DNA of 64,000 bases from Mitsuokella multacida DSM 20544 (GTDB taxonomy: Bacteria; Bacillota; Negativicutes; Selenomonadales; Selenomonadaceae). Positions 1 through 64,000 of the stretch are shown here, in pieces (the first letter of the stretch is position 1; each line of letters opens with the position of its first letter). Made by a program: the position numbers and the translations under genes. The stretch is from assembly GCF_000155955.1 (NCBI RefSeq), contig NZ_GG697142.2, positions 671,325-735,324 of the forward strand, read 5' to 3'. The notes under the pieces were generated by a model. The model did no database searches and was not told where the DNA came from. It worked only from the letters and a program-made list of their open reading frames with translations.

Positions 1-1158
1 ACGGAGATCCCGGGCGAGGAGATGGTCAAGATCCTCACGGAGCTCGGCTTCACGGTCGAGGCGAAGGGCGAGGAAACCTACCATGTCACCGTGCCGTCGT
101 GGCGCAATGACTGCACCTACATGGAGGACCTCTCGGAGGAAGTCGCGCGCATCTACGGCTTCGACAAGATCGCGAGCACGACGCCGTTTGGCCGCATGGT
201 CCAGGGTAAGCAGAGCGCGAAGCAGAACTTTGTCGATAAGATCAAGCACACGCTCGCAAGCCTCGGCATGACGGAGGAGCTCTCGTTCGCCTTCACGAGC
301 ACGGACCTCTTCGACAAGCTGCTCGTGCCGGCTGACTCGCCGCTCCGCCAGGCCATCCCCATCCTCAATCCGCTGACGGATGAGGCGCCGCTCGTCCGCA
401 CGTGCCTCTTGACCTCCATCATGGAGAACGCCGTGCGCAACTTCTCGCGCAAGAACAACGACATCAAGCTCTTCGACGTCGCGCCGGTATTCCTGCCGCA
501 CGCGCTGCCGCTGACGGAGCTGCCGGAGGAGCGCCTGATGGTCGCCGGTCTCATCACGGGTCGCCGCGAGGAAGTCGGCTGGAACCAGGGAAATGAGATG
601 GTCGACTTCTTCGACATGAAGGGCATCGTCGAGGAGCTCTTCCGCGTGCTCGGCATCTCGAAGTACACGGTCGAGGCCGGCGAGCACTTCGCCATGCACC
701 CGGGCAAGACGGCGCTCTTCAAGAAGGGCCGCGAGGTCATCGCCGCCGTCGGCGAGCTTCACCCGCAGGCTGCCGTGAACTTCGGCATCAAGCAGAAGGT
801 CTACCTCTTCGAGATGGACCTCGAGGTGCTCATGAAGTACACGGGCAAGAGCTTCCACTTCGAGTCGCTGCCGAAGTACCCGGCGACGGCGCGCGACCTC
901 GCCATCGTCGTCGATGAGAGCGTCGCCTCGGCTGACATCGAGCGCGTCATCGCGAAGAACGGCGGCAAGCACTTCAAGGGTGTCACGCTGTTCGACGTCT
1001 ACACGGGCGAGCACGTCGCGAAGGGCAAGAAGAGCCTGGCCTTCAACCTGCAGTTCCAGTCGAAGGACAAGACGCTGACGGATGATGAGGCCGATGCAGC
1101 CTTTAAGAACATCCTCCAGGCTGTCGAGAAGCACTTTGATGCCGAGCTTCGCGCCTGA
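1..1158 (+). CDS. pheT: Phenylalanine-tRNA ligase beta subunit, C-terminal part (5' end outside window)
   Basis: The frame is open from base 1, so the N-terminal half lies upstream of the window. The beta subunit pairs with PheS in a heterotetramer that charges tRNA-Phe. What is visible starts in the B5-like region and runs through the catalytically inactive class II fold. It ends in a ferredoxin-like anticodon-binding (FDX-ACB) domain over about the last 95 residues, recognisable by KYPATARDLAIVVDE, FDVYTGEHVAKGKKSLAF and TLTDDEADAAF. zapA follows 45 bp downstream on the same strand, a common arrangement in Firmicutes. The family assignment is secure; only the partial length limits it. Confidence 0.95.
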   Translation, partial: TEIPGEEMVKILTELGFTVEAKGEETYHVTVPSWRNDCTYMEDLSEEVARIYGFDKIASTTPFGRMVQGKQSAKQNFVDKIKHTLASLGMTEELSFAFTSTDLFDKLLVPADSPLRQAIPILNPLTDEAPLVRTCLLTSIMENAVRNFSRKNNDIKLFDVAPVFLPHALPLTELPEERLMVAGLITGRREEVGWNQGNEMVDFFDMKGIVEELFRVLGISKYTVEAGEHFAMHPGKTALFKKGREVIAAVGELHPQAAVNFGIKQKVYLFEMDLEVLMKYTGKSFHFESLPKYPATARDLAIVVDESVASADIERVIAKNGGKHFKGVTLFDVYTGEHVAKGKKSLAFNLQFQSKDKTLTDDEADAAFKNILQAVEKHFDAELRA

Positions 1159-1203
1159 GTCATTTTGAGGCATTGTTGAGAGAGTAGGACGGAGGTGCAT
1201 CAG

Positions 1204-1464
1204 ATGGCTGATGTGGACCCAAAGGCGCCTCAGCGCGTCGTCGTCGAGATTTTCGGCGAGAGCTATCCGCTGCGGACGGATGACCCCGCGCGCCTCAAGA
1301 AGCTGGCGGCCGGCGTGGATCACCTGATGAAGAAGATGGCGGGCAGCGTCAAGAGCTTTGACGGCACGAAGATTGCCGTGCTCACAGCGTTGCAGCTCGC
1401 CGATGAATACGACAAGCTCAAGCAGGACTACGACGAGCTCGTCGAGCTGCTGGACGAGAAATAA
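1204..1464 (+). CDS. zapA: Cell division protein ZapA
   Basis: An 86-residue protein of the ZapA family, which cross-links FtsZ protofilaments at the division ring. The N-terminal strand region RVVVEIFGESYPLRT is typical. It is followed by helices ending in a coiled-coil-like acidic tail (ADEYDKLKQDYDELVELLDE). The ATG at 1204 was chosen because GGAGG at 1191-1195 sits 8 bp upstream; the GTG at 1195 overlaps that ribosome site. It lies directly after pheT and is closed by a strong intrinsic terminator. Confidence 0.9.
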   Translation: MADVDPKAPQRVVVEIFGESYPLRTDDPARLKKLAAGVDHLMKKMAGSVKSFDGTKIAVLTALQLADEYDKLKQDYDELVELLDEK

Positions 1465-1490
1465 CATCGAGCATAACGGCTCTGCCAAGA

Positions 1491-1518
1491 GGCCGCCCCA
1501 CGAGAGGGCGGCCTTTTT
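1491..1518 (+). terminator. Intrinsic terminator after zapA
   Basis: A perfect GGCCGCCC/GGGCGGCC stem with a 7-nt loop is followed by TTTTT. It closes the pheT-zapA unit. Confidence 0.9.
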
Positions 1519-1552
1519 GTGTGCGCATCTTGGACATCAGAGTGATTTTCTC

Positions 1553-1581
1553 TTGACGTTAGAAAGCCTTTTCCGTATAAT
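1553..1581 (+). promoter_or_regulatory. Sigma-A-type promoter of the first tetR gene
   Basis: TTGACG (1553-1558) and TATAAT (1576-1581) are separated by 17 bp. The palindromic operator at 1599-1616 lies just downstream, where a bound repressor would block elongation or open-complex escape. Confidence 0.8.
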
Positions 1582-1598
1582 TAAATTGTAAATAAAAG

Positions 1599-1616
1599 AG
1601 TTGAACATGTTCAACT
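1599..1616 (+). promoter_or_regulatory. Palindromic operator O1 (predicted TetR autoregulation)
   Basis: An 18-bp perfect palindrome with core TTGAACATGTTCAA. The same 14-bp core recurs in a longer palindrome at 2351-2374 in front of the export operon. The regulator gene lies between the two sites, so it very likely controls both. Confidence 0.85.
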
Positions 1617-1642
1617 TAAAAAGAATCAGGGGGAAATATGAG

Positions 1643-2287
1643 ATGAAACAACACACACAGGAAATCCGGCAGCGCGTGCTGGAAAGTGCCAAGGAACTGC
1701 TGATCGAGCAGGGATACAAGAAGACGACGATCCGCGGCATCGTGGAGCGGTCGGGCGTATTGACGGGCAGCATCTACTACTTCTTCAAGAACAAGGAAGC
1801 CATCTTCGCGGAGATGCTCGAGTCCATCATCCACCAGTGCATCGAGAAGATTGACACGTGCTGTGAGGGGGAGACAGCCGCGTTCAAGTTCGCCGTGCTC
1901 TGCGAGGTGGAGCTCAAGAAGATGCAGGACGACCCGCGCATCCGCGAGATCTACTTCGAGTGCTACCGCTCGCCGGTCATCTTCGAGAAGTTCGTCGACC
2001 TGTTCGCCTCGTTTGCCAAGCGGCTGTTCGGCACGCGCTTCACGGATGAGGAGTACCGCCAGAAGAACCTGCTGATCAAGGGCGCGATGGGCGCGAGCAT
2101 CACGGCGCTCTACTTCGAGCACGAGATGGACGACGAGCGGACGCGCGCGGAGGTCATCCGCGGCACGCTGCGCCTTATGAGCGTCCCAGAAGAAGAGATC
2201 CGGGCGACGATGGACCGCATGCGCGGCCGTGAGGAGCTCTGGCAGCACATCGCACAGGAACTCGTCGAGATGCCGCTGGCCATCTGA
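1643..2287 (+). CDS. TetR/AcrR-family transcriptional regulator
   Basis: A 214-residue repressor-type protein. The N-terminal helix-turn-helix spans about residues 8-52 (RQRVLESAKELL, GYKKTTIRGIVERSG, GSIYYFFKNKEAIF), followed by an all-helical ligand-binding and dimerisation domain. The ATG at 1643 was chosen for AGGGGGAA at 1628-1635; longer in-frame extensions run into the operator. It is transcribed from the 1553-1581 promoter and lies directly before a HlyD/ABC-2 exporter operon sharing its operator core. It is inferred to repress both itself and the exporter. The inducer cannot be read from the sequence. Confidence 0.9.
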   Translation: MKQHTQEIRQRVLESAKELLIEQGYKKTTIRGIVERSGVLTGSIYYFFKNKEAIFAEMLESIIHQCIEKIDTCCEGETAAFKFAVLCEVELKKMQDDPRIREIYFECYRSPVIFEKFVDLFASFAKRLFGTRFTDEEYRQKNLLIKGAMGASITALYFEHEMDDERTRAEVIRGTLRLMSVPEEEIRATMDRMRGREELWQHIAQELVEMPLAI

Positions 2288-2350
2288 GCCGGCGCAGCAA
2301 GAAAGCGCGGCGCCATGCGCATGCGCCCAAATCATGGGCTGACGCATGCC

Positions 2351-2374
2351 ATTATTTGAACATGTTCAAATAAT
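2351..2374 (+). promoter_or_regulatory. Palindromic operator O2 upstream of the hlyD/ABC-2 operon
   Basis: A 24-bp perfect palindrome whose centre is TTGAACATGTTCAA, flanked by ATTAT/ATAAT. It sits 28 bp upstream of the hlyD-like start and carries the same core as O1. It is therefore the probable binding site of the regulator at 1643-2287. Confidence 0.85.
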
Positions 2375-2402
2375 AAGGGATAAACAAATTGAGGTGAGGA
2401 AC

Positions 2403-3437
2403 ATGAGAAACGAGAAGATGATGAGGATAGGGAAATGGGAGCGCATCTTGGCGCTCTGCCTGGCCGTGCTGATGACGCTGCTCATCTGCACGGGATGCGG
2501 CAGGACGGCCGATGCCGACAAGACGACATGGGGCCGCGCGGATGCGAAGGAGATCGACGTCAACTCAAAGATCGCGGGGCGCGTCGTCGCGCTCTACGTC
2601 AAGGAGGGCGATACGGTCAAGGAAGGGCAGGTCATCGCGCGCATCGACAAGCGCAGCCTCGAGGCCCAGAAGGCTGAGGCTGAGGCCAGCATCCGCGCCC
2701 TGCGCGCCCAGCAGGCACAGGCGTTCGTGACGACGAACATGGAGTCGGGCACGACTTCGTCGGCCGTCTCGCAGGCGCAGGCCACGGCGGACAAGGCGCG
2801 GGCTGACCTCGCGCTCTCGCAGGCCGACCACGACCGCTATGCGGAACTCCTCGCGCAGGGCGCCGTCTCGCGTCAGACGTTCGACCAGTACGACACGAAG
2901 TACCAGACGGCGCAGGCCACCTACGCGCAGGCGCAGGCGGCGGTCAACCAGGCACAGGCCGGCACGCTGCAGACGGACGCTTCGCGGGCCAATGAGCAGG
3001 CGATGGCGATGAAGCTGGAGCAGGCGGAGGCCACGCTGCAGAACATCGAGGTATCACTCGACGAGACGGAGATCCGCGCGCCGTTCGACGGCGTCATCAC
3101 GGAGAAGTACATCGAGGAAGGCTCGATGATCTCGAACGGCACGCCGCTCGTCGCGGTGCAGGACCCGACGGACAACTGGGTCGACATCAAGGTGCCGGAG
3201 ACGGAGCTCTCGAAGTACGCCGTCGGCCAGCAGGTGAAGCTCATCGGCCGCGATGACAAGACGGAGGTCACGGGCACCATCACGGATATCAGCAAGAAAG
3301 CGGAATTCGCGACCCAGCGCGCGACGAGCGAGCGCGGCGATGAGACGGATATCGTCAGCTTCAATGTCAAGGTACAGGTCGACTCCGAAGTCCTGCGCCC
3401 GGGCATGCGCTTCCGCCTGGCCGGTAATGCGTCATGA
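2403..3437 (+). CDS. HlyD-family periplasmic adaptor (membrane fusion) lipoprotein
   Basis: A 344-residue adaptor linking inner-membrane export permeases to an outer-membrane channel. A basic N-terminus and hydrophobic segment end in a candidate lipobox around Cys32 (LLICTGC). A biotinyl-lipoyl-like half motif follows (INSKIAGRVVALYVKEGDTVKEGQVIARID), then a long coiled-coil hairpin rich in Gln/Ala at about 85-225. The second lipoyl half is IRAPFDGVITEKYIEEGSMI, and a beta-barrel domain closes the protein. Start ATG 2403 has GAGGTGAGGA directly upstream. It overlaps the first permease by ATGA, so translation is coupled. The architecture resembles YbhG of E. coli YbhGFSR, but no ATPase gene is present here. 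Confidence 0.9.
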   Translation: MRNEKMMRIGKWERILALCLAVLMTLLICTGCGRTADADKTTWGRADAKEIDVNSKIAGRVVALYVKEGDTVKEGQVIARIDKRSLEAQKAEAEASIRALRAQQAQAFVTTNMESGTTSSAVSQAQATADKARADLALSQADHDRYAELLAQGAVSRQTFDQYDTKYQTAQATYAQAQAAVNQAQAGTLQTDASRANEQAMAMKLEQAEATLQNIEVSLDETEIRAPFDGVITEKYIEEGSMISNGTPLVAVQDPTDNWVDIKVPETELSKYAVGQQVKLIGRDDKTEVTGTITDISKKAEFATQRATSERGDETDIVSFNVKVQVDSEVLRPGMRFRLAGNAS

Positions 3438-4615
3438 CACGGCTGCTCGCGGCGCTGCGCACGATCTATGAAGTCGCGGCCGATGAGTTCTGGTACCTCG
3501 TGAAGGGCAGGCCGCCCGTGGCGCTCGTGCCCTTCATCGTGCCGCTCGGCTTTGCCGTGCTCTTCGGCTTCGTCTATCAGGAGAACGTCGTCAACCACAT
3601 CCCGATGGTCGTCTGGGACGAGGACCAGTCGGCGACGAGCCGCTCGCTCATTCAGGCCTACACGGATGCGGACCGCTTCGACTTCGTCGCGCAGGTCGAC
3701 ACAGAGGAGGAGATGCTCGATGCCATCCATGCGGGCGAGGCGCGCGTGGCTCTGTCCATCCCGAAGGATTTCGACAAGGAGCTCAAGTCGGGGCAGGGCA
3801 CGGACTTCATGCTGATGGTCGACTCGTCGAACAACATGTTCGGCAATGCGGCCATCAGCGCCTCGCAGGAAGTCAGCCGCTCGTTCTCCGTGGCGGCGGG
3901 CCAGCAGCTGCTCGAAAGCCAGGGCCTGCTGCCGGATGACGCCATCGTATCCGTCTATCCCGTGCGCATGGGCGTGCGCATCCTAGGCAACCCGGCCAAC
4001 GGCTACGCGTCCTTTATGCTCTCGGGCCTCATGATGAACGGCCTGCAGATCGGCATCATGCTCTCGCTCGCGCCTGCGCTCGTCACGGAGCTCTTCCGCC
4101 GCCGCTTCGCCGATCGGAATGCCTTCCTGATCCTGCTCGGCAAGAGTCTGCCGTACTGGTGCTTTGCGCTCACAGCCTATGTGCTCGCGCTCCTCGTCGT
4201 CATCTACGGCTTTGCCGTGCCGATGCGCGGCAACTGGGCGGAGGCCGTGCTTTTAGGCGCTGCCTTCATCTTCTTCGTCAGCAGCGTCCTGCACGTCTTC
4301 TCGGCCTGCTGCCCGACGCGCGTGCTCTCACTGCAGGCCCCGATGGTCTACATCATGCCGGGGCTGCTCTACAGCGGTCTCTCGTGGCCGAACTTCGACA
4401 TGAGTGACATCGCTTCAATGCTCGGCATGCTGATGCCGATGACGTACGGCGGCGACACGCTGCGCGACATCCTGCTGAGCGGCACGGCGCCCGCGCTCTA
4501 CAAGAACTGCCTGGTCATGCTCTTGGGCGGCCTCGGCCGCCAGCTCGTGGCCTCGCTGCTCTTCTACCTGCGGCGCAAGCATCACTTCTGGACCGGAGAG
4601 GAGGGGTCCGCATGA
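3434..4615 (+). CDS. ABC-2-type export permease, first subunit
   Basis: A 393-residue permease of the ABC-2 membrane family. One N-terminal transmembrane helix (about 27-48) precedes a large extracytoplasmic domain (about 50-185; starts IPMVVWDEDQSATSRSL). Five or so helices follow from about 195 to 385, including the typical IMPGLLYSGLSWP turn. It overlaps the adaptor gene upstream and the second permease downstream by 4 bp each. It probably forms a heterodimer with the next gene product. A cognate nucleotide-binding subunit is missing from the operon and must be supplied from elsewhere. Confidence 0.88.
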   Translation: MTRLLAALRTIYEVAADEFWYLVKGRPPVALVPFIVPLGFAVLFGFVYQENVVNHIPMVVWDEDQSATSRSLIQAYTDADRFDFVAQVDTEEEMLDAIHAGEARVALSIPKDFDKELKSGQGTDFMLMVDSSNNMFGNAAISASQEVSRSFSVAAGQQLLESQGLLPDDAIVSVYPVRMGVRILGNPANGYASFMLSGLMMNGLQIGIMLSLAPALVTELFRRRFADRNAFLILLGKSLPYWCFALTAYVLALLVVIYGFAVPMRGNWAEAVLLGAAFIFFVSSVLHVFSACCPTRVLSLQAPMVYIMPGLLYSGLSWPNFDMSDIASMLGMLMPMTYGGDTLRDILLSGTAPALYKNCLVMLLGGLGRQLVASLLFYLRRKHHFWTGEEGSA

Positions 4616-5781
4616 AGGATCTGCTCTTGGCCATCCGGCGTGAATTCCTCATGGCCCTGCACGACCCGCGCCGCCTCGTCTTCCTGTTCGGCGCGGCCGT
4701 GGCCTACCTCATCGTCTTCGGCCTGCTCTACGTGCCGAACATCGTCAAGGACGTGCCGTGCGTCGTCTACGATGCGGAGGACTCGCATTTCTCGCGCGAG
4801 CTCGTCCGCGACATCGAGAGCAGCGACAGCATGCGCGCCGTCCTCTTCGTCGACAGCGAGGAGGATATGCGCGAGGCACTGCGCCAGAAGCAGGCGTATG
4901 CGGCCATCGAGATCCCGGCGGACTTCTCGCGCAAGGTCAAGACGGGGCAGAGCGCCGAGGTGCTCTACATGGCCAACGGCGCAAACATCATCCTGACGAA
5001 CATCACGAGTTCGGCCATGCAGGACATCCTCGCGGACTTCTCGGACCGCTTCGCCGCAGAGCGCACGGCCCTGCGCACGGGCGGCGATGAGGAGCTCCTG
5101 CAGAACATGATCTCGCCGGTCCACGCGCATCTGCGCGTGCTCTACAACACGACGCAGGGCTACATGTTCTTCTTCCTGCTCGGCCTCGCGATGGTCGCGT
5201 TCCAGCAGGGCATCCTCTTCGCCGTCGGCGCGGCGATCTGCGGCGAGTACGAGCAGTTGCGCGCGGGCGCGGGCGACTGGCAGGGGGCCTCCTGGCTGCT
5301 GCTCGTCGCCAAGCTCGTGCTCTACTTCGCGCTCGCCATGCTCTCGTACCTGCTCGTCACCGTGCTCGTGCAGTACGTCTTCGCGATACCGCTGAAGGCG
5401 CCTCTTGGCACACTGCTCGGTTTGGCCGCTGCCTTTATCGTCGCGGCGATGAGCTTTGGCATCTTCGCCTCGGCCATCTTCCCGTGTGAGATGGAGTTCG
5501 TGCGGGCCATCATCATGTACCCGGTGCCGGCGTTCATCCTGTCAGGCTACACCTGGCCGCAGGAGTCGATGCCGGCCTGGCTGCAGAGAGTCGCCGAGGC
5601 GTTCCCGCTCTCGTGGTTCTCGAACACCGTGCGCGAGCTCTTCCTCGCGGGCCATTCGCCGCGCCTTGCCGGCGACTATCAGGCGTTCGCTGTGCTCACG
5701 GCCGTCTTCCTGAGCCTCGGCGCCATGCTCTTCTGCTGGCGCATGCGGCGCTACCGGCGCGCGGCCGACGCTGAGCGCTGA
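4612..5781 (+). CDS. ABC-2-type export permease, second subunit
   Basis: A 389-residue paralogue of the preceding permease with the same layout: N-terminal helix (FLFGAAVAYLIVFGLLYVPN), extracytoplasmic domain (VPCVVYDAEDSHFSRELV and onward), then a helical bundle ending in the FILSGYTWPQESMP signature and a basic tail. It starts at ATG 4612 inside the stop of the upstream gene. It is the last gene of the TetR-controlled operon; no ATP-binding cassette gene follows. The substrate is unknown; a drug, lipid or cell-envelope compound is typical for the family. Confidence 0.88.
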   Translation: MKDLLLAIRREFLMALHDPRRLVFLFGAAVAYLIVFGLLYVPNIVKDVPCVVYDAEDSHFSRELVRDIESSDSMRAVLFVDSEEDMREALRQKQAYAAIEIPADFSRKVKTGQSAEVLYMANGANIILTNITSSAMQDILADFSDRFAAERTALRTGGDEELLQNMISPVHAHLRVLYNTTQGYMFFFLLGLAMVAFQQGILFAVGAAICGEYEQLRAGAGDWQGASWLLLVAKLVLYFALAMLSYLLVTVLVQYVFAIPLKAPLGTLLGLAAAFIVAAMSFGIFASAIFPCEMEFVRAIIMYPVPAFILSGYTWPQESMPAWLQRVAEAFPLSWFSNTVRELFLAGHSPRLAGDYQAFAVLTAVFLSLGAMLFCWRMRRYRRAADAER

Positions 5782-5805
5782 AGAGCCGAAGAATCGAGAG
5801 AAGAA

Positions 5806-5834
5806 TTGAGAGGTGGTCGCATCTGTGATAGAAT
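5806..5834 (+). promoter_or_regulatory. Promoter upstream of the PagL-like gene
   Basis: TTGAGA (5806-5811) and TAGAAT (5829-5834) are 17 bp apart, with an extended -10 TGA just before. It leaves an untranslated leader of roughly 90 nt. Confidence 0.7.
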
Positions 5835-5929
5835 AAGGAAAGATTCAAGATCCACAGAACGTAGTGAGACGCAAGGACTGCGGACCGCTCGAAGGTAGCA
5901 GGGATTTCAGAAAAGGATGGCGCATCATC

Positions 5930-6763
5930 ATGGCTAAGAAACACGATACACACGATACAGTACATGCCGCACAGAAGCAACAGAAGCAATCGGACGCGTC
6001 GAAGTGGAGCCGGACGCTGCTCGCTCTGCCGATAGCGGCACTCGGCCTGCTCACCTGGCAGACGACGGCTATGGCCGCTGCGCCTGTGGCTGCCGCGGCA
6101 AGCCAGACGGCAGAGAGCGCAGGGCAGGCGACGCAGCAGGAGGCAGGCAAGGCAGAGGCACAGCAGCCGCAGGGACTCCATGTCGAGCCGGTCAAGGCAG
6201 CTGAGACAGAGACCGCCAAGGCGCCGTCCGCAAAGACTGTGCCGACGGCGGCGGAGCCCGCGGCCAAGAAAGCAGAGAAGCGCAAGAACATCGAGGTGCA
6301 GCTCGAGTACCTCGAGGGCCGCTTCTTCGCGAAGCGCGATGTCGATCTCTACAACGTGCATGTCTACCGCCAGTACAAGGAGCTCGGCGCGCTCTCGCTG
6401 CATTACGGCCTGACGTTCGAGCGCGCGACGGGCAGCACGACGGAGGACGACATCTGGCGTGATGCCGAGGCCGTCGGCTTCGGCCCGTCCTACATGATGC
6501 GCTGGACGAAGCACATCTCGGGCAAGCTCGACGGCTCCATTGACGGCTCAGGCAGCCTGCTCGCCTACAACCACGCCCATCCGGGCAACGGCCGCGCCTA
6601 CGGCTTCCTCTGGCGCATCGGCCCGCGTCTCACGTATCATTACACCGACCGCGACGCGCTGAGCCTCGCCTACCTCTTCCACCATTCGTCGAATGGCATG
6701 AGCACCCACAACCCGGGCTACAACGGCGTTGGCTTCTCACTGGGCTTCACGCATTGGTATTGA
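5930..6763 (+). CDS. PagL-like outer-membrane lipid A 3-O-deacylase family protein
   Basis: A 277-residue exported protein. A signal sequence (about 20-45, ending ATAMA) is followed by a low-complexity Ala/Gln/Glu-rich linker to about residue 115. A C-terminal beta-barrel domain ends in aromatic Trp-Tyr, as outer-membrane barrels do. The segment LAYLFHHSSNGMSTHNPGYN carries the His-x-Ser-Asn signature of PagL, which trims lipid A acyl chains. The acidic catalytic residue expected about 12 positions after the Ser appears to be Asn or Gly, so activity is uncertain. Start ATG 5930 follows AAAAGGATGG. It is monocistronic, between its own promoter and terminator. Confidence 0.7.
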   Translation: MAKKHDTHDTVHAAQKQQKQSDASKWSRTLLALPIAALGLLTWQTTAMAAAPVAAAASQTAESAGQATQQEAGKAEAQQPQGLHVEPVKAAETETAKAPSAKTVPTAAEPAAKKAEKRKNIEVQLEYLEGRFFAKRDVDLYNVHVYRQYKELGALSLHYGLTFERATGSTTEDDIWRDAEAVGFGPSYMMRWTKHISGKLDGSIDGSGSLLAYNHAHPGNGRAYGFLWRIGPRLTYHYTDRDALSLAYLFHHSSNGMSTHNPGYNGVGFSLGFTHWY

Positions 6764-6770
6764 TGGACGC

Positions 6771-6820
6771 AAGAGCGCCCTCTCATGGAATTATCCTTCC
6801 AGAGAGGGCGCTCTTTTTTA
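6771..6820 (+). terminator. Intrinsic terminator after the PagL-like gene
   Basis: A 14-bp stem (AAGAGCGCCCTCTC with its complement) and loop are followed by TTTTTT. The stretch from here to 7002 is AT-rich and holds no further gene; it should contain the pseudopilin operon promoter. Confidence 0.9.
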
Positions 6821-7002
6821 AGAATTCTTATTTAGAATAATAAAAATATTTTAAAGATTGGCAGGATTTAAGAGGGTGCACGGAGAAACTAATAAACATC
6901 CGCTGGATGTGGACAGATTGGATTGAGATACGGAAGACATGTAAACCGTATCGGCTCCGGAACGCGGGGCCAAGTTCTTTGATTCGAGAGGAGGATTCTT
7001 TC

Positions 7003-7431
7003 ATGCAGACTCGACAGAATGAAGCAGGTTTCACCTTGATTGGCATGCTGATTGCCGTGGGCATCGTGGCAATCCTCGCATTGATTGCCGTACCGAAATT
7101 CACTTCTGCCATCGCCTCGGCCAATACGGCCAGGATACAATCCGACTTGTCTACACTGAATACAGCGATTGCCGTCTATGAGATCGATAATGGAAAAGCG
7201 CCGGAGAAGATTGCGGATCTGAAGGATTATCTGCAGTCCACGGATATCAAGCCGCCGACGGGGCAATGTTATGTGAATGGCGAATCCGTGAAGCTCGAAG
7301 CGGCTGCGTATACGATCGATAAGGATAACAGGCGGGCACTCTGCAATGGCAATGCCATCGGTGCGTTCACCAAAGAGAAGAAGACTGCAGAGGAAACACC
7401 CCCAAAACCGGAATCGGGTAATGGTGGCTGA
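7003..7431 (+). CDS. Type II secretion/type IV pilus major pseudopilin-like protein
   Basis: A 142-residue prepilin. The short leader MQTRQNEAG is followed by FTLIGMLIAVGIVAILALIAVPKF, a class III signal peptide cleaved and methylated by prepilin peptidase. The rest resembles a small GspG/PilA-type globular domain with two Cys that could pair, and a Pro/Glu-rich tail. Position 5 of the mature protein, nearly always Glu in major pilins, is Gly here. The ATG at 7003 has GAGAGGAGG upstream. It heads an operon with a prepilin peptidase and several minor pseudopilins. Confidence 0.85.
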   Translation: MQTRQNEAGFTLIGMLIAVGIVAILALIAVPKFTSAIASANTARIQSDLSTLNTAIAVYEIDNGKAPEKIADLKDYLQSTDIKPPTGQCYVNGESVKLEAAAYTIDKDNRRALCNGNAIGAFTKEKKTAEETPPKPESGNGG

Positions 7432-7434
7432 GCC

Positions 7435-7983
7435 ATGGTTGGCTATCTGCCCTTGCGGGCGCGCATCATCATCGTGCTGCTGCTCGTCCTGATGCTTTTT
7501 GGCCTGTCAATGGCTGACCTGGACCATCTCGAACTCGTCCGGGGTGGCCTGTTTTGCGTGCTCCTGCTCGTCATGGCGGTCATCGACTTCCGGACGGGGC
7601 TGCTGCCGGACAAGGGCAATCTCTACCTGGCAGGACTCGGCCTCATGATGGCCGGGCTCACGGGGGAGGCACAGGACGCACTTCTCGGCGCGCTGCTCGG
7701 CGCGGCCTTGCTCTTTGCCCTGCGCACGCTGTCGCGCGGCGGCATCGGGCTCGGCGACGTCAAGTATGCGGCGGCCTTCGGCATCTGGCTCGGCTGGCAG
7801 GGGACACTTTTGGCGCTCGCGCTGTCCTTTGCGCTCGGCGCGTGTCTGGCGCTCGTGCTGCTCGGCACGGGGCGGCTGGGCCGCCGGGACCGGCTGGCCT
7901 TCGGGCCGTTCCTGTCGGCGGGAGCGTACCTCAGTTACATCAGCGGTGCGGCTTTCTGGTCGGCCTATGAGGTGCTGCTATGA
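7435..7983 (+). CDS. Short A24-family prepilin peptidase
   Basis: A 182-residue polytopic membrane aspartyl protease. The two catalytic Asp motifs are visible: VIDFRTGLLPD near residue 50 and GIGLGDVKYAAAFG near 105. It lacks the N-terminal Cys-rich methyltransferase region of PilD/GspO, like the short archaeal and TadV-type enzymes. It sits 3 bp after the pseudopilin it presumably processes and overlaps the next pseudopilin gene by ATGA. The function is secure; the absence of the methylation domain is read directly from length and start. Confidence 0.85.
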   Translation: MVGYLPLRARIIIVLLLVLMLFGLSMADLDHLELVRGGLFCVLLLVMAVIDFRTGLLPDKGNLYLAGLGLMMAGLTGEAQDALLGALLGAALLFALRTLSRGGIGLGDVKYAAAFGIWLGWQGTLLALALSFALGACLALVLLGTGRLGRRDRLAFGPFLSAGAYLSYISGAAFWSAYEVLL

Positions 7984-8474
7984 AAGAGCAAGGTTCGCTG
8001 CTCTTGGAGGTCATCGTCGCCTGCGCTGTCCTCGCAGTCCTTTCTATGGCGGCTCTGCCATGTGCGCTGGCAATCTACCGTGAGGCGGCTCTGGAGTACG
8101 AGATGCAGTGCCTCTTGAGTGACATCCGCTATGTGCGCGAGATCTCGCGCACGACGCAGGTCTGGCCCAAGAGCATGAAGGGCAAGGCAGAGCAGCAGCT
8201 GCCGTCGTGGCGTCAGGCGCAGATGCGCTTCCGCCGCACGGGCTACACGATGCTGGCGGGCTCGGCCCGGCAGGGGAGCCACGATTTTCTGCCGGGCATC
8301 GAGCTCAAGGGGCGCTTCGTGACGGGGGACATGGATGGCCCTGCGTTGGCGTTTGGCGACGAGGGCATCTTGATGACACCGTGCACGATGGTGCTCTTCT
8401 GGACGGAGGCGCCACAGTCGTTGCGCAGGATCATCCTGAGTGCGGGCGGCCGTGCGCGTGTGGAGAGGCGGTGA
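7980..8474 (+). CDS. Minor pseudopilin (GspH/I-like)
   Basis: A 164-residue protein with leader MKEQG and prepilin helix SLLLEVIVACAVLAVLSMAALP, in which Glu5 is conserved. A variable globular domain rich in basic residues follows. It overlaps the peptidase gene by 4 bp. Its position in a set of four small prepilin-like genes suggests a minor pseudopilin that caps or initiates the pseudopilus. The exact GspH or GspI identity cannot be fixed by eye. Confidence 0.75.
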   Translation: MKEQGSLLLEVIVACAVLAVLSMAALPCALAIYREAALEYEMQCLLSDIRYVREISRTTQVWPKSMKGKAEQQLPSWRQAQMRFRRTGYTMLAGSARQGSHDFLPGIELKGRFVTGDMDGPALAFGDEGILMTPCTMVLFWTEAPQSLRRIILSAGGRARVERR

Positions 8475-8489
8475 TAGGAGGGAATGGCG

Positions 8490-8900
8490 ATGAAAGACGG
8501 TGAGAAGGGGTTCCTGCTGCTCGAGACGCTCGTGCTCGCGGCGGTGCTCGTCCTGATGGCGAGCGCCCTGCTGCTCTACCGCCAAGGGCTGCGCATGGAG
8601 GCGCAGACCCGCTTCGAGGCGGCGGCCACGTTTCTTGCGGAGTCGGAGTTCGCGTATCTTGAGTACCGGGCTGCTTCGGGGACACTGGCAGAAGGGGCAT
8701 CCGTGCGGCAGGAGCACGTGGCTTTCTCACCGGAAGCATCGGATGTTTCCGGAGGTGGCGACTTCCTGCTCCGCACGGACATCCAGCGGATGGAGCAGGC
8801 AGGCGCTTACCGAGCGGCTGTGACCGTCGCGTGGCAGCACGGCGGGCGGCAGCATCAGCAAGTGTATCAGAGGAGGGTAGGGGTATATGAAGGGCAGTAG
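8490..8900 (+). CDS. Minor pseudopilin
   Basis: A 136-residue protein with leader MKDGEKG and helix FLLLETLVLAAVLVLMASALLLY, with Glu5 present. ATG 8490 was preferred over ATG 8484 because GGAGGG at 8477-8482 is 7 bp from the former and only 1 bp from the latter. The globular region is short. It overlaps the next gene by 14 bp, so the cluster is translationally coupled. Confidence 0.75.
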   Translation: MKDGEKGFLLLETLVLAAVLVLMASALLLYRQGLRMEAQTRFEAAATFLAESEFAYLEYRAASGTLAEGASVRQEHVAFSPEASDVSGGGDFLLRTDIQRMEQAGAYRAAVTVAWQHGGRQHQQVYQRRVGVYEGQ

Positions 8901-9405
8901 AGAAGCGGGCACCGTCCTGCTCGACATGCTCGTCTCCCTGCCCGTTCTCGTCTTCCTTCTGGCAGCGATGGGGGCCATGGTGGTCATGGTCTTCCGCGCT
9001 GCCTTTTTCCTCATCGCGGACAGCGAGCTGCATCAGGAGGTCCAGATGGCCATGCGCCAGGTGGCCGACGAGGCGCGGATCTCGTACCGGGTGCGCAGCC
9101 AGCGCCACAATGGCAGGCCGAGCATCATCTTCTATCAGTACTGCTCGCCGGATGAGTCGCTTACTGGCACGTTCCAAGTGCAGTACTGGGTTCATCGTGT
9201 GAACAAGGTGGACAAGCTCGTCTGGCGCGATGCGACGTGGCCGCTGACGGGCAACAATTCGCTAGCGGGCGTCGATATCACGGAATTCTCGTGTACAGAG
9301 CTCGCGCCGCGGCTGCAAGAGATACGGCTGACGGGCAGGAGCAAGGTGACGGGGCACAGCTACACGCTCGCGGTCGCGGTCTACGGCCCGGAGCGCAGTG
9401 ACTGA
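8887..9405 (+). CDS. Minor pseudopilin (GspJ-like)
   Basis: A 172-residue protein. The leader ends near residue 8 and is followed by TVLLDMLVSLPVLVFLLAAMGAMVVMV, with Asp in place of Glu5. The C-terminal domain contains strand-rich segments (SIIFYQYC, TGTFQVQYWVHR, LQEIRLTG) that resemble GspJ/ComGF-type minor pseudopilins. The start follows AGGAGGGTAGGGG. The assignment as a pseudopilin is good; the subtype is tentative. Confidence 0.7.
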   Translation: MKGSREAGTVLLDMLVSLPVLVFLLAAMGAMVVMVFRAAFFLIADSELHQEVQMAMRQVADEARISYRVRSQRHNGRPSIIFYQYCSPDESLTGTFQVQYWVHRVNKVDKLVWRDATWPLTGNNSLAGVDITEFSCTELAPRLQEIRLTGRSKVTGHSYTLAVAVYGPERSD

Positions 9406-9455
9406 TGTGGCGGAAGCGATAGAAGCGATGGAAGCGACTGAGGGGAGGTCTGGGA

Positions 9456-9872
9456 ATGGAGCGGGAACGAGGCTCGGCCGCTGTCTGGGCCATGCTCTTG
9501 ACGGTGGTCGTCATGATGCTCGGCACGGCGGTCTGCTACACGGCTTATAGCAGCCGGAAGATGACGGCTTCGTACGAGCACGAGGTGAACCTGCGCCTCG
9601 CGGCGGAAGAGACGTTGCAGGAGGCGGTGAGGCGCGCTGTGGCGGATCCTGCGCTGCTGGCGGACGGCGCGACCCTCGTGGCGCCGCACGAGGTCCAGAG
9701 CGAGAAAGGCGTGCTCATCGTGCAGGCCGTTGTGGCAGAGAAGCGGGGCTCGTACTGGGTCGTCGCTGTGGCACGCGAACAGGAGCGCGATGATTGGCAG
9801 CGCCACAAGATCGCGCGGGGACTCTTGGAACGGAAAGGGGATGCTTATGTCTGGAAGGGAAGGAGCCGCTGA
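9456..9872 (+). CDS. GspK/PilX-like minor pseudopilin
   Basis: A 138-residue protein beginning MERERGSAAVWAMLLTVVVM, the pattern of PilX/GspK N-termini, which lack Glu5. A coiled-coil-prone helix and a compact C-terminal region follow. GAGGGGAGG precedes the start. It overlaps the downstream PilM-like start at 9847 by about 26 bp. GspK normally forms the tip complex with GspI and GspJ, which fits the neighbours. Confidence 0.65.
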   Translation: MERERGSAAVWAMLLTVVVMMLGTAVCYTAYSSRKMTASYEHEVNLRLAAEETLQEAVRRAVADPALLADGATLVAPHEVQSEKGVLIVQAVVAEKRGSYWVVAVAREQERDDWQRHKIARGLLERKGDAYVWKGRSR

Positions 9873-11088
9873 AGCGCAAGGCCGGTTGCTGGAAAGCCTC
9901 AGCAAGCTGCGCCAGAGATTTGAGCAGAGATGGAGTGGCGGACTCATGGGCGGCAGCTGGCTCTGGGAGGAGCGCAGGCGCGTCATCGGTATAGTCCATA
10001 TCCCATCGGAGAGGGGAGACGGGAAGGTCCTCTTCGCCGAGCTGCTCGCGGAGCATGGCACGCTGGTGCTCGTGCGCACGGCGGTGGAGCGGTTGGACGG
10101 CGGCCTGACGCTTGCAGAGGCGGCCGCGATGCGCGCGCAGCGCGAGGGCTGGTACGAGCTCGACTTTGCCGTCTGCCTGCCCGCGGAGCAGGTCTGCTTC
10201 TACGAGACGGAGCTGCCGCCCCATATGGAGGCGGCAGAGTGGCGCGAAGCGGCGCATTGGGAGCTCGACGCGCGGCTGACGGATGAGGGGCTTGAGGCTG
10301 ATGCGTATGCGATGGCCTGCCAGCGCGAGGGTGCGGGCCGCGTCGTGCTCGCCGCAGCGGAGCGGGATTTGCTTGCAAGGCTGGCCGAGGATTTCCGCGA
10401 GCAGGGGCTCTCGCTGCGCGGCATCACGGCCCTGCCGCCGGGGACAGCGGCGGCGATGACAGCTTCATGGGACGGGCAGGGCCTGGTGCTCACGGAGGCG
10501 CAGCGCGCGTTCATGCCGGCCATCGCGGCAGCGAAGTCCGTCCTTCAAGAAGATGGCTTGCGGCTCTGGGGCAGTGCAGTGCAGGGGCGCCGGCTGCGCT
10601 GCCGCCGGCTGGCCGCGCTCTGCTGCACCGTGACGTTTTTCGTGCTGTTTGCCACGGCGTTCTTTGACATGCGCGCCTATCTCGAGGCGAAGCGCGATTA
10701 CCAGCAGGAAGAGCAGGCATTCCTCGTGCTGCAGCGCGAGGAGAAGGTCATGCAGCTGACGGGGCGGCTCCAGCAGAAGATCCGCGCGCGCGATGCCAAG
10801 GCCGCCGCCGTCATGGGAGCGGCCGTGCCGTGGTACAGCGTGATGGTCCACCTCGGGCGGCCGGAGCTCCAGACGGAAGGCGTCTGGCTCAGGTCCATCC
10901 TGCTGCGCTCCGACAAGAAGGTGGAGCTCTGCGGCGCGGCGCTCAGTTACGCCGCGCTCTCCGCTTTCCTGCAGTCCTTCGAGGCGGACCGCGCCTTCTT
11001 CCCACAGGGGCCCGTGCTTGAGGCGTCGGAGGAAGGGAAGGATGCGGAAAAGAACAGCATTGCCTTCCGCATCAGCGTCGGCATCTAG
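9847..11088 (+). CDS. PilM/PilN-like (GspL-like) inner-membrane platform protein
   Basis: A 413-residue protein. The N-terminal half (about 35-240) has an actin-like PilM/GspL-cytoplasmic pattern (VIGIVHIPSE, ELDFAVCLPAEQVCFYETELPPHMEAAEW). One transmembrane helix at about 255-275 (LCCTVTFFVLFATAFFDM) leads to a coiled coil and a PilN-like periplasmic domain. So PilM and PilN functions seem fused in one chain, as in GspL. Start ATG 9847 lies 6 bp after AAAGGGG; ATG 9841 is possible. It acts with the PilO-like protein next door to anchor the pilus assembly platform. Confidence 0.7.
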   Translation: MSGREGAAEAQGRLLESLSKLRQRFEQRWSGGLMGGSWLWEERRRVIGIVHIPSERGDGKVLFAELLAEHGTLVLVRTAVERLDGGLTLAEAAAMRAQREGWYELDFAVCLPAEQVCFYETELPPHMEAAEWREAAHWELDARLTDEGLEADAYAMACQREGAGRVVLAAAERDLLARLAEDFREQGLSLRGITALPPGTAAAMTASWDGQGLVLTEAQRAFMPAIAAAKSVLQEDGLRLWGSAVQGRRLRCRRLAALCCTVTFFVLFATAFFDMRAYLEAKRDYQQEEQAFLVLQREEKVMQLTGRLQQKIRARDAKAAAVMGAAVPWYSVMVHLGRPELQTEGVWLRSILLRSDKKVELCGAALSYAALSAFLQSFEADRAFFPQGPVLEASEEGKDAEKNSIAFRISVGI

Positions 11089-11122
11089 TCTGTGATGGAT
11101 TGACGGAGAGGAGGATGAGCGG

Positions 11123-11758
11123 ATGAAAGGGATCCGGGCGAGATTGGAGCGGATGGGGCTAGGCAGTGGGGATACGCGCTTCCTCGCGGCCAGCATCGCC
11201 GTTTGCCTCATCGCGCTGCTAGCGTACGGCGCGCTCGTGCACCTGCCGCTGCGCGCGGAGCAGGCGGCGTACGAGAAAAAGGCGGTTGAGCTGCGTACTC
11301 GCCTGGCCGCCGTCATGAATTTCAAGAATGTGCACGGCGACCTCGCCGCCTACGAGAAGGAGCTCTCGGACCGCGAGGGGCGCGCCGAGCGCATGCTGCC
11401 GCGGGAGCTCGGGCAGGGAGCCTTCCTGCAGGATTTGCAGCACAAGGCGCTGCAGAGCCAGGTGAAGCTCCAGAAGGTCGCGCCGGCTGAGGCGCGCTCG
11501 GTGGACGGCGTACAGGAGATGCCCGTCGCCATCGCCTGCAGCGGCTCGTATTTTTCGGTGCTCGACTTCCTGCGCCGCCTGCAGCAGTCGGAGCGGCTGC
11601 TCGCCATCCATGAGACGCGCATCGAGCAACAAGTGCAGGGCAAGGACGGCATGCTGCAGTGCCAGCTCGTCGTCACGGCTTACGCCTGGTCACAGGATGA
11701 AGCAAAGGGCAGGGCGGACGGCGAGGCAGCAGAAGAGACGGTTGCTTCTCTTGAATGA
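11123..11758 (+). CDS. PilO/GspM-like assembly protein
   Basis: A 211-residue bitopic protein with a transmembrane helix at about 20-42 (FLAASIAVCLIALLAYGALV), a coiled coil, and a ferredoxin-like PilO domain. Typical segments include LQDLQHKALQSQVKLQKVAP and VAIACSGSYFSVLDFLRRLQ. AGGAGG is upstream. It is the last gene of the pseudopilin operon. No motor ATPase, PilC/GspF or secretin gene is present nearby, so these must be encoded elsewhere. Confidence 0.75.
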   Translation: MKGIRARLERMGLGSGDTRFLAASIAVCLIALLAYGALVHLPLRAEQAAYEKKAVELRTRLAAVMNFKNVHGDLAAYEKELSDREGRAERMLPRELGQGAFLQDLQHKALQSQVKLQKVAPAEARSVDGVQEMPVAIACSGSYFSVLDFLRRLQQSERLLAIHETRIEQQVQGKDGMLQCQLVVTAYAWSQDEAKGRADGEAAEETVASLE

Positions 11759-11784
11759 GGACAGGTATCCATTGAAATAAGACC

Positions 11785-11813
11785 TTGATTTATAGGCGCG
11801 TATCCTTTACACT
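11785..11813 (+). promoter_or_regulatory. Predicted promoter of the aro operon
   Basis: TTGATT (11785-11790) and TACACT (11808-11813) are 17 bp apart, followed by an AT-rich start region and GTGAGGTG before aroC. Confidence 0.55.
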
Positions 11814-11853
11814 GTAATCAATATTGTTTTTGAAATACGTGAGGTGTTTGGAT

Positions 11854-13011
11854 ATGAGTGAATTGCGTTTTATGACTGCGGGCGAGTCCCATGGCCCGTG
11901 CCTGACGGCTATCCTCGAGGGACTGCCGGCCGGCCTCAAACTGGACCTCGAGTCCATCAATAAAGACCTGGCGCGCCGTCAGCAGGGCTACGGCCGCGGC
12001 GGCCGCATGAAGATCGAGAAGGACAAGGTCAATGTCCTCTCGGGCGTGCGCTTCAATGAGACGATCGGCGGGCCCATCACGCTGCAGGTCGTCAACCGCG
12101 ACTTCCAGAACTGGGGCGAGCGCATGGCGGCCTTCGGCGAGCCCGCGGGCGAGAAGGTCACGGCGGCGCGCCCGGGCCATGCGGACTTCACGGGCATCCG
12201 CAAGTACGACCGCACGGACGTCCGCGACATCCTCGAGCGCTCGAGTGCGCGCGAGACGACGATGCGCGTGGCCGTCGGCGCCGTCTGCAAGGAATTCCTC
12301 AAGGCGCTCGGCATCACGGTCGTCTCGCAGGTCACCTGCATCGGTGGCGTCAAGGTCGACCCGGCGAAGGTCGACCGCGCGAAGCTTGGCACGGACATCT
12401 CGGATCTCAACTGCTACGACGCAGAGGCCGAGGCGCAGATGAAGGAAAAGATCAAGGCGGCGCGCAAAGAGGGTGATACTCTTGGCGGCATCTTCGAGGT
12501 CACGGTGCGAGGCCTGCCGGCAGGCCTCGGCAGCCACATCCAGTGGGACCGCCGCCTCGACGGCAAGCTCGCCGGCGCCTTGATGTCCATCCAGGCCATC
12601 AAGGGCGTGGAAATCGGCGCGGGTTTCGATTGCGCCATCCTGCCGGGCAGCCAGATCCACGACGAGATGTTCCTCGACGAGGCGGGCAAGGTCTACCGCA
12701 GGACGAATCGCGCAGGTGGCCTCGAGGGCGGCATGACGAATGGTGAGGAGCTCGTCGTCAAGGCGGCGATGAAGCCGATCCCGACGCTGATGCAGCCACT
12801 GCACTCCGTCGACATCGCGAGCCATGAGGAAGTGCTGGCCTGTAAGGAACGCAGCGACACGTGTGCCGTCTCGGCGGCCTCCGTCGTCGGCGAGGCCATG
12901 ACGGCCTTCGTCATCGCGCAGGCCATCTGCGACAAGTTTGGCTCGGATGCGATGGTCGACCTCAAGGCCGCACTTGCTGCCTACAAGGCACGCATCGGGA
13001 AGGAATGGTGA
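11854..13011 (+). CDS. aroC: Chorismate synthase
   Basis: A 385-residue enzyme that converts 5-enolpyruvylshikimate-3-phosphate to chorismate using reduced FMN. The signatures GESHGPCLTAILEGLPAG, RRQQGYGRGGRMKIE and RPGHADFTGIRKY are clear, as is SSARETTMRVAVG. Full length for the family. ATG 11854 has GTGAGGTG at about 8 bp. It is first in an aroC-aroK-aroB operon (4-bp gap to aroK) covering three steps of the shikimate pathway. Confidence 0.97.
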   Translation: MSELRFMTAGESHGPCLTAILEGLPAGLKLDLESINKDLARRQQGYGRGGRMKIEKDKVNVLSGVRFNETIGGPITLQVVNRDFQNWGERMAAFGEPAGEKVTAARPGHADFTGIRKYDRTDVRDILERSSARETTMRVAVGAVCKEFLKALGITVVSQVTCIGGVKVDPAKVDRAKLGTDISDLNCYDAEAEAQMKEKIKAARKEGDTLGGIFEVTVRGLPAGLGSHIQWDRRLDGKLAGALMSIQAIKGVEIGAGFDCAILPGSQIHDEMFLDEAGKVYRRTNRAGGLEGGMTNGEELVVKAAMKPIPTLMQPLHSVDIASHEEVLACKERSDTCAVSAASVVGEAMTAFVIAQAICDKFGSDAMVDLKAALAAYKARIGKEW

Positions 13012-13015
13012 TCCG

Positions 13016-13546
13016 ATGAAGAACATCGTGCTGATCGGCTTCATGGGCACGGGCAAGACGAGCACGGGCCGCGTGCTCGCGCAGAAGCTCGGCGCGGCCT
13101 TCCTCGACCTCGACCAGGAGATCGAGGCAGAAGAGGGCATGGCCATTCCCGCCATCTTCGCGCAGAAGGGCGAGCCGTACTTCCGCGCTGCGGAGCACCG
13201 CATGGTCGAGCGCGTCGCCGCGCGGCAGAATGCCGTCATCTCGACGGGCGGCGGCACGGTCAAGGACCCTGCCAATGTCGCTCTCCTGAGGCAGAGCGGC
13301 GTCATCGTCTGCCTGACGGCTGACGTCGATACCATCCTCATGCGCACGGCCAGTAAGGGCGAGCGCCCCGTCCTCGACAAAGAAGATAAGGGCGACCGCC
13401 GCCGCGCCGTCGAGACGCTCATCGAGGAGCGCCGCCCGCTCTACCGCCAGGCGGACTTCTCGGTCGATACGAGCAGGCTCTCGCCGCTGCAGGTCGTCGA
13501 GGAAATCCTTCATTATCTGAAAACAAGAGGTGTCGTTCATGCGTAA
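13016..13546 (+). CDS. aroK: Shikimate kinase
   Basis: A 176-residue P-loop kinase phosphorylating shikimate at the 3-hydroxyl. Visible are the Walker A GFMGTGKTS at residues 8-16, the substrate motif DLDQEIE, the conserved STGGGTV, and a lid region with RP. The start ATG 13016 is supported by GGGAAGGA upstream and by homology at the P-loop. Its 3' end overlaps aroB by 8 bp, indicating coupled translation. Confidence 0.95.
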   Translation: MKNIVLIGFMGTGKTSTGRVLAQKLGAAFLDLDQEIEAEEGMAIPAIFAQKGEPYFRAAEHRMVERVAARQNAVISTGGGTVKDPANVALLRQSGVIVCLTADVDTILMRTASKGERPVLDKEDKGDRRRAVETLIEERRPLYRQADFSVDTSRLSPLQVVEEILHYLKTRGVVHA

Positions 13547-14627
13547 GGTACGCGTCGCTCTCGGAGAAGAGAGTTATGATATTCTGATTGGCTACGGTCT
13601 TGAGAAAGAGCTCCAGTCGTTTGTGCAGGGGGCGGGCTTCTCGAAGCAGGCCATGCTCGTGACGGACAGCAATGTCGGGCCGCTCTACGGCGAGAAGGTC
13701 CGTGCCATCCTCGAGGCGGGCGGCCTCCACGTGACCGTCGTGACAATCCCGGCAGGCGAGAGCTCCAAGTGCCTCTCTGTCGCCGAGAAGCTCTACACGC
13801 GGGCCATCGAGCTCGGCCTCGACCGCAAGTCGCCAATCTTCGCGCTCGGCGGCGGTGTCGTCGGCGACCTCGCGGGCTTCATCGCGGCGACGTACATGCG
13901 CGGCGTGCCGTTCGTGCAGCTGCCAACGAGCCTACTCGCTCAGGTCGACTCGAGCGTCGGCGGCAAGGTGGCCGTCAACCACGCGCTCGGCAAGAACCTC
14001 ATCGGCGCGTTCTACCAGCCCAAGGGCGTCTTCATGGACCTCTCCATGATGGAATCGCTGCCGAAGCGCGAGATCGCGACGGGGCTCGGCGAGATCATCA
14101 AGTACGGCATCATCTACGATGCGGACTTCTTCGCCTACCTCGAGCAGCATGCGGACGCGGTGCTCGCACTCGAACGCGAGGCTGCTGTCCACATGATCGC
14201 GCGCTCGTGCGAGATCAAGGCGGCCGTCGTCAGTAAGGACGAGAAGGAGAGCGGCCTGCGCCGCATCCTGAACTTCGGCCACACGATGGCGCATGCCATC
14301 GAGAAGGAGACGGGCTACATCCGCTACAACCACGGCGAGGCCGTCGCCATCGGCATGATCGGCGCGGCTGACATCAGCGCGCGCCTCGGCATGGTCTCGG
14401 CGGACGATGTTGCGCGCGTCGAGGCGCTTGTCGCGCGCATGCAGCTGCCGACCAAGGCCGAGGGCTGCACGGTCGATGCGATGTACCGCGACATCTTCCA
14501 CGACAAGAAGACCATCAACGGCAAGGTCAACTGGGTGCTCATGCAGGGCATCGGCAAGGTGACCTGCCGCAACGACGTGCCTGAGGACATCGTGCGCGAG
14601 GCGATGGCCGCGCGCATCGGCAAGTGA
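13539..14627 (+). CDS. aroB: 3-dehydroquinate synthase
   Basis: A 362-residue enzyme of the second shikimate step, NAD- and divalent-metal-dependent. The nucleotide-binding motif ALGGGVVGDLAGFIAATYMRG, the catalytic stretch KVAVNHALGKNLIGAFYQP, and metal ligands in GEIIKYGII, RILNFGHTMAHAIE and NHGEAVAIGM are visible. ATG 13539 follows AAGAGGTG at 6 bp. It is the last gene of the aro operon, closed by the terminator at 14655. Confidence 0.96.
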   Translation: MRKVRVALGEESYDILIGYGLEKELQSFVQGAGFSKQAMLVTDSNVGPLYGEKVRAILEAGGLHVTVVTIPAGESSKCLSVAEKLYTRAIELGLDRKSPIFALGGGVVGDLAGFIAATYMRGVPFVQLPTSLLAQVDSSVGGKVAVNHALGKNLIGAFYQPKGVFMDLSMMESLPKREIATGLGEIIKYGIIYDADFFAYLEQHADAVLALEREAAVHMIARSCEIKAAVVSKDEKESGLRRILNFGHTMAHAIEKETGYIRYNHGEAVAIGMIGAADISARLGMVSADDVARVEALVARMQLPTKAEGCTVDAMYRDIFHDKKTINGKVNWVLMQGIGKVTCRNDVPEDIVREAMAARIGK

Positions 14628-14654
14628 GACGGCGATTCAAGAAAAATTTTGCAG

Positions 14655-14679
14655 GGGCGGTTGAAACCGCCCTTTTTTT
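14655..14679 (+). terminator. Intrinsic terminator after aroB
   Basis: A GGGCGGTT/AACCGCCC stem with a 2-nt loop is followed by T7. Confidence 0.9.
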
Positions 14680-14689
14680 ATGGTATGCT
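14661..14689 (+). promoter_or_regulatory. Predicted rplS promoter embedded in the aroB terminator
   Basis: TTGAAA (14661-14666), 17 bp and TATGCT (14684-14689) with a TGG extended -10. The -35 hexamer sits in the loop and right arm of the terminator. The leader of about 65 nt before rplS may carry an L19-type autoregulatory structure, but this was not resolved. Confidence 0.5.
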
Positions 14690-14762
14690 ATCTAGGTATA
14701 TGGACGGTCCTCTGAGTGAGCATCGGGCTTGCCATGAACGTCTGCCATCAAGGAGGAAAAAA

Positions 14763-15104
14763 ATGAATATCATCGAAACGTTGGAAAAAGAACAGCTCCG
14801 CTCGGATATCCCGGAGTTCGCACCTGGTGACACGGTCCGCGTCCATGCAAAGATCGTCGAGGGTTCCCGCGAGCGTATCCAGATGTTCGAAGGCGTCGTC
14901 ATCGGCCGTCAGGGCACGGGCGTCCGCGAGACGTTCACGGTTCGCCGCATCTCGTACGGCATCGGCGTCGAGCGCATGTTCCCGGTACATTCCCCGCGCA
15001 TCGAGAAGATCGACGTTCTCCGCAAGGGTATTGTCCGTCGTGCAAAACTCTATTATCTGCGCAACCTTACGGGTAAAGCTGCTCGTATCAAAGAGAAACG
15101 CTAA
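14763..15104 (+). CDS. rplS: 50S ribosomal protein L19
   Basis: A 113-residue ribosomal protein at the 30S-50S interface. The sequence from [19 protein letters not shown] through [40 protein letters not shown] and [21 protein letters not shown] is diagnostic. The ATG at 14763 lies 4-9 bp after AAGGAGG. It is monocistronic between two terminators. Confidence 0.97.
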
Positions 15105-15115
15105 TCGGCGTACGG

Positions 15116-15145
15116 TAGGGACTGCTTTTGGCAGTCCCTATTTTG
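15116..15145 (+). terminator. Intrinsic terminator after rplS
   Basis: A perfect TAGGGACTGC/GCAGTCCCTA stem with a 5-nt loop is followed by TTTTG. Confidence 0.85.
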
Positions 15146-15175
15146 TTTGTAGAAAGGATTACAGGAGGAACCTTC

Positions 15176-15697
15176 ATGAGTTCATTAGGAGAAGAGGCAA
15201 AAGACTGGGTCATATCGATTGTCATTGCAATCGTGCTGGCCTTCATCATCCGTCAGTTCGTCGTCGAGCTCTACATCGTCGACGGCCCGTCGATGCGCCC
15301 AACCTTGCAGTCGCAGGAGCGCCTCGTCGTCAATAAGTTCATTTACGACTTCCGCGCGCCGGAGAAGGGCGAGATCCTCGTCTTCCAGTATCCGCGCGAT
15401 ACGAGCCGCGACTTCATCAAGCGCGTCATCGCGACGCCGGGCGACACGATCGAGATCAAGGGCGGCCGCGTCTTCGTCAACGACCAGATGCTCACGGAGG
15501 ACTACATCCTCGAGCCGACGCGCAGTGAGTACCCGAAGGCGACGGTGCCTGAGGGCACGGTCTTCGTCATGGGCGATAACCGCAACAACTCGGAGGACAG
15601 CCGCTTCGCCGATGTCGGCTTCGTGCCGTACAAGCTCATCAAGGGCAAGGCTGTGCTCGTCTTCTGGCCGTTCAGCGCCTTCAAGACGCTGCCGTGA
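15176..15697 (+). CDS. lepB: Signal peptidase I
   Basis: A 173-residue membrane protease that removes type I signal peptides. A single N-terminal transmembrane helix (about 11-28) precedes the catalytic Ser39 in DGPSMRPTL. The general-base Lys82 lies in RDFIKRVIATPGD and the box E motif is GDNRNNSEDSR. Length and single-helix topology match Gram-positive-type SipS enzymes. AGGAGG at 15163-15168 supports ATG 15176. exodeoxyribonuclease III follows 15 bp later, likely co-transcribed. Confidence 0.95.
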   Translation: MSSLGEEAKDWVISIVIAIVLAFIIRQFVVELYIVDGPSMRPTLQSQERLVVNKFIYDFRAPEKGEILVFQYPRDTSRDFIKRVIATPGDTIEIKGGRVFVNDQMLTEDYILEPTRSEYPKATVPEGTVFVMGDNRNNSEDSRFADVGFVPYKLIKGKAVLVFWPFSAFKTLP

Positions 15698-15712
15698 TGA
15701 GGAGGGATGGCG

Positions 15713-16468
15713 ATGAAGTGCATTTCCTGGAATGTCAACGGCCTTCGGGCCTGCCTCAAGAAGGGCTTCATGGAGTCGTTCGTGAAGCTCGATGCGGATG
15801 TCTTCGCGCTGCAGGAGACGAAGATGCAGCCGGAGCAGGCCATCCTTGACCTGCCGGGCTACCGCCAGTACTGGAACAGCGCGGAGCGCAAGGGCTACTC
15901 GGGCACGGCGGTCTTCTCGCGCATCGAGCCGCTTGCGGTCACGTACGGGCTCGGCATCGAGGAGCACGACCACGAGGGCCGCGTGATCACCTTGGAGTTT
16001 CCCGACTGCTACTTCGTGACGGTCTACACGCCGAACTCGAAGCGCGGCCTCGAGCGCCTCGCTTACCGCATGGAGTGGGAGGATGCGTTCCGCGCGTACC
16101 TCGTGGCTTTGGACGCGAAGAAGCCGGTCATCGTCTGCGGCGACCTCAATGTCGCGCACACGGAGATCGACCTCAAGAATCCGAAGACGAATCACCACAA
16201 TGCGGGCTTCACGGATGAGGAGCGCGGCAAGTTCACGGAGCTCCTTGATGCGGGCTTCATCGATACGTTCCGCGCGCTCTATCCGGACCGCACGGGCATC
16301 TACACGTGGTGGTCGTACCTGCGCAAGGCGCGCGATACGAATGCGGGCTGGCGCATCGACTACTTCGTGACGTCGGCGCGGCTGCGCGAGAAGATCGCGG
16401 ATGCGACGATTCACAATGAGGTCTTTGGCAGTGACCACTGCCCGGTCGGACTGGAGCTCAGGCTATGA
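15713..16468 (+). CDS. xth: Exodeoxyribonuclease III / AP endonuclease
   Basis: A 251-residue EEP-fold nuclease acting at abasic sites and 3' ends. Active-site motifs are visible: [10 protein letters not shown], the metal-binding Glu in [21 protein letters not shown], and the C-terminal [14 protein letters not shown] 15713 was preferred over ATG 15707 because AGGAGGG abuts the latter. It overlaps the NUDIX gene by ATGA, so both probably serve DNA repair or nucleotide sanitation from one transcript. Confidence 0.93.
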
Positions 16469-16971
16469 CGGCGGCGCAGGTGAAAGGCCACAAGAAGACG
16501 AATCTGACGACGCTCTGCTACATCGAGCAGGACGGCAAGTACCTGATGATGCATCGGGTCAAGAAGGCGCACGACATCAACCACGACAAGTGGATCGGGG
16601 TCGGCGGCCACTTTGAGCCGGATGAGACGCCGGAGGAATGTCTCCTGCGCGAGGTGCGGGAGGAGACGGGCCTCGTGCTCGACTCGTTCCGGCTGCGCGG
16701 CATCATCACGTTTATGTCGGACAAGTGGCAGACGGAGTACATGTTCCTCTACACGGCGGATGCGTTTCACGGGGAGCTCGTCGGGCGCGACGGGTGCCGC
16801 GAGGGCACGCTCGAGTGGGTGGCGAAGGATGCGGTCTACGAGCTGCCCATCTGGGAAGGGGATAAGATCTTCTTCCGGCTGATGGAGAAGCAAGAGGCGG
16901 TGTTTTCACTGAAGCTCCGGTATGTCGGGGATACGCTCGTCGAGAAGGCGCTGGATGGGAAGGCGTTCTGA
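16465..16971 (+). CDS. NUDIX hydrolase (MutT-like, probable 8-oxo-purine triphosphatase)
   Basis: A 168-residue protein with the full Nudix box [24 protein letters not shown] at about residues 42-65. The N-terminal [27 protein letters not shown] resembles MTH1/MutT-type 8-oxo-dGTP diphosphatases of Firmicutes. It starts in the stop of the exodeoxyribonuclease gene, and a terminator follows at 17016. Specificity for oxidised nucleotides is inferred from similarity and context. Confidence 0.85.
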
Positions 16972-17015
16972 GCTGGCGGAAGTACGATGGATTCGTGCGA
17001 TAAAATGAGATAGGA

Positions 17016-17050
17016 AAACCCGGTACGAGGTGGGCTCGTGCCGGGTTTTT
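17016..17050 (+). terminator. Intrinsic terminator after the NUDIX gene
   Basis: A 14-bp stem (AAACCCGGTACGAG with its complement, one G-U pair) is followed by T5. Confidence 0.9.
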
Positions 17051-17102
17051 GTTTACATCGTATGGGGAAAGCGCAGATTGCGGGGAGCGCACATCGTGGA
17101 TG

Positions 17103-17286
17103 GGGCGGGGGCACCTGTTCCGGCTTCGCCGCTCCGCTGAATGAGCCCTATGGCTGGTTTGGTGATGGAGGCGGGTTCGCCGCCTGCCGCGGCGTTCTGA
17201 CATTGTGGTGCTATGCTGGGGAGCGGGAGGGCTCAGCCCTGCGGGCGGTCGCTGCGCGGCTCCAGGCGGAACAGGTGCCCCCGCCC
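17103..17286 (+). repeat. Long-hairpin element, copy A
   Basis: A 184-bp imperfect palindrome. Its outer 20-bp arms are perfectly complementary (17103-17122 ending ACCTGTTCCG, and 17267-17286 starting CGGAACAGGT). The core carries GCCGCCTGCCGCGGCGTTCT followed by GACAT, shared with the copies at 29986, 30320, 33206 and 33452. It lies in the 536-bp gap between the NUDIX and oxidoreductase genes. No convincing coding potential. Confidence 0.8.
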
Positions 17287-17312
17287 AGAGTTACGTTTGT
17301 GGATGTGAAGGC

Positions 17313-17504
17313 GGCGGAGGCGGCTGCGCCTGTCCGCCGGAGATTTGCGGGATGGGCGGAGGCGGCTGCGCCTGTCCGCCGTTGGGGCGTGCAGCTCGGC
17401 GGGGGGTGGCAATGTGAGCTTGGGTAGACGCGGCGGAGGCGGCTTTGCCTGTCTGTCCGCCGGGAGTTTGCGGGATGGGCGAAATCGGCTGCGCCTCTTC
17501 GCCG
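17313..17504 (+). repeat. Four tandem short hairpins
   Basis: Units at 17313-17338, 17355-17380, 17432-17461 and 17478-17504 share the core GGCGGCTGCGCCTGT or a close variant between complementary ends. The first three end GGCGGA.../...CCGCC. The fourth has GGCGAA.../...TTCGCC, a compensatory change. A linker resembling GGAGATTTGCGGGATG follows two of them. They lie just beyond the 3' end of the minus-strand oxidoreductase gene and could end or stabilise its transcript. Confidence 0.7.
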
Positions 17505-17507
17505 GGG

Positions 17508-19520
17508 TCAGGCTTTCTCGATGTCGATGCTGACGTCGTAGAAGGTGCTGCCGCCGTCTTTGTCGGTGAGGCGCATGGAGGTCAGGCGGTTGGTGTTGCC
17601 GTCTTTGGTGTAGGCCTGCCACCAGACGCCTTCGGTGACAAGGGTGCCGCGGTTGACGCGATCGGAGAGCTTCAGGGTGAAGTGGGCGTGGCCGCGCTGG
17701 TTGCGGGCGCGGACGGGGTCGCCGTCGTGGAGGCCGCGCGCGGCGGCGTCTTCGGGATGGATGAGCAGGGTCATGATGTTGCTGTTGGTAAGCTCGTCGC
17801 GCTCGTTGAAGGAGCTGTCGAGAATGCGCATGTCGGGGGCGTTGATGAGGTGGAAGGGCTCGCTATCTTTGTGGGGCGGCAGGTAGTCGGGCAGGGGAGG
17901 CTGGCAGCGGGGATTTTTGATCTCGATCTTGCCGGAATGGGGGGCGAAGTGGAGCTTGTAGTCTTCGGGCAGGGGCAGGTCGACGGGGAGGCAGTCTCTT
18001 AGCTTTTGGAGTGCTTCGCTACTGAGGGGGAAGGGCCAGGCTTTCTTGGTACTGGCGATGAGGGCTTCGACGAGGTCTTCTTCGGTCTGATCGAAGATGG
18101 GGTCTGTGAGGTGCATGGCTTTGGCGAGCAGCCGGGCGGTCTGCCAGTTGCTCTTGCTTTCGCCGACGGGCGGGATGACGGCTCTGGCGCGCTGGATGGT
18201 GTAGTGGCCGTAGGAGTAGTAGAGGTCTTCGCTCTCGAGGGAGGTGGTGGCGGGCAGGACGATGTCGGCGTAGCGGGTGGTGTCTGTGAGGAAGCGTTCG
18301 TGGACGACGGTGAAGAGGTCTTCGCGCTGGAGGCCGCGCAGGACCTGGTTCTGGTCGGGGGCGGTGCAGGCGGGATTGGAGGAGTAGATGTAGAGCGCCT
18401 TGACGGGAGGTGTCAGATTGGTGTCGTTGAGCGCGCGGCCGAGCTCGCACATGTTGATGTGGCGAACGCCTCTCTGCTCGAGGTCGGGGCGGCGGATGAT
18501 GTTCTTGTCGAAGGCGTGGCTGCCGGAGGCGGAGGTCAGGAGGCCGCCGCCTTTCTTGGCGTAGGCGCCGACGAAGGCGGGCAGGCAGGTGATGAGGCGC
18601 GAGGTCATGGCGCCGTTGACGTAGCGGGACTGGCCGCTGCCGAGGCGGATGAAGGGGGCGCGGGCGCTGCCGTAGGCATGGGCGAAGGCGCGGATATCCG
18701 CGGCGGGGACGCCGGTGATGGCTGCGGCGGCCTCGGGGGTGTAATGCGGCAGGACCTTTTGCTCGAGTTCGTCAGCTCCCTGTACGTACTCCTTGAGGAA
18801 GGCGCGGTCGGCGAGGCCGTCGCGCACAAGCACGTGGAGGATGGCGAGCGCAAGCGCACCGTCGGTGCCGGGGCGCGGGCAGAGGAAGGCGTCGGCGTAG
18901 TCGGCGGTCTTCGTGCGGTAGGTGTCGATGCAGTAGACCTTGGCGCCCCTCTTGCGAGCCATCTCGATGTCGTGGCGGAAGTGGATGTCGGTCGCGAGCA
19001 TGCTGATGCTCCAGAGGACGATCATATCGCTATGCTGGGCTTCCTGCGGGGCGGTCGGCAGCGTCGCGCCCATGACGTCGCGATAGCCACGGCTCTTGGC
19101 AGGCGCGCAGATGGTGCGGTCGAGGCTCGTGGCGCCGAGCGCGTAGAAGAGGGCGTGGCCGGCGCTGTAGCCAATCGTGCCCATCGTGCCGGCGTAGGAG
19201 TAGGGCAGGATGGCCTCGGCGCCGTAGTCACGGATGATGGACTGCCAGCGCCCCGCAATCTCTTCGATGGCTTCATCCCAGCCGATGGGGATAAAGCGCC
19301 CTTCACCCTTCTGGCCGATGCGCCTTAGCGGCGTCATGATGCGCTTTGGCGAGTGGACCGTGCGCTCATAGTGGGCCATCTTCGGGCAGAGCGTGCCGCG
19401 CGTGAAGGCGTGTTCGGGGTCGCCCGCGACACAGACGGCCTTGCCGTCCTCGACGGTGATGAGCAGCCCGCAGCAGTCGGGGCAGTCGTAGGGACAGACG
19501 GATCGTTTGATGGATTTCAT
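17508..19520 (-). CDS. Molybdopterin oxidoreductase (DMSO-reductase superfamily), single catalytic subunit
   Basis: A 670-residue Mo/W-bis-MGD enzyme. The N-terminal Fe4S4 domain has CPYDCPDCCGL and, later, GTLCPK as cluster ligands. Cofactor-binding segments follow (GWDEAIEEIA, YSYAGTMGTIGYS, DMIVLWSISMLATD), and the C-terminal barrel includes LLIHPEDAAARGLHDGDPVRARN. No twin-arginine signal is visible, so it is probably cytoplasmic. The start (ATG at 19518-19520) is preceded on its strand by GAGGTACTATC. No Fe-S or membrane partner gene is adjacent, so the electron donor is unknown. It resembles uncharacterised MopB-type relatives of formate dehydrogenase and thiosulfate reductase. Confidence 0.88.
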   Translation of the reverse strand: MKSIKRSVCPYDCPDCCGLLITVEDGKAVCVAGDPEHAFTRGTLCPKMAHYERTVHSPKRIMTPLRRIGQKGEGRFIPIGWDEAIEEIAGRWQSIIRDYGAEAILPYSYAGTMGTIGYSAGHALFYALGATSLDRTICAPAKSRGYRDVMGATLPTAPQEAQHSDMIVLWSISMLATDIHFRHDIEMARKRGAKVYCIDTYRTKTADYADAFLCPRPGTDGALALAILHVLVRDGLADRAFLKEYVQGADELEQKVLPHYTPEAAAAITGVPAADIRAFAHAYGSARAPFIRLGSGQSRYVNGAMTSRLITCLPAFVGAYAKKGGGLLTSASGSHAFDKNIIRRPDLEQRGVRHINMCELGRALNDTNLTPPVKALYIYSSNPACTAPDQNQVLRGLQREDLFTVVHERFLTDTTRYADIVLPATTSLESEDLYYSYGHYTIQRARAVIPPVGESKSNWQTARLLAKAMHLTDPIFDQTEEDLVEALIASTKKAWPFPLSSEALQKLRDCLPVDLPLPEDYKLHFAPHSGKIEIKNPRCQPPLPDYLPPHKDSEPFHLINAPDMRILDSSFNERDELTNSNIMTLLIHPEDAAARGLHDGDPVRARNQRGHAHFTLKLSDRVNRGTLVTEGVWWQAYTKDGNTNRLTSMRLTDKDGGSTFYDVSIDIEKA

Positions 19521-19611
19521 GATAGTACCTCGATGGATTTCAGTTCGTTCTCCATTCATTATAATATGCGGTGGCCGCGTTTCCAAGATGCGCGGCCTCT
19601 TTTTGTTTTTC

Positions 19612-19639
19612 TTGACAGGTGCGCGCTTTATGCTAGAAT
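19612..19639 (+). promoter_or_regulatory. Promoter of the second ABC-2 operon
   Basis: TTGACA (19612-19617) and TAGAAT (19634-19639) are 16 bp apart, with extended -10 TGC. The -10 hexamer forms the first bases of the operator palindrome at 19634-19671. Confidence 0.8.
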
Positions 19640-19671
19640 GTATTTTAGAATACATTCTAAAATACATTCTA
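19634..19671 (+). promoter_or_regulatory. 38-bp palindromic operator of the second ABC-2 operon
   Basis: Two perfect 18-bp arms (left 19634-19651, right 19654-19671) flank a central AC. Each arm contains the AGAATGTATTTTAGAAT pattern. The site spans the -10 box to the edge of the ribosome site, and probably binds two dimers of the TetR protein encoded at 22022-22708. Confidence 0.85.
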
Positions 19672-19685
19672 GGAGGGTGATCCCT

Positions 19686-20849
19686 GTGCTGCAAGAAATA
19701 CGGGCCGTCCTGCACGGCCGCGTCCTCGCGCATGTGCCGCTCATCGTGGTGGTCTTTTTCGTGCCGGTCTTCTACACGCTGCTGTTCGGTGCGGTCTACG
19801 TCCAGAACAGTGTCACGCACATCCCACTCGTCATCCTTGACGAGGATCAGACGAATATGTCGAGGACGCTCGTGCGCCTCTACAGTGATTCGCAGAAATT
19901 CACCATCGTGAAGCAGACGCAGACATCTGAGGAGATGGAGGCGGTCCTGCACGAGGGCCGCGCCGTGGCTGCTCTGGCCATCCCGCGGGACTTCCAGAAG
20001 GACATCCGCATGGGCGATCAGCCCTCAGTCGGCTTCATGGTCCGCTCGGCGAACAACGTCTTCGGCAATGTGGCCATGCTGGAATCCTGGGAGATCAACC
20101 GCAACTTCTCCGTCGCGGTCGGGAAGAAGCTGATCGAGGGGCTCAACATGCTTCCCGATGCGGCACTCGCGGGCGTCTACCCCGTGCAGATCGGCGTGCG
20201 CGTGCTCGGCAACCCGACGGGCGGCTTCCCGGATTTCATCCTGACGGGGCTCAGCGCGAACGGGACGCAGATTGCCCTGATGATCACGCTGACGCCATTG
20301 CTGCACCTGCTGATGAAGCGGCGGCGCTGGGAGGCGGGGCAGGGCCTCCGGGTGTTCCTAGCCTTTGTCCTCGCCTTCCTGATCATGGCCCTCGGCGCGC
20401 TGCTGCTCTCGCTCTTCCTGGCTGAGTGCGTCTACGCGGTGCCCATGCGCGGCAGCTGGCTGGCGCTGACGGCGCTCTCCGCGTCGTTCCTGGTCTTCGT
20501 CATCGGCGTGCTCTGCCTGTTCTCCGTGCTGAGCCCGGACCCCGTGATGGCGGCGCAGCTGCCGCTCTTCTACATCATGCCGAGCATCCTCTACAGCGGC
20601 ATCACCTGGCCGCAGCAGTCGATGAGCGCCGGGGCGGCTTTCTATGCGGACCTCATGCCGATGCGCTACTTCGCCGGACCGCTGCGCTCGCTGATGCTCT
20701 ACGGTGAGACGCCGGCACTCGGCAGCACTTGCGGGCAGATGCTCTTCTACGGCATCATCTGCCTGCTCATCGCCGGGGCATTCTTCATCTGGCGCTGGCG
20801 CCGCTACTGGCGGCAGCAGCCTGCAATGGAAGCGGGGCGGGCATCATGA
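19686..20849 (+). CDS. ABC-2-type export permease, first subunit (second operon)
   Basis: A 387-residue permease with the same plan as the one at 3434-4615: N-terminal helix (VPLIVVVFFVPVFYTLLFGAVYV), extracytoplasmic domain (IPLVILDEDQTNMSRTLVRLY), then membrane helices with FYIMPSILYSGITWPQQSM. GTG 19686 was chosen because AGGAGG (19671-19676) is 9 bp away; GTG 19677 abuts the ribosome site. It is a close paralogue of the first operon's permease, probably by operon duplication. No ATPase or HlyD gene accompanies it. Confidence 0.87.
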   Translation: MLQEIRAVLHGRVLAHVPLIVVVFFVPVFYTLLFGAVYVQNSVTHIPLVILDEDQTNMSRTLVRLYSDSQKFTIVKQTQTSEEMEAVLHEGRAVAALAIPRDFQKDIRMGDQPSVGFMVRSANNVFGNVAMLESWEINRNFSVAVGKKLIEGLNMLPDAALAGVYPVQIGVRVLGNPTGGFPDFILTGLSANGTQIALMITLTPLLHLLMKRRRWEAGQGLRVFLAFVLAFLIMALGALLLSLFLAECVYAVPMRGSWLALTALSASFLVFVIGVLCLFSVLSPDPVMAAQLPLFYIMPSILYSGITWPQQSMSAGAAFYADLMPMRYFAGPLRSLMLYGETPALGSTCGQMLFYGIICLLIAGAFFIWRWRRYWRQQPAMEAGRAS

Positions 20850-21994
20850 GACTGTTTCGCTTGCTTCTCCATGAGGCGCATTACTGCCTGCGCGACCCGC
20901 GCCGCTTCATCTTACTGTTCCTGGCCTCGATGATCTACATGTTCATCTTCGGCGTGCTCTACGACCCCGGCATGGTCAAGTCCATCCCGACGGTCAGCTT
21001 TAACGAAGATGGATCGCGCCTCGGCCGCCACTACCTGCAGCAGCTCGAGGACAATGATTCGTATGGGACCATCGAAGATGTGGCGTCCTTAGAGGATTTG
21101 CAGCAGTCGCTGTTGAATCATAGAGCATATATCGGTGTGATGATTCCCCGCCGCTTTGCAGAGGACGCGAAGCAGGGCCGGCAGACGTCGGTGCTGTTCC
21201 TCATCGATGGTCAGAATCTCGTGACGACGAGCATCGCGGCGCGTGACGGCGAGACCGTCACCGAGAAGTTCTCCAACCGCCTGGCTGCGCAGCAGCTTGC
21301 CTTGCGGCTCGGCGTGGACGAGACGTACCTCCTGCACAAGATCGAGCCGATGCACACGACGCTGCGCGTCCTGGGCAATCCGACACAGGACTACAGCTGG
21401 TTCTTCCTGATCGGTCTCGCGACGGCCGCGTTCCAGCAGGGCCTGTTCTTCGCGGCAGCGGCCACGCTGTTCCAGAAGGAGACGCCTGCCATCGAGTTGC
21501 TGCCGCTCGGCGTGCGCATCGCGGCGAAAGTGCTCTTCGTCTACCTGATGGCGCTCGTCTCGTTTGGCCTGATGCTGACGGTCATGCACGAGGTGCTGGA
21601 ACTGCCGCTGAAGGCGGGCACGTTCGAGCTCTTCGGCATCGGCGCGGCCTTCTCGCTGGCCGTCGTCGGCCTCGGCTTCTTAGCGGCAGGCCTCTTCCCG
21701 ACGGAGCTCTCCTTCGTCTGCGTCTCCCTGATCTACCCGGTCATGGGCTTCGTGCTGTCGGGCTACACGTGGCCTTCGCTGGCCATGCCGCGCGCCATCC
21801 AGCTCTTTGCCGACATCTTCCCGCAGACCTGGTTCATGAACACGTTCCGGGACCTCTTGCTCATCGGCGGCACCTATCAGCTGCAAGAGCATCTACTCGT
21901 GCTGCTGCTCATGGGCGCCGTCCTGCTGCCGGCTGCCTGCTGGTCGGCCCGCCGGCGCCTGCGCAAGATCCGCAGGGAATCATCGCTCGCATGA
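20846..21994 (+). CDS. ABC-2-type export permease, second subunit (second operon)
   Basis: A 382-residue permease, starting at an ATGA overlap. The N-terminal helix is FILLFLASMIYMFIFGVLYD. The extracytoplasmic domain starts IPTVSFNEDGSRLG, and the bundle contains GFVLSGYTWPSLAMP. It parallels the gene at 4612-5781. It presumably dimerises with the preceding permease and relies on an ATPase encoded elsewhere. Basic C-terminal tail. Confidence 0.87.
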   Translation: MRLFRLLLHEAHYCLRDPRRFILLFLASMIYMFIFGVLYDPGMVKSIPTVSFNEDGSRLGRHYLQQLEDNDSYGTIEDVASLEDLQQSLLNHRAYIGVMIPRRFAEDAKQGRQTSVLFLIDGQNLVTTSIAARDGETVTEKFSNRLAAQQLALRLGVDETYLLHKIEPMHTTLRVLGNPTQDYSWFFLIGLATAAFQQGLFFAAAATLFQKETPAIELLPLGVRIAAKVLFVYLMALVSFGLMLTVMHEVLELPLKAGTFELFGIGAAFSLAVVGLGFLAAGLFPTELSFVCVSLIYPVMGFVLSGYTWPSLAMPRAIQLFADIFPQTWFMNTFRDLLLIGGTYQLQEHLLVLLLMGAVLLPAACWSARRRLRKIRRESSLA

Positions 21995-22021
21995 CCATGA
22001 AATCATGAGGGGGCTTTCACT

Positions 22022-22708
22022 TTGCTCAAGAATCATTCGGAAGAGGTCCGCCAGCGCATCCTGGAGACAGCCAAGGACCTGTTCCTGAGCGACGGCTACA
22101 AGAAGACGACCATCGCCAAGATCGTGTCGGTGTCCGGCGTCAGCTCGGGCAGCATCTACCACTGGTACAAGAATAAGCAGGAGATCTTCGAGGAAATCGT
22201 GCAGGAGCTCATGCAGGAGGCGCAGCGGCTCATCGAGCGGGACATGGCGGGCCGCCCGCCGGCCTGCCGCTATGCGGCGCTCCTGGAGATGGAGCTGCAG
22301 GCCATCGAGCACAATCCCATCATCCGTGAGATCTTCTGCGTGGCACTCGGGTCGGGCGAGATGTTCCTGCCGCTCGTCCGGCGCCACACGGAGTACGTGG
22401 CCCGCCTGTTCGGCGACCGGCTCACGGTGGAGGAGTGCCGCGCGCGCATCCTTTTCATCCATGCGGCCATGAACGGCTACCTCTTTGCGTTCCAGCAGGA
22501 GCGCGAGGCACAGCGCACGGCGCTGCGCCAGTTCTTCCTGAGCACGAGCCTCATGATCCTGGGGCTATCGAAGGCGGAGCAACGTGCCTGCGTGCGCGAG
22601 ATCGAGGCGGCGCGTGAAAAATGGCAGGCGAAGGGCCGCCAGCTGCTCGCACAGCTGACATTCCTTGCTGAAGATGCGGATGACGAGAAGGGGCCGGACG
22701 AACCGTGA
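22022..22708 (+). CDS. TetR/AcrR-family transcriptional regulator
   Basis: A 228-residue regulator with the N-terminal DNA-binding domain at about 8-52 (RQRILETAKDLF, GYKKTTIAKIVSVSG, GSIYHWYKNKQEIF), similar to the first TetR. TTG 22022 is used, with GAGGGGGC 8 bp upstream. It is the third gene of the permease operon, 27 bp after the second permease. With the 38-bp palindrome over the operon promoter, this predicts repression of both transport and its own gene. Confidence 0.88.
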   Translation: MLKNHSEEVRQRILETAKDLFLSDGYKKTTIAKIVSVSGVSSGSIYHWYKNKQEIFEEIVQELMQEAQRLIERDMAGRPPACRYAALLEMELQAIEHNPIIREIFCVALGSGEMFLPLVRRHTEYVARLFGDRLTVEECRARILFIHAAMNGYLFAFQQEREAQRTALRQFFLSTSLMILGLSKAEQRACVREIEAAREKWQAKGRQLLAQLTFLAEDADDEKGPDEP

Positions 22709-22735
22709 AGAATCCGCCGCTTTCCGTCTTGGGGA

Positions 22736-22765
22736 TTGCGGGAAGCGGAGCTCCTATGATAGAAT
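22736..22765 (+). promoter_or_regulatory. Predicted prfC promoter
   Basis: TTGCGG (22736-22741), 18 bp, TAGAAT (22760-22765) with TGA extended -10. Confidence 0.6.
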
Positions 22766-22820
22766 GGTAAGCAGTGTAACTTGACATGCATCATTCACAT
22801 ATACTGGGAGGAAAAGGATT

Positions 22821-24446
22821 TTGTCAGCTTTAAGCGAAGAACTCGATAAGGAAATCAAGAAGCGCCGCACGTTTGCGATCATCTCGCACCCGGATGCCGG
22901 TAAGACGACGCTGACGGAGAAGCTGCTGCTCTACGGCGGTGCCATCCATCTCGCGGGCTCCATCAAGTCGCGCAAGACGCAGCGCCATGCGGTGTCGGAC
23001 TGGATGGAGATCGAGAAGCAGCGCGGTATCTCGGTCACGTCGTCGGTGCTGCAGTTCGACTATGATGGCTGCCGCATCAACATCCTCGACACGCCGGGCC
23101 ATCAGGACTTCTCGGAGGACACCTACCGCACGCTCATGGCCGTCGACAGCGCCGTCATGGTCATCGACGTCGCGAAGGGCGTCGAGGCGCAGACGAAGAA
23201 GCTCTTCAAGGTCTGCAAGCAGCGCGGCATCCCCATCTTCACGTTCGTTAACAAGCTCGACCACTACGGCAAGCTGCCAATCGACCTCATGGACGAGATC
23301 GAGAACGTGCTCGGCATCCGCTCGTACCCGATGAACTGGCCAATCGGCCAGGATGGCCAGTACATGGGCGTCTACGACCGCCGCAACGACAAGGTGCTGC
23401 TCTTCGCGGCCGACACGACGCACGGCCAGCAGGCGCGCATCGCGGACGTCTACGAGCCGGACGACCCGGCCGTCATCGAGCGCGTGGGCGAGGAGACGTG
23501 GCAGGCGCTCAAGGACGACATCGAGCTCCTCGACGAGGCCGGTGAGGAATTCGACATGGAGAAGGTCAACTCCGGTGAGCTCACGCCGATGTTCTTCGGC
23601 TCGGCCATGACGAACTTCGGCGTGCAGGACTTCCTCGAGGGCTACATCCGCATGGCGCCGACGCCGCAGCCGCGCATGTCGAGCGACGGCCTCATCGCGC
23701 CGGACGACGAGAAGTTCTCGGGCTTCGTCTTCAAGATCCAGGCCAACATGAACCCGGCGCACCGCGACCGCCTGGCCTTCATCCGCATCTGCTCGGGCAA
23801 GTTCGAGCGCAACATGAGCGTCTGGCACGAGCGCTCCGGCAAGATCATCAAGCTCGCGCAGCCGCAGCAGTTCCTCGCTCAGGATCGCCAGATCATCGAC
23901 ACGGCGTACCCCGGCGACATCGTCGGCCTCTTTGACCCGGGCATCTTCGGCATCGGCGACACGATCTGCGACGAGAGCCACAAGTTCAAGTACGCCGACT
24001 TCCCGGTCTTCCCGCCTGAGAAGTTCGCGCGCGTGCAGGCGAAGGACACGATGAAGCGCAAGCAGTTCGTCAAGGGCATCGAGCAGCTCACGCAGGAGGG
24101 CGCCATCCAGCTCTTCCAGCAGGCAGGCGCTGGCATGGAATCCTACATCGTCGGCACGGTCGGCACGCTGCAGTTCGAGGTGCTCGAGTACCGCCTCAAG
24201 AACGAGTACAACGTTGACATCACGATGAACATGCAGCCGTACGAAGTCGCGCGCTGGCTCGCCTTCAAGGACGGCAGCGAGGTCACGCCGGCCTCCCTCA
24301 GGGGCGCGGACCGCGGCATGTTCGTCTACGACCGCAAGGGCAACCCCGTGCTGCTCGTCAGCAACGAGTGGGCGCTCGGCTGGATCATGGACAACAACCC
24401 GGACCTCATCCTCAACCACGTGCCGTTTGACCGCAAAGAAGCTTGA
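22821..24446 (+). CDS. prfC: Peptide chain release factor 3
   Basis: A 541-residue translational GTPase that recycles RF1/RF2 after termination. G motifs are visible: SHPDAGKTTL (P-loop, about 22-31), RGISVTSS (G2), DTPGHQDFSEDTYR (G3), NKLD (G4). RF3-specific segments include SIKSRKTQRHAVSDWMEIEK and FFGSAMTNFGVQDFL. It starts at TTG 22821 after GGGAGGAAAAGG. Full length and monocistronic, with its own promoter and a shared bidirectional terminator. Confidence 0.96.
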   Translation: MSALSEELDKEIKKRRTFAIISHPDAGKTTLTEKLLLYGGAIHLAGSIKSRKTQRHAVSDWMEIEKQRGISVTSSVLQFDYDGCRINILDTPGHQDFSEDTYRTLMAVDSAVMVIDVAKGVEAQTKKLFKVCKQRGIPIFTFVNKLDHYGKLPIDLMDEIENVLGIRSYPMNWPIGQDGQYMGVYDRRNDKVLLFAADTTHGQQARIADVYEPDDPAVIERVGEETWQALKDDIELLDEAGEEFDMEKVNSGELTPMFFGSAMTNFGVQDFLEGYIRMAPTPQPRMSSDGLIAPDDEKFSGFVFKIQANMNPAHRDRLAFIRICSGKFERNMSVWHERSGKIIKLAQPQQFLAQDRQIIDTAYPGDIVGLFDPGIFGIGDTICDESHKFKYADFPVFPPEKFARVQAKDTMKRKQFVKGIEQLTQEGAIQLFQQAGAGMESYIVGTVGTLQFEVLEYRLKNEYNVDITMNMQPYEVARWLAFKDGSEVTPASLRGADRGMFVYDRKGNPVLLVSNEWALGWIMDNNPDLILNHVPFDRKEA

Positions 24447-24469
24447 GCCGCAGCTCTTCTTGCAATAGA

Positions 24470-24510
24470 AAACCCCAGACAGGGCGACAGCCTTGTCTGG
24501 GGTTTCTTTT
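24470..24510 (+). terminator. Terminator between prfC and the convergent marR gene
   Basis: A perfect 12-bp stem (AAACCCCAGACA with its complement at 24494-24505) is followed by TTCTTTT. The A-rich left flank gives a U-tract on the minus strand too, so it can serve both directions. Confidence 0.85.
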
Positions 24511-24521
24511 ATCTGGGTAGG

Positions 24522-24965
24522 TCAATCTGAGGACAGGTTTTCCTGGATCTGCAGCATCACATTCTGGAGGTCCTGCAGCGCTTCTGGTGGAAGGTCCTGC
24601 AGTGCCTTGCGGCGATGCTCAGCCACGGCGGCGGATAAGTCGCGGTGGGCTTGGGCGCCCTTTTCCGTGAGCTCGATGAATTTGCCGCGTGCATTGGGAT
24701 GGGAGACGCGCGTGATCAGGCCTTTCTTCTCCATCTTCGTCAAGGTCTTGGAGATGGCCGCGGGCTCTACGCCGAGATACTGGCTCAGTGCGGTCTGCGC
24801 GCAGTCCTGACGATGATGGATCAGGTTCAGGATGGTCCATTCGGAGCCGTAGATGCCGGTGGCAGCGATCTTCTGGTTCAGGGTCTTGGAGAACAGGCGC
24901 ATCGTCTGGTAGAGCTGATGGATCAGGCGGTCGCTGTCGCTCTCCTGCCAGTTTGTCTTGTCCAT
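24522..24965 (-). CDS. MarR-family transcriptional regulator
   Basis: A 147-residue winged-helix regulator. The recognition region is TALSQYLGVEPAAISKTLTKMEKKGLITR and the wing is NARGKFIELTEKG. It starts 3 bp after the stop of the MFS gene, so the two form one operon. The palindrome at 26185-26198 in front of the operon is the likely operator, giving autorepression relieved by a pump substrate. The inducer is not predictable from sequence. Confidence 0.88.
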   Translation of the reverse strand: MDKTNWQESDSDRLIHQLYQTMRLFSKTLNQKIAATGIYGSEWTILNLIHHRQDCAQTALSQYLGVEPAAISKTLTKMEKKGLITRVSHPNARGKFIELTEKGAQAHRDLSAAVAEHRRKALQDLPPEALQDLQNVMLQIQENLSSD

Positions 24966-24968
24966 GAT

Positions 24969-26156
24969 TTACTCCTCTGCTTCTTCTGGCTGGCGCACCT
25001 GGCGGGACAGGCGATGTGCCAGCAGGCCGAATAACACGAAGGCGGCCATGATGACGAGGACGTAGCGGTACATGGCGATGTAGCCGACCGTGCCAGCCAG
25101 GCTGCCGAGGGCGACGATGCCGGTGCTCGTGCCGATGTCGAGCATGTTGTAGAAGGTGGCGCTGGCGGCGCTGCGGCGGTCGGCCCGGACGACATTGAGC
25201 ATCCAGGTCATGAGGGCTGGCAGCAGGAGGCCAGCACCGAGGCCGTAGAAGACGGAGGCGGTGAGCAGCACGGGCAGGCTGCCGGCTGCGAGAATCAGGG
25301 CAAGGGCCATGCAATAGAGCAGGGCGCCGGGAATCACGACGGCAAAGGCGCCGTAGCGGTCGAGGAGGCGACCGCCGAACGGGCGGGAGAGGAAGATGAA
25401 GAAGGTTCCCACAATGAAGAACAGGCCAGCGCTGCTGATGCCGGCCTCTGAGGCCATCATCGCGATGAACGTGTTGACACTGCCGTAAGCGGCGCCGAAG
25501 AGGATGGTCAGGATGGCGGGGATGCCAGTCCCTGCCTCATAGAGGCGGTTGCGGAAGGAGAGGTGCACGGCCGGCACGGGGAGTGCCGGCTCTCTCTCGG
25601 CTGTGCGGTCCTGGCGGGCGGCAAAAAACGCTGCGAGCGTCGCGATGCCAGAGGTGATGAACAGGGCCCAGGGGCTGATGTCGGAGAGGAGCATCAGCCC
25701 AAATGCCGGGGCCAGGGCCATCGCGATCGTGCTGCCCAGGCCGAAGTAGCCGATGCCCTCACCGCGGCGCGAGGCGGGGATGACGTCAGCGACCAGGGCT
25801 GCGGCGAAGGTCGTGCTGAGCCCGAAGCCAAAGCCGTGGATGACGCGGGCTACGACGATGGCACCGATGGAATCCAGCAGTGCGTATCCCGCCGTTGCCA
25901 GCAACGAGAGGAGAAGGCCGGCGTAGAGGCAGGTCTTCTTGCCGAAGGCACGCACGCCGGTGTCGGTGAACAGGCGGATGAAGATGGCAGAATACCCAAA
26001 GATGCCGGCGATCAAGCCAATCTCTGAGCCAGATGCGCCCAAGCTTGCCACGTAGATGGGCAGCGTCGGGAGCAGGATATGGAATCCGACAAACAGCAGG
26101 CCATTTGCTGTCGTCAGTGCAAGGAAATCTCGGGACCAAAGTGTTTCTTTTGTCAT
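24969..26156 (-). CDS. MFS efflux transporter
   Basis: A 395-residue major facilitator with about 12 transmembrane helices. The loop 2-3 motif is RLFTDTGVRAFGKK and the drug-antiporter-like helix 5 segment is VIPASRRGEGIGYFG. Related to YfcJ/YwoD-type sugar or drug exporters. ATG at 26154-26156 was chosen because AAGGAGTGG is about 9 bp upstream; the GTG at 26168 overlaps that site. It is co-transcribed with the MarR gene. Confidence 0.85.
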   Translation of the reverse strand: MTKETLWSRDFLALTTANGLLFVGFHILLPTLPIYVASLGASGSEIGLIAGIFGYSAIFIRLFTDTGVRAFGKKTCLYAGLLLSLLATAGYALLDSIGAIVVARVIHGFGFGLSTTFAAALVADVIPASRRGEGIGYFGLGSTIAMALAPAFGLMLLSDISPWALFITSGIATLAAFFAARQDRTAEREPALPVPAVHLSFRNRLYEAGTGIPAILTILFGAAYGSVNTFIAMMASEAGISSAGLFFIVGTFFIFLSRPFGGRLLDRYGAFAVVIPGALLYCMALALILAAGSLPVLLTASVFYGLGAGLLLPALMTWMLNVVRADRRSAASATFYNMLDIGTSTGIVALGSLAGTVGYIAMYRYVLVIMAAFVLFGLLAHRLSRQVRQPEEAEE

Positions 26157-26184
26157 GAAAACGACCACTCCTTTTGATATGAAT

Positions 26185-26198
26185 ATTAACTAGTTAAT
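26185..26198 (-). promoter_or_regulatory. Predicted MarR operator
   Basis: The 14-bp perfect palindrome ATTAACTAGTTAAT, 29 bp upstream of the MFS start. Size and AT-rich character fit MarR-family sites. Confidence 0.65.
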
Positions 26199-26318
26199 TT
26201 TGAGTTGCGTCTGCTATTATAACGCACCGCAATCACTTTTGTCAAAAGGTGGTCGCCCTAAGTCGCAGTCGGACAGTCCGATCATCAGGAACTCGGCAGT
26301 TCGGAAGGGTTCCGCCAT

Positions 26319-27086
26319 TCAGAAGTAGCGCTCCTGTATGGCGTGGATGGCTTCATCGAGGCTGCTCGGGCGGAAGTGGATGCCGTAGCCGACGAAGATC
26401 GGCGGCGTGGCGAAGCGCGGCAGCAGCTTGACGGCGATGCGGCCGCCGAGGTCGTAGAAGAAGATGTTGTAGCTCTGCGTCTGGCTGCCGAAGTGGTGCG
26501 TGAGGAAGTCGACGATGATCTGGATGAAGTCAGCCGTTGTATCGATGGCGGCCGGCGTCAGGTCCTCAGGCGGCAGGATATTGAACTCCCAGAAGCCGAT
26601 GCGCGGCACGTCGGAGACGTTGAGCGTGACGCCGTCTTGCTCGTGGATGACGGGGCCCTCGAACTCCTCGGGGCGGCAGAGCAGCTCCTTCTTGACGTGC
26701 GGCAGGCCGATGAGCTGCATGTGCGGATGGCGGATGGTGCCGCCGGAGAGCGGGCCGTAGTTCTTGAAGAAGAGCACGGCCTCGTAGCGGCCGCTCTCCT
26801 TGAGCCGCTGCCACATGCGCAGGCCGAAGCGGATGAGTGCGTGCATGTGCTCCTTCGTATAGGAGGGCATGTCGCTGTGACATTCGCGCCCCTCGATGAG
26901 CACGAACTGGTCGGCGCCTTCGATGACGTTGTACTTGTTGCGCAGGAAGACCATGTCTCCCTCGGTCTCGATGACGCCAGTCAGGTGCTCGCGGTCGCAG
27001 AACGGGCACGACTCTTCTTTGTGGCGGATGGTTTCGGGTTTCTGGCGGGCTGCGCTGACGTCGAAGCCCATGAGATTGATGTCCAT
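26319..27086 (-). CDS. HIT-like DUF4931-type protein (galactose-1-phosphate uridylyltransferase fold)
   Basis: A 255-residue cytoplasmic protein. An N-terminal zinc-type motif (CPFCDREHL) and the histidine-triad-like TIRHPHMQLIGLP at about 127-139 place it in the HIT/GalT superfamily. These proteins usually transfer or hydrolyse nucleotidyl groups. It resembles the DUF4931 proteins of Firmicutes, whose substrate is unknown. GGAAGGAAG precedes the start on its strand. It stands alone, divergent from the flippase gene across a 192-bp gap with an extended -10 TGATATAAT at 27149-27157 facing the flippase. Confidence 0.75.
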   Translation of the reverse strand: MDINLMGFDVSAARQKPETIRHKEESCPFCDREHLTGVIETEGDMVFLRNKYNVIEGADQFVLIEGRECHSDMPSYTKEHMHALIRFGLRMWQRLKESGRYEAVLFFKNYGPLSGGTIRHPHMQLIGLPHVKKELLCRPEEFEGPVIHEQDGVTLNVSDVPRIGFWEFNILPPEDLTPAAIDTTADFIQIIVDFLTHHFGSQTQSYNIFFYDLGGRIAVKLLPRFATPPIFVGYGIHFRPSSLDEAIHAIQERYF

Positions 27087-27278
27087 GCTGACTTCCTTCC
27101 TGTCTTCGTATATTTGTCAAGAAATTACTGGATTGATTCGCCCAATAATGATATAATCTCAATGTTGAGTACCATTATAGCGGTATACTGGTATTTTTGC
27201 AATTTGCGAGAGGCGGGGGAACCTGCCTTTCTTCTTTCCCGAAATTCCTGATTCCAGCAAATTCTATGCACGTAGGCG

Positions 27279-28997
27279 GTGTTTTCCATTAGCAAGCAAG
27301 ATGTAGAGGCAAATGTGCAGGCGGCACAGCAGCCTCAAGAAGCCCAAGGCTCCAACAAGTCCTCGGACGAGGGCAAGAAGTCAAGCAAGGGAGAGTCCTT
27401 CCTCAAGGGCACGTTCATCCTGACGATTGCCGGCTTTGTCGTCAAGGTCATCGGCTCCCTCAACTGGATCTTCGTGTCGCGTATCCTCGGCGGTGAAGGT
27501 ATCGGCCTCTACCAGATGGCCTTCCCAATCTATTTCTTCGCGATGACGGTCTCACAGGCCGGTGTGCCGGTGGCCATCTCCATCATCACGGCGGAGCGCG
27601 TGGCGCTCAAGGACATCTACGGCGCGAAGCGCGTCTTCCGCATCTCGATGGGGCTCATGCTCGTCACGGGCCTTCTGTTCTCGGTGCTGACGTACTTCGC
27701 GGCGGACTGGCTCATCGAGTGGCACTTCATCCGCGATGCGCGCGCGTACCTCTCGATGGTCGTGCTCGCGCCGACGGTCTTCTTTGTCACGCTGCTCGCG
27801 GCCTCGCGCGGCTACCTGCAGGGCTGGCAGCGCATGACGCCGACAGCGGTCTCGCAGATCGTGGAGCAGATTTTCCGCGTCATCACGATGATTCTCTTGG
27901 CGCAGCTCTTCCTGCCCTGGGGCCTCGAGTACGCGTCGGCCGGTGCCTCGCTCGGCGCCTTTGCCGGTGCGGTCACGGGCCTCATCGTGCTCGTCTACTA
28001 CCACTGGAAGCTCGACCGCGACATCGAGCGCGACTACGGCCATGACATCAAGCCACTGCCGGGCACGGAGCATGAACCGGTGCTCAAGATCATGCGCCGT
28101 ATCTTCATGCTGTCGCTGCCGGTCTCGGCGGCGAGCATCATGCTGCCGGTCGTCTCGAACCTCGACCTCATGATCGTGCCGCAACGCCTCGAAGTCGCGG
28201 GCTACAGCGTCAATGAGGCGACGGAGCTCTTCGGCTACCTGACGGGCATGGCGGTGCCGCTCGTCAACCTCTCGTGCATCATCACGGCCTCGATGGCCAT
28301 GAGCATCGTGCCGGCCATCTCGGAGGCGCGGGCGCTGCGCGACATGAAGCGCGTCTACAACCAGACGGCGGCCTCGGTGCGCATCTCGAACTTCGTCTGC
28401 TTCCCAGCCTTCGTCATCGTCTTCGTGCTCGCGACGCCGATCTCGTCACTCATTTACAATGCGCCGGGCGCTGGCCCAGCGGTCATGATCTCGGCCTTCA
28501 GCATCGTGCTGCTCGGCCTGCATCAGGTCTCGACGGGCATCCTGCAGGGCCTCGGTCATCCGACCATCCCGATGGTCAACATGATCCTCGCGGCGGCGGC
28601 CAAGGTCATCCTGAACTGGGAACTCACGGCACTGCCGTGGCTCGGCATCATGGGTGCGGCCTGGGCGACGGCGGCGGACATGGGTGTCGCGGCCATCATC
28701 AACCTGTTCTTCATCTACAAGTTCATCGGTTACCGCATGGAGATTCCGCAGCTCCTCAAAACGCTGTTTGCTGCGGCGGTCATGGCGGTCGCGGTCTACT
28801 TCTTCTATGACTGGACGATGGCCTGGTGGAACATCGGCGCCATCTCGACGTTCGGCGCAGTCTTCTTCGGCTGCTTCGTCTACATCGCGACCATGTTGCT
28901 CGTCGGCGGCCTGCTCGAGGACGACCTCGCACGGATGCCGATGATCGGCCGCATCGGCATCCGCATCCTGCGCCGCATCGGCGTGTTCAAATCGTGA
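27279..28997 (+). CDS. MurJ/SpoVB-type MOP flippase
   Basis: A polytopic protein of up to 572 residues of the polysaccharide-exporter branch of the MOP superfamily. After a polar N-terminal tail of about 45 residues, some 14 hydrophobic segments follow. Family motifs include NWIFVSRILGGEGIGLYQMAFPIY and SLPVSAASIMLPVVSNLDLMIVPQRL. It probably flips a lipid-linked peptidoglycan or polysaccharide precursor. The start is uncertain: GTG 27279 lies within AGGCGGTG, and an ATT at 27288 would be better spaced. The lipid kinase gene follows 34 bp later, linking both to envelope lipids. Confidence 0.82.
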   Translation: MFSISKQDVEANVQAAQQPQEAQGSNKSSDEGKKSSKGESFLKGTFILTIAGFVVKVIGSLNWIFVSRILGGEGIGLYQMAFPIYFFAMTVSQAGVPVAISIITAERVALKDIYGAKRVFRISMGLMLVTGLLFSVLTYFAADWLIEWHFIRDARAYLSMVVLAPTVFFVTLLAASRGYLQGWQRMTPTAVSQIVEQIFRVITMILLAQLFLPWGLEYASAGASLGAFAGAVTGLIVLVYYHWKLDRDIERDYGHDIKPLPGTEHEPVLKIMRRIFMLSLPVSAASIMLPVVSNLDLMIVPQRLEVAGYSVNEATELFGYLTGMAVPLVNLSCIITASMAMSIVPAISEARALRDMKRVYNQTAASVRISNFVCFPAFVIVFVLATPISSLIYNAPGAGPAVMISAFSIVLLGLHQVSTGILQGLGHPTIPMVNMILAAAAKVILNWELTALPWLGIMGAAWATAADMGVAAIINLFFIYKFIGYRMEIPQLLKTLFAAAVMAVAVYFFYDWTMAWWNIGAISTFGAVFFGCFVYIATMLLVGGLLEDDLARMPMIGRIGIRILRRIGVFKS

Positions 28998-29031
28998 TAT
29001 GTGATATGGTATAAAATAGGGGGAACATACT

Positions 29032-29910
29032 TTGAAGAAGCTCGTGCTCTTCTACAATCCTGTTTCGGGGCATGCTGCCTTCAAGAACAAGCTCGACTGG
29101 ATCGTCGAGGCGTTCCAGCGCCGCGGCATCCTCGTCGTCTTCTACCGCACGCGCCGGGAGGGCAATGAGGCCTTTATCCCATTCGTGCGCGAGGTGAATC
29201 CCGACGGCCTGCTTGTCGCGGGCGGCGACGGCACGGTCCACGAGATCGTCAATCTCATGATGAAGGGCAATCTCGACCTGCCGCTCGGCATCATCGGCAG
29301 CGGCACGTCGAACGACTTCGCGACGTACCTCGGCGTCAACACGGACCTTGAGGCGTATCTCGACACGATCGCCTCGGGCCGCACGCGCCGCGTGGACCTC
29401 GGCCTCATGGACGGCACGTATTTCATCAATGTTGCGAGTGGTGGCGCGATGGCCTGCATCGCGCACGAGGTCAATGCGCGCATCAAGAATTCGCTCGGCA
29501 AGATGGCCTACTACCTCAAGGGAATCGGGGACCTGCCGAAGTTCCGCTACTTCCCGCTCAAGATCGAGGCGGATGGCGCGCATTACGAGCTCGAGACGTT
29601 CCTGTTCGTCATCATCAACAGCCCGGTCGTGGGCAGCATGAAGAACGTGGCGAATGGGGTGGCGGTCGACGACGGCAAGCTCGACCTGCTGTCAATCGGC
29701 AAGTGCAGCATCCCGAAGCTCATGAGCATCACGGCGGACCTCATCGCGGGCAAGCCCGTGTCGGAGCGCGAGGACGTGCTGCACGTGCAGGCGAAGCACT
29801 TCCACATTGAGTCGGGGATACCCGTCGAGAGCGACATCGACGGAGAGTGCGGGCCGATGCTGCCGCTGACGATCGAGACCGTGCCGAGGGCAGTGGCGAT
29901 TTACTGCTGA
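29032..29910 (+). CDS. Diacylglycerol kinase-family lipid kinase (YegS/DgkB-like)
   Basis: A 292-residue lipid kinase. The catalytic GGDGT motif is VAGGDGTVHEIVN at about 63-75. The N-terminal LVLFYNPVSGHAAF and GIIGSGTSNDFATYLG are family signatures. It starts at TTG 29032 after TAGGGGGAA. It likely phosphorylates diacylglycerol or a related lipid and may be co-expressed with the flippase upstream. A terminator-like hairpin follows at 29941. Confidence 0.88.
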   Translation: MKKLVLFYNPVSGHAAFKNKLDWIVEAFQRRGILVVFYRTRREGNEAFIPFVREVNPDGLLVAGGDGTVHEIVNLMMKGNLDLPLGIIGSGTSNDFATYLGVNTDLEAYLDTIASGRTRRVDLGLMDGTYFINVASGGAMACIAHEVNARIKNSLGKMAYYLKGIGDLPKFRYFPLKIEADGAHYELETFLFVIINSPVVGSMKNVANGVAVDDGKLDLLSIGKCSIPKLMSITADLIAGKPVSEREDVLHVQAKHFHIESGIPVESDIDGECGPMLPLTIETVPRAVAIYC

Positions 29911-29940
29911 AAATTACACAAAGAGAAAGAGATAGAAAAG

Positions 29941-29978
29941 GGCTGCGCATCAGTTGCAATAGATGTGCAGTCTTTTTT
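29941..29978 (+). terminator. Intrinsic terminator after the lipid kinase gene
   Basis: An 11-bp stem GGCTGCGCATC/GATGTGCAGTC (two G-U pairs) is followed by TTTTTT. Confidence 0.75.
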
Positions 29979-29985
29979 CAATGTG

Positions 29986-30175
29986 CAGGGGAGGAGGGAT
30001 CCCCTTCGGCTTCGGCGTTCGGCTAAATGGGGCCTATGCTTGCTTGCTGGAATCTAGCGGATTCGCCGCTTGCCGCGGCGTTCTTACATTGGATGGTCTA
30101 GGTAGGTCTTACTTGGGCCCCAGCCCTGCGGGCAATCGCTTCGCTTCTGCAGGCGAAGGATATCCCCACGCCCTG
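29986..30175 (+). repeat. Long-hairpin element, copy B
   Basis: Same family and orientation as copy A. Left arm ends CCCCTTCGGCTTCGG; the core is GCCGCTTGCCGCGGCGTTCT followed by TACAT. The right part contains CAGCCCTGCGGGCAATCGCT and ends CGAAGGATATCCCC. The outer pairing is less perfect than in copies A and C. It is preceded by TGTGCAGGGG, as in copy D. It occupies part of the 631-bp gap 29911-30541; the stretch 30176-30319 holds two imperfect copies of CCCTxAGGTACA and nothing gene-like. Confidence 0.75.
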
Positions 30176-30315
30176 AGGTACAGAGTGTAAAGGAGAGCGC
30201 AGCAAGTGTGTGTGCGGGGCGGGGAAATGCCCTAAGGTACAAATTGGCAGTGAGTGCGCAGCGTTCTCTTCTGAGGTATGAAGTGAGGGGGATGCCTCCA
30301 AGTAGGTATGAACTA

Positions 30316-30499
30316 GGCTGGGGACATGTATTTCGCCTGCAGGGCTGGAGCGATCGCCCGAAGGGCTGAGCTCTCGCTCAGTATAGGCATAGAAAAAGGA
30401 TGTCAGAACGCCGCGGCAGGCGGCGAGGTGACATCCTTGCTGATCGTATCATAGGGCTCATTCAGCGGAAGACCGAAGCCGAAATACATGTCCCCGGCC
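30316..30499 (-). repeat. Long-hairpin element, copy C (inverted)
   Basis: Inverted relative to copies A, B and D. The arms GGGGACATGTATTTCG (30320-30335) and CGAAATACATGTCCCC (30480-30495) are perfect 16-bp complements, extended by GGCT/GGCC. The core AGAACGCCGCGGCAGGCGGC is the reverse complement of that in copy A. Together with copy B it forms a convergent pair downstream of the DUF815 ATPase gene. Confidence 0.8.
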
Positions 30500-30541
30500 C
30501 TTCCGCGATGTAAACCCACTCATCGTGCGAATCATAAATCA

Positions 30542-31789
30542 TCATTCGTCGTGATCGTCGAGCTGGCCGAGGTAGTGGGCGACGAATTGCTGGGCGGTGC
30601 GGCCGCTGCGGCCGCTGTGGGTCATTTCCCAGCGCACGCCGGCGATGCGCAGTTCTTCTGGCGTGAGCTGGATGCCTTCTTTGCGCAGCATGTGGTCGAT
30701 GATGGCGAGGTATTCTTTCTGGTCGGGGGCGTAGTACTGGATGATCAGGCCGAAGCGGTCGGAGAGGGAGATGGTCTCGTTCATGCTGTCGTCGCGGTAG
30801 ACGTCGTCCTGGCTCTCGCTGCGGTCGCGCCAACTCTCGCGGATGAGATGGCGGCGGTTGGAGGTGGCGTAGATGAGGACGTTCTCGGGGCGCGATTCGA
30901 CGCCGCCTTCGATGGCGGACTTGAGGTACTTGTACTCGGCGTCGGACTCCTCGAAGGAGAGGTCGTCGAGGAAGATGATGAAGCGCTTGCTGGCGAAGTA
31001 GCGCAGGGCGTCCATGATGTCGGGCAGGTGGCTGAGCTGCGGTTTGGTGAGCTGCAGGATGCGCAGGCCGCGGCTGTAGTAGACGTTGGCGAGGGCCTTG
31101 ACGGCGGAGGACTTGCCAGTGCCGCGGGCGCCGACGAGCAGGACGTTGTTGGCGGGCTTGCGCTGGACGAAGGCCTCGGTGTTGTCGATCAGCTGCTCTT
31201 TCTGGTGAGCATAGCCGATGATGTCATCCATCTCCATGGCCTCGAAGTGGCGGATGCCGATGAGGCGCTGGAGCTTGGCATCCCAGCGGAAGGCCTTGAA
31301 GGAGGCGATGTCACCGTAGCCGAAGCTCTGGTAGTAGCGCAGCAGGGCCGCGGCGAAGTCTTCGGCGGTGCTGGTGCCCTTGAGCAGGTTCTCGAGCGCG
31401 TCGGATGCTTCGGTCTGGAGCGGCATGGTCGGCTTGTAATCGTCGAGCAGCGGCAGGTCGAGGTAGAGGCTCGCGGGCTCGGTCAGGAAGGGCAGGAGCA
31501 GCGTGAGGTCGTGCAGGAAAGCCTGCTTGAGGCTCGCGCCGACGGGGCTGTCGTGCATCTCGATGGTCTGGGCAGCGAGGTTGGGGTTGTGGACGAGCCG
31601 GTAGATGAGGTAGCTGCGCAGCAGGCTGCCGTGCAGGCCGACGTCCTCGGCCGTCTCGATGATCTTCGCGGCGCACGGGCCAATCTGGCACTTGTCGCCA
31701 TCGAGCACGGCCATCAGCGACTGGACGGCCGGGTCATCGAGAAGGCTGCGGCAGATCAGCAGCTTGTGCAGGTTCGGGTATTCAGACAT
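30542..31789 (-). CDS. AAA+ ATPase of the DUF815 family
   Basis: A 415-residue protein. The AAA module in the C-terminal half has Walker A VGARGTGKSSAVKAL (about 221-235), Walker B FIIFLDDLSFEES and sensor-like VLIYATSNRRHL. The N-terminal half is a helical DUF815-specific domain. Members are widespread but uncharacterised. AGGAGG lies 7 bp before the start on its strand. It stands between two pairs of long-hairpin elements, with TmcAL encoded about 110 bp upstream on the same strand. No specific function is claimed. Confidence 0.85.
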   Translation of the reverse strand: MSEYPNLHKLLICRSLLDDPAVQSLMAVLDGDKCQIGPCAAKIIETAEDVGLHGSLLRSYLIYRLVHNPNLAAQTIEMHDSPVGASLKQAFLHDLTLLLPFLTEPASLYLDLPLLDDYKPTMPLQTEASDALENLLKGTSTAEDFAAALLRYYQSFGYGDIASFKAFRWDAKLQRLIGIRHFEAMEMDDIIGYAHQKEQLIDNTEAFVQRKPANNVLLVGARGTGKSSAVKALANVYYSRGLRILQLTKPQLSHLPDIMDALRYFASKRFIIFLDDLSFEESDAEYKYLKSAIEGGVESRPENVLIYATSNRRHLIRESWRDRSESQDDVYRDDSMNETISLSDRFGLIIQYYAPDQKEYLAIIDHMLRKEGIQLTPEELRIAGVRWEMTHSGRSGRTAQQFVAHYLGQLDDHDE

Positions 31790-31897
31790 GAAATCATCCT
31801 CCTATGGAATAGACATGTGAGAAAACATGTTGACTTTGCGAGATAATCATTATATTATACTCTACATTCGAATACTTGTAAACCTGTAAAGAAGAAA

Positions 31898-33157
31898 TCA
31901 GGTATCGGGGATATTCCTGATGAAATGCGGGGACGTGATGAAGTCGGTCTGATGCAAGGCTGCAGGTGGTGCACTGTCCGGCAGTGAGAGGGCGCGCAGC
32001 TCAGTGGCGCGCGTGTCGAGGGCGAGCATCGCCTGCAGCGGTGTCAGGTCGCCTTCGAGCCGCTCGCGGGAGTTCAGTGCGGTGCTGACCTTGGTGATGA
32101 GGGGCAAGGTGCTGCGCTCCTTGACTGTGTGCAGCAATTCGCGGCCCACTTCGTCAAAGGCGAGCACGCGCGCATAGAGGGGGCCCGTCTCTGCGGCCTC
32201 GCGGGCGGCGCGCTCGCCCGTGCCGAGCAGCAGGTGCGGGACGATGCGGCTGATGCGGCTCGCGGGGTAGCGGCTCGTGACCATCCCCGCGATGAGCTCC
32301 TGCAGCGTCTGGCTCTGCCGGCTCTTGACGAGCAGCCGGTTCGCAAGGCCTTCCTGCAGGCCGAAGATGGCTTCAAGCTCGCGGCCCTGCATCGTCAGCA
32401 TCCGCGCGAGCAGCGGGCGGAAGAGGCGCTCGGTCGAGGCAATCTCTGCGGGAAAAGCCGCGCGAATGGCAGCGTACGTCGCCTCGGGCAGGGAGTTCCT
32501 GAGCGAGGCAAAGTCGGGCTGCGCTTTCGCGAGCTCTCCGCGGATGGCCGAGGCGCTCGCCAAGGGGCCGAGCGAGGCTTCGTGATAGCCCGCACCGCGC
32601 CGCTCAATGAGCAGCGGCTCGATGCCCTGCGCATAGCCGCGAATCGCGCGCAGGTACTCGATGGCGAGAATGTTGTTGGGCTGGTGCAGGAGGTCTGATG
32701 CAAGGCCGCTCGCCTCCAGCAGGATGGCGGTCAGTGCCTTGGCGTACGAAGCGCCCGCACGCAGCGCCTCGTGGAGCGCCGCCTGCGTCTTTGGCGCGTC
32801 GATGGCGCGTGCGGCCTCCATGAGCGGCGCGAGGTCCGGACTCTCCGCGCCGAAAGCGAGCGTGTCGACGCAGCCGAGCCCCTGCAGCAGGCGCACGCCG
32901 CCGCGCGCGAAGTCCTGCGCACTGCGGCAGGCAAAGAGGAAGGGCAGTTCCAAGACAAGCTGACAGCCGCCGCGCACCGCAAGATCCGCGCGCCGCCACT
33001 TGTCGAGAACGGCCGCCTCCCCGCGCTGCGTGAAGCTGCCACTCATCACCGCGACGATGGCCACATCGTCATGAAAGCGCTCGCGGATGGCCCGGAGCTG
33101 GTAGGCGTGGCCCTGATGAAACGGATTGTATTCGGCGATGACGCCAACGACATGCAT
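31898..33157 (-). CDS. tmcAL: tRNA(Met) cytidine acetate ligase
   Basis: A 419-residue nucleotidyltransferase-like enzyme that makes N4-acetylcytidine at the wobble base of elongator tRNA-Met from acetate and ATP. The N-terminus VVGVIAEYNPFHQGHAYQL has the HxGH motif of the family (B. subtilis YlbM). VMSGSFTQRGEAAVLDKWRRADLAV and LELPFLFACRSAQDFARGGV are diagnostic. AAGGAGTCC precedes the ATG on its strand. Monocistronic or the first gene of a unit ending in the DUF815 ATPase. Confidence 0.92.
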   Translation of the reverse strand: MHVVGVIAEYNPFHQGHAYQLRAIRERFHDDVAIVAVMSGSFTQRGEAAVLDKWRRADLAVRGGCQLVLELPFLFACRSAQDFARGGVRLLQGLGCVDTLAFGAESPDLAPLMEAARAIDAPKTQAALHEALRAGASYAKALTAILLEASGLASDLLHQPNNILAIEYLRAIRGYAQGIEPLLIERRGAGYHEASLGPLASASAIRGELAKAQPDFASLRNSLPEATYAAIRAAFPAEIASTERLFRPLLARMLTMQGRELEAIFGLQEGLANRLLVKSRQSQTLQELIAGMVTSRYPASRISRIVPHLLLGTGERAAREAAETGPLYARVLAFDEVGRELLHTVKERSTLPLITKVSTALNSRERLEGDLTPLQAMLALDTRATELRALSLPDSAPPAALHQTDFITSPHFIRNIPDT

Positions 33158-33205
33158 GAGGGAGGACTCCTTTCGGGTTGAGATAGACTAGATACAGTGT
33201 GCAGG

Positions 33206-33390
33206 GGCAGGGAGGGGGCCTTTCCGGTTTCGTCACTCCGTTAAATGGGACGCATGTGTTGTTCGCCTCCCCAATGCTCATTCGCCGCCTGCCGCGGCGT
33301 TCTGACATCTCGATGCAAGATGATATGCGACGCGTCCCATCCCGTTGGGCAATCACTCCGTTCCTGCAAGCGGAAGGGCCCCTCCTTGCC
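33206..33390 (+). repeat. Long-hairpin element, copy D
   Basis: Same orientation as copy A. The arms at 33206-33226 (ending GGCCTTTCCG) and 33371-33390 (starting CGGAAGGGCCCC) pair with few mismatches. The core GCCGCCTGCCGCGGCGTTCT followed by GACAT is identical to that in copy A. Left flank TGTGCAGGGG as in copy B. It lies in the 780-bp gap 33158-33937. Confidence 0.8.
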
Positions 33391-33451
33391 TAGCAGCGCT
33401 GGCAAAACGAGCGCTTTGAAGCTCGGGGCGTGCGGCGCATGGACTCAGGGC

Positions 33452-33627
33452 GGGGGAATGTGTTTCGCCTGCAGGAGCGGAGCGACCGCCCGCAGGGCTG
33501 GCCCCCGCGGAATCGTGGCGAGAAAGGTGGATGTGAGAACGACGCGGCAGGCGGCGAGGTGCCTTGGCCCATTTTTCTGCCATGGGGGCCATTTTAGCGG
33601 AGCGACGAAGCCGAAACATGTTCCCCC
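33452..33627 (-). repeat. Long-hairpin element, copy E (inverted)
   Basis: Inverted orientation. The arms GGGGGAATGTGTTTCG (33452-33467) and CGAAACATGTTCCCCC (33612-33627) pair throughout if two G-U pairs are allowed. The core is AACGACGCGGCAGGCGGCG. It forms a convergent pair with copy D, mirroring the B/C pair. Confidence 0.8.
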
Positions 33628-33674
33628 GGCCATTGCATATTGCATCGAGCATCCACGAATCTGATGATGCAAAC

Positions 33675-33708
33675 TTAGCGGAGTGACGAAGCCGGAACAT
33701 ATCCCCCC
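33675..33708 (-). repeat. Half copy F of the long-hairpin element
   Basis: Only the outer arm and adjoining TTAGCGGAGTGACGAAGCC segment are present, ending GGAACATATCCCCCC. The flank after it (TCCACGAATC near 33733-33742) resembles the flank after copy E (TCCACGAATC near 33650). This suggests a local duplication of the element's end with its flank. Confidence 0.65.
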
Positions 33709-33802
33709 GCTCCCCTTGTTGATGTATCGAGTCTCCACGAATCGATGGTGCGAATCCCCTCTCTTTCAGTCTAGCAGAACACTCGTCCCGCGTCCAATTG
33801 TT

Positions 33803-33832
33803 TGGGCTTTTCTCGCGGATATGGTATACTAA
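33803..33832 (+). promoter_or_regulatory. Predicted mnmA promoter
   Basis: Extended -10 TGGTATACT (TATACT at 33827-33832) with a weak -35 TTTGGG 18 bp upstream. Confidence 0.5.
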
Positions 33833-33937
33833 GAGATACGGGCAGTCATCGGGCTGTCTTTTTCATAGAATGAAATCAACGGAAATCGGCCTGGCCGATA
33901 TATAGATACGTGAAACAAGAAAGGATACGATAACGGA

Positions 33938-35038
33938 ATGACAAAAAAGAAAGTAGTCGTCGCGATGAGCGGCGGCGTGGACAGCTCTCTTACGGCGGCA
34001 CTGCTCAAGGAGCAGGGCTATGAGGCCATCGGTGTGACGATGCGCCTGTCGGAGGAGAGCCGTGATTTTGACGAGAACGACCGCGGCTGCTGCAGCCTCA
34101 GCAGTGTCGACGATGCGCGCCGCGTGGCGGAGATCATCGGCATCCCGCATTACACCATGAACTTCAAGGAGATGTTCCAGGAAAAAGTCATCGACTACTT
34201 CCTCGCGGACTACGCGAAAGGCTGGACGCCGAATCCCTGCATCGCCTGCAACCGCTACGTCAAGTTCGAGGGGCTCCTGCAGAAGGCCATGGAACTCGGC
34301 GCGGATTACGTCGCGACGGGCCACTATGCGCGCATCGCGCAGGACGAGTCGGGCCGCTATGTGCTCAAGAAGGGCATCGACACCCACAAGGACCAGTCGT
34401 ATGCGCTCTACCACCTCAACCAGCAGTCGCTCGCGCACTTCCTGATGCCGCTCGGCGACTACACGAAGGTGGAGACGCGCGAGATGGCGGAGCGCTACAA
34501 GCTGCCCGTCGCCCACAAGCCGGACAGCCAGGAGATCTGCTTCGTGCCGCACGATGACTACAAGGCCTACCTGCGCGCGAAGAATCCCTCCTGCCTGCAT
34601 CCAGGCGATATCGTCGACAAGGAGGGCCATGTGCTCGGCCATCACGAGGGCGTGCCGCTCTACACGATCGGCCAGCGCAAAGGCCTCGGCATCGCGCATC
34701 CGGAGCCGCTCTACGTCGTGGACCTCGACATGGCACATAACCGCGTCGTCGTCGGCGGGGCCGGAGATGTCTTCTCGGACGGCCTTATCGCGGGCGACCT
34801 CAACTGGATTGCCATCGATGCACTCGAGGCGCCCATCGAGGTCACGGCAAAGGTTCGCTACGGCCGCCGTGAGGGCCGCGCGCATGTCGAGCCGCTCGCG
34901 GGCGGCAAGGTCCGCGTGCATTTTGCGGAGCCGCAGCGCGCGGTGACGCCGGGCCAGTCGGTCGTCTTCTACGCGGGCGACACGGTCGTCGGCGGCGGCA
35001 TCATCGAGAAAGCGATTCGGAAGGAGGCGGCGGAATGA
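33938..35038 (+). CDS. mnmA: tRNA-specific 2-thiouridylase MnmA
   Basis: A 366-residue enzyme that thiolates U34 of Lys, Glu and Gln tRNAs. The PP-loop AMSGGVDSSLTAALL is at residues 9-23. The catalytic Cys pair lies in NPCIACNRYVKFEGLL and SQEICFVPHDDY. MDI segments for tRNA binding follow, with a C-terminal beta-barrel (KVRYGRREGRAHV). Full length. It overlaps the NYN-domain gene by ATGA. Confidence 0.96.
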   Translation: MTKKKVVVAMSGGVDSSLTAALLKEQGYEAIGVTMRLSEESRDFDENDRGCCSLSSVDDARRVAEIIGIPHYTMNFKEMFQEKVIDYFLADYAKGWTPNPCIACNRYVKFEGLLQKAMELGADYVATGHYARIAQDESGRYVLKKGIDTHKDQSYALYHLNQQSLAHFLMPLGDYTKVETREMAERYKLPVAHKPDSQEICFVPHDDYKAYLRAKNPSCLHPGDIVDKEGHVLGHHEGVPLYTIGQRKGLGIAHPEPLYVVDLDMAHNRVVVGGAGDVFSDGLIAGDLNWIAIDALEAPIEVTAKVRYGRREGRAHVEPLAGGKVRVHFAEPQRAVTPGQSVVFYAGDTVVGGGIIEKAIRKEAAE

Positions 35039-36045
35039 CACTCGAATCCAGCAATACGACAGTCGGCATCCTCTACGACATCGAGAACGCGCCGTTTGAG
35101 ATGCTCAACTACACGCTCGGCAAGGCACGGCGCTTCCAGCCGTGCCGCACGATCGTGATCTCGGACTGGGAGGAGCGCCCGGAGCAGAAGCGCTGGGAGA
35201 AGCTCCTGCGCCGCCCGGGCTTCACGTTCCGCCAGATCAGCAGGACCTTCCTCGGCAAGAACTCCCTGGACTCGGCCCTCTACGATTCGGCGAAACTGCT
35301 CTACGAGGAGGGCGTGCGCCGCTACTTCATCATCACGACGGATTCGGACTTCGTGCGCATCGCGCAGATGCTCAACTCGAAGGAGAAGTCCTATATCATC
35401 GGCGTCGGCACGAAGCAGGCGAGTGAGACCCTGCGCAATGCCTACGATGAATTCATCGTTTACCCAGCGGAGGAGAAAGAGACCGTGAGAAAGAAACACA
35501 CGCGCAAGAATGCAGAGACGGCCGAGAAGGCCGAAGAAGCGCTCGAGAAGGCCGAGCCGAAAGCGAATAAGAAAGCCGAGCCGAAGAAAGACGTGAAGTC
35601 CAAGAAGGCCAAGGCAAATAAAGCCGAAAAGAATGAGAAGGAGAAGCCGGTGAAGGCCGAGAAGCAGGAAAAGGCGGCCAAAGCCACGAAAGCTGCGAAG
35701 ACCGCGAAAGCCGCGAAGACGGTAAAGGCGGCCAAGACAGCGAACGACGAGCAGGCTGCGGCAAACGCGGCGGCCAAGAATGCCAAGAGCAAAGCTGCAC
35801 CGCAGGCTGCTGCGGCAGAGAAGCCCGAGCAGGCATCCCATGTCAATCCTGCAGCTGCGGCACCGTCGGCAGCTCCTGCCGCCAAGTCGGAGCACAAGGC
35901 AAAGGCGGCCGCGCTGCCAGAGGGCACGTTTGCCGTGCGCCTGCCGAAGACCTTGCGCAAGCAGCTCGAGGCGCGCATGCAGGAAGAAGAAGTCACGATG
36001 GATGAGCTGATCACGTATCTCCTGATGCGCGGTCTCTCCCACTGA
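35035..36045 (+). CDS. NYN-domain (PIN-like) protein with Lys/Ala-rich linker and C-terminal ribbon-helix-helix-like domain
   Basis: A 336-residue three-part protein. The NYN domain (about 1-140) has acidic residues typical of PIN/NYN RNases (LYDIENAPFEML, DSALYDSAKLLYEEG, FIITTDSDFVRIAQML). A linker of about 140 residues is almost entirely Lys, Ala, Glu and Pro with repeated AKAAKTAKA-type units, like histone H1 tails. The last 45 residues (FAVRLPKTLRKQLEARMQEE) look like a ribbon-helix-helix or HicB-type DNA-binding domain. It overlaps mnmA by 4 bp, suggesting a role near tRNA or RNA metabolism. That function is inferred. Confidence 0.8.
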   Translation: MTLESSNTTVGILYDIENAPFEMLNYTLGKARRFQPCRTIVISDWEERPEQKRWEKLLRRPGFTFRQISRTFLGKNSLDSALYDSAKLLYEEGVRRYFIITTDSDFVRIAQMLNSKEKSYIIGVGTKQASETLRNAYDEFIVYPAEEKETVRKKHTRKNAETAEKAEEALEKAEPKANKKAEPKKDVKSKKAKANKAEKNEKEKPVKAEKQEKAAKATKAAKTAKAAKTVKAAKTANDEQAAANAAAKNAKSKAAPQAAAAEKPEQASHVNPAAAAPSAAPAAKSEHKAKAAALPEGTFAVRLPKTLRKQLEARMQEEEVTMDELITYLLMRGLSH

Positions 36046-36093
36046 CCGATGATGCTTGACTGATTGGATGATTGATGGAAAGGATATATACAA

Positions 36094-36540
36094 ATGAAAC
36101 GAGAAGAACTAGTCCTGTTCTACCAATTCCGCGATGACGAGAAGCTCGCCCTGGCGCAGAAGACGCTGCACCGCCTCGGCATCCACACGAAGGTGCTGCC
36201 AGAGGAGGCATGGCGCGAGAAAATCGGCTACCTGCTGGGCCTCAAGGGCTTCCGCGCGGCGAATCCCGAGGACTATGAGGACGACCCGTTCGTCTTCCCG
36301 CACGAGGTCATGGTCCTGCAGCACATCCGCAACAAGCGCCTCGACGCCGTGCTCAAGGCGCTCAAGGACGCGGGCGTGCCGCCTGTCCACTACAAGTCGG
36401 TCGTCACGCCGTTCAACACGCTCTGGACGCTGCGCCGCCTCTGCGAGACGATGCAGAAGGAGCACGCCGCGATGATCGAGATGGAAGAGGCAAAAGAGAA
36501 GAAGGACAAGAAGAACGAGGCTTCAGAAGGCAATGAGTGA
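36094..36540 (+). CDS. DUF3783-type protein
   Basis: A 148-residue protein with an N-terminal alpha/beta region (LVLFYQFRDDEKLALAQKTLHRLGI). The conserved core is FVFPHEVMVLQHIRNKRLDAVLKALKDAGVPPVHYKSVVTPFN, matching DUF3783, which occurs with NYN or PIN-type proteins in Negativicutes and Clostridia. The tail is highly charged (Lys/Glu). It overlaps the next gene by 8 bp. Function unknown. Confidence 0.7.
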   Translation: MKREELVLFYQFRDDEKLALAQKTLHRLGIHTKVLPEEAWREKIGYLLGLKGFRAANPEDYEDDPFVFPHEVMVLQHIRNKRLDAVLKALKDAGVPPVHYKSVVTPFNTLWTLRRLCETMQKEHAAMIEMEEAKEKKDKKNEASEGNE

Positions 36541-37495
36541 CGAAACGCGCACAGAAGCAACAGAAGCAATTCCAGCACAGGCAGATGCCGCAAAAGAGGC
36601 AAAAGTTGCAGATGCTGCAAGCGATGCGAAGGCGATAAAAGGCAAAACGGACGCGCAGGCTGCTCTCGATGAGACGGCGCGCCTCGACAACACGCAGGAG
36701 CTGCCGCCGCTGCCGGACGACCTGCAGGGAAAGCCTGAGGCGCCGATAAAGCAGCCCTTCCCGCAGGCAGGAGATGAGGCGCCCATAAGCGATGTGCGCG
36801 AGCTGACGCCGGACAAGGCCCTGCAACAGCGGGCCAAGCAGCAGGCAGAGGCGCGCAAGAAGCAGCAGAGCTGGTTCCTGCGCCACAAGAAGGCCTTGCT
36901 CCTAGGTGCCGGCTTCCTTATCGCCGTCTTCATCGGCTTTGCGCTGGCGGGCTACCGCCAGGACCAGGCGGACCTGCAGAACAACGAGCGCCAGCATCAG
37001 GAACAGCAGATGCAGGAGCGCGCTCAGAAGCTTGACGCACAGGAGAGCGACCTGCAGAAGCAGCGCCGGGACCTCGAGGCCAAGAAGAAGGCACTCGAGG
37101 AGCAGCAGCGCGACCTCGAGCGCCAGCAGGGCCGCATCGAGGGGCGCAGCCAGGCCATGCAGGAGAGCGTCGATGGTGAGTCGGGCTTCCAGAAGATCCT
37201 CGACAAGGTGACGGGCCAGGCGGAGAAGAAGCAGCAGGCCGCCGAGGCGAATCGCCAGCAGGGCGCTGACGCCGCCGCATCGGCCGCCAGCGTGCAGCAG
37301 TCCATCAACGATGCCCAGTCGATGCTCGACGATGTCCAGCAGAAGCTCGACGATGTGCAGGCCATGAAGAATGAGGCCGGCAAGGTCAAGGACAAGGCGG
37401 CGAGTACGTACGAAGAGAACAAAGACACGATCGACACCGTGCTCTCCTATGCCAAGGAGGGCGCCACGATGCTCGGCAACCTGCTGTTCCAATGA
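36533..37495 (+). CDS. Single-pass membrane protein with long coiled coil (unknown function)
   Basis: A 320-residue protein. The first 115 residues are polar and acidic. A basic patch (RKKQQSWFLRHKK) precedes one transmembrane helix at about 123-142 (LLLGAGFLIAVFIGFALAGY). A Gln/Glu/Arg-rich coiled coil spans about 145-215, and further helical segments contain DAQSMLDDVQQKLDDVQAM repeats. Positive-inside charges suggest a cytoplasmic N-terminus and an external coiled coil. It is translationally coupled to the upstream gene. No family was recognised. Confidence 0.65.
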   Translation: MSDETRTEATEAIPAQADAAKEAKVADAASDAKAIKGKTDAQAALDETARLDNTQELPPLPDDLQGKPEAPIKQPFPQAGDEAPISDVRELTPDKALQQRAKQQAEARKKQQSWFLRHKKALLLGAGFLIAVFIGFALAGYRQDQADLQNNERQHQEQQMQERAQKLDAQESDLQKQRRDLEAKKKALEEQQRDLERQQGRIEGRSQAMQESVDGESGFQKILDKVTGQAEKKQQAAEANRQQGADAAASAASVQQSINDAQSMLDDVQQKLDDVQAMKNEAGKVKDKAASTYEENKDTIDTVLSYAKEGATMLGNLLFQ

Positions 37496-37560
37496 CAGGC
37501 GACAGGCTGACCGACATGCGATGCAGTGCTATAGATATAAGGGGAAAGGTGAAGTAGAAG

Positions 37561-38517
37561 ATGAAGTTCTGGAAACAATTGTGCTGCCTCGGTCTGGCAG
37601 CCGTCGCCATGCTCTCGGTCGCGGGCTGCGGAGGCAGCTCCCCGGAGAGCTCGAGCTCGGGCAAGATGCAGAAACTCTCCATCGGCCTGATGCCGGATAC
37701 CGACTCCCTGCCGTTCCTGATTGCAGAGGAGAAGGGCTATTTCGCGGATGAAGGGCTCGAGGTCGACCTCAAGCAGTTCAAGAGCGCGATGGATCGCGAC
37801 TCGGCGCTGCAGAGCGGCAACCTCGACGGTGCGGTCTCCGATATGCTCGCCGCAGCTTTTGCGAAGGATGGCGGCTTTGATGTCAAGGTCACCTCGGCGA
37901 CAGACGGCAGTTACAAGCTTGTCGCGGGCAAGACGGAAGGTGCTGTGGACGTCAAGGGCCTGCAGGGCAAGGACGTCAGCGTCTCGCGCAACACGATCAT
38001 CGAGTACGTGACGGATGAGATCCTTGCGAAGGACGGCCTCAAGGGTGAGGACATCAACAAGGTCATCATCCCGCAGATCCCGACGCGCCTCGAGATGCTG
38101 CAGAACGGCAAGCTCGCTGCGGCGACGCTGCCGGAGCCGATGGCCAGCATCGCCATCCACAACGGTGCGCACCTCGTCAAGAGTTCCGATGACCTCGGCA
38201 TCAATCCGGGCATCATCCTCTTCACGGACAAGGCCGCCAAGGACAAGCAGAAAGAGATCCAGGCGATGTACCGCGCCTACAACCGTGCCGTCGACTACCT
38301 CAACACGGCACCGCGCGAGGACTACATCGACTTTGTTATCGAGAAGGCCGGCTTCCCCGCAGCAGCCAAGGAGGCTCTGAAGCTGCCGACCTACCACAAG
38401 GCAGCCCTGCCGAAGGAGCAGGATGTGACGGATTGCATCAAGTGGCTCAATGCCAAAGATCTGGTAAAGGAGACGTACGGGTATGATGACCTCGTCATCA
38501 ATCTGCTCGGCGAATGA
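37561..38517 (+). CDS. ABC transporter substrate-binding lipoprotein (SsuA/ThiY-like NMT1 family)
   Basis: A 318-residue periplasmic binding protein. The lipobox is SVAGCGG with lipid-attached Cys about residue 23. The domain SIGLMPDTDSLPFLIAEEKGYFADEGLEVDL is typical of NMT1/SsuA-type binders for thiamine precursors, sulfonates or nitrate. AAAGGTGA precedes ATG 37561. The ATPase and permease genes follow at once, forming a three-gene importer. The ligand cannot be fixed from sequence. Confidence 0.88.
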   Translation: MKFWKQLCCLGLAAVAMLSVAGCGGSSPESSSSGKMQKLSIGLMPDTDSLPFLIAEEKGYFADEGLEVDLKQFKSAMDRDSALQSGNLDGAVSDMLAAAFAKDGGFDVKVTSATDGSYKLVAGKTEGAVDVKGLQGKDVSVSRNTIIEYVTDEILAKDGLKGEDINKVIIPQIPTRLEMLQNGKLAAATLPEPMASIAIHNGAHLVKSSDDLGINPGIILFTDKAAKDKQKEIQAMYRAYNRAVDYLNTAPREDYIDFVIEKAGFPAAAKEALKLPTYHKAALPKEQDVTDCIKWLNAKDLVKETYGYDDLVINLLGE

Positions 38518-38524
38518 ATTGAAG

Positions 38525-39346
38525 ATGGATACTGACATGATGGACACGATAGCCTTCCAGCACCTGACGGTCCGCTATAGGGCCGCAGGCCGCGCCGATG
38601 CAGCTGCCGTCGCCGATGTCAGCCTGACCGTTCCGCGAGGAACGGTTTGTGCTATCATCGGCCCTTCCGGCTGCGGCAAGTCGACGCTCTTAAAAGCGGT
38701 GGCAGGCCTCGTGCAGCCAACCAGCGGCTGCGTGACGATCGCGGGGGAGAAGGCTGACCCGAAGAAATCGTGCATCGGCTTCATGCCGCAGAACTACGGC
38801 TTGCTGCCGTGGCAGACGGTGCGCGAGAACATCGTACTCGGCTGCCGCATCCGCCACACCTGGCATAAGGGCAGGGCCGAGGATGAGGCAAGGCTGCTGC
38901 ACTTCATGGAGGCCCTGCACATCCGAGGCCTCGCAGACCGCTACCCGCATGAATTAAGCGGCGGCCAGCAGCAGCGCGTGAGCCTCGCGCGCGCCTTCCT
39001 GCTGCAGCCGGACATCCTGCTGATGGACGAGCCGTTCTCGGCGCTCGACGCCATCACGCGCGAGGAGATGCAGGACGTCTTCCTCGGGCTCTGGCACGAG
39101 CAGCACACGACGACGCTGCTCGTCACGCACTACGTCGAGGAGGCGCTCTATCTCGGCCAGAAGATCGTGCTGATGGCCGCTAATCCTGGCCGCATCGCGC
39201 GCGTCTTCGACAACCCGCTCAGCGGCTCCCGCGAGCAGCGCAGCAGCCAGGCGTTCTTCGAGATGAGCCGTACACTGCGCGAGGAGATACGGACCTTGCG
39301 CATGCAAGATGAAACCGATGAGCAAAGAGAGGAGGAGAGGCGATGA
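38525..39346 (+). CDS. ABC importer ATP-binding protein (SsuB/TauB-like)
   Basis: A 273-residue ATPase. Walker A is GPSGCGKSTLLKAVAG, the Q-loop is FMPQNYGLLPW, the signature is LSGGQQQRVSLARAFLL, Walker B is ILLMDEPFSALD and the H-loop is VTHYVEEAL. ATG 38525 is the first plausible start after the binding-protein stop, though its ribosome site is weak; ATG 38537 or 38540 are alternatives. It overlaps the permease gene by ATGA. Confidence 0.88.
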   Translation: MDTDMMDTIAFQHLTVRYRAAGRADAAAVADVSLTVPRGTVCAIIGPSGCGKSTLLKAVAGLVQPTSGCVTIAGEKADPKKSCIGFMPQNYGLLPWQTVRENIVLGCRIRHTWHKGRAEDEARLLHFMEALHIRGLADRYPHELSGGQQQRVSLARAFLLQPDILLMDEPFSALDAITREEMQDVFLGLWHEQHTTTLLVTHYVEEALYLGQKIVLMAANPGRIARVFDNPLSGSREQRSSQAFFEMSRTLREEIRTLRMQDETDEQREEERR

Positions 39347-40092
39347 AGGGCATCCAACACACGCTGCTCTCTTACGCAGCCGCCGCCGTCTTCCTGCTCG
39401 CGCTCTGGTGGGCCATCGCGCTGCTGCTCGCGCTGCCCATCGTGCCGACGCCCGACAAGGTGCTCGTGCGGCTCGCACACATCTTCTCGCGCGACATCTT
39501 CGCACATGCAGCATGGAGCCTCTGGCGCATCGCGGCGGGACTCGGCCTGGCCGTCTGCGTCGGCTATCCGCTTGGCGTCCTCATGGGCTACTTCCGGCGG
39601 GCCGATCGCTATCTCTCGCCTGTCGTCTACCTGACGTACCCCATCCCGAAGATCGCACTCCTGCCGATCCTCATGCTGCTCGCCGGCGTCGGCGAGCTCT
39701 CGAAGATCCTCATGATCTTCCTGATCATCGTCTTCCAGGTCATCGTGGCCGTGCGCGACGCCATCCGCACGCTGCCGGAGGAGCGGTATGCGCCGCTCTA
39801 TTCGCTCGGCGCGTCGTTTGCGCAGGTCTTCCGCTTTGTCATCCTGCCCGCATCCTTGCCGAAATTCATCACAGCCGTGCGCGTCGCGATGGCGACGGCC
39901 GTATCCGTGCTGTTCTTCACTGAGACGTTCGGCACGCAGTACGGCATGGGCTACTACATCATGGACGCCTGGCTGCGCGTCAACTACCTCGAGATGTATG
40001 CGGGCATCCTCGTCCTCAGCGCCATGGGCCTCCTGCTCTTCGGCCTCATCGACGTCTTTGAGCGCGCGGCCTGTCGCTGGCAGCGGAAGTGA
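39343..40092 (+). CDS. ABC importer permease (SsuC/TauC-like)
   Basis: A 249-residue inner-membrane subunit with about six helices. The cytoplasmic coupling motif is RTLPEERYAPLYSLGASFAQVFRFVILPASLPKFITAVR (EAA loop). It is the last transport gene of the importer, with the metalloprotease-like gene starting 10 bp after its stop. Confidence 0.88.
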   Translation: MKGIQHTLLSYAAAAVFLLALWWAIALLLALPIVPTPDKVLVRLAHIFSRDIFAHAAWSLWRIAAGLGLAVCVGYPLGVLMGYFRRADRYLSPVVYLTYPIPKIALLPILMLLAGVGELSKILMIFLIIVFQVIVAVRDAIRTLPEERYAPLYSLGASFAQVFRFVILPASLPKFITAVRVAMATAVSVLFFTETFGTQYGMGYYIMDAWLRVNYLEMYAGILVLSAMGLLLFGLIDVFERAACRWQRK

Positions 40093-40102
40093 GGCGACGA
40101 CC

Positions 40103-41776
40103 GTGAAGAAACTCTTTGCCCTCGTGCTTCTTGCCCTGCTTTTGGGCGCGGGCTGGGCGGGCTACCATGCGCCAGACCTTCTGCCGCAGGCCCAGCGGCT
40201 CGCCGACGACCTCCTGAGCCATTTCGAGCACGACGACGGCGCCATCCACGTCGAGGGCAGTGGTGCGGCGCTCGCCGATGTCCAGAAGGCCGCCGCGGCT
40301 TTCGATGGCCTGACGCAGGAAAAGCTCGGCGTCACACGCCGCCACTCCGTCCGCGTCTACGTGGCCGCCTCCGATGCGGACTACCGCCGCATCCTGCGGG
40401 AGGAATTCTCGCTCTCCGACGAGGAGGCCGGGCAGGTGGCCGCCATCTCGGGCGGCTGGTCGGGCGGCAGCCTGCACGTCACGGCTGTCAACGCGAAGGC
40501 CGGCGTCATGGACAGCCACAGCGACCGCTATGCGACGACGGCGCACGAGCTCTTCCACCAGCTCCAGTACGAGATGAGCCACGGGCGCGATACCGACAAG
40601 ACGGCGCTGTTCTGGCTCGAGGAAGGCTCTGCCGACTACGTCGGCGCCATGATGGCCGAGAAGCTCGGCGCCCGCACGCTCGCGCGCTGGCAGCAGGGCG
40701 TGCTCGACGATCTCTTGGGCGCGCCGCATCCGGCAAGGCCCGACCAGCTCATCCACCTCGAGTTCGAGGAGCGCAAGGCCATCATGGCCAAAGAGTACCA
40801 CGCCTACGCCATGGCCGACATGATGACCGTGCAGCTGCTCGAGCGTTTCCCCAAGGCGCAGCGCGGCCAGAAGCTCGCCGCTTACTTTGAGGCGCTCGGC
40901 GAAGGGATGACAGGGGAGGAGGCCTTTGCGCAAACCTTTGGCCTGACGCTCGACGACTTCCTGCAGGAGTTCGCCTCGTGGTGGCAGAAGCAGAAGAGTC
41001 AGCCAGCCAGCATCCAGATCGATGCGCGCGAGGGCATCACCGAGGGGCAGGCCGACTTCTACGCCGCGCAGGCCAGCGCCGTCCAGCAGCTGCTCGCGCG
41101 CCGCTTCGGCCAGACCTTGCACGGCAGCTACACGCTCGTGCTCGCGAATGGCAAGGACGACCTCGCGCGGGCCGTCAGCGACTACTCCGACATGACGCCC
41201 GCCGAGGCGAAGAAGACGGTCGGCGAGAGCCTCTGGCTCGAGAACGGCAGCACGCTCTTCCTCGACACGGCGGCACTCGACTCCGAGCGCCAGCAGATCT
41301 TCAGCATGGGCGTCATGCTCACGCGCGTCATGGAAGCGCAGGCCATGGGCGGCACCGAGAAGGAAGTCGCCTGGCTCGCGCGCGGTGCAGCCTACCTTAT
41401 CGGCACCCTGCGCCTCGAAGAAGAGGGCCTCGGCAGCCTCGCCGACTACCGCCGCACCTGGTACAGCGTGCTGCAGGAGAAGGGCAGCTTCCCCGATGCC
41501 GCCAGCCTGACCACGCCGCAGGCCTACGAGCAGGCCTGCGCTTCCTTCGGCGATGAATCGTGCTCGATCGTCGCCGAGCTCGCCGCCGACGACCTCTTCG
41601 CGCGCCGCGGCTGGGGCAGTTTCACCAAGTGGATGCGCGCCGCAAACCTCGCCGACGGCGATGGCGAGAAGGCCTTCCAGAGCGTCTACGGGACGAGCCC
41701 CAACGCCTATGCTTCCTCAGCGTCCGCGCGCCTGCTGCGTGAGATGAACAGCGAAAGCAGCATGTATACACGATGA
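40103..41776 (+). CDS. Exported gluzincin-like metalloprotease homologue with a duplicated, degenerate second domain
   Basis: A 557-residue protein with an N-terminal signal or anchor helix (KKLFALVLLALLLGAGWAGY). The first half has HExxH in TTAHELFHQLQYE and the downstream third ligand in FWLEEGSADYVGA, as in peptidase MA-type gluzincins. The second half (about 300-557) repeats the layout (VAWLARGAAYLIGTLRLEE) but lacks HExxH and the Glu. GTG 40103 follows GAGG at 8 bp. It is likely co-transcribed with the importer. Substrate unknown. Confidence 0.7.
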   Translation: MKKLFALVLLALLLGAGWAGYHAPDLLPQAQRLADDLLSHFEHDDGAIHVEGSGAALADVQKAAAAFDGLTQEKLGVTRRHSVRVYVAASDADYRRILREEFSLSDEEAGQVAAISGGWSGGSLHVTAVNAKAGVMDSHSDRYATTAHELFHQLQYEMSHGRDTDKTALFWLEEGSADYVGAMMAEKLGARTLARWQQGVLDDLLGAPHPARPDQLIHLEFEERKAIMAKEYHAYAMADMMTVQLLERFPKAQRGQKLAAYFEALGEGMTGEEAFAQTFGLTLDDFLQEFASWWQKQKSQPASIQIDAREGITEGQADFYAAQASAVQQLLARRFGQTLHGSYTLVLANGKDDLARAVSDYSDMTPAEAKKTVGESLWLENGSTLFLDTAALDSERQQIFSMGVMLTRVMEAQAMGGTEKEVAWLARGAAYLIGTLRLEEEGLGSLADYRRTWYSVLQEKGSFPDAASLTTPQAYEQACASFGDESCSIVAELAADDLFARRGWGSFTKWMRAANLADGDGEKAFQSVYGTSPNAYASSASARLLREMNSESSMYTR

Positions 41777-41781
41777 GCCCC

Positions 41782-41810
41782 TTTACAAATGAAAAAGACT
41801 ATGATAACAT
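41782..41810 (+). promoter_or_regulatory. Predicted glutamine synthetase promoter
   Basis: TTTACA (41782-41787), 17 bp, TAACAT (41805-41810) with extended -10 TGA. Confidence 0.6.
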
Positions 41811-41815
41811 AAGAG

Positions 41816-41935
41816 TCGTTCAAGCGAGTGCGCTTGTACGAGACGAATAGTCATATGGCAATGGCGCCATGCAGAGGTGATACTTCCGATTCGTATGATC
41901 CGGATGTTTTTTCTGCGTGGCTTTTTTGTTGCTCA
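41816..41935 (+). promoter_or_regulatory. Structured 5' leader of the glutamine synthetase gene
   Basis: A strong hairpin (TCGT-CAAGCG paired with CGCTTG-ACGA, 41816-41842) is followed by a long-range pairing ACGAAT/ATTCGT that encloses a TGGCGCCA-centred stem. A T6 run then occurs near 41908, before the ribosome site. This could be a riboswitch, attenuator or protein-binding leader; no known class was recognised. Confidence 0.45.
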
Positions 41936-41958
41936 ATTTTTAAAAGGGTGGTATAAAC

Positions 41959-43845
41959 ATGGACGAGTTACTTTATGTGATTCCTGCAAACTCCGAAAAA
42001 GAAGAAATCCTGAACACGCTCAAAGCACATCCCGAGATCAAGTTCGTTTCGCTGGTCGGCATCGACATGGCCGGTAACGATACGGATGAGAAGATCCCGA
42101 TGCGCATCTTCCTCAAGGATATCGATGAGTTCTATGCTGGCACGGCTGTCCAGACAGATGGTTCCTCCGTCGTGCTGACGGGCATTGCCACCCTGAACAA
42201 CGCAAAAGTCGATATGCCGGTCGATCCTTCCGTCAACTGGTTCGTCGACTACAATATGGAGAACTACGATGAGGAGACGGGCAAGCCGATTGGCACGCTG
42301 CGCATCCCGTCCTTCCTGATCCACGAGGGCAAGCGCGTCGATTCGCGTGCCGTCCTCGCTGACACGCTCGCTTACGTCAAGAAAGAGCTGCTGGCTCTCT
42401 TCAAGGCACATCCGCAGATCTCCGGCATCGAGAGCGTCAACGGCACGGACGTCACGGACATCCAGTTCACCTCCGCTACGGAGCTCGAGTTCTGGGTCAA
42501 GACGCCGCTTGAAGATGCTGCCATCGAAGAGATGTCCGCTTCGCAGGTCCTGCAGGAGCAGTACTGGGAGCGCACGCACGGCATCGTCCGCACGGCCATG
42601 GAGCAGTGCCTGCTCGTGCTCGACAAATACGGCTTCAAGGTCGAGATGGGCCACAAGGAAGTCGGCGGTCTCAAAGCACAGATCGATGAGAGTGGCCGCA
42701 TGACGCACGTCTGCGAGCAGCTCGAGATCGACTGGCGCTTCGCCGATGCCCTGCAAGCTGCCGACAACGAGCTCTTCGTCCGCACGATCGTCCGCGAAGT
42801 CTTCCGCGGCATGGGCCTCGAAGTCAACTTCAAGGCAAAACCGATGATTGGCCTGGCTGGCAACGGCGAGCACACGCACATCGGCATGGCTGCCATCACG
42901 AAAGACGGCAAGCTCCACAACCTCTTCACGGCTGACGACCAGAAGAAAGACTTCATGAGCGCCATCGGCTACGGCTCCCTCATGGGCCTGCTCAAGAACT
43001 ACGAGGTCATCAACCCGTTCGTCTCCGCTACGAACGATTCCCTCAACCGCCTCAAGCCGGGCTTCGAGGCTCCGGTCTGCGTCGTCACGTCCCTCGGCCA
43101 TACGCCGGAGATCCCGTCGCGTAACCGCACGATCCTCGCCGGCCTGATCCGCGACCTCAGCAACCCGTACGCAACGCGCTTCGAGTTGCGCGCCTGCAAC
43201 CCGTACACGAACACGTACCTCGTCCTCGCAGCCATCTACTCGGCTTGCCTCGACGGCGTCAAGGCCTGCGCCACGCACACGACGGCAGAGTGCCTCGCCG
43301 AGATCTCTAAGGATGCCGGCGAAGAGGGCTTCTACCTTGAGAAAGACCGCGCATACCGCAGCGAAGACGATGTCTTCGAAGACTACACGGAAGAAGAGCG
43401 CACGCGCCTCTTCGGTGCTCCACCGGCTACGGTCTGGGAGAACATGCAGAACTTCGAGAACTACCCGGCTAAGCTCGCCGTCATCACGGCTGGCGGCGCC
43501 CTGCGCGACCAGATCATCGAGGCCTTCCGTGCCGGTGCCCTGACCCGTTGGAAGACGGAGCTCATCGCCCGCATCATCCCGGAGAACCGCGACATCGTCC
43601 GCGCCGCCAAGGAAGCCAAGGCCGACTTCGTCACCGACCTCGATTCCTACAACTGGAACAAGATCAACGGCATCCGCAGCTACCTCGCCAAGGACAGCAT
43701 CGACGAGAAGTCCCTCTTCACGCTCCTCATCAACGCCCTCAACGAAGGCGACTACGCAACCGCATCCGGCCTGCAGGTCGAGATGTACGACAAAGTCGAA
43801 GAGCTCAAGAGCCTCTACGACTCCTATGTCAAGAACATGATCTGA
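41959..43845 (+). CDS. glnA: Glutamine synthetase, long (about 630-residue) type
   Basis: A 628-residue glutamine synthetase converting glutamate, ammonia and ATP to glutamine. Core motifs include TSATELEFWV, MGHKEVGGLKAQID, LAGNGEHTHIGM and PEIPSRNRTILAGLIRDLSNPYATRFELR (substrate and nucleotide sites). It is longer than classical GlnA (about 470) because of an added C-terminal helical domain, as in related clostridial enzymes. AAAAGGGTGG precedes ATG 41959. Monocistronic, with a structured leader and strong terminator. Confidence 0.9.
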   Translation: MDELLYVIPANSEKEEILNTLKAHPEIKFVSLVGIDMAGNDTDEKIPMRIFLKDIDEFYAGTAVQTDGSSVVLTGIATLNNAKVDMPVDPSVNWFVDYNMENYDEETGKPIGTLRIPSFLIHEGKRVDSRAVLADTLAYVKKELLALFKAHPQISGIESVNGTDVTDIQFTSATELEFWVKTPLEDAAIEEMSASQVLQEQYWERTHGIVRTAMEQCLLVLDKYGFKVEMGHKEVGGLKAQIDESGRMTHVCEQLEIDWRFADALQAADNELFVRTIVREVFRGMGLEVNFKAKPMIGLAGNGEHTHIGMAAITKDGKLHNLFTADDQKKDFMSAIGYGSLMGLLKNYEVINPFVSATNDSLNRLKPGFEAPVCVVTSLGHTPEIPSRNRTILAGLIRDLSNPYATRFELRACNPYTNTYLVLAAIYSACLDGVKACATHTTAECLAEISKDAGEEGFYLEKDRAYRSEDDVFEDYTEEERTRLFGAPPATVWENMQNFENYPAKLAVITAGGALRDQIIEAFRAGALTRWKTELIARIIPENRDIVRAAKEAKADFVTDLDSYNWNKINGIRSYLAKDSIDEKSLFTLLINALNEGDYATASGLQVEMYDKVEELKSLYDSYVKNMI

Positions 43846-43867
43846 TTGCCCAAAGCAATCTAACAAT

Positions 43868-43899
43868 AAAAAGGCACCGCTTCGGCGATGCCTTTTTTT
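43868..43899 (+). terminator. Intrinsic terminator after glutamine synthetase
   Basis: An AAAGGCA-CGC/GCG-TGCCTTT stem with a TTCG tetraloop is followed by T7. It separates the housekeeping region from the CRISPR-Cas locus. Confidence 0.9.
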
Positions 43900-44002
43900 G
43901 TATAGGAAGGAATCCAATGATAACTTGTCGAATTAATATATAGATTCTGTAAGATATTGTGATTGACGGACTGTATGCTATCGTGAAGGTGGTATTGTGA
44001 CG

Positions 44003-45004
44003 ATGACGAAATCAGAGATTGAAGCATCAAACCTGAAAGTCATTCTGCATTCCAAGAGAGCAAACATCTACTATCTGGAAAAGTGTCGGGTCATGCAGAA
44101 GGACGGGCGTGTTCTTTATCTGACAGAGGGCAAGCGAGAGAATCAGTATTGGAATATCCCGATTGCCAATACGACGGTGCTGCTATTAGGGACGGGCACC
44201 TCCATCACACAGGCTGCCATGCGCATGCTGGCTATGGCTGGTGTCATGGTCGGTTTCTGTGGCAATGGTGGGACGCCGTTGCTTTCCGGCGTGGAAATCG
44301 AATGGCTCAACCCTCAGAGCGAATACCGGCCAACGGAATACGTGCAGGGGTGGCTCTCGTTCTGGTTTCAGGCAGACAAACGCTTAGCGGCGGCGAAGGA
44401 GTTCCAGTTGAAGCGTTGCCAGTTTATCGAGCAAGTCTGGCAGAAGGACCGGGATTTGCAGAGCTGGGGCTTCTATGCAGACGATGATGATATCGAGTCT
44501 GCCATGCATCGCTTCCGCCAAGTTATCCAGCAGGCTGTGGATATCAAACAGTTGCTGGCAGGTGAGGCAATCTTCACAAAGGCGCTTTACAAGTATGCGA
44601 GTGGCCATGTCAATATGCCGGATTTTGTTCGCCTTCATGATGCTCCCGCAGGTGATAAGGCCAATATCTTCTTGAATCACGGCAATTATCTCGCCTATGG
44701 CTTAGCTGCCGTCACACTGTGGGTGCTGGGAATACCGCATGGTTTCGCCGTCATGCACGGGAAGACACGGCGCGGTGCTCTGGTCTTTGATGTTGCGGAC
44801 CTTGTGAAAGATGCGATTGTCTTGCCAGGCGCATTTATTTGTGCAGAAGATGATTTACGCGATCAGGAATTCCGTTCGTACTGCCTGCAGAAATTCACAG
44901 AGCACAAAGTGCTGGATTTCTTGTTTGAAGAGGTAAAGCGTGTGAGCCAACTATGGGGGAAGGAGGGCCCTTATCATGATGGTACTGTTTACCAGTCGCA
45001 GTGA
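44003..45004 (+). CDS. cas1: CRISPR-associated integrase Cas1 (type I-F)
   Basis: A 333-residue spacer integrase that works with Cas2. The sequence opens with a strand-rich N-terminal domain (LKVILHSKRANIYYLEKCRVM) and continues to the helical catalytic domain. Probable metal ligands lie in LAGEAIFTKALYKYASG (Glu), FLNHGNYLAYG (His) and VFDVADLVKDAI (Asp). The sequence matches the I-F branch of Cas1. ATG 44003 lies 10 bp after AAGGTGG; GTG 43997 is only 4 bp away. It overlaps the cas2/3 start by 29 bp. Base composition is more AT-rich than the flanking chromosome. Confidence 0.93.
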   Translation: MTKSEIEASNLKVILHSKRANIYYLEKCRVMQKDGRVLYLTEGKRENQYWNIPIANTTVLLLGTGTSITQAAMRMLAMAGVMVGFCGNGGTPLLSGVEIEWLNPQSEYRPTEYVQGWLSFWFQADKRLAAAKEFQLKRCQFIEQVWQKDRDLQSWGFYADDDDIESAMHRFRQVIQQAVDIKQLLAGEAIFTKALYKYASGHVNMPDFVRLHDAPAGDKANIFLNHGNYLAYGLAAVTLWVLGIPHGFAVMHGKTRRGALVFDVADLVKDAIVLPGAFICAEDDLRDQEFRSYCLQKFTEHKVLDFLFEEVKRVSQLWGKEGPYHDGTVYQSQ

Positions 45005-45452
45005 GAAAAAAGCCCTATTGACGGTTCGCCGCATTCTGGACCAATTTGCAGATCGCATCGGCAATGACACATGGCAGACCATCATGACGCAGGAGGGGGT
45101 ACAAGAGGTCAAGACCCTCCTGCGCAGGAATGCGACGAAAAGCACGGCAGTGTCCTGCCGCTGGATCCGCTCGCGCAATCGCAGCGAGCTTCTCTGGGTG
45201 GTGGGGAACCGCGACAAATTCAATGAGGACGGCATGGTGCCAGTCAATACAACGAGGAAGAACATCCTGCATAAAGAATGGGAAGGGGGTTGGCCATATC
45301 TTACCTTGATCAAGGCATTGGTAGCAGTAGCAGCCCTTTTCCATGACTGGGGCAAATCATCGGACCACTTTCAAAAAAGTTACGGTCGTCGTCGATGGAA
45401 AAAGACCCCTATCGCCACGAATGGGTTTCCTGCCAGATGCTGGCAGCTATAG
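44976..45452 (+). CDS. cas2-3: Cas2/3, 5' frame: Cas2-like domain plus start of the HD nuclease
   Basis: 158 codons in the first frame. The N-terminal part (MVLFTSRSEKKALLTVRRIL) is the Cas2-like domain found at the front of type I-F Cas3. The HD domain then begins (VAALFHDWGKSSDHFQK) with the His-Asp metal pair. After the A6 tract near 45373-45378 the frame reads a short unrelated tail and stops at 45452. Continuing in the -1 frame gives FQKKLRSSSMEKDPYRHEW, as expected for the family. Unless the ribosome or polymerase slips, the product is essentially Cas2 alone. Confidence 0.88.
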   Translation: MMVLFTSRSEKKALLTVRRILDQFADRIGNDTWQTIMTQEGVQEVKTLLRRNATKSTAVSCRWIRSRNRSELLWVVGNRDKFNEDGMVPVNTTRKNILHKEWEGGWPYLTLIKALVAVAALFHDWGKSSDHFQKSYGRRRWKKTPIATNGFPARCWQL

Positions 45453-48331
45453 CGAAAATCAGTGGTGACACAGAGGATGATGACGCGTGGATACGTCTTT
45501 TTATGGATGGCAAGCTGAAGAAGACAGCTTTGAAAAAGGAAATGAAAGACAGAGGCAGTCAGGCAGATGCATTACCGGATATGCCACCCATCATGCGCCT
45601 GATTGCTTGGCTTATCCTATCGCACCATCGCCTGCCTGTAACGCGGAATGAGATGGAGTACAAGCTCTGTGCAATGGAACCACTGCTGTCTTTGGAGGCA
45701 CTCTTCCCGATGGTTAAAAGCGACTGGGGCTATGAAGGTGTTATCCCTGCCGCGAAGAATCCCTGCTTTGCGTTTTCGAGAGGATTCCTGCTGGATGATG
45801 ACGACTGGAGTAAGTCTGTCAAAAAATGGCTGGCGCGCCTGCTTCGGGAAAAAGCGCAGTTACAGCAGCTCTGTGCGGAGTCTAGTCAGGCCATGAGGCC
45901 GCTTCTTCTGTATGCGCGGGAAGCACTGATGCTGGCTGACCATTTCGTATCTTCGCAGAAGTGTCAGACGGATATACCGACAGAGGAGCAGAAGAAAGTT
46001 TTATATGCGAATACAGAGGGGGATAATCTCTGCGATACACTGTCTTCCCACCTGACCAAGGTAGCGGCTCAAGCCGTCAATATCGCACACCAGCTCCCGC
46101 TCTTTACAAATGCGATGGATGTAACGGACACAGTACGCTTCAAACCGGCAAAAGCGCCCTATCAGTGGCAGGATAAAGCAGTCCGTGAAGTCCAGGCAGC
46201 AAAGCAAGAGGGGGAGGAGCAGGCTTGGTTCGTCATGAACATGGCAAGCACAGGCTGCGGCAAGACGACAGCCAATGCTAAATTGATGCAGTCATTGTCG
46301 CCAGATGGCAAGTCTATGCGCTACACATTGGCCTTAGGACTCCGTTCTCTGACTCTCCAGACTGGCAGTGAATATCAAGAGCGCATGCATCTGACGAAGG
46401 ATGAATTAGCTATCGTCATCGGTTCCTCAGCTGTTGAAGAACTGTATCGTCAGGAGAAACAGTCCGACTCGGCAGATTTAGAAGAGAAGGGTTCTCCTTG
46501 CGAGATAGGCGGTTCAGGAGAAGAGGAACTCTTGGAAGATATGCTTTCCTTTGAGGATAATTTCACGCATGAGCAGTTGAAGTATCTGGATATTTATCTC
46601 GATGGGCGCAGAAACCCGCAGGCAAAGAAAAATGGCGCATTTCTGTTCAAGCCGGTTTTGGTTGCGACTATCGATCAGATTATCCGTGCGACAGAGGTGA
46701 CACGTGGAGGCAAGGGCCTGCTGCCGTTCCTGCGGATGATGTCAGCGGATCTCGTCATCGATGAAGTAGATGATTTCTCGCCGGAGGATTTGACAGCAGT
46801 TGCCCGACTGGTCCACTTAGCTGGCCTGCTTGGACGCAACGTAGTCTTATCTTCTGCCACGATTCCGCCAGACTTGGCCTACGGTTTTTATCAAGCTTAT
46901 CAGGACGGCCTGTGCTGCTATAATGCATTCTCAGACCGGACGAAAACGCTAACGGCTGTCTGGGTAGATGAATTCCGTTCTGAATCTGCAACCATACCGC
47001 TGCAGCAGCCGAATCAGTACAGGCTTGCCCATGAGAGTTTTGTCGAGAAGCGCGTCAAGAAATTACAGGCGCAGGTCGTGAAGCGGAAAGCGGTCTTGAT
47101 TCCGTGCCAGCCTCAGACGACGAAAGAACAGTCATGGCAGTCGTATGTTGCAGCGATAAAGCAAGCCGCCCTGCAGCTGCATGGGAATCACCATGTCGTT
47201 GATGAGAAAACAAACAAGGAAGTTTCATTTGGACTCGTGCGATTTGCCAACATTGACCCGTGTGTCAATATGGCTCTTGCCCTGCTGTCTGCTGAATGGC
47301 CAGAGGATACGGCAGTCTTCGTCATGTGCTATCACAGCCGTCAAGTTCTGCTGCTGCGTCATGAACAAGAAGCGTATCTCGACCATGTCCTGCGCCGCAA
47401 GCAGGAACTCGGCGCACAGGTAGCCTTCCAAGATGCCATCCTTCGCCGCCATTTAGACTATAGTCAGGCGAAACGGTGCATTTTCTTGGTCGTGGCTACT
47501 CCGGTGGAGGAGATCGGCCGTGACCATGACTTTGATTGGGCAATCATCGAGCCATCCTCGTATCGCTCAATCATACAGCTGGCCGGTCGCGTTTATCGCC
47601 ATCGTCCATGCTTGCAGGATATAGAGGCTCCGAATATCGGCGTCATGCAGTTTAACTGGCGAGGAATGGTAAATCCCGGACAGAGGGCTGTCTTTTGCAG
47701 GCCGGGGTTCGAGAAAGCTTCGCGATATCTACTGCAGAGCCATGATATGAAGGACTTGGTGCCTGATGATAACTGGGCGCATATCGATGCGATTCCTCGC
47801 GTGAAGGTCCCGAGGCCACTTCGGCCGCAGTCGAGATTGATTGATTTAGAGCACAAGAGATTGGCGGATTGGCGCAATCTCGATGATAAATCTCCGGATG
47901 AAGTGGGCGGCTGGCAGCAGACTTGCTGGTGGATGACGGGTTTGCCGCAGTACCTGCGTCCATTCCGCGCAGGCATTCAAGATCAGGACCTGTGCTATCG
48001 CTATGATGCGGAGCAGGGGGCACTGGGCTTCTATAAAAGAGATAAGGGCGAATATATACCATATGGGGATATGTGCAATCTGAGACTATACCCTGAGGAG
48101 AAGATGGCCCCTTACAGAGAGCGGTTTTGGCTGCCGCGGTCCTATATGGCGTCTCTTCAAGCACAAGCTGCCAGAAGGCCATATTCCGATGCGGACGAAG
48201 GAGAAGTCCTGCAGCGCATATCCGAGCGGTATGGTCAGCTGAGCCTTTCCGGCTATGAAGATGGAGCGAGAGTGTGCTGGTATGATGACCAGCTCGGAGC
48301 GTTCCATACCTTGATGAATGAAAGAAAGTGA
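45395..48331 (+). CDS. cas2-3: Cas2/3, 3' frame: remainder of HD domain and SF2 helicase (type I-F Cas3)
   Basis: 978 codons in the -1 frame. The beginning (DPYRHEWVSCQML) supplies the next HD-domain His. LILSHHRLPVTR is a later metal-binding segment. Helicase motifs are Walker A MASTGCGKTTANAK, DEAD-type LVIDEVDDF, motif III SSATIPP and motif VI IQLAGRVYRHR. The C-terminal accessory domain ends at 48331. No ribosome site precedes ATG 45395, so independent translation looks poor. The active HD site needs residues from both frames, so interference depends on -1 slippage, or the gene is a recent frameshift mutant. Confidence 0.9.
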   Translation: MEKDPYRHEWVSCQMLAAIAKISGDTEDDDAWIRLFMDGKLKKTALKKEMKDRGSQADALPDMPPIMRLIAWLILSHHRLPVTRNEMEYKLCAMEPLLSLEALFPMVKSDWGYEGVIPAAKNPCFAFSRGFLLDDDDWSKSVKKWLARLLREKAQLQQLCAESSQAMRPLLLYAREALMLADHFVSSQKCQTDIPTEEQKKVLYANTEGDNLCDTLSSHLTKVAAQAVNIAHQLPLFTNAMDVTDTVRFKPAKAPYQWQDKAVREVQAAKQEGEEQAWFVMNMASTGCGKTTANAKLMQSLSPDGKSMRYTLALGLRSLTLQTGSEYQERMHLTKDELAIVIGSSAVEELYRQEKQSDSADLEEKGSPCEIGGSGEEELLEDMLSFEDNFTHEQLKYLDIYLDGRRNPQAKKNGAFLFKPVLVATIDQIIRATEVTRGGKGLLPFLRMMSADLVIDEVDDFSPEDLTAVARLVHLAGLLGRNVVLSSATIPPDLAYGFYQAYQDGLCCYNAFSDRTKTLTAVWVDEFRSESATIPLQQPNQYRLAHESFVEKRVKKLQAQVVKRKAVLIPCQPQTTKEQSWQSYVAAIKQAALQLHGNHHVVDEKTNKEVSFGLVRFANIDPCVNMALALLSAEWPEDTAVFVMCYHSRQVLLLRHEQEAYLDHVLRRKQELGAQVAFQDAILRRHLDYSQAKRCIFLVVATPVEEIGRDHDFDWAIIEPSSYRSIIQLAGRVYRHRPCLQDIEAPNIGVMQFNWRGMVNPGQRAVFCRPGFEKASRYLLQSHDMKDLVPDDNWAHIDAIPRVKVPRPLRPQSRLIDLEHKRLADWRNLDDKSPDEVGGWQQTCWWMTGLPQYLRPFRAGIQDQDLCYRYDAEQGALGFYKRDKGEYIPYGDMCNLRLYPEEKMAPYRERFWLPRSYMASLQAQAARRPYSDADEGEVLQRISERYGQLSLSGYEDGARVCWYDDQLGAFHTLMNERK

Positions 48332-48360
48332 TAGTCAGTTGAATTGGTTTCTGTTATAAT
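48332..48360 (+). promoter_or_regulatory. Promoter of the degenerate mini-CRISPR
   Basis: A consensus TATAAT at 48355-48360 with an extended -10 (TGT just upstream) and a weak -35 TAGTCA 17 bp away. Initiation about 7 nt downstream would begin almost exactly at the first degenerate repeat (48370). Confidence 0.7.
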
Positions 48361-48369
48361 GAAGCCAGT

Positions 48370-48446
48370 AGGATCTGCCGCATAGGCAGCTTAGCAAATA
48401 TTTGAATCCTGAGGAACTATTATCTGCCGTGTAGGCAGCTCATGCA
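48370..48446 (+). CRISPR. Degenerate two-repeat mini-array encoding a crRNA-like guide
   Basis: Repeat 1 (48370-48397) keeps the Cas6f stem CTGCC-GCATA-GGCAG and an 8-nt handle CTTAGCAA in place of CTTAGAAA. Repeat 2 (48419-48446) keeps CTGCC-GTGTA-GGCAG but has a diverged 3' end. The 21-nt spacer (48398-48418) begins ATATTTGAATC. It matches a CC-flanked site at 48476-48494 over the cas8f -35 box. Processing by Cas6f should give a short guide loaded into the I-F complex. Confidence 0.85.
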
Positions 48447-48475
48447 AGTTTCTTTGGGATTATATATATAAAACC

Positions 48476-48494
48476 ATATTTGAATCTTGAGGAA
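48476..48494 (+). promoter_or_regulatory. Predicted target of the mini-array guide in the cas8f promoter
   Basis: ATATTTGAATC, then one mismatch (T for C at position 12), then TGAGGAA: 18 of 19 positions match the mini-array spacer. It is preceded directly by CC (48474-48475), the type I-F PAM. It covers the -35 hexamer TTGAGG. Confidence 0.85.
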
Positions 48495-48515
48495 TAATAG
48501 AGATTATGATATAAT
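48487..48515 (+). promoter_or_regulatory. Promoter of the cas8f-cas5f-cas7f-cas6f operon
   Basis: TTGAGG (48487-48492) and TATAAT (48510-48515) are exactly 17 bp apart; AAAGGAGGG follows at 48522-48530 before the ATG. Confidence 0.85.
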
Positions 48516-48536
48516 AAGAGCAAAGGAGGGAAGATT

Positions 48537-49742
48537 ATGGGATCGATAGCAACTTACATCGCTGATAAAGCGGCGAAAAAGAAACAAACCCCGTCTGAGT
48601 GGCTAGAGGGTAATTGGAAGAACTTTGACCGATATTGGGTGAGTTCGCATATCGGCCGGTACACACATCCGGATGCAGCCGTCCATTTGCATGATGATAG
48701 TAGCCCTACAGGTAAAGGTTACTTGACGACAGCTGATACGGCAGTACAGCAAGATATTTTTGTAGATGGTGGGTCTGCCTTCATGACGATTGCGTCATTC
48801 TTGGTCTCACGGTTTTCACAGAAAGAAACCATAGCGGAACAGAAAGATGACCTTGAGGCCAAAACAGCTTGGCAATATTTTCGTGAGGATTCGCCTTTTA
48901 TTCGTCGCGAAATAGAATCGCTAGGAATCAAATATGAACCATTACGAGAGAAAATTTTGCGTATTCAGATATCAAAGATTCCAGAGGAAAGTGATGAACG
49001 CCTGAAACAAGTGTATTTCCCTATACCTGATCATGACGGAGAATATCATCTGCTCAGTATCTTACCGCCGAGTGTTCTGATGCTTGAACTTACAAATCGG
49101 ATTAGAATGGCATTTCAAGTGCAGAGAAAGTGCCAGGATAAAAAGTCAGAATGTTATGGTGGTTCATATAAGTTTTTTTCTGATTTGACTAATGTCCGCT
49201 TTGGAGGAGCAAATGTACAGAATGTGAGCACGCGAAATTCTTCATTAGGGATACAGGTTTTACCGTCATTGCCACCCTGCCTGACTAGTCGAAAAATAAA
49301 GATGCCTAAAAGGAACTTTTTCTTTGACTCACTTTACTGGCGTAACTTCATCAAAATGCTGTTCCATCTTGATGCGCTGCTTCGAGACCAGCGCCATAAT
49401 CTTGAGATACGTGAGCGCCGTGAGAATATCATACTGGATTTTGTCGAGCCTATTCTATATGAAGCAAACCGATTGCAGACACTCCCTGCTGGTTGGAGTA
49501 AGGATACGGAACTGACGGAAGAACAGGCAGTCTGGCTGGATGCAGCTTATTCCAACCAGCGACAGGATGATACAGATTGGATTTGGCCGGTTTGTATGGA
49601 TTTTGCCCGCTGGCTCGTGAATGCCTATGGGTGGTTCTGTCGCATTGAGAAGCGGAAAGAGATTTCGCTTTCGGATGCAGAGCTGCACTCTTTTGCATCG
49701 ACAATGGAAGATGTCTTGAAGGAGGAGGTGAGAGAAGGATGA
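48537..49742 (+). CDS. cas8f: Type I-F Cascade large subunit Cas8f (Csy1)
   Basis: A 401-residue protein at the front of the Csy operon. Regions typical of Csy1 are visible: IAEQKDDLEAKTAWQYF, YFPIPDHDGEYHLLSILPPSVLM and GGSYKFFSDLTNVRFGGANVQNVSTRNSS. Csy1 recognises the CC PAM and forms the foot of the complex with Cas5f. AAAGGAGGG lies 6 bp upstream of ATG 48537. It overlaps cas5f by ATGA. Its promoter carries the target of the mini-array guide. Confidence 0.92.
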   Translation: MGSIATYIADKAAKKKQTPSEWLEGNWKNFDRYWVSSHIGRYTHPDAAVHLHDDSSPTGKGYLTTADTAVQQDIFVDGGSAFMTIASFLVSRFSQKETIAEQKDDLEAKTAWQYFREDSPFIRREIESLGIKYEPLREKILRIQISKIPEESDERLKQVYFPIPDHDGEYHLLSILPPSVLMLELTNRIRMAFQVQRKCQDKKSECYGGSYKFFSDLTNVRFGGANVQNVSTRNSSLGIQVLPSLPPCLTSRKIKMPKRNFFFDSLYWRNFIKMLFHLDALLRDQRHNLEIRERRENIILDFVEPILYEANRLQTLPAGWSKDTELTEEQAVWLDAAYSNQRQDDTDWIWPVCMDFARWLVNAYGWFCRIEKRKEISLSDAELHSFASTMEDVLKEEVREG

Positions 49743-50695
49743 GCAAAATCAAGACGTATTTGCTGTTGCGTCAAGTCAAGATTCACAATGCGAATGCCTT
49801 CAGCAGTCCGCTCACGATTGGTTTTCCTGCCATGACAGCGTGGTTGGGGGCCATGCATGCATTGGAGAGAAAGCTCCGGCGCAATGAGGCGCTGTCTAGT
49901 ATTCGCCTGAAGAAACTGGCGGTGTCCTGCCATGACTTTAATTTGCAGACCTATAAAGGTCCGGGCGACTATGTGAACTCCGTCATCATCACTTCAAATC
50001 CGCTGCGGAAAAAGGGAGCTTCTTTTGAACGGCCTCCATTTATCGAGGAAGCAAGAATTCATCTGACGGTATCGCTTCTTATCGAAGTGGACGGGCTATC
50101 GTCGAGCAACTACTCAATTTTCAATGAGAAGACAACAAAAGTCTTGAATGGGATGAAGATTGCAGGCGGAGATATCCTCGCTTTTTCGCCAATCGATGAT
50201 CCTATAAAGTCAACTTCGACACGCGGGTCAAGAATCCTCTTAGTAGATGAGGATTCCGAGAAAGATGTGCGTCGAGCAATCCGCAGTCTTATGCCGGGGT
50301 ATGTCCTGATCGAGCGTCGTCAGTTGCTGAAACAAAGGCAGGAGAAATTGGAGGCGCAGGACACCTTGCAGGCGTTGCTGGATTTGCTGGCTTTGCATTA
50401 TGAACACGATGACGAGCATGATACATGGCATCTGCAACCACGCCAAGAACAGGGATGGCTGGTACCAATCGTCACTGGCTTCAAAGGATTGACGCCGCTA
50501 GGACATGTGGCGAATCAGCGCGATGCGAGCACATTGCATCGCTTTGCCGAACCGGTGCTGACACTCGGTGAGTTCAAGATGCCGCATCATTTTCAAGATA
50601 TCGATCAAATGATGTGGCAATATCAGTATGATGAGAATAAAGACTTATATGTCTGTGTAAATGAGAAGATAGAGTTAAATGAAGGAGAGGATTAA
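49739..50695 (+). CDS. cas5f: Type I-F Cascade subunit Cas5f (Csy2)
   Basis: A 318-residue RRM-fold subunit that caps the 5' handle of the crRNA. Family features include KTYLLLRQVKIHNANAFSSPLTIGFPAMTAWLGAMHALERKL at the N-terminus and VPIVTGFKGLTPLGHVANQRDA near the C-terminus. It starts at an ATGA overlap with cas8f and ends 2 bp before cas7f, consistent with fixed stoichiometry from one transcript. Confidence 0.92.
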   Translation: MSKIKTYLLLRQVKIHNANAFSSPLTIGFPAMTAWLGAMHALERKLRRNEALSSIRLKKLAVSCHDFNLQTYKGPGDYVNSVIITSNPLRKKGASFERPPFIEEARIHLTVSLLIEVDGLSSSNYSIFNEKTTKVLNGMKIAGGDILAFSPIDDPIKSTSTRGSRILLVDEDSEKDVRRAIRSLMPGYVLIERRQLLKQRQEKLEAQDTLQALLDLLALHYEHDDEHDTWHLQPRQEQGWLVPIVTGFKGLTPLGHVANQRDASTLHRFAEPVLTLGEFKMPHHFQDIDQMMWQYQYDENKDLYVCVNEKIELNEGED

Positions 50696-50697
50696 TC

Positions 50698-51720
50698 ATG
50701 GCAAAGTCAAACACGAAGGGGTTAGCAACGGTATTGTCTTTTGAGAAAAAAATTGTTCTTTCGGATGGTTTGATGTACGGGACAACATGGGAGGAGCGTC
50801 AGGCAGAGGCGACTGCCTTGCCATTGCACGAGAAATCCGTCCGAGGCACGATCTCCAATCGCCTGAAGCAAGCAGTGGCAAACGATCCTGCAAAGCTCAA
50901 CGCAGAAGTCGAAAAGCCGAATCTGCAGACGGTTGATGCGGCATCACTATCGATGGATCAGGATACCTTGAAGGTCACGTTCACGATGAAGGTCTTGCGG
51001 GGAGCAGCTGTTCCAGCGGCCTGCAATAATGCAGAGCACAAGGCAAAGATTTTGGAGATGGGCAATCGTTACGTTGAACAATACGGCTTCGGGGAATTGG
51101 CTAAACGGTATGCACTGAACCTTGCCAATGCGCGTTTCCTTTGGCGGAATCGCGTTGGTGCAGAAGAATTGGAAGTGCAGGTCAAGGCTAATGATAAGCA
51201 GTGGCTGTTCCATTCGTATGATTATTCTCTGCAGGATTTTGATCATAGCGACGAAATGGTCGATACATTAGCTGAGCAGATTGAATCGGCACTATCTGGC
51301 AAGATTCCATATCTTCTGTTGGAAGTTACGGCTTTTGCCAAGATTGGTAGAGGGCAGGACGTCTATCCGAGTGAAGAGCTCATCTTGGATAAAGGAAAAG
51401 GTAAGAAGAGCAAAGTCTTGTATGAAGTGGATGGTACGGCGGCAATGCATTCGCAGAAGCTCAGCAATGCAATCCGCACGATTGATACTTGGTATGAAGA
51501 ATATGGCACGGATACGGGGGTAGGTCCAATCGCTGTAGAACCCTATGGTGCCGTAACAAATCTTGGTAAGGCCTTCCGCACACCGAAGGCAAAGAGTGAT
51601 TTCTATACGCTCTTTGATAAGTATTCCCTTGGTGACGACTTTGAAAGCCCGGAGGCTGCGCATTATGTAATGGCCGTCCTAATCCGCGGCGGCGTCTTCG
51701 GTGCAAGCGCAAAAGAATGA
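50698..51720 (+). CDS. cas7f: Type I-F Cascade backbone subunit Cas7f (Csy3)
   Basis: A 340-residue RAMP protein that polymerises along the spacer, six copies per full-length guide. Typical segments are VLSFEKKIVLSDGLMYGTTWEE, VKVLRGAAVPAACNN-like strands and ARFLWRNRVGAEELEV. The web of thumbs formed by Cas7f flips out every sixth guide base, which matters for reading the mini-array match. AAGGAGAGG lies upstream, and it overlaps cas6f by ATGA. Confidence 0.93.
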   Translation: MAKSNTKGLATVLSFEKKIVLSDGLMYGTTWEERQAEATALPLHEKSVRGTISNRLKQAVANDPAKLNAEVEKPNLQTVDAASLSMDQDTLKVTFTMKVLRGAAVPAACNNAEHKAKILEMGNRYVEQYGFGELAKRYALNLANARFLWRNRVGAEELEVQVKANDKQWLFHSYDYSLQDFDHSDEMVDTLAEQIESALSGKIPYLLLEVTAFAKIGRGQDVYPSEELILDKGKGKKSKVLYEVDGTAAMHSQKLSNAIRTIDTWYEEYGTDTGVGPIAVEPYGAVTNLGKAFRTPKAKSDFYTLFDKYSLGDDFESPEAAHYVMAVLIRGGVFGASAKE

Positions 51721-52316
51721 AAGGGATGAAGGATATGTGGTTCTACCAAGATGTTATATTGAAGCCGACAGAAGACATCACAACCTCGTTCCTTTGGTCC
51801 AGAGTCTACCGCCAAATCCATTTGGCATTGGCCAGTAGCAAAGACGAGCAGGGCATGATTCGATGCGGTGTAGCATTTCCCGAGTATTCCGATGCAACGC
51901 CGACACTCGGCCGTACACTCCGTTTGCTTGCTCCAGAAGAATCTGATTTGCAGCATTTGAATCTGATTGATGCATTAAAGCATTTCACGCCAGATTACGT
52001 GAAAATCAAAAGCATCCGTCCTGTCCCTGTCAGATCATGCAAAGGCTTTGTGACGTACAGACGCTATCAGCCAGAGGCGACCGCCGCGCAGAAAGCCAGG
52101 CGCTATGCAAAACGACACAATATGTCAATAAAAGAAGCCCAGAAGCTTTTCCCAACGCCTGTAAATGAGACTCACTATCCGTATATCCAGCTGGAAAGCA
52201 TGACCAATCACCATCGTTTCAGCTTGTTCATTCAGAAGAAGGAAGCGGATGAACATCCCTATGAAGGCTTTTCAGCATACGGATTCAGTAAGAGATCATC
52301 TGTTCCCGACTTTTGA
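51717..52316 (+). CDS. cas6f: CRISPR endoribonuclease Cas6f (Csy4)
   Basis: A 199-residue RNase that cuts the repeat hairpin and stays bound to the 3' stem. The N-terminal fold is MWFYQDVILKPTEDITTSFLWSRVYRQIHLAL; the His in QIHLAL aligns with the catalytic His29 of P. aeruginosa Csy4. The Arg-rich region (AAQKARRYAKRHNMS) matches the RNA-binding helix. ATG 51717 overlaps cas7f; ATG 51735 may be the true start given family length. The CRISPR leader follows at once. Confidence 0.9.
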   Translation: MKGMKDMWFYQDVILKPTEDITTSFLWSRVYRQIHLALASSKDEQGMIRCGVAFPEYSDATPTLGRTLRLLAPEESDLQHLNLIDALKHFTPDYVKIKSIRPVPVRSCKGFVTYRRYQPEATAAQKARRYAKRHNMSIKEAQKLFPTPVNETHYPYIQLESMTNHHRFSLFIQKKEADEHPYEGFSAYGFSKRSSVPDF

Positions 52317-52361
52317 CCAAAGTTTTCGCCGTATGTCAGAACCCTATGTAAATCAAGGGCT

Positions 52362-52390
52362 TTGACAAGAGCACAAAATTTTGGTTAAAT
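52362..52390 (+). promoter_or_regulatory. CRISPR leader promoter
   Basis: The leader spans 52317-52445. TTGACA (52362-52367) and TTAAAT (52385-52390) are 17 bp apart, about 56 bp before the first repeat. It would transcribe the whole array. Confidence 0.7.
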
Positions 52391-52445
52391 GAGAGTAGCT
52401 AGCGAGAACCAAAGCAGGACAAGGATAGTTGCACAGAGATTTACT

Positions 52446-55000
52446 CTTATCTGCCGCATAGGCAGCTTAGAAATGCCACTCGTATCATTCATTATGGTTA
52501 TCATACTTATCTGCCGCATAGGCAGCTTAGAAATGCGTGACGCAAAGCAAGCATGGCAAAGCCGTCTTATCTGCCGCATAGGCAGCTTAGAAATGTCACG
52601 CGTCATGACCTTGACGGCGCTGAGGCTTATCTGCCGCATAGGCAGCTTAGAAAGTTAAGGATGTTGTACGTCCCCTTTACCGGATCTTATCTGCCGCATA
52701 GGCAGCTTAGAAAAGATGCAAGATAGGCACCCAAGGTATACCCTTCTTATCTGCCGCATAGGCAGCTTAGAAATTGACCTCTGGGTAGAGCGGGATAAAA
52801 ATCTCCTTATCTGCCGCATAGGCAGCTTAGAAAAGCGTATCGTTACAGGTAGACTACCGGAAGACCTTATCTGCCGCATAGGCAGCTTAGAAAATGTCCA
52901 TGCAGATGCACCACCACGAGCCCCACTTATCTGCCGCATAGGCAGCTTAGAAAACTGCCCGTCTTTGACGGTTCCCATAATCATTCTTATCTGCCGCATA
53001 GGCAGCTTAGAAAATATTCTTTTGCCGTCTCGGCGCTGGCGGCAGCTTATCTGCCGCATAGGCAGCTTAGAAAAGCCGCTCTCAGTCTTGCTCTGCTCTT
53101 TGATGCTTATCTGCCGCATAGGCAGCTTAGAAATGCGCAAGAAGTACGAGCGGCAGGTGAACAAACTTATCTGCCGCATAGGCAGCTTAGAAATTTTCAT
53201 GCTTGCGCTTCGCCTCGGCCTCTCGCTTATCTGCCGCATAGGCAGCTTAGAAAAAAGAAAGCGGCTACGCTTATCAGCAGGAATCCCTTATCTGCCGCAT
53301 AGGCAGCTTAGAAAGCCATCTGAAATGCCGATATGCTTCCAAGGATCTTATCTGCCGCATAGGCAGCTTAGAAAGCGAAAATCCGCAAGCTGCAGTCTGA
53401 AGGTGCCTTATCTGCCGCATAGGCAGCTTAGAAAGTAACAGCGAATCTTACACAATGGAGTTCGTACTTATCTGCCGCATAGGCAGCTTAGAAAAGCTTA
53501 AAGGTGATCCACCAATCACCAGCCTCACTTATCTGCCGCATAGGCAGCTTAGAAATTATCTTACCAGCAATCGCGTCCGCTCTCTTGCTTATCTGCCGCA
53601 TAGGCAGCTTAGAAAGTGAGGAGGTGACAAGTATGGATGCAAGAGACCTTATCTGCCGCATAGGCAGCTTAGAAATGCTACTGGGCAACAATGACGCCCA
53701 GAAGAACCTTATCTGCCGCATAGGCAGCTTAGAAAAGAACTTCGAGTGGTATGTCGATTATCTTCTGCTTATCTGCCGCATAGGCAGCTTAGAAATTGCG
53801 GGACTCGGCTGGCATCCGGACATGGATCTTATCTGCCGCATAGGCAGCTTAGAAATGCTGGCCCTGTCGGTAGAGTCGTGCATTGGCCTTATCTGCCGCA
53901 TAGGCAGCTTAGAAAATCTGCAGCAACTTATTGCTGAGTGCAGCCGCCTTATCTGCCGCATAGGCAGCTTAGAAATGTAATGACCAGGACGGGTCCCGCA
54001 GTGGGCACTTATCTGCCGCATAGGCAGCTTAGAAAAATCGTCACCCCGTAGATAGCGCAGAGCTTTTCCTTATCTGCCGCATAGGCAGCTTAGAAAGCGC
54101 GTCGGTTGTGCTGCCACATCCGTGCGACCTTATCTGCCGCATAGGCAGCTTAGAAATGCCAGACTTATTAAGCGGAGAGGTTGAAGATCTTATCTGCCGC
54201 ATAGGCAGCTTAGAAAAGATGCAGCGGCAAGGTTCATGACACCTTCGACTTATCTGCCGCATAGGCAGCTTAGAAATGTTTGATTCGTGGCCTGCATGTG
54301 CAGCGGCGGCTTATCTGCCGCATAGGCAGCTTAGAAATAGCATAAAGCGGAGATGCAGGTTCGAGCCCTCTTATCTGCCGCATAGGCAGCTTAGAAAAGC
54401 GGTTTGAGGGCTTCGGCAAATTTATCCGCCTTATCTGCCGCATAGGCAGCTTAGAAAGAGCTCCGTCTCTCGTTCTTTGAGCTCTTCGACTTATCTGCCG
54501 CATAGGCAGCTTAGAAATCCTGTATAGATCCTGTCAATCCTCTATCTCAACTTATCTGCCGCATAGGCAGCTTAGAAAACCGATTGCCAACAACTACAAG
54601 CCAGAGGTGGCTTATCTGCCGCATAGGCAGCTTAGAAACAGTACGTTCTCAAGAAAGTCGAGGAGGACTACCTTATCTGCCGCATAGGCAGCTTAGAAAT
54701 GACGGCAATAACTCTGGCGCTGTCGGGTAGGCTTATCTGCCGCATAGGCAGCTTAGAAATCGGTCATCTCGCTGTAGGCCGTGACCTTAGCCTTATCTGC
54801 CGCATAGGCAGCTTAGAAAGTGAGCGTTGCAATAACGAGATATTGTCATGCGTTATCTGCCGTATAGGCAGCTTAGAAATGACAATCGTACTAAAAGCGT
54901 ACTAATTGACATGTTATCTGCCGTATAGGCAGCTTAGAAAAAGCACTACAAGTCGGCGGATGAAGTGCCAGGGTTATCTGCCGTATAGGCAGCTTAGAAA
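52446..55000 (+). CRISPR. Type I-F CRISPR array, leader-proximal part (43 repeats)
   Basis: 43 repeats of 28 bp with 42 spacers of 32 bp, a few of 33. The repeat begins CTTATCTGCC, has the CTGCC/GGCAG stem with a 5-nt loop, and ends CTTAGAAA. The first 40 repeats carry C at position 1 and loop GCATA. The last three (54853, 54913 and 54973) carry G at position 1 and loop GTATA. The repeat matches the I-F class recognised by Cas6f. The leader lies on the cas6f side, so the newest spacers are near 52474. Confidence 0.98.
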
Positions 55001-55026
55001 TGTGCGGTGAAGCCGTCTGCGATGTA

Positions 55027-56292
55027 GTGCAGGACCTCTTCCATATCTACATCATCTGTCCCTTTCTGGTATAATAGGCATATAGACATAGTCACCAGCA
55101 TGGAGGCGTTGTATCATGAGTGGACACAGCCGAAAGTACAAGATCATGTTGACGAACGAGGAACGCAATCATCTGAAAGCGGTCTTGCGCTCGAGCAAGA
55201 CGTGCAACACCATCAAGAAGCGCTGCCAGATTTTGCTGGCACTGGACTGCAACACGAATCCTGACAGCACGTATCGCAACTGTGCGTATTACCTCGGCGT
55301 GTCGTTGAAGATGGTCTGCAATATCGTCAAGCTTTACTGCGAGAGCGGGCTTCAGCGCACGCTGGTCTTGAATCGCAATGTGAATTCGGACAATGCCACG
55401 CGCAAGATTGACGGTGCCATGGAGGCCAGGATCATTGCCATGGCCTGTGGCACCCCGCCTGAAGGATATGCCAGATGGACCATTAAGCTCCTCACAGAAC
55501 ACGCGAGAGTCGAGCTCGGCCTCACTGCTGGTGAAGAAGCCGTTCGGCGGATGCTAAAAAAACACATTGCGCCCTCACTTGAAAGGCTACTGGTGCATTC
55601 CCAAGAAACAGGATGCCGATTTTGTCGCCTGCATGGAAGACATCATCGACGTGTATGAGCGTCCTTATGCACGCAAGCGGCCGGTAGTCTGTCTGGATGA
55701 GAAGCCCTTACAGCTCCTCGGCGAAGTCCGTGAGCCGCTTCTTATGCGCCCCGGTGCTGTCGAGAAGATTGATGCAGAGTACAAGCGCAATGGAACCTGC
55801 AGCATTTTTGCCATTGTAGAGCCGCTTACGGGGCACCAGCATATCTCGGTGCGGGAGCGGCGGACCGCTCTGGACTGGGCTGAAGAAATCCGATATCTAT
55901 GTGATGTCATGTACCCACGTGCCGAACGGATTGTCCTGGTCATGGATAATCTGAACACACATACGCTCGGCTCACTTTACAAACGGTTCAAGCCAGATGA
56001 GGCCCGCCGACTGGCGGAGCGTTTGGAAATACACCATACGCCGAAGCATGGCAGCTGGTTGAACATGGCCGAGATCGAGCTGAATGTATTGACCAGGCAA
56101 TGCCTCAACCGACGAATCGAAAGCCTTGCCAAGTTGCAACGTGAAGTCCGTGCGTGGGAAAATAAGCGGAACAAGAAGCCGACACCGATTCATTGGCTGT
56201 TCACTAAGGAAAAAGCCAGAGTCAAGCTGGTATCTTTGTATCCTGATTTAACCAGATGACTAATTGCTATATATATGGAAGAGGTTCTACAG
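55027..56292 (+). mobile_element. IS630-family insertion sequence interrupting the CRISPR array
   Basis: A 1266-bp element between TA dinucleotides (55025-55026 and 56293-56294), the usual IS630 target duplication. Inverted ends share ACCTCTTCCATAT (55034-55046) with its complement at 56273-56285, plus most of the outer bases. It carries one transposase gene. The flanking spacer pieces (24 and 8 nt plus one TA) sum to 34 nt, close to a normal spacer, so the insertion hit a single spacer. Confidence 0.85.
55116..56259 (+). CDS. IS630-family transposase, read in two frames
   Basis: The first frame (from ATG 55116, about 150 useful codons) holds the helix-turn-helix domain (TYRNCAYYLGVSLKMVCNIVKLY). 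The second frame, open from 55558 to 56259, holds the DDE catalytic domain: VVCLDEKPLQLL, VLVMDNLNTHT and WLNMAEIELNVL supply D, D and E. The frames meet at a run of seven A (55556-55562), a likely slippage site; frameshifted transposases are known in the IS630 family. The shift needed is +1 (or loss of one A in the mRNA). An extended -10 TGGTATAAT lies at 55067-55075. Confidence 0.85.
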
Positions 56293-56302
56293 TAGTTGTT
56301 CT

Positions 56303-56858
56303 GTTATCTGCCGTATAGGCAGCTTAGAAAAGCGCAATTCGAAGCTGGGTAAGAAGGCTGACGTTATCTGCCGTATAGGTAGCTTAGAAATTGATGTCAC
56401 ACTTCACGAACCTCGAGGAGTCGTTATCTGCCGTATAGGCAGCTTAGAAAGTGTCAAGATTATCCCAGGTCTGTTCCCGTACGTTATCTGCCGCATAGGC
56501 AGCTTAGAAATGCTGCAGGTCATAGTTGCTTGGCCGGTCCTGGTTATCTGCCGCATAGGCAGCTTAGAAATTATTGAATGCACGATTCAGCAGCTTCTTT
56601 TCGTTATCTGCCGTATAGGCAGCTTAGAAAGCCTTGAGCAGCTGGCAGAGGAGAAGGAAGGTGTTATCTGCCGTATAGGCAGCTTAGAAAAGTGGGAGGG
56701 CTTGGAACGACGAACGGTTCCAGTTATCTGCCGTATAGGCAGCTTAGAAAGTCTCATCCGCCGCCGTAAAGCGCGCAAACGACTTATCTGCCGCATAGGC
56801 AGCTTAGAAAGTGGCGGTAGCAAACATGATTGCACGCCACAACTTATCTGCCGCATAG
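56303..56858 (+). CRISPR. Type I-F CRISPR array, leader-distal part (9 repeats plus a truncated one)
   Basis: Continues the same array beyond the IS. Nine complete 28-bp repeats (56303 to 56810) with 32-bp spacers, then a tenth repeat cut after 16 bp (56843-56858). Most have G at position 1 with loop GTATA. Those at 56483 and 56543 combine G with GCATA, and the last two return to the C/GCATA form. The repeat at 56363 has a GGTAG change that weakens the stem. Confidence 0.95.
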
Positions 56859-56993
56859 ATGGGTAAATCCTAAATTGTCCAGTGTATGATTCGCCAGTTT
56901 GATGGCCAACTTGGAGATGTGCATCCCAAAAGCTCCATTACATGAGCAGTGAAGCTTTGATGGTTTATTTTTATTTTTCTGGATGGTCTCGCT

Positions 56994-57102
56994 CTATGAT
57001 AGGAAGCCGATGCGCTGGATGTCGGCGTTCGGCAAATACTCAAAGAGGTGCTTGAGGTACTGAAATGGGTTTAAGCCGTTGGTCCTGGCTGTCTTGACGA
57101 CA
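56994..57102 (-). pseudogene. Remnant of an IS66-family transposase (TnpC C-terminus)
   Basis: The minus strand reads VVKTARTNGLNPFQYLKHLF and continues EYLPNADIQRIGF to a stop, matching the C-terminal end of IS66-type TnpC. GTAA just after the broken repeat (56863-56866) fits an IS66 terminus. No other transposase domain is present. The rest of the 436-bp stretch 56859-57295 has no gene; it holds an 11-bp inverted repeat AGCCAGCTCCG/CGGAGCTGGCT (57112-57154) and a terminator-like stem at 57226. Confidence 0.75.
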
Positions 57103-57225
57103 TAGAAAAATAGCCAGCTCCGTCAGTATACTGGATATACCGGCGGAGCTGGCTGCCCTTTCTCTGCGAAAGGGGGATGCAAATAGTTGAAAAGCCGTTG
57201 TTTTTAACTGTAAATTGAAGGAGCA

Positions 57226-57251
57226 ACCGGCGATACGACCCGCCGGTTTTC
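57226..57251 (+). terminator. Terminator-like hairpin beyond the CRISPR array
   Basis: ACCGGCG/CGCCGGT stem with an 8-nt loop, followed by TTT. It could end array transcription. Confidence 0.55.
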
Positions 57252-57295
57252 CTATGCTTTGATTGTATCATAAGAGACATGCGCTTGCAAGCGAA

Positions 57296-58189
57296 TCAGG
57301 CGTAGTGGCGCAGGATGCGGGTGACGGCGGTGTGGTAGGCGTTGCCGAAGAGGTGAAGGTGGTTGAGCAGGGGGTAGAGGTTGTAGAGGTCGCGGCGCTC
57401 GGGGTAGCCGGGGTCCAGGGGGCAGGCTTCTTGGTAGGCATCATAGAATTCGCCCGTGAAGCCGCCGAAGAGCTCGGTCTTGGCGATGTCGACTTCGCGG
57501 AAGCCGACACTCACGGACGGGTCGATGAAGACGGGGGAGCCGTCTGGTCCTGTCATGACGTTGCCGCACCAGAGGTCGCCGTGGAGCAGGGACGGGAAGT
57601 CGGGTTCGATGAGGCGGTCTTCCAGATGTGCGAGTAGCTGCTCGGCTAAGCGTTTCTCCTCTGACGAGAAATACGACCAACAGAGCTTGAGGAATGGCTG
57701 CAGGCGCTGCGTGCGGAAGAAGTCAACCCAGCTGTCGGATGGGCGATTATGCTGGCGCGTGGAGCCGGCGTAGTTGTCCTGCATGAAGCCGAAGCGGTGC
57801 CCGCAAGTGAAGGCAGTTGGATCCGAATGGTGGAGCTTGGCGAGCTCATAGCCGAGCTGCTGCCAATAGTCGCGGCTTTTCCGGGCGCTCTTCACGTAGC
57901 TCAGCAGCAGGTAGTTGCGACCGCAGCCGAGTACCTCGGGTACGGGCAGGCCGGCTTGCCTCAGTGCGGCGAGGCCGGAGGCTTCTGCCGTGAAGAAGTC
58001 GGCTGCAACGTTTGCATGTACTTTGAGGAAGAGGTCGCGGCCATCTTGCAATACAAGGTGATAGGCTTCGTTGATGTCGCCGCCTCCCACGGGAGCCTGT
58101 GCCACAATGCGTGCGTCTGGTCCGTAGAGGTGTTTCAGCTGATTGGCAAGACCGCTGGGGAGTGAGATATTTTCCTTTTGACCGTACAT
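57296..58189 (-). CDS. Fructosamine kinase-family protein
   Basis: A 297-residue aminoglycoside-phosphotransferase-fold kinase. Family motifs are visible: VGGGDINEAYHLVLQDGRDLFLKVH, the catalytic LLHGDLWCGNVM and the metal-binding VFIDPSVSVGFREVDIAKTEL. Bacterial members phosphorylate ribulosamines or fructosamines to repair glycated proteins. Full length. It is encoded convergently with the CRISPR array and divergent from no close neighbour. Substrate inferred from family. Confidence 0.88.
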   Translation of the reverse strand: MYGQKENISLPSGLANQLKHLYGPDARIVAQAPVGGGDINEAYHLVLQDGRDLFLKVHANVAADFFTAEASGLAALRQAGLPVPEVLGCGRNYLLLSYVKSARKSRDYWQQLGYELAKLHHSDPTAFTCGHRFGFMQDNYAGSTRQHNRPSDSWVDFFRTQRLQPFLKLCWSYFSSEEKRLAEQLLAHLEDRLIEPDFPSLLHGDLWCGNVMTGPDGSPVFIDPSVSVGFREVDIAKTELFGGFTGEFYDAYQEACPLDPGYPERRDLYNLYPLLNHLHLFGNAYHTAVTRILRHYA

Positions 58190-58273
58190 TATAATACGCC
58201 TCCTGATTCGATTGCTCCTGATTCGATTGTGTGATCATGTACTGGTAGCTGTACATGATCTATTATAATCCTA

Positions 58274-58519
58274 TCAGGGCGTGCGCTCCAGGAGCTTGAT
58301 CTCGGCGTCCTGGTATGCCTGATAGATAGCTTTGATGAACTGATGCTTGAGGATGTCCTGTGGCAGCTGTGTGTAGCGATTGATCAGGTACGTGATGATG
58401 CGGAAAACGTAGTGCAGCAAGATGATGCCGATGATCTGGCAGATGATGAAGACGGCGAGGTGGACATGCGGCCCGCCGTACTGGATTTCGTAGGCCAGAC
58501 TGTCGAGGGATAAGGGCAT
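58274..58519 (-). CDS. Small single-pass membrane protein (unknown)
   Basis: 81 residues with one hydrophobic segment at about 20-45 (VHLAVFIICQIIGIILLHYVF) and a polar C-terminal helix. ATG at 58517-58519 has AAAGGA about 7 bp upstream on its strand; the ATG at 58528 abuts that site. No family recognised. The 188-bp gap to the next gene (58520-58707) contains a near-palindrome TTCCCTAGGGGAA that may be a regulatory site. Confidence 0.5.
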   Translation of the reverse strand: MPLSLDSLAYEIQYGGPHVHLAVFIICQIIGIILLHYVFRIITYLINRYTQLPQDILKHQFIKAIYQAYQDAEIKLLERTP

Positions 58520-58707
58520 GACGGTCATCCTTTCTATGGAGATGAAGAATAAAAGAATATGTGAGAGCAATCTTGCTGTGTACAATTGCAAGACATTCTA
58601 AGGCATCTGGATTAGAACTTCCCTAGGGGAAAAGGGAATTTTGAGCAAGGCGCCTTTCTTTTCGAAGTGCCATGCGCTAGAATGAGATGCAGAAAGGGGG
58701 AGTGCCT

Positions 58708-59208
58708 ATGTTCCGTGATCTGGCACGCATGACGGCATCCTTGAAGGGGCCGCGTTACGAGGGGGCGTTGATTGCCAAGGCGGTATGGGAGCGTGAGCAT
58801 GATGCAGGGGCCGGCATGCGCATCCTGCGCGATCACCACGGCTTGCTGGAAGTCATGGCCTTTGACGATTCGGGGCGGCTGACGCTCACGATGCTCTTGG
58901 GGCGTCCGGCACCGTCGCGGCCATCTGGACGGCTGGTACGGAGCAGGAGCCTTAAGCTGCTCGTGGATGGTGCGCCGACTCCTGCGCATCTTTCGCTCTG
59001 TTTCTCGGCGGAGTCGGTCCACGCATTCGTGCAGTCCGTTGGCGATACGAATGCGCTCCATGCGGGGCCAAAGCCGCTTGTGCCGGGGCTGGCCATCCTC
59101 GAAGCTGCGCTGCAGGGCATCGCGCCGGTGCGCCGTGCGGAGCTGCGCTTCTGCGGCGCATCCTTTGCCGGAGAGACGATCGAGCTGTCCGTGCAGCAGC
59201 GCCTGTAA
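58708..59208 (+). CDS. Hot-dog fold (MaoC/FabZ-like) protein
   Basis: A 166-residue protein. The C-terminal half has LCFSAESVHAFVQSVGDTNALHAGPKPLVPGLAILEAAL, like the MaoC/FabZ dehydratase pattern in which D-x-N-x-x-H precedes P-L-V-P-G. The N-terminal half is less typical, so the fold may be doubled or partial. GAAAGGGGGAG lies before ATG 58708. It precedes bioY, a thiolase and an acyl ligase on the same strand. That suggests a role on acyl thioesters linked to biotin or fatty acid metabolism; this is inference. Confidence 0.6.
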   Translation: MFRDLARMTASLKGPRYEGALIAKAVWEREHDAGAGMRILRDHHGLLEVMAFDDSGRLTLTMLLGRPAPSRPSGRLVRSRSLKLLVDGAPTPAHLSLCFSAESVHAFVQSVGDTNALHAGPKPLVPGLAILEAALQGIAPVRRAELRFCGASFAGETIELSVQQRL

Positions 59209-59247
59209 GTGCTGTATGTATTATCCGTGTCCTGCTCTGTGCTATAC

Positions 59248-59275
59248 GTCAACCAAGCAAGTGGACGATGTTGAC
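59248..59275 (+). promoter_or_regulatory. Predicted BirA-type biotin operator upstream of bioY
   Basis: Inverted half-sites GTCAAC (59248-59253) and GTTGAC (59270-59275) are separated by 16 bp, the spacing typical of BirA sites. The right half-site overlaps the -35 box. Confidence 0.6.
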
Positions 59276-59299
59276 AATAAAATGCGCTTATCCTATAAT
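59271..59299 (+). promoter_or_regulatory. Consensus promoter of the bioY operon
   Basis: TTGACA (59271-59276), 17 bp, TATAAT (59294-59299). Confidence 0.85.
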
Positions 59300-59352
59300 A
59301 AGGGGCATGTACAGCACAGAGAAATCAGAAATCTAGGAAACGGGGTAATACT

Positions 59353-59910
59353 ATGGATTCGCGAATGTCGGCTTCTTCAATCACAGCAAGGGATATGACC
59401 AAGATAGCGCTCTGCGTGGCGTTCTGCTGCGTGACGGCGTATATCTCCTTTCCGCTGCCGTTCACGCCGGGCATGGTCACAGCGCTGACGCTGGCGCTCG
59501 GCGTCACGGCCTTCGTGCTGCCGCCGAAGCAGACGTTCCTGGCGCTCTTCCTCTACGTCCTGCTCGGCTGCATCGGCCTGCCGGTCTTTGTTGGCGGCAC
59601 GGCCGGCTTCGGCAAGCTGTTCGGCCCGACGGGCGGCTACATCTTTGCCTGGCTTGTCGTCTATCCGATCATCAGCGCGCTCAAGGGGGCGAGACCGAAC
59701 TTCAAGCGCTATGCGCTCGTCGACATCGTCATCGGTATCCCGCTGACGTATGTCGGCGGCCTGATCTCGATGATGCTCATCATGGACGTCAGCCTCGAGG
59801 CGGCACTTGTCATGGCGGTGCTGCCCTACATCCCGGGCGATATCATCAAATGCCTGATGGCTGCTTTCCTCGGCGTCAAGGTCAACGAAGCACTGGCACA
59901 TAATCGATGA
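59353..59910 (+). CDS. bioY: Biotin transporter BioY
   Basis: A 185-residue substrate-binding membrane component of an ECF-type biotin transporter, with about six helices. Diagnostic stretches are ISFPLPFTPGMVTALTLALGVTAFVLPPKQT, GLPVFVGGTAGFGKLFGPTGGYIF and LPYIPGDIIKCLMAAFLGVKV. Transcribed from a consensus promoter overlapped by a BirA-like site. It overlaps the thiolase gene by ATGA, so biotin probably controls the whole operon. Confidence 0.94.
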   Translation: MDSRMSASSITARDMTKIALCVAFCCVTAYISFPLPFTPGMVTALTLALGVTAFVLPPKQTFLALFLYVLLGCIGLPVFVGGTAGFGKLFGPTGGYIFAWLVVYPIISALKGARPNFKRYALVDIVIGIPLTYVGGLISMMLIMDVSLEAALVMAVLPYIPGDIIKCLMAAFLGVKVNEALAHNR

Positions 59911-61052
59911 GAGACGTATTCATCGCGGCGGGGCTGCGCACGCCCATCGCGCATCGCGGCGGGGCACTCGCGCATGTTCTGCCGGAGGAACTCGGCGCGC
60001 GCGTCATCCGCGCCTTGCTGCGGCGTCTTGGGCTCGGGGGCGTGGAGCTGTCCGGCGTGCTCGCGGGCAATGCGGTGGGCACGGGCGGCAACATCGCGCG
60101 GCTCATGGCCCTGCGGGCGGGGCTGCCAGAAGAGGTGCCGTCCTGCACGGTCGACATGCAGTGCGCCTCTGCGGCGGCGGCCATCTCGCTGGCGGCGGCG
60201 AAGATCGCGAGCGGTCAGGGAGAATGCTTCCTGGCCGGCGGCATGGAGAGCGCCTCGCTGCAGCCCTTGCGGGTCTACGATGCGCGCGACCCGCGCCGCA
60301 CACTCGTGCCGGACGGTGTCTATCGCACGGCGCAGTTCTCGCCTGGCGAACTGGCGGAGGATGCCATGCTGCGCGGGGCGGAGCGCGTCATGCAGCAGGA
60401 GGAGGTGACGCGCGCGGAGCTCGACGCGGCTGTGCTGCGCAGCCATCGCCTGGCGGTCGCGGCCTGGCGGGAAGGCCTGCTCGGTGATGTCGTCCTGCCG
60501 CTGCCGGAGTGCGCACGAGATACGGGCATCCGCCCGCATCTCACGCAGCGTTTGCTCGACCGGCTGCCGCCGCACTTTGGCCCGGGGACGCTGCTCAATG
60601 CGGGCAATGCCTGTGCGATTCACGACGGCGCGGCGTTCCTGCTGCTCGTCAGCGGCACGTTCCTGCGCCGCCAAAGGTGGAAGCCACTGGCCCGTCTGGT
60701 GGCGGCGGCCTCGCGCGGCGGCAAGCCGCAGGAGAGCCCGCGCGGCGCCATGCGCACGGCGGATTTCCTGCTCGCGCAGCAGGGGCTCCGCTACGGAGAT
60801 TTGGCGGCAATCGAGTTCAACGAGGCGTTTGCCGTCATCGATGTGCTGTTCGCGCGGGCGCACGGCGATTATCTGGATCGCTACAACCGCCTCGGCGGGG
60901 CGCTGGCCTACGGCCATCCGTACGGCGCATCCGGTGCTGTCCTGGCCCTGCACTTGCTGCAATCGCTGCGACAGTCGGGCGGCGGCCTGGGGCTGCTCTC
61001 CATCGCTGGTGCCGGCGGCATGGGCGAGGCAATCTTGCTGGAATGTTGCTGA
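59907..61052 (+). CDS. Thiolase-family protein with altered second active site
   Basis: A 381-residue thiolase fold. The acyl-accepting Cys is present in TVDMQCASAAAAISLA, NEAFAVIDVLF matches the NEAFA box, and AYGHPYGASGAVLAL carries the active His. The C-terminal motif, usually C-x-G, reads GLLSIAGAGGMG, with Ser replacing the second catalytic Cys. It may be a condensing or priming enzyme rather than a reversible thiolase. It sits between bioY and an acyl ligase in one operon, so a role in pimelate or acyl precursor chemistry is possible but unproven. Confidence 0.78.
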   Translation: MRDVFIAAGLRTPIAHRGGALAHVLPEELGARVIRALLRRLGLGGVELSGVLAGNAVGTGGNIARLMALRAGLPEEVPSCTVDMQCASAAAAISLAAAKIASGQGECFLAGGMESASLQPLRVYDARDPRRTLVPDGVYRTAQFSPGELAEDAMLRGAERVMQQEEVTRAELDAAVLRSHRLAVAAWREGLLGDVVLPLPECARDTGIRPHLTQRLLDRLPPHFGPGTLLNAGNACAIHDGAAFLLLVSGTFLRRQRWKPLARLVAAASRGGKPQESPRGAMRTADFLLAQQGLRYGDLAAIEFNEAFAVIDVLFARAHGDYLDRYNRLGGALAYGHPYGASGAVLALHLLQSLRQSGGGLGLLSIAGAGGMGEAILLECC

Positions 61053-61082
61053 GCAGAGAGATAGAAGAGGAGTGGAGTCAGG

Positions 61083-62603
61083 ATGAATAGGATGGAACAG
61101 GGAGCAGTCGAGTGTGAGAAGGCCAATCTGCGCGACTATGCGGCGCTGCTCTATTGGCAGGCGCAGCGCCGGCCACAGAAGCAGGCCCTGATCGTGGATG
61201 AGCGCGCGTTCACCTATGCGGAGCTCTGGCGGCGCGTCGCGGGCATGGCGGCCATGGCCATGGCGCTCGGCGTCCGCGGCGATGTTCTCGTGGCGGCCGA
61301 TACGTTTGTCGACCAGCTCACGGCTTTTCTCGCGCTGCAGGCCGTGCGTGTGCGCCCTATCCTGCTGCATCATGGCCTTTCTGCAGAGGAGGTGCAGTCC
61401 ATCTTGAAAGAGAACGGGCTGCAGGGCATCTGGCACTGCTCGCGCGAAGGCGCGCCTTTCTTCGGGCCGTCGGGGCTCGCGGAGCGGATGCACGAGGAGC
61501 CGGACGTCCTCGGCGTGCTGAGCTCGGGCTCGACGGGCACGCCGAAGGTCCTCTACCGCACGTACCGGAGCTGGGCGGGCTTCTTCCCCGTGCAGGATGA
61601 GGTCTTCCATGTCTGTGAGTCGACCGTCCTGTTCCTGCAGGGCAGCCTGAGCTTCACCGGCAATACGAATACGCTGCTCTCGGTGCTCTATGAGGGCGGT
61701 ACGGTCGTGACGAGCGCCTTGCTGCGCTGCCATCTCTGGGAGGCTTTGCTGCGCCGCCATGCGGTGGACTGCATCTACCTCGTGCCGTCGAAGCTGCAGC
61801 TCTTGGGGCAGGTGCTGAAGGAGTCAGTCGCTACCGTGCGGACCATCTTCACGGGCTCGCAGCTCTTGACGCCATCGATGTTGCGCAGGCTCAAGGCGGT
61901 ATTCCCGCAGGCAGAGATCTTGCTCTACTACGGGGCCAGCGAGCTCAACTACATCACCTATGCCATCTGCGATGACCCCGATCGCGACAGCCGCAACCTC
62001 GGCCGGCCGTTCCCGGGCATTGCGGTCGAGATTGGCGCGGACGGCCTGATCTACGTCACGACGCCGTACCACATCAGCGGTGTCACCATGCCGTTCTCGG
62101 TCAAGGACACGGGCACAATCAATGTGTGCGGCGAGCTGATCTTCGGCGGCCGGCGCGCGGCGTGGATCAACAAGGGAGGGTTCAAGATTAGCACGCTGCG
62201 CCTCGAGCTCCTACTCAAGGCCGTGCCGGGCGTCGAGAATGCCGCCGTGCTGCCTGTGCACGAGGAATGCCGCGGCGACGGGGCGGCCGCCTTCCTCGTC
62301 GCGGCGCGCGGGGCCTCTCCTGCGGACATCCGCCGCGCCGTGCGCCGCTCGCTTCTGCCTGTAGAGGTGCCGGATCGCATCGTCTTCCTGCCCGCGCTGC
62401 CGCTCAACGACCGCGGCAAGGTCGACCGCCATCAGCTCGAGCGCGCACTGGAGCAGGCACGGAGCCATGAAAAAAGAAAAATGCAGAATGGGTTGACAAG
62501 GGCTGGAGAGGCTCATATAATAAAGCCATCGACACAAGCGACAAGCGATGCGAAAGACATGGCTGCGGAGGATACCTCTTACAGAGAGGAGCACGATGGC
62601 TGA
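61083..62603 (+). CDS. AMP-forming acyl-CoA ligase family protein
   Basis: A 506-residue ANL-superfamily adenylating enzyme. The phosphate loop is LSSGSTGTPKVLYRTYRSW, the A5 motif is LLYYGASELNYITY, the hinge region has INKGGFKIS and the catalytic Lys loop is LNDRGKVDRHQL. It probably activates a carboxylic acid in concert with the thiolase upstream. The last 35 or so residues (after HEKRKMQNG) are polar, unlike the family. They are encoded by DNA that also holds the thrS promoter and the start of its T-box leader. Confidence 0.8.
   Translation: MNRMEQGAVECEKANLRDYAALLYWQAQRRPQKQALIVDERAFTYAELWRRVAGMAAMAMALGVRGDVLVAADTFVDQLTAFLALQAVRVRPILLHHGLSAEEVQSILKENGLQGIWHCSREGAPFFGPSGLAERMHEEPDVLGVLSSGSTGTPKVLYRTYRSWAGFFPVQDEVFHVCESTVLFLQGSLSFTGNTNTLLSVLYEGGTVVTSALLRCHLWEALLRRHAVDCIYLVPSKLQLLGQVLKESVATVRTIFTGSQLLTPSMLRRLKAVFPQAEILLYYGASELNYITYAICDDPDRDSRNLGRPFPGIAVEIGADGLIYVTTPYHISGVTMPFSVKDTGTINVCGELIFGGRRAAWINKGGFKISTLRLELLLKAVPGVENAAVLPVHEECRGDGAAAFLVAARGASPADIRRAVRRSLLPVEVPDRIVFLPALPLNDRGKVDRHQLERALEQARSHEKRKMQNGLTRAGEAHIIKPSTQATSDAKDMAAEDTSYREEHDG
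62493..62521 (+). promoter_or_regulatory. Consensus promoter of thrS
   Basis: TTGACA (62493-62498), 17 bp, TATAAT (62516-62521), located inside the 3' end of the acyl ligase reading frame. Confidence 0.9.
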
Positions 62604-62790
62604 GAGTGCTTCATGAGTGTACCGGAGCTACCCCTTTCAAGCTTCCCTGCTGAACGCTGAGTAAGCGGGGACGGAGCACATTCTCCGTTATCAAATGCTG
62701 AGTGGCTGCTCTGCCTATGGGAGAGCGGCAATCAGGGTGGAACCACGATGCAAGAGCTTCGTCCCTCATAGGGACGGAGCTTTTTTATTT
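62528..62790 (+). ncRNA. T-box riboswitch leader of thrS
   Basis: The T-box sequence AGGGTGGAACCACG is at 62734-62747. It is followed by a terminator: AGCTTCGTCCCT pairs with AGGGACGGAGCT, then T6 (62755-62786). Upstream stems include a stem I region with GGCTGAGAG; ACC at 62621-62623, a Thr codon, is a plausible specifier. Uncharged tRNA-Thr should favour the antiterminator and thrS expression. Confidence 0.92.
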
Positions 62791-62814
62791 TCCTAGATTC
62801 AAGGAGGGCATATC

Positions 62815-64000
62815 ATGTTAAAGATCACCATGAAAGACGGTGCAGTGCGCGAGGCAGAAGCCGGCATCAGCATCCAGGATTTCGTGAAACAGGTAAGCAA
62901 CAGCCTGGCCAAGAAGGTGTTGGCTGCTAAGGTGGACGGCGAGACGAAGGACCTCACGACCGTCCTCGATAAAGACTGCAAGGTCGAGTTCCTGACGTTC
63001 GACGATGAGGACGGCCGCTGGGCCCTGCGCCACACGGCCTCCCATATCCTCGCACAGGCCGTCAAGCGCCTCTACAAGGCCGCGAATGTGCGCCTGGCCA
63101 TCGGACCGGCCATCGACAATGGCTTCTACTATGACTTCGACATCGACCGCCAGCTGACGGAAGCCGACCTTGCGGACATCGAGAAAGAGATGAAGAAGAT
63201 CGTCAAGGAGAACCTCAAGCTCGAGCGCAAGGAAGTCAGCCGCGAAGAGGCCCTGCAGTTCTTCGAGGAGAAGGGCGAGACCTACAAGGTCGAGCTCATC
63301 AACGACCTGCCGGAAGGCGAGAAGATCACGATGTACACGCAGGGCGAGTTCACGGACCTCTGCGCTGGCCCGCACGTCGTCTCGACGGGCAAGGTCAAGG
63401 CTCTGAAGCTCATGAGCATCGCTGGTGCTTACTGGCGCGGCGATGAGCACAACAAGATGCTGCAGCGCATCTACGGCACGGCCTTCGAGAAGCAGGCAGA
63501 CCTCGATGCCTACCTCCACATGCTCGAGGAGGCCAAGAAGCGCGACCACCGCAAGCTCGGCAAGCAGCTCGACCTCTTCAGCCTGCACGAGGAAGGCCCG
63601 GGCTTCCCGTTCTTCCATCCGAACGGCATGATTGTCCGCAACGAGCTCATTAACTACTGGCGCGATGTCCATCGCCGTTATGGCTACCAGGAGATCAAGA
63701 CGCCGATCATCCTGAACCGCCAGCTCTGGGAGACGTCCGGCCACTGGGATCACTACAAAGAGAACATGTATTTCACGAAGATCGACGGTGAAGACTACGC
63801 CATCAAGCCGATGAACTGCCCGGGCGGCATGCTCGTCTACAACTCCAAGCAGCATAGCTACCGCGACCTGCCGCTGCGCCTCGGCGAGCTCGGCCTCGTC
63901 CATCGCCACGAGAAGTCCGGCGAGCTCCACGGCCTGTTCCGCGTCCGCAACTTCACGCAGGACGATGCGCATCTCTTCGTCACGCCGGATCAGGTCGAGC
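62815..64000 (+). CDS. thrS: Threonine-tRNA ligase (3' end outside window)
   Basis: The first 395 codons of ThrRS. An N-terminal TGS domain (about 1-62) precedes the editing domain with its HxxxH in ALRHTASHILAQAV and the AGPHVVSTG segment. The class II catalytic core begins near RDHRKLGKQLDLF, and motif 2 is FRVRNFTQDDAHLF. AAGGAGGG precedes ATG 62815. Controlled by the T-box leader. The frame is open to the window end. Confidence 0.96.
   Translation, partial: MLKITMKDGAVREAEAGISIQDFVKQVSNSLAKKVLAAKVDGETKDLTTVLDKDCKVEFLTFDDEDGRWALRHTASHILAQAVKRLYKAANVRLAIGPAIDNGFYYDFDIDRQLTEADLADIEKEMKKIVKENLKLERKEVSREEALQFFEEKGETYKVELINDLPEGEKITMYTQGEFTDLCAGPHVVSTGKVKALKLMSIAGAYWRGDEHNKMLQRIYGTAFEKQADLDAYLHMLEEAKKRDHRKLGKQLDLFSLHEEGPGFPFFHPNGMIVRNELINYWRDVHRRYGYQEIKTPIILNRQLWETSGHWDHYKENMYFTKIDGEDYAIKPMNCPGGMLVYNSKQHSYRDLPLRLGELGLVHRHEKSGELHGLFRVRNFTQDDAHLFVTPDQVE

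Follow-up and report, generated by a model that had tools for sequence, protein, structure and literature searches.

Mini-arrays that arise from stand-alone CRISPR repeats, and whose spacer partly matches the promoters of cas genes, that of cas8 above all, were reportedly described by Shmakov et al. in 2023 (NAR, gkad495), and a mini-array of type I-F1 is said to have been tested by experiment in that work. For Cas9, Workman et al. are said to have described in 2021 an autorepression by a single-guide RNA, in which the guide turns the effector on its own promoter. The preliminary description of the DNA analysed here had stated that repressor RNAs from degenerate mini-arrays are known from other type I systems; such RNAs have indeed been described there, under the name CreR, but they do not appear to be confined to those systems, given the I-F1 example reported. 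In a literature search in which papers were mostly judged without their full texts, none was recognised as reporting a type I-F case, the I-F1 example ascribed to Shmakov et al. aside. The CreR RNAs, cas-regulating mini-CRISPR RNAs (Liu et al. 2023, Cell Host Microbe), are assigned to types I-B, I-E and V-A in part of one review (PMC13131331), and passages in two further reviews speak in broader terms of type I and V-A (PMC12737573, PMC12948488).

The window, that is, the whole stretch of 64,000 nucleotides from Mitsuokella multacida DSM 20544 that was analysed, carries on its forward strand the six cas genes and the 28-nt repeat array of a type I-F1 system, cas2-3 being in two frames. Specifically, cas1 of type I-F (43997 to 45004; TIGR03637, 8.1e-141) is followed by cas2-3 (44976 to 48331), made of two overlapping frames (44976 to 45452 and 45395 to 48331) with the break in the HD region, and by cas8f (csy1), the first gene of the Cascade operon (48537 to 49742; PF09611, 2.8e-58; Cas8f according to PADLOC). 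Downstream lie cas5f (csy2; 49739 to 50695; PF09614, 3.6e-101; TIGR02565), cas7f (csy3; 50698 to 51720; PF09615, 5.7e-144; TIGR02566), cas6f (csy4; 51717 to 52316; PF09618, 4.9e-49; TIGR02563) and the main CRISPR array (52446 to 56810), which has 28-nt repeats at a 60-nt period, 52 of them with at most three mismatches. Against TIGR02564, cas8f scores 115.4 bits (2.9e-33), under the curated cut-off of 169.4. The main array is split by an IS630-type transposase gene at about 55116 to 56259, itself made of two overlapping frames, and the repeats beside and beyond this gene are largely of a second type, GTTATCTGCCGTATAGG. The frame break in cas2-3 may reflect either true inactivation or an error in sequencing; with this gene in two frames, the system is perhaps partly decayed and its own nuclease perhaps inactive. 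In the related locus of Marseille-P2974, where cas2-3 is one open frame of 1136 codons, the self-matching guide described below is still present.

Between cas2-3 and cas8f lies a unit of two repeats and a guide, and no gene separates it from cas8f. It is a repeat-spacer-repeat unit with degenerate repeats, placed outside the main array and adjoining cas genes, the arrangement by which CreR and other regulatory mini-arrays are recognised. All its parts are on the forward strand. Repeat 1 (48370 to 48397) forms a stem-loop at 48375 to 48389, with the stem CTGCC/GGCAG, and ends in the 5' handle CTTAGCAA (48390 to 48397); the spacer, or guide (48398 to 48418), measures 21 nt, 11 nt less than spacers in the main array (32 nt); repeat 2 (48419 to 48446) has kept the hairpin (48424 to 48438) and lost the handle. 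By the cleavage rule of Cas6f/Csy4, the predicted product would be an RNA of 49 nt (48390 to 48438) composed of the 8-nt handle, the 21-nt guide and a 3' hairpin. Scored with the Rfam model CRISPR-DR4, repeat 1 reaches 26.1 bits and repeat 2 reaches 18.4 bits, both under the gathering score of 35. The fold of the whole transcript in the window is no better than that of shuffled sequences (z -0.78), and the predicted minimum-energy fold pairs the two repeats with one another, which could hinder Cas6f.

The guide matches a site on the same strand at 48476 to 48494 in 18 of its positions 1 to 19, the sole mismatch being at position 12, and this site is preceded by CC (48474 to 48475), which is used as a PAM in type I-F (PMC7296934). 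The predicted promoter of the cas8f operon (48487 to 48515, forward strand) reads TTGAGG, 17 nt, TATAAT, and its -35 box begins at guide position 12. A second predicted promoter on the same strand (48332 to 48360), which reads TAGTCA, 17 nt, TATAAT (48355 to 48360) with the TG of an extended -10 at 48352 to 48353, stands ahead of the mini-array. The promoter scan listed two promoter-like sites in this region of the window, compared with a mean of 0.8 in shuffled sequences. The anatomy given in the preliminary description was recovered throughout: the two diverged type I-F repeats with the Cas6f hairpin around a 21-nt spacer, and the match of 18 in 19 after CC with its mismatch at position 12, were found again to the base, and the scan agrees in predicting both the promoter whose -35 box TTGAGG, 17 bp from a TATAAT, is covered by the site and the extended -10 promoter of the mini-array itself.

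Under a base-composition model, a match of at least 18 in 19 on either strand of the 264-nt region has a probability of about 4e-7, a figure that ignores the fact that the case was hand-picked. With up to three mismatches allowed, the CC-preceded site was found once in the 2.58-Mb genome, the only other hit being the spacer itself, and a second genome scan, in which positions 6 and 12 were left free and one mismatch was allowed, returned the same single CC-preceded site. Partial complementarity between the spacer and its own cas operon's promoter, at a site with the cognate PAM, is also the second mark of CreR. Judging from the sequence, we consider that the mini-array is a regulatory mini-CRISPR through which Cascade would repress the operon that encodes it, and we put the probability of this reading at roughly 0.9.

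The nearest relative of the locus, in Marseille-P2974 (genome G334, locus L002), has Cas8f, Cas1 and Cas7f proteins that are 67%, 94% and 87% identical to those of the window, and carries an equivalent mini-array at the same distance from cas8f. Over guide positions 1 to 19 the two guides differ once, at position 7 (G or A), and the promoter site changes likewise. Within positions 1 to 20, guide and site mismatch at 6, 12 and 20 in Marseille-P2974 and at 12 and 20 in the window. Both promoters also retain the -10 element, which is still extended in the one ahead of the mini-array. The preliminary description had held that its reading would fall if the pairing were lost in close relatives that keep both repeats; in Marseille-P2974 the repeats, the -10 elements and the pairing are all preserved. 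G334 is assigned to another family of the class than the window genome. The 94% identity of Cas1 in this other family, compared with 61 to 67% for four sampled Cas1 proteins of the class (a 93-residue piece in G147 reaches 71%), together with Cas8f matches of at most 37% identity within the window's own order, suggests that the locus (43997 to 52316), mini-array included, was horizontally transferred.

Csy1 was found in 36 of the 380 genomes of the class, and 35 of these were examined. G347 (two fragments) was left out, as was G012, which gave a 75-residue match at 7e-4 only and was absent from the Csy1 genome survey; Marseille-P2974 was entered once in the counts. A mini-array is present upstream of cas8f in 14 of the 35 genomes (G000, G334, G157, G153, G158, G151, G188, G152, G142, G165, G147, G125, G342 and G344), with 12 different guides. 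In another 14 (G182, G170, G180, G177, G044, G164, G124, G116, G345, G338, G333, G321, G365 and G014) cas8f directly follows cas2-3, no more than 88 nt away, and no mini-array with a matching site was found there, either before cas8f or in the 5.4 to 6.7 kb upstream, a span that reached a recognised cas1 in 13 of the 14, G164 being the exception. Array repeats with 60-nt spacing stand in front of cas8f in three genomes (G143, G148 and G332), and a mini-array was not found in the remaining four, which have other arrangements (G154, G145, G167 and G192). In the mini-array loci, 160 to 594 nt lie between the preceding frame and the cas8f start taken, so that the mini-array accompanies a cas8f with space ahead of it for its own promoter. 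The 14 loci had been picked as stand-alone type I-F hairpins with a handle, that is, hairpins without 60-nt spacing; no stand-alone unit with CTTAGAAA or TTTAGAAA was dropped for want of a match, and weaker hairpins were set aside as not repeat-like. All array repeats were checked in nine loci (L015, L016, L031, L070, L087, L088, L025, L026 and L030). In L015, L016 and L031 the array repeats come immediately before cas8f, and the last array repeat of L016 is without a handle, like repeat 2 of the mini-arrays, which makes it a possible origin of the unit.

On plasmids, relatives of Csy3 occur in 36 records (30 among the matches listed), and nine type I-F loci were taken for inspection. Four of the nine have a gap of at least 200 nt before csy1, and one of these four carries a mini-array. 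Specifically, in Acinetobacter sp. LoGeW2-3 (L097) a mini-array on the opposite strand lies between cas3f and csy1, about 330 to 390 nt upstream of csy1; its guide has a CC-preceded match at 17 of 20 positions, with mismatches at 6, 12 and 14, and its spacer is near full-length (31 nt). The same scan found no mini-array in the other eight loci, and a plasmid search returned no similar DNA at an E-value of 1e-5. In a Vitreoscilla plasmid (L095, 90 to 1124), the annotation places genes for a VapC-family toxin and an XRE regulator between cas3f and csy1.

For each of the 14 guides, the best match over positions 1 to 15 was sought on both strands, with the PAM ignored. The best site proved to be preceded by CC in 14 of 14 loci. 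Among the 210 guide-site cells there are 15 mismatches, six at position 6, eight at position 12 and one at position 11; with positions 6 and 12 set aside, 181 of 182 cells match, while position 6 is mismatched in 6 and position 12 in 8 of the 14 loci. Positions 6 and 12 are among the every-sixth bases that type I Cascade flips out. The mismatch of the window at position 12 had been read from the start as such a flipped-out base, and the placing of 14 of the 15 mismatches at position 6 or 12 bears this out; the same pairing, which had been proposed as something to look for in related type I-F loci, follows these rules in twelve of them besides Marseille-P2974, a single position in one locus being the exception. 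In addition, G157, G158 and G142 share one guide, and over positions 1 to 17 their sites vary solely at 6 and 12.

When pairing is followed under the every-sixth rule at a CC site, it reaches 15 to 20 positions for 13 of the 14 mini-array guides and 10 for that of G125, compared with at most 8 for the ordinary array spacers, which were taken from six loci lacking mini-array guides, in arrays with 23 (L015), 2 (L016), 13 (L031), 19 (L070), 36 (L087) and 13 (L088) repeats, L087 and L088 overlapping L015 and L031. Shuffled guides reached at least 14 of 15 positions in 8 of 2800 trials. When guides were swapped between loci (182 pairs) with spacers unmasked, 15 of 15 positions matched in six pairs, 14 in two and 13 in three; the six pairs at 15 are those among G157, G158 and G142, which have a common guide, and the two at 14 are between the window and Marseille-P2974. 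With the spacer of the other locus masked, scores of 15, 14 and 13 were obtained in 2, 2 and 6 of the 182 pairs (at least 14 in 4 of 182). The second-best site in L045 scores 14 of 15. The 14 loci are related, so that the cells are not independent, and since the loci are AT-rich and shuffled guides can reach 14 of 15, single weak cases (G125 and G344) are less certain than the set.

In 12 of the 14 loci, with the site on the + strand, the predicted -35 box begins at guide position 12 to 23; it was taken as the hexamer closest to the consensus within a limited interval. The site overlies the -10 region in G125, and in G344 it lies on the opposite strand just downstream of the -10. For L020 and L046 the promoters were read directly from the sequence, the promoter listed by the scan for L020 not being the one described here. 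All 14 sites would be positioned where a bound complex could obstruct the polymerase. Several sites end immediately ahead of the predicted -35, where a bound factor could in principle activate the operon instead; however, the sites over the -35 in the window and in Marseille-P2974, over the -10 in G125 and just past it in G344 occupy polymerase-blocking positions, and a decoy RNA that just consumes Cascade would have no need of a promoter match, so that we hold activation or a decoy role to be very unlikely.

The mini-array RNA itself was compared across the 14 loci. In the stem of repeat 1, four of the five pairs show double-sided changes, and in that of repeat 2 two of five do. All 70 stem cells pair in each repeat; since the search tolerated at most one unpaired stem position and at most two handle changes in repeat 1, and no unpaired position in repeat 2, this full pairing is partly built into the search, and the double changes alone count as independent evidence. 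The handle of repeat 1 is CTTAGAAA in 10 of the 14 loci, TTTAGAAA in two and a one-base variant in the last two, CTTAGCAA in the window and CTTAGTAA in Marseille-P2974, whereas repeat 2 has lost its handle in 14 of 14, as expected if one cut leaves the handle and the other just the 3' hairpin. Twelve of the 14 spacers measure 18 to 21 nt (18, 19, 20 and 21 nt in one, six, three and two loci) and the remaining two 24 and 27 nt. A -10-like hexamer preceded by TG lies 14 to 24 nt ahead of stem 1 in 11 loci; ahead of repeat 1 in the other three, no recognisable extended -10 was found. These three loci, the one-base handle variants of the window and Marseille-P2974, the fold of the whole transcript, the two-frame cas2-3 and the weaker binding of shortened spacers noted below count against the reading of autorepression.

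The degenerate repeats would also fit the remnant of an ordinary array in decay, with the self-match no more than an acquired self-spacer that has no function. Arrays do occur at this place, a full one between cas2-3 and cas8f in G143 and array repeats directly before cas8f in G148 and G332, so that a remnant could arise there. Decay, however, would not keep stems with changes on both sides, a handle in repeat 1 only, a spacer of about 20 nt and a pairing that persists over 12 guides. As an account of the present role this explanation is therefore highly improbable; an array remnant may rather be the origin of the mini-array.

It is equally hard to credit that the mini-array is an antitoxin guide of the CreA type, whose true target would be a toxin gene and for which the match at cas8f would be secondary. 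CreA RNAs have the same two-repeat form, as described in part of one paper (PMC9458426), and in one genus a HipA-like gene lies immediately upstream of the mini-array, HipA_C being found in three of three genes scanned and a like C-terminus in a fourth. In the window, however, the single CC-preceded genomic site found is the cas8f promoter, and no gene stands between cas8f and the mini-array. In the four HipA loci, over the 3.0 to 5.7 kb read, no other site fits at least 12 of the 13 positions outside the every-sixth ones; one match of 11 in 13 falls within the HipA-like gene of G147 and is without CC, and no good guide site was found upstream of the HipA-like gene in the stretches read. The CrePA/CreTA reading that these genes had prompted was rejected, as no fitting second site is present in the four loci. 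The HipA-like gene itself (PF07804; PADLOC candidate PDC-M03A) extends from about 90 to 1290 in L005, L007 and L014 and was recognised in L009 by its C-terminal sequence; three of these genes were scanned by Pfam and two by PADLOC, and in the three longer stretches read (L100 to L102) cas2-3 is found further upstream.

A conventional protein repressor might be supposed to bind the repeated 19-mer as a DNA operator, at the mini-array and at the cas8f promoter, the CRISPR likeness being incidental. The window does hold two direct copies in the neighbourhood of two promoters. This explanation is nevertheless scarcely believable, for the pair varies in sequence between loci (12 guides) while the pairing persists, the promoter copy is preceded by CC in 14 of 14 loci while the other follows a Cas handle, the mismatches keep a 6-nt step and the RNA stems carry double changes, none of which an operator predicts.

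A viral contig (L069) that matches the spacer over a 19-mer was also considered. This match was the one hit in a collection of 2.9 million contigs, and two control patterns made up of the same letters had no hits there, although such controls alone are no proof of chance; it lies antisense in what we take, from the neighbouring frames, to be a phage gene of structural type, and is preceded by TG rather than CC. The match was taken as chance, and its readings as the origin of the spacer or as a phage counter-move were rejected along with this.

The role that we favour for the mini-array, autorepression of the Cascade operon, would proceed as follows. The predicted extended -10 promoter would transcribe the two-repeat unit, and Cas6f would cut after both hairpins, leaving the 8-nt handle, a guide of about 20 nt and the 3' hairpin that the anatomy of the 14 loci suggests. 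Cascade would load this RNA with about four Cas7f subunits instead of six, if the relation L = 6N - 4 applies. The pairing can be read in the DNA: its site, preceded by CC, overlaps or adjoins the -35 of cas8f, and the complex would bind there and exclude RNA polymerase. The R-loop would be too short to trigger Cas2/3, as shown in another I-F1 system, and the chromosome would stay uncut. When ordinary crRNAs or anti-CRISPR proteins take Cascade, repression would lift and more Cascade would be made, by analogy with CreR.

The I-F1 system of Aggregatibacter, as far as it is covered in part of one paper, offers a measure for the length of the guide (PMC7296934). There, spacer length and the number of Cas7f subunits follow L = 6N - 4; a Cascade with a 20-nt spacer, the shortest tested with clear target binding, binds its target, one with 14 nt binds only weakly, the affinity being lower the shorter the spacer, and Cas2/3 is triggered by no truncated complex that was tested, the one with 20 nt included (PMC7296934). 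The suggestion of the preliminary description that a short match allows binding without cleavage is backed by this published biochemistry, and the mini-array spacers cluster at the 20-nt class of the same relation. We lean slightly towards the view that the type I-F guides are length-coded silencers, in which selection would have removed the length of about two Cas7f modules from the spacer, leaving some 20 nt, and in which near-perfect self-targeting would be made safe by an R-loop-length checkpoint and not by mismatches.

If true, such length-coded safety would be unlike the "limited complementarity" of a guide of normal length, and would be kept while guide and promoter turn over together. 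The 14 natural type I-F examples amount to a compensatory-change experiment carried out by evolution, in which guide and promoter co-vary and mismatches within the first 15 positions are tolerated almost solely where Cascade flips a base. With them, the I-F1 R-loop-length checkpoint becomes testable as a natural safety device, and compact self-silencing parts for type I-F tools are suggested.

By comparing the mini-array with the systems already described, it differs from the autorepression of Cas9 in that the latter belongs to type II and works without a mini-array. With CreR it shares a crRNA-like RNA that partly matches its own cas promoter, and autorepression with relief by crRNA abundance or by anti-CRISPRs, as passages on CreR describe them (PMC13131331, PMC12737573, PMC12948488), would be expected here too. 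The differences lie in the type, which is I-F here and I-B, I-E or V-A in part of one review (PMC13131331), and in the spacer, which is shortened to about 20 nt. In CreA of CreTA, too, two degenerate repeats enclose a guide by which Cascade is directed to a promoter, but according to part of one paper CreA represses a toxic RNA (PMC9458426), whereas the target here is a cas promoter; a toxin gene under a matching promoter, by which CreTA is recognised, was not found at this locus, where no gene lies between mini-array and cas8f and a single CC-preceded genomic site was found. Racr and the solitary repeat units of phages resemble the mini-array in being stand-alone type I-F repeat RNAs that engage Cas6f and Cas7f; they are, however, phage-borne inhibitors with a single repeat and without a guide matching a promoter, as parts of two papers present them (PMC10651486, PMC11656645), and in the window a second repeat and a guide matching the cas promoter are present. 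In conclusion, the sequence comparisons indicate that the mini-array of the window is very probably an RNA-guided off-switch of an already described kind, well preserved here in type I-F, and what was less expected in the 14 loci is that spacers are shortened and that mismatches follow a clean rule.
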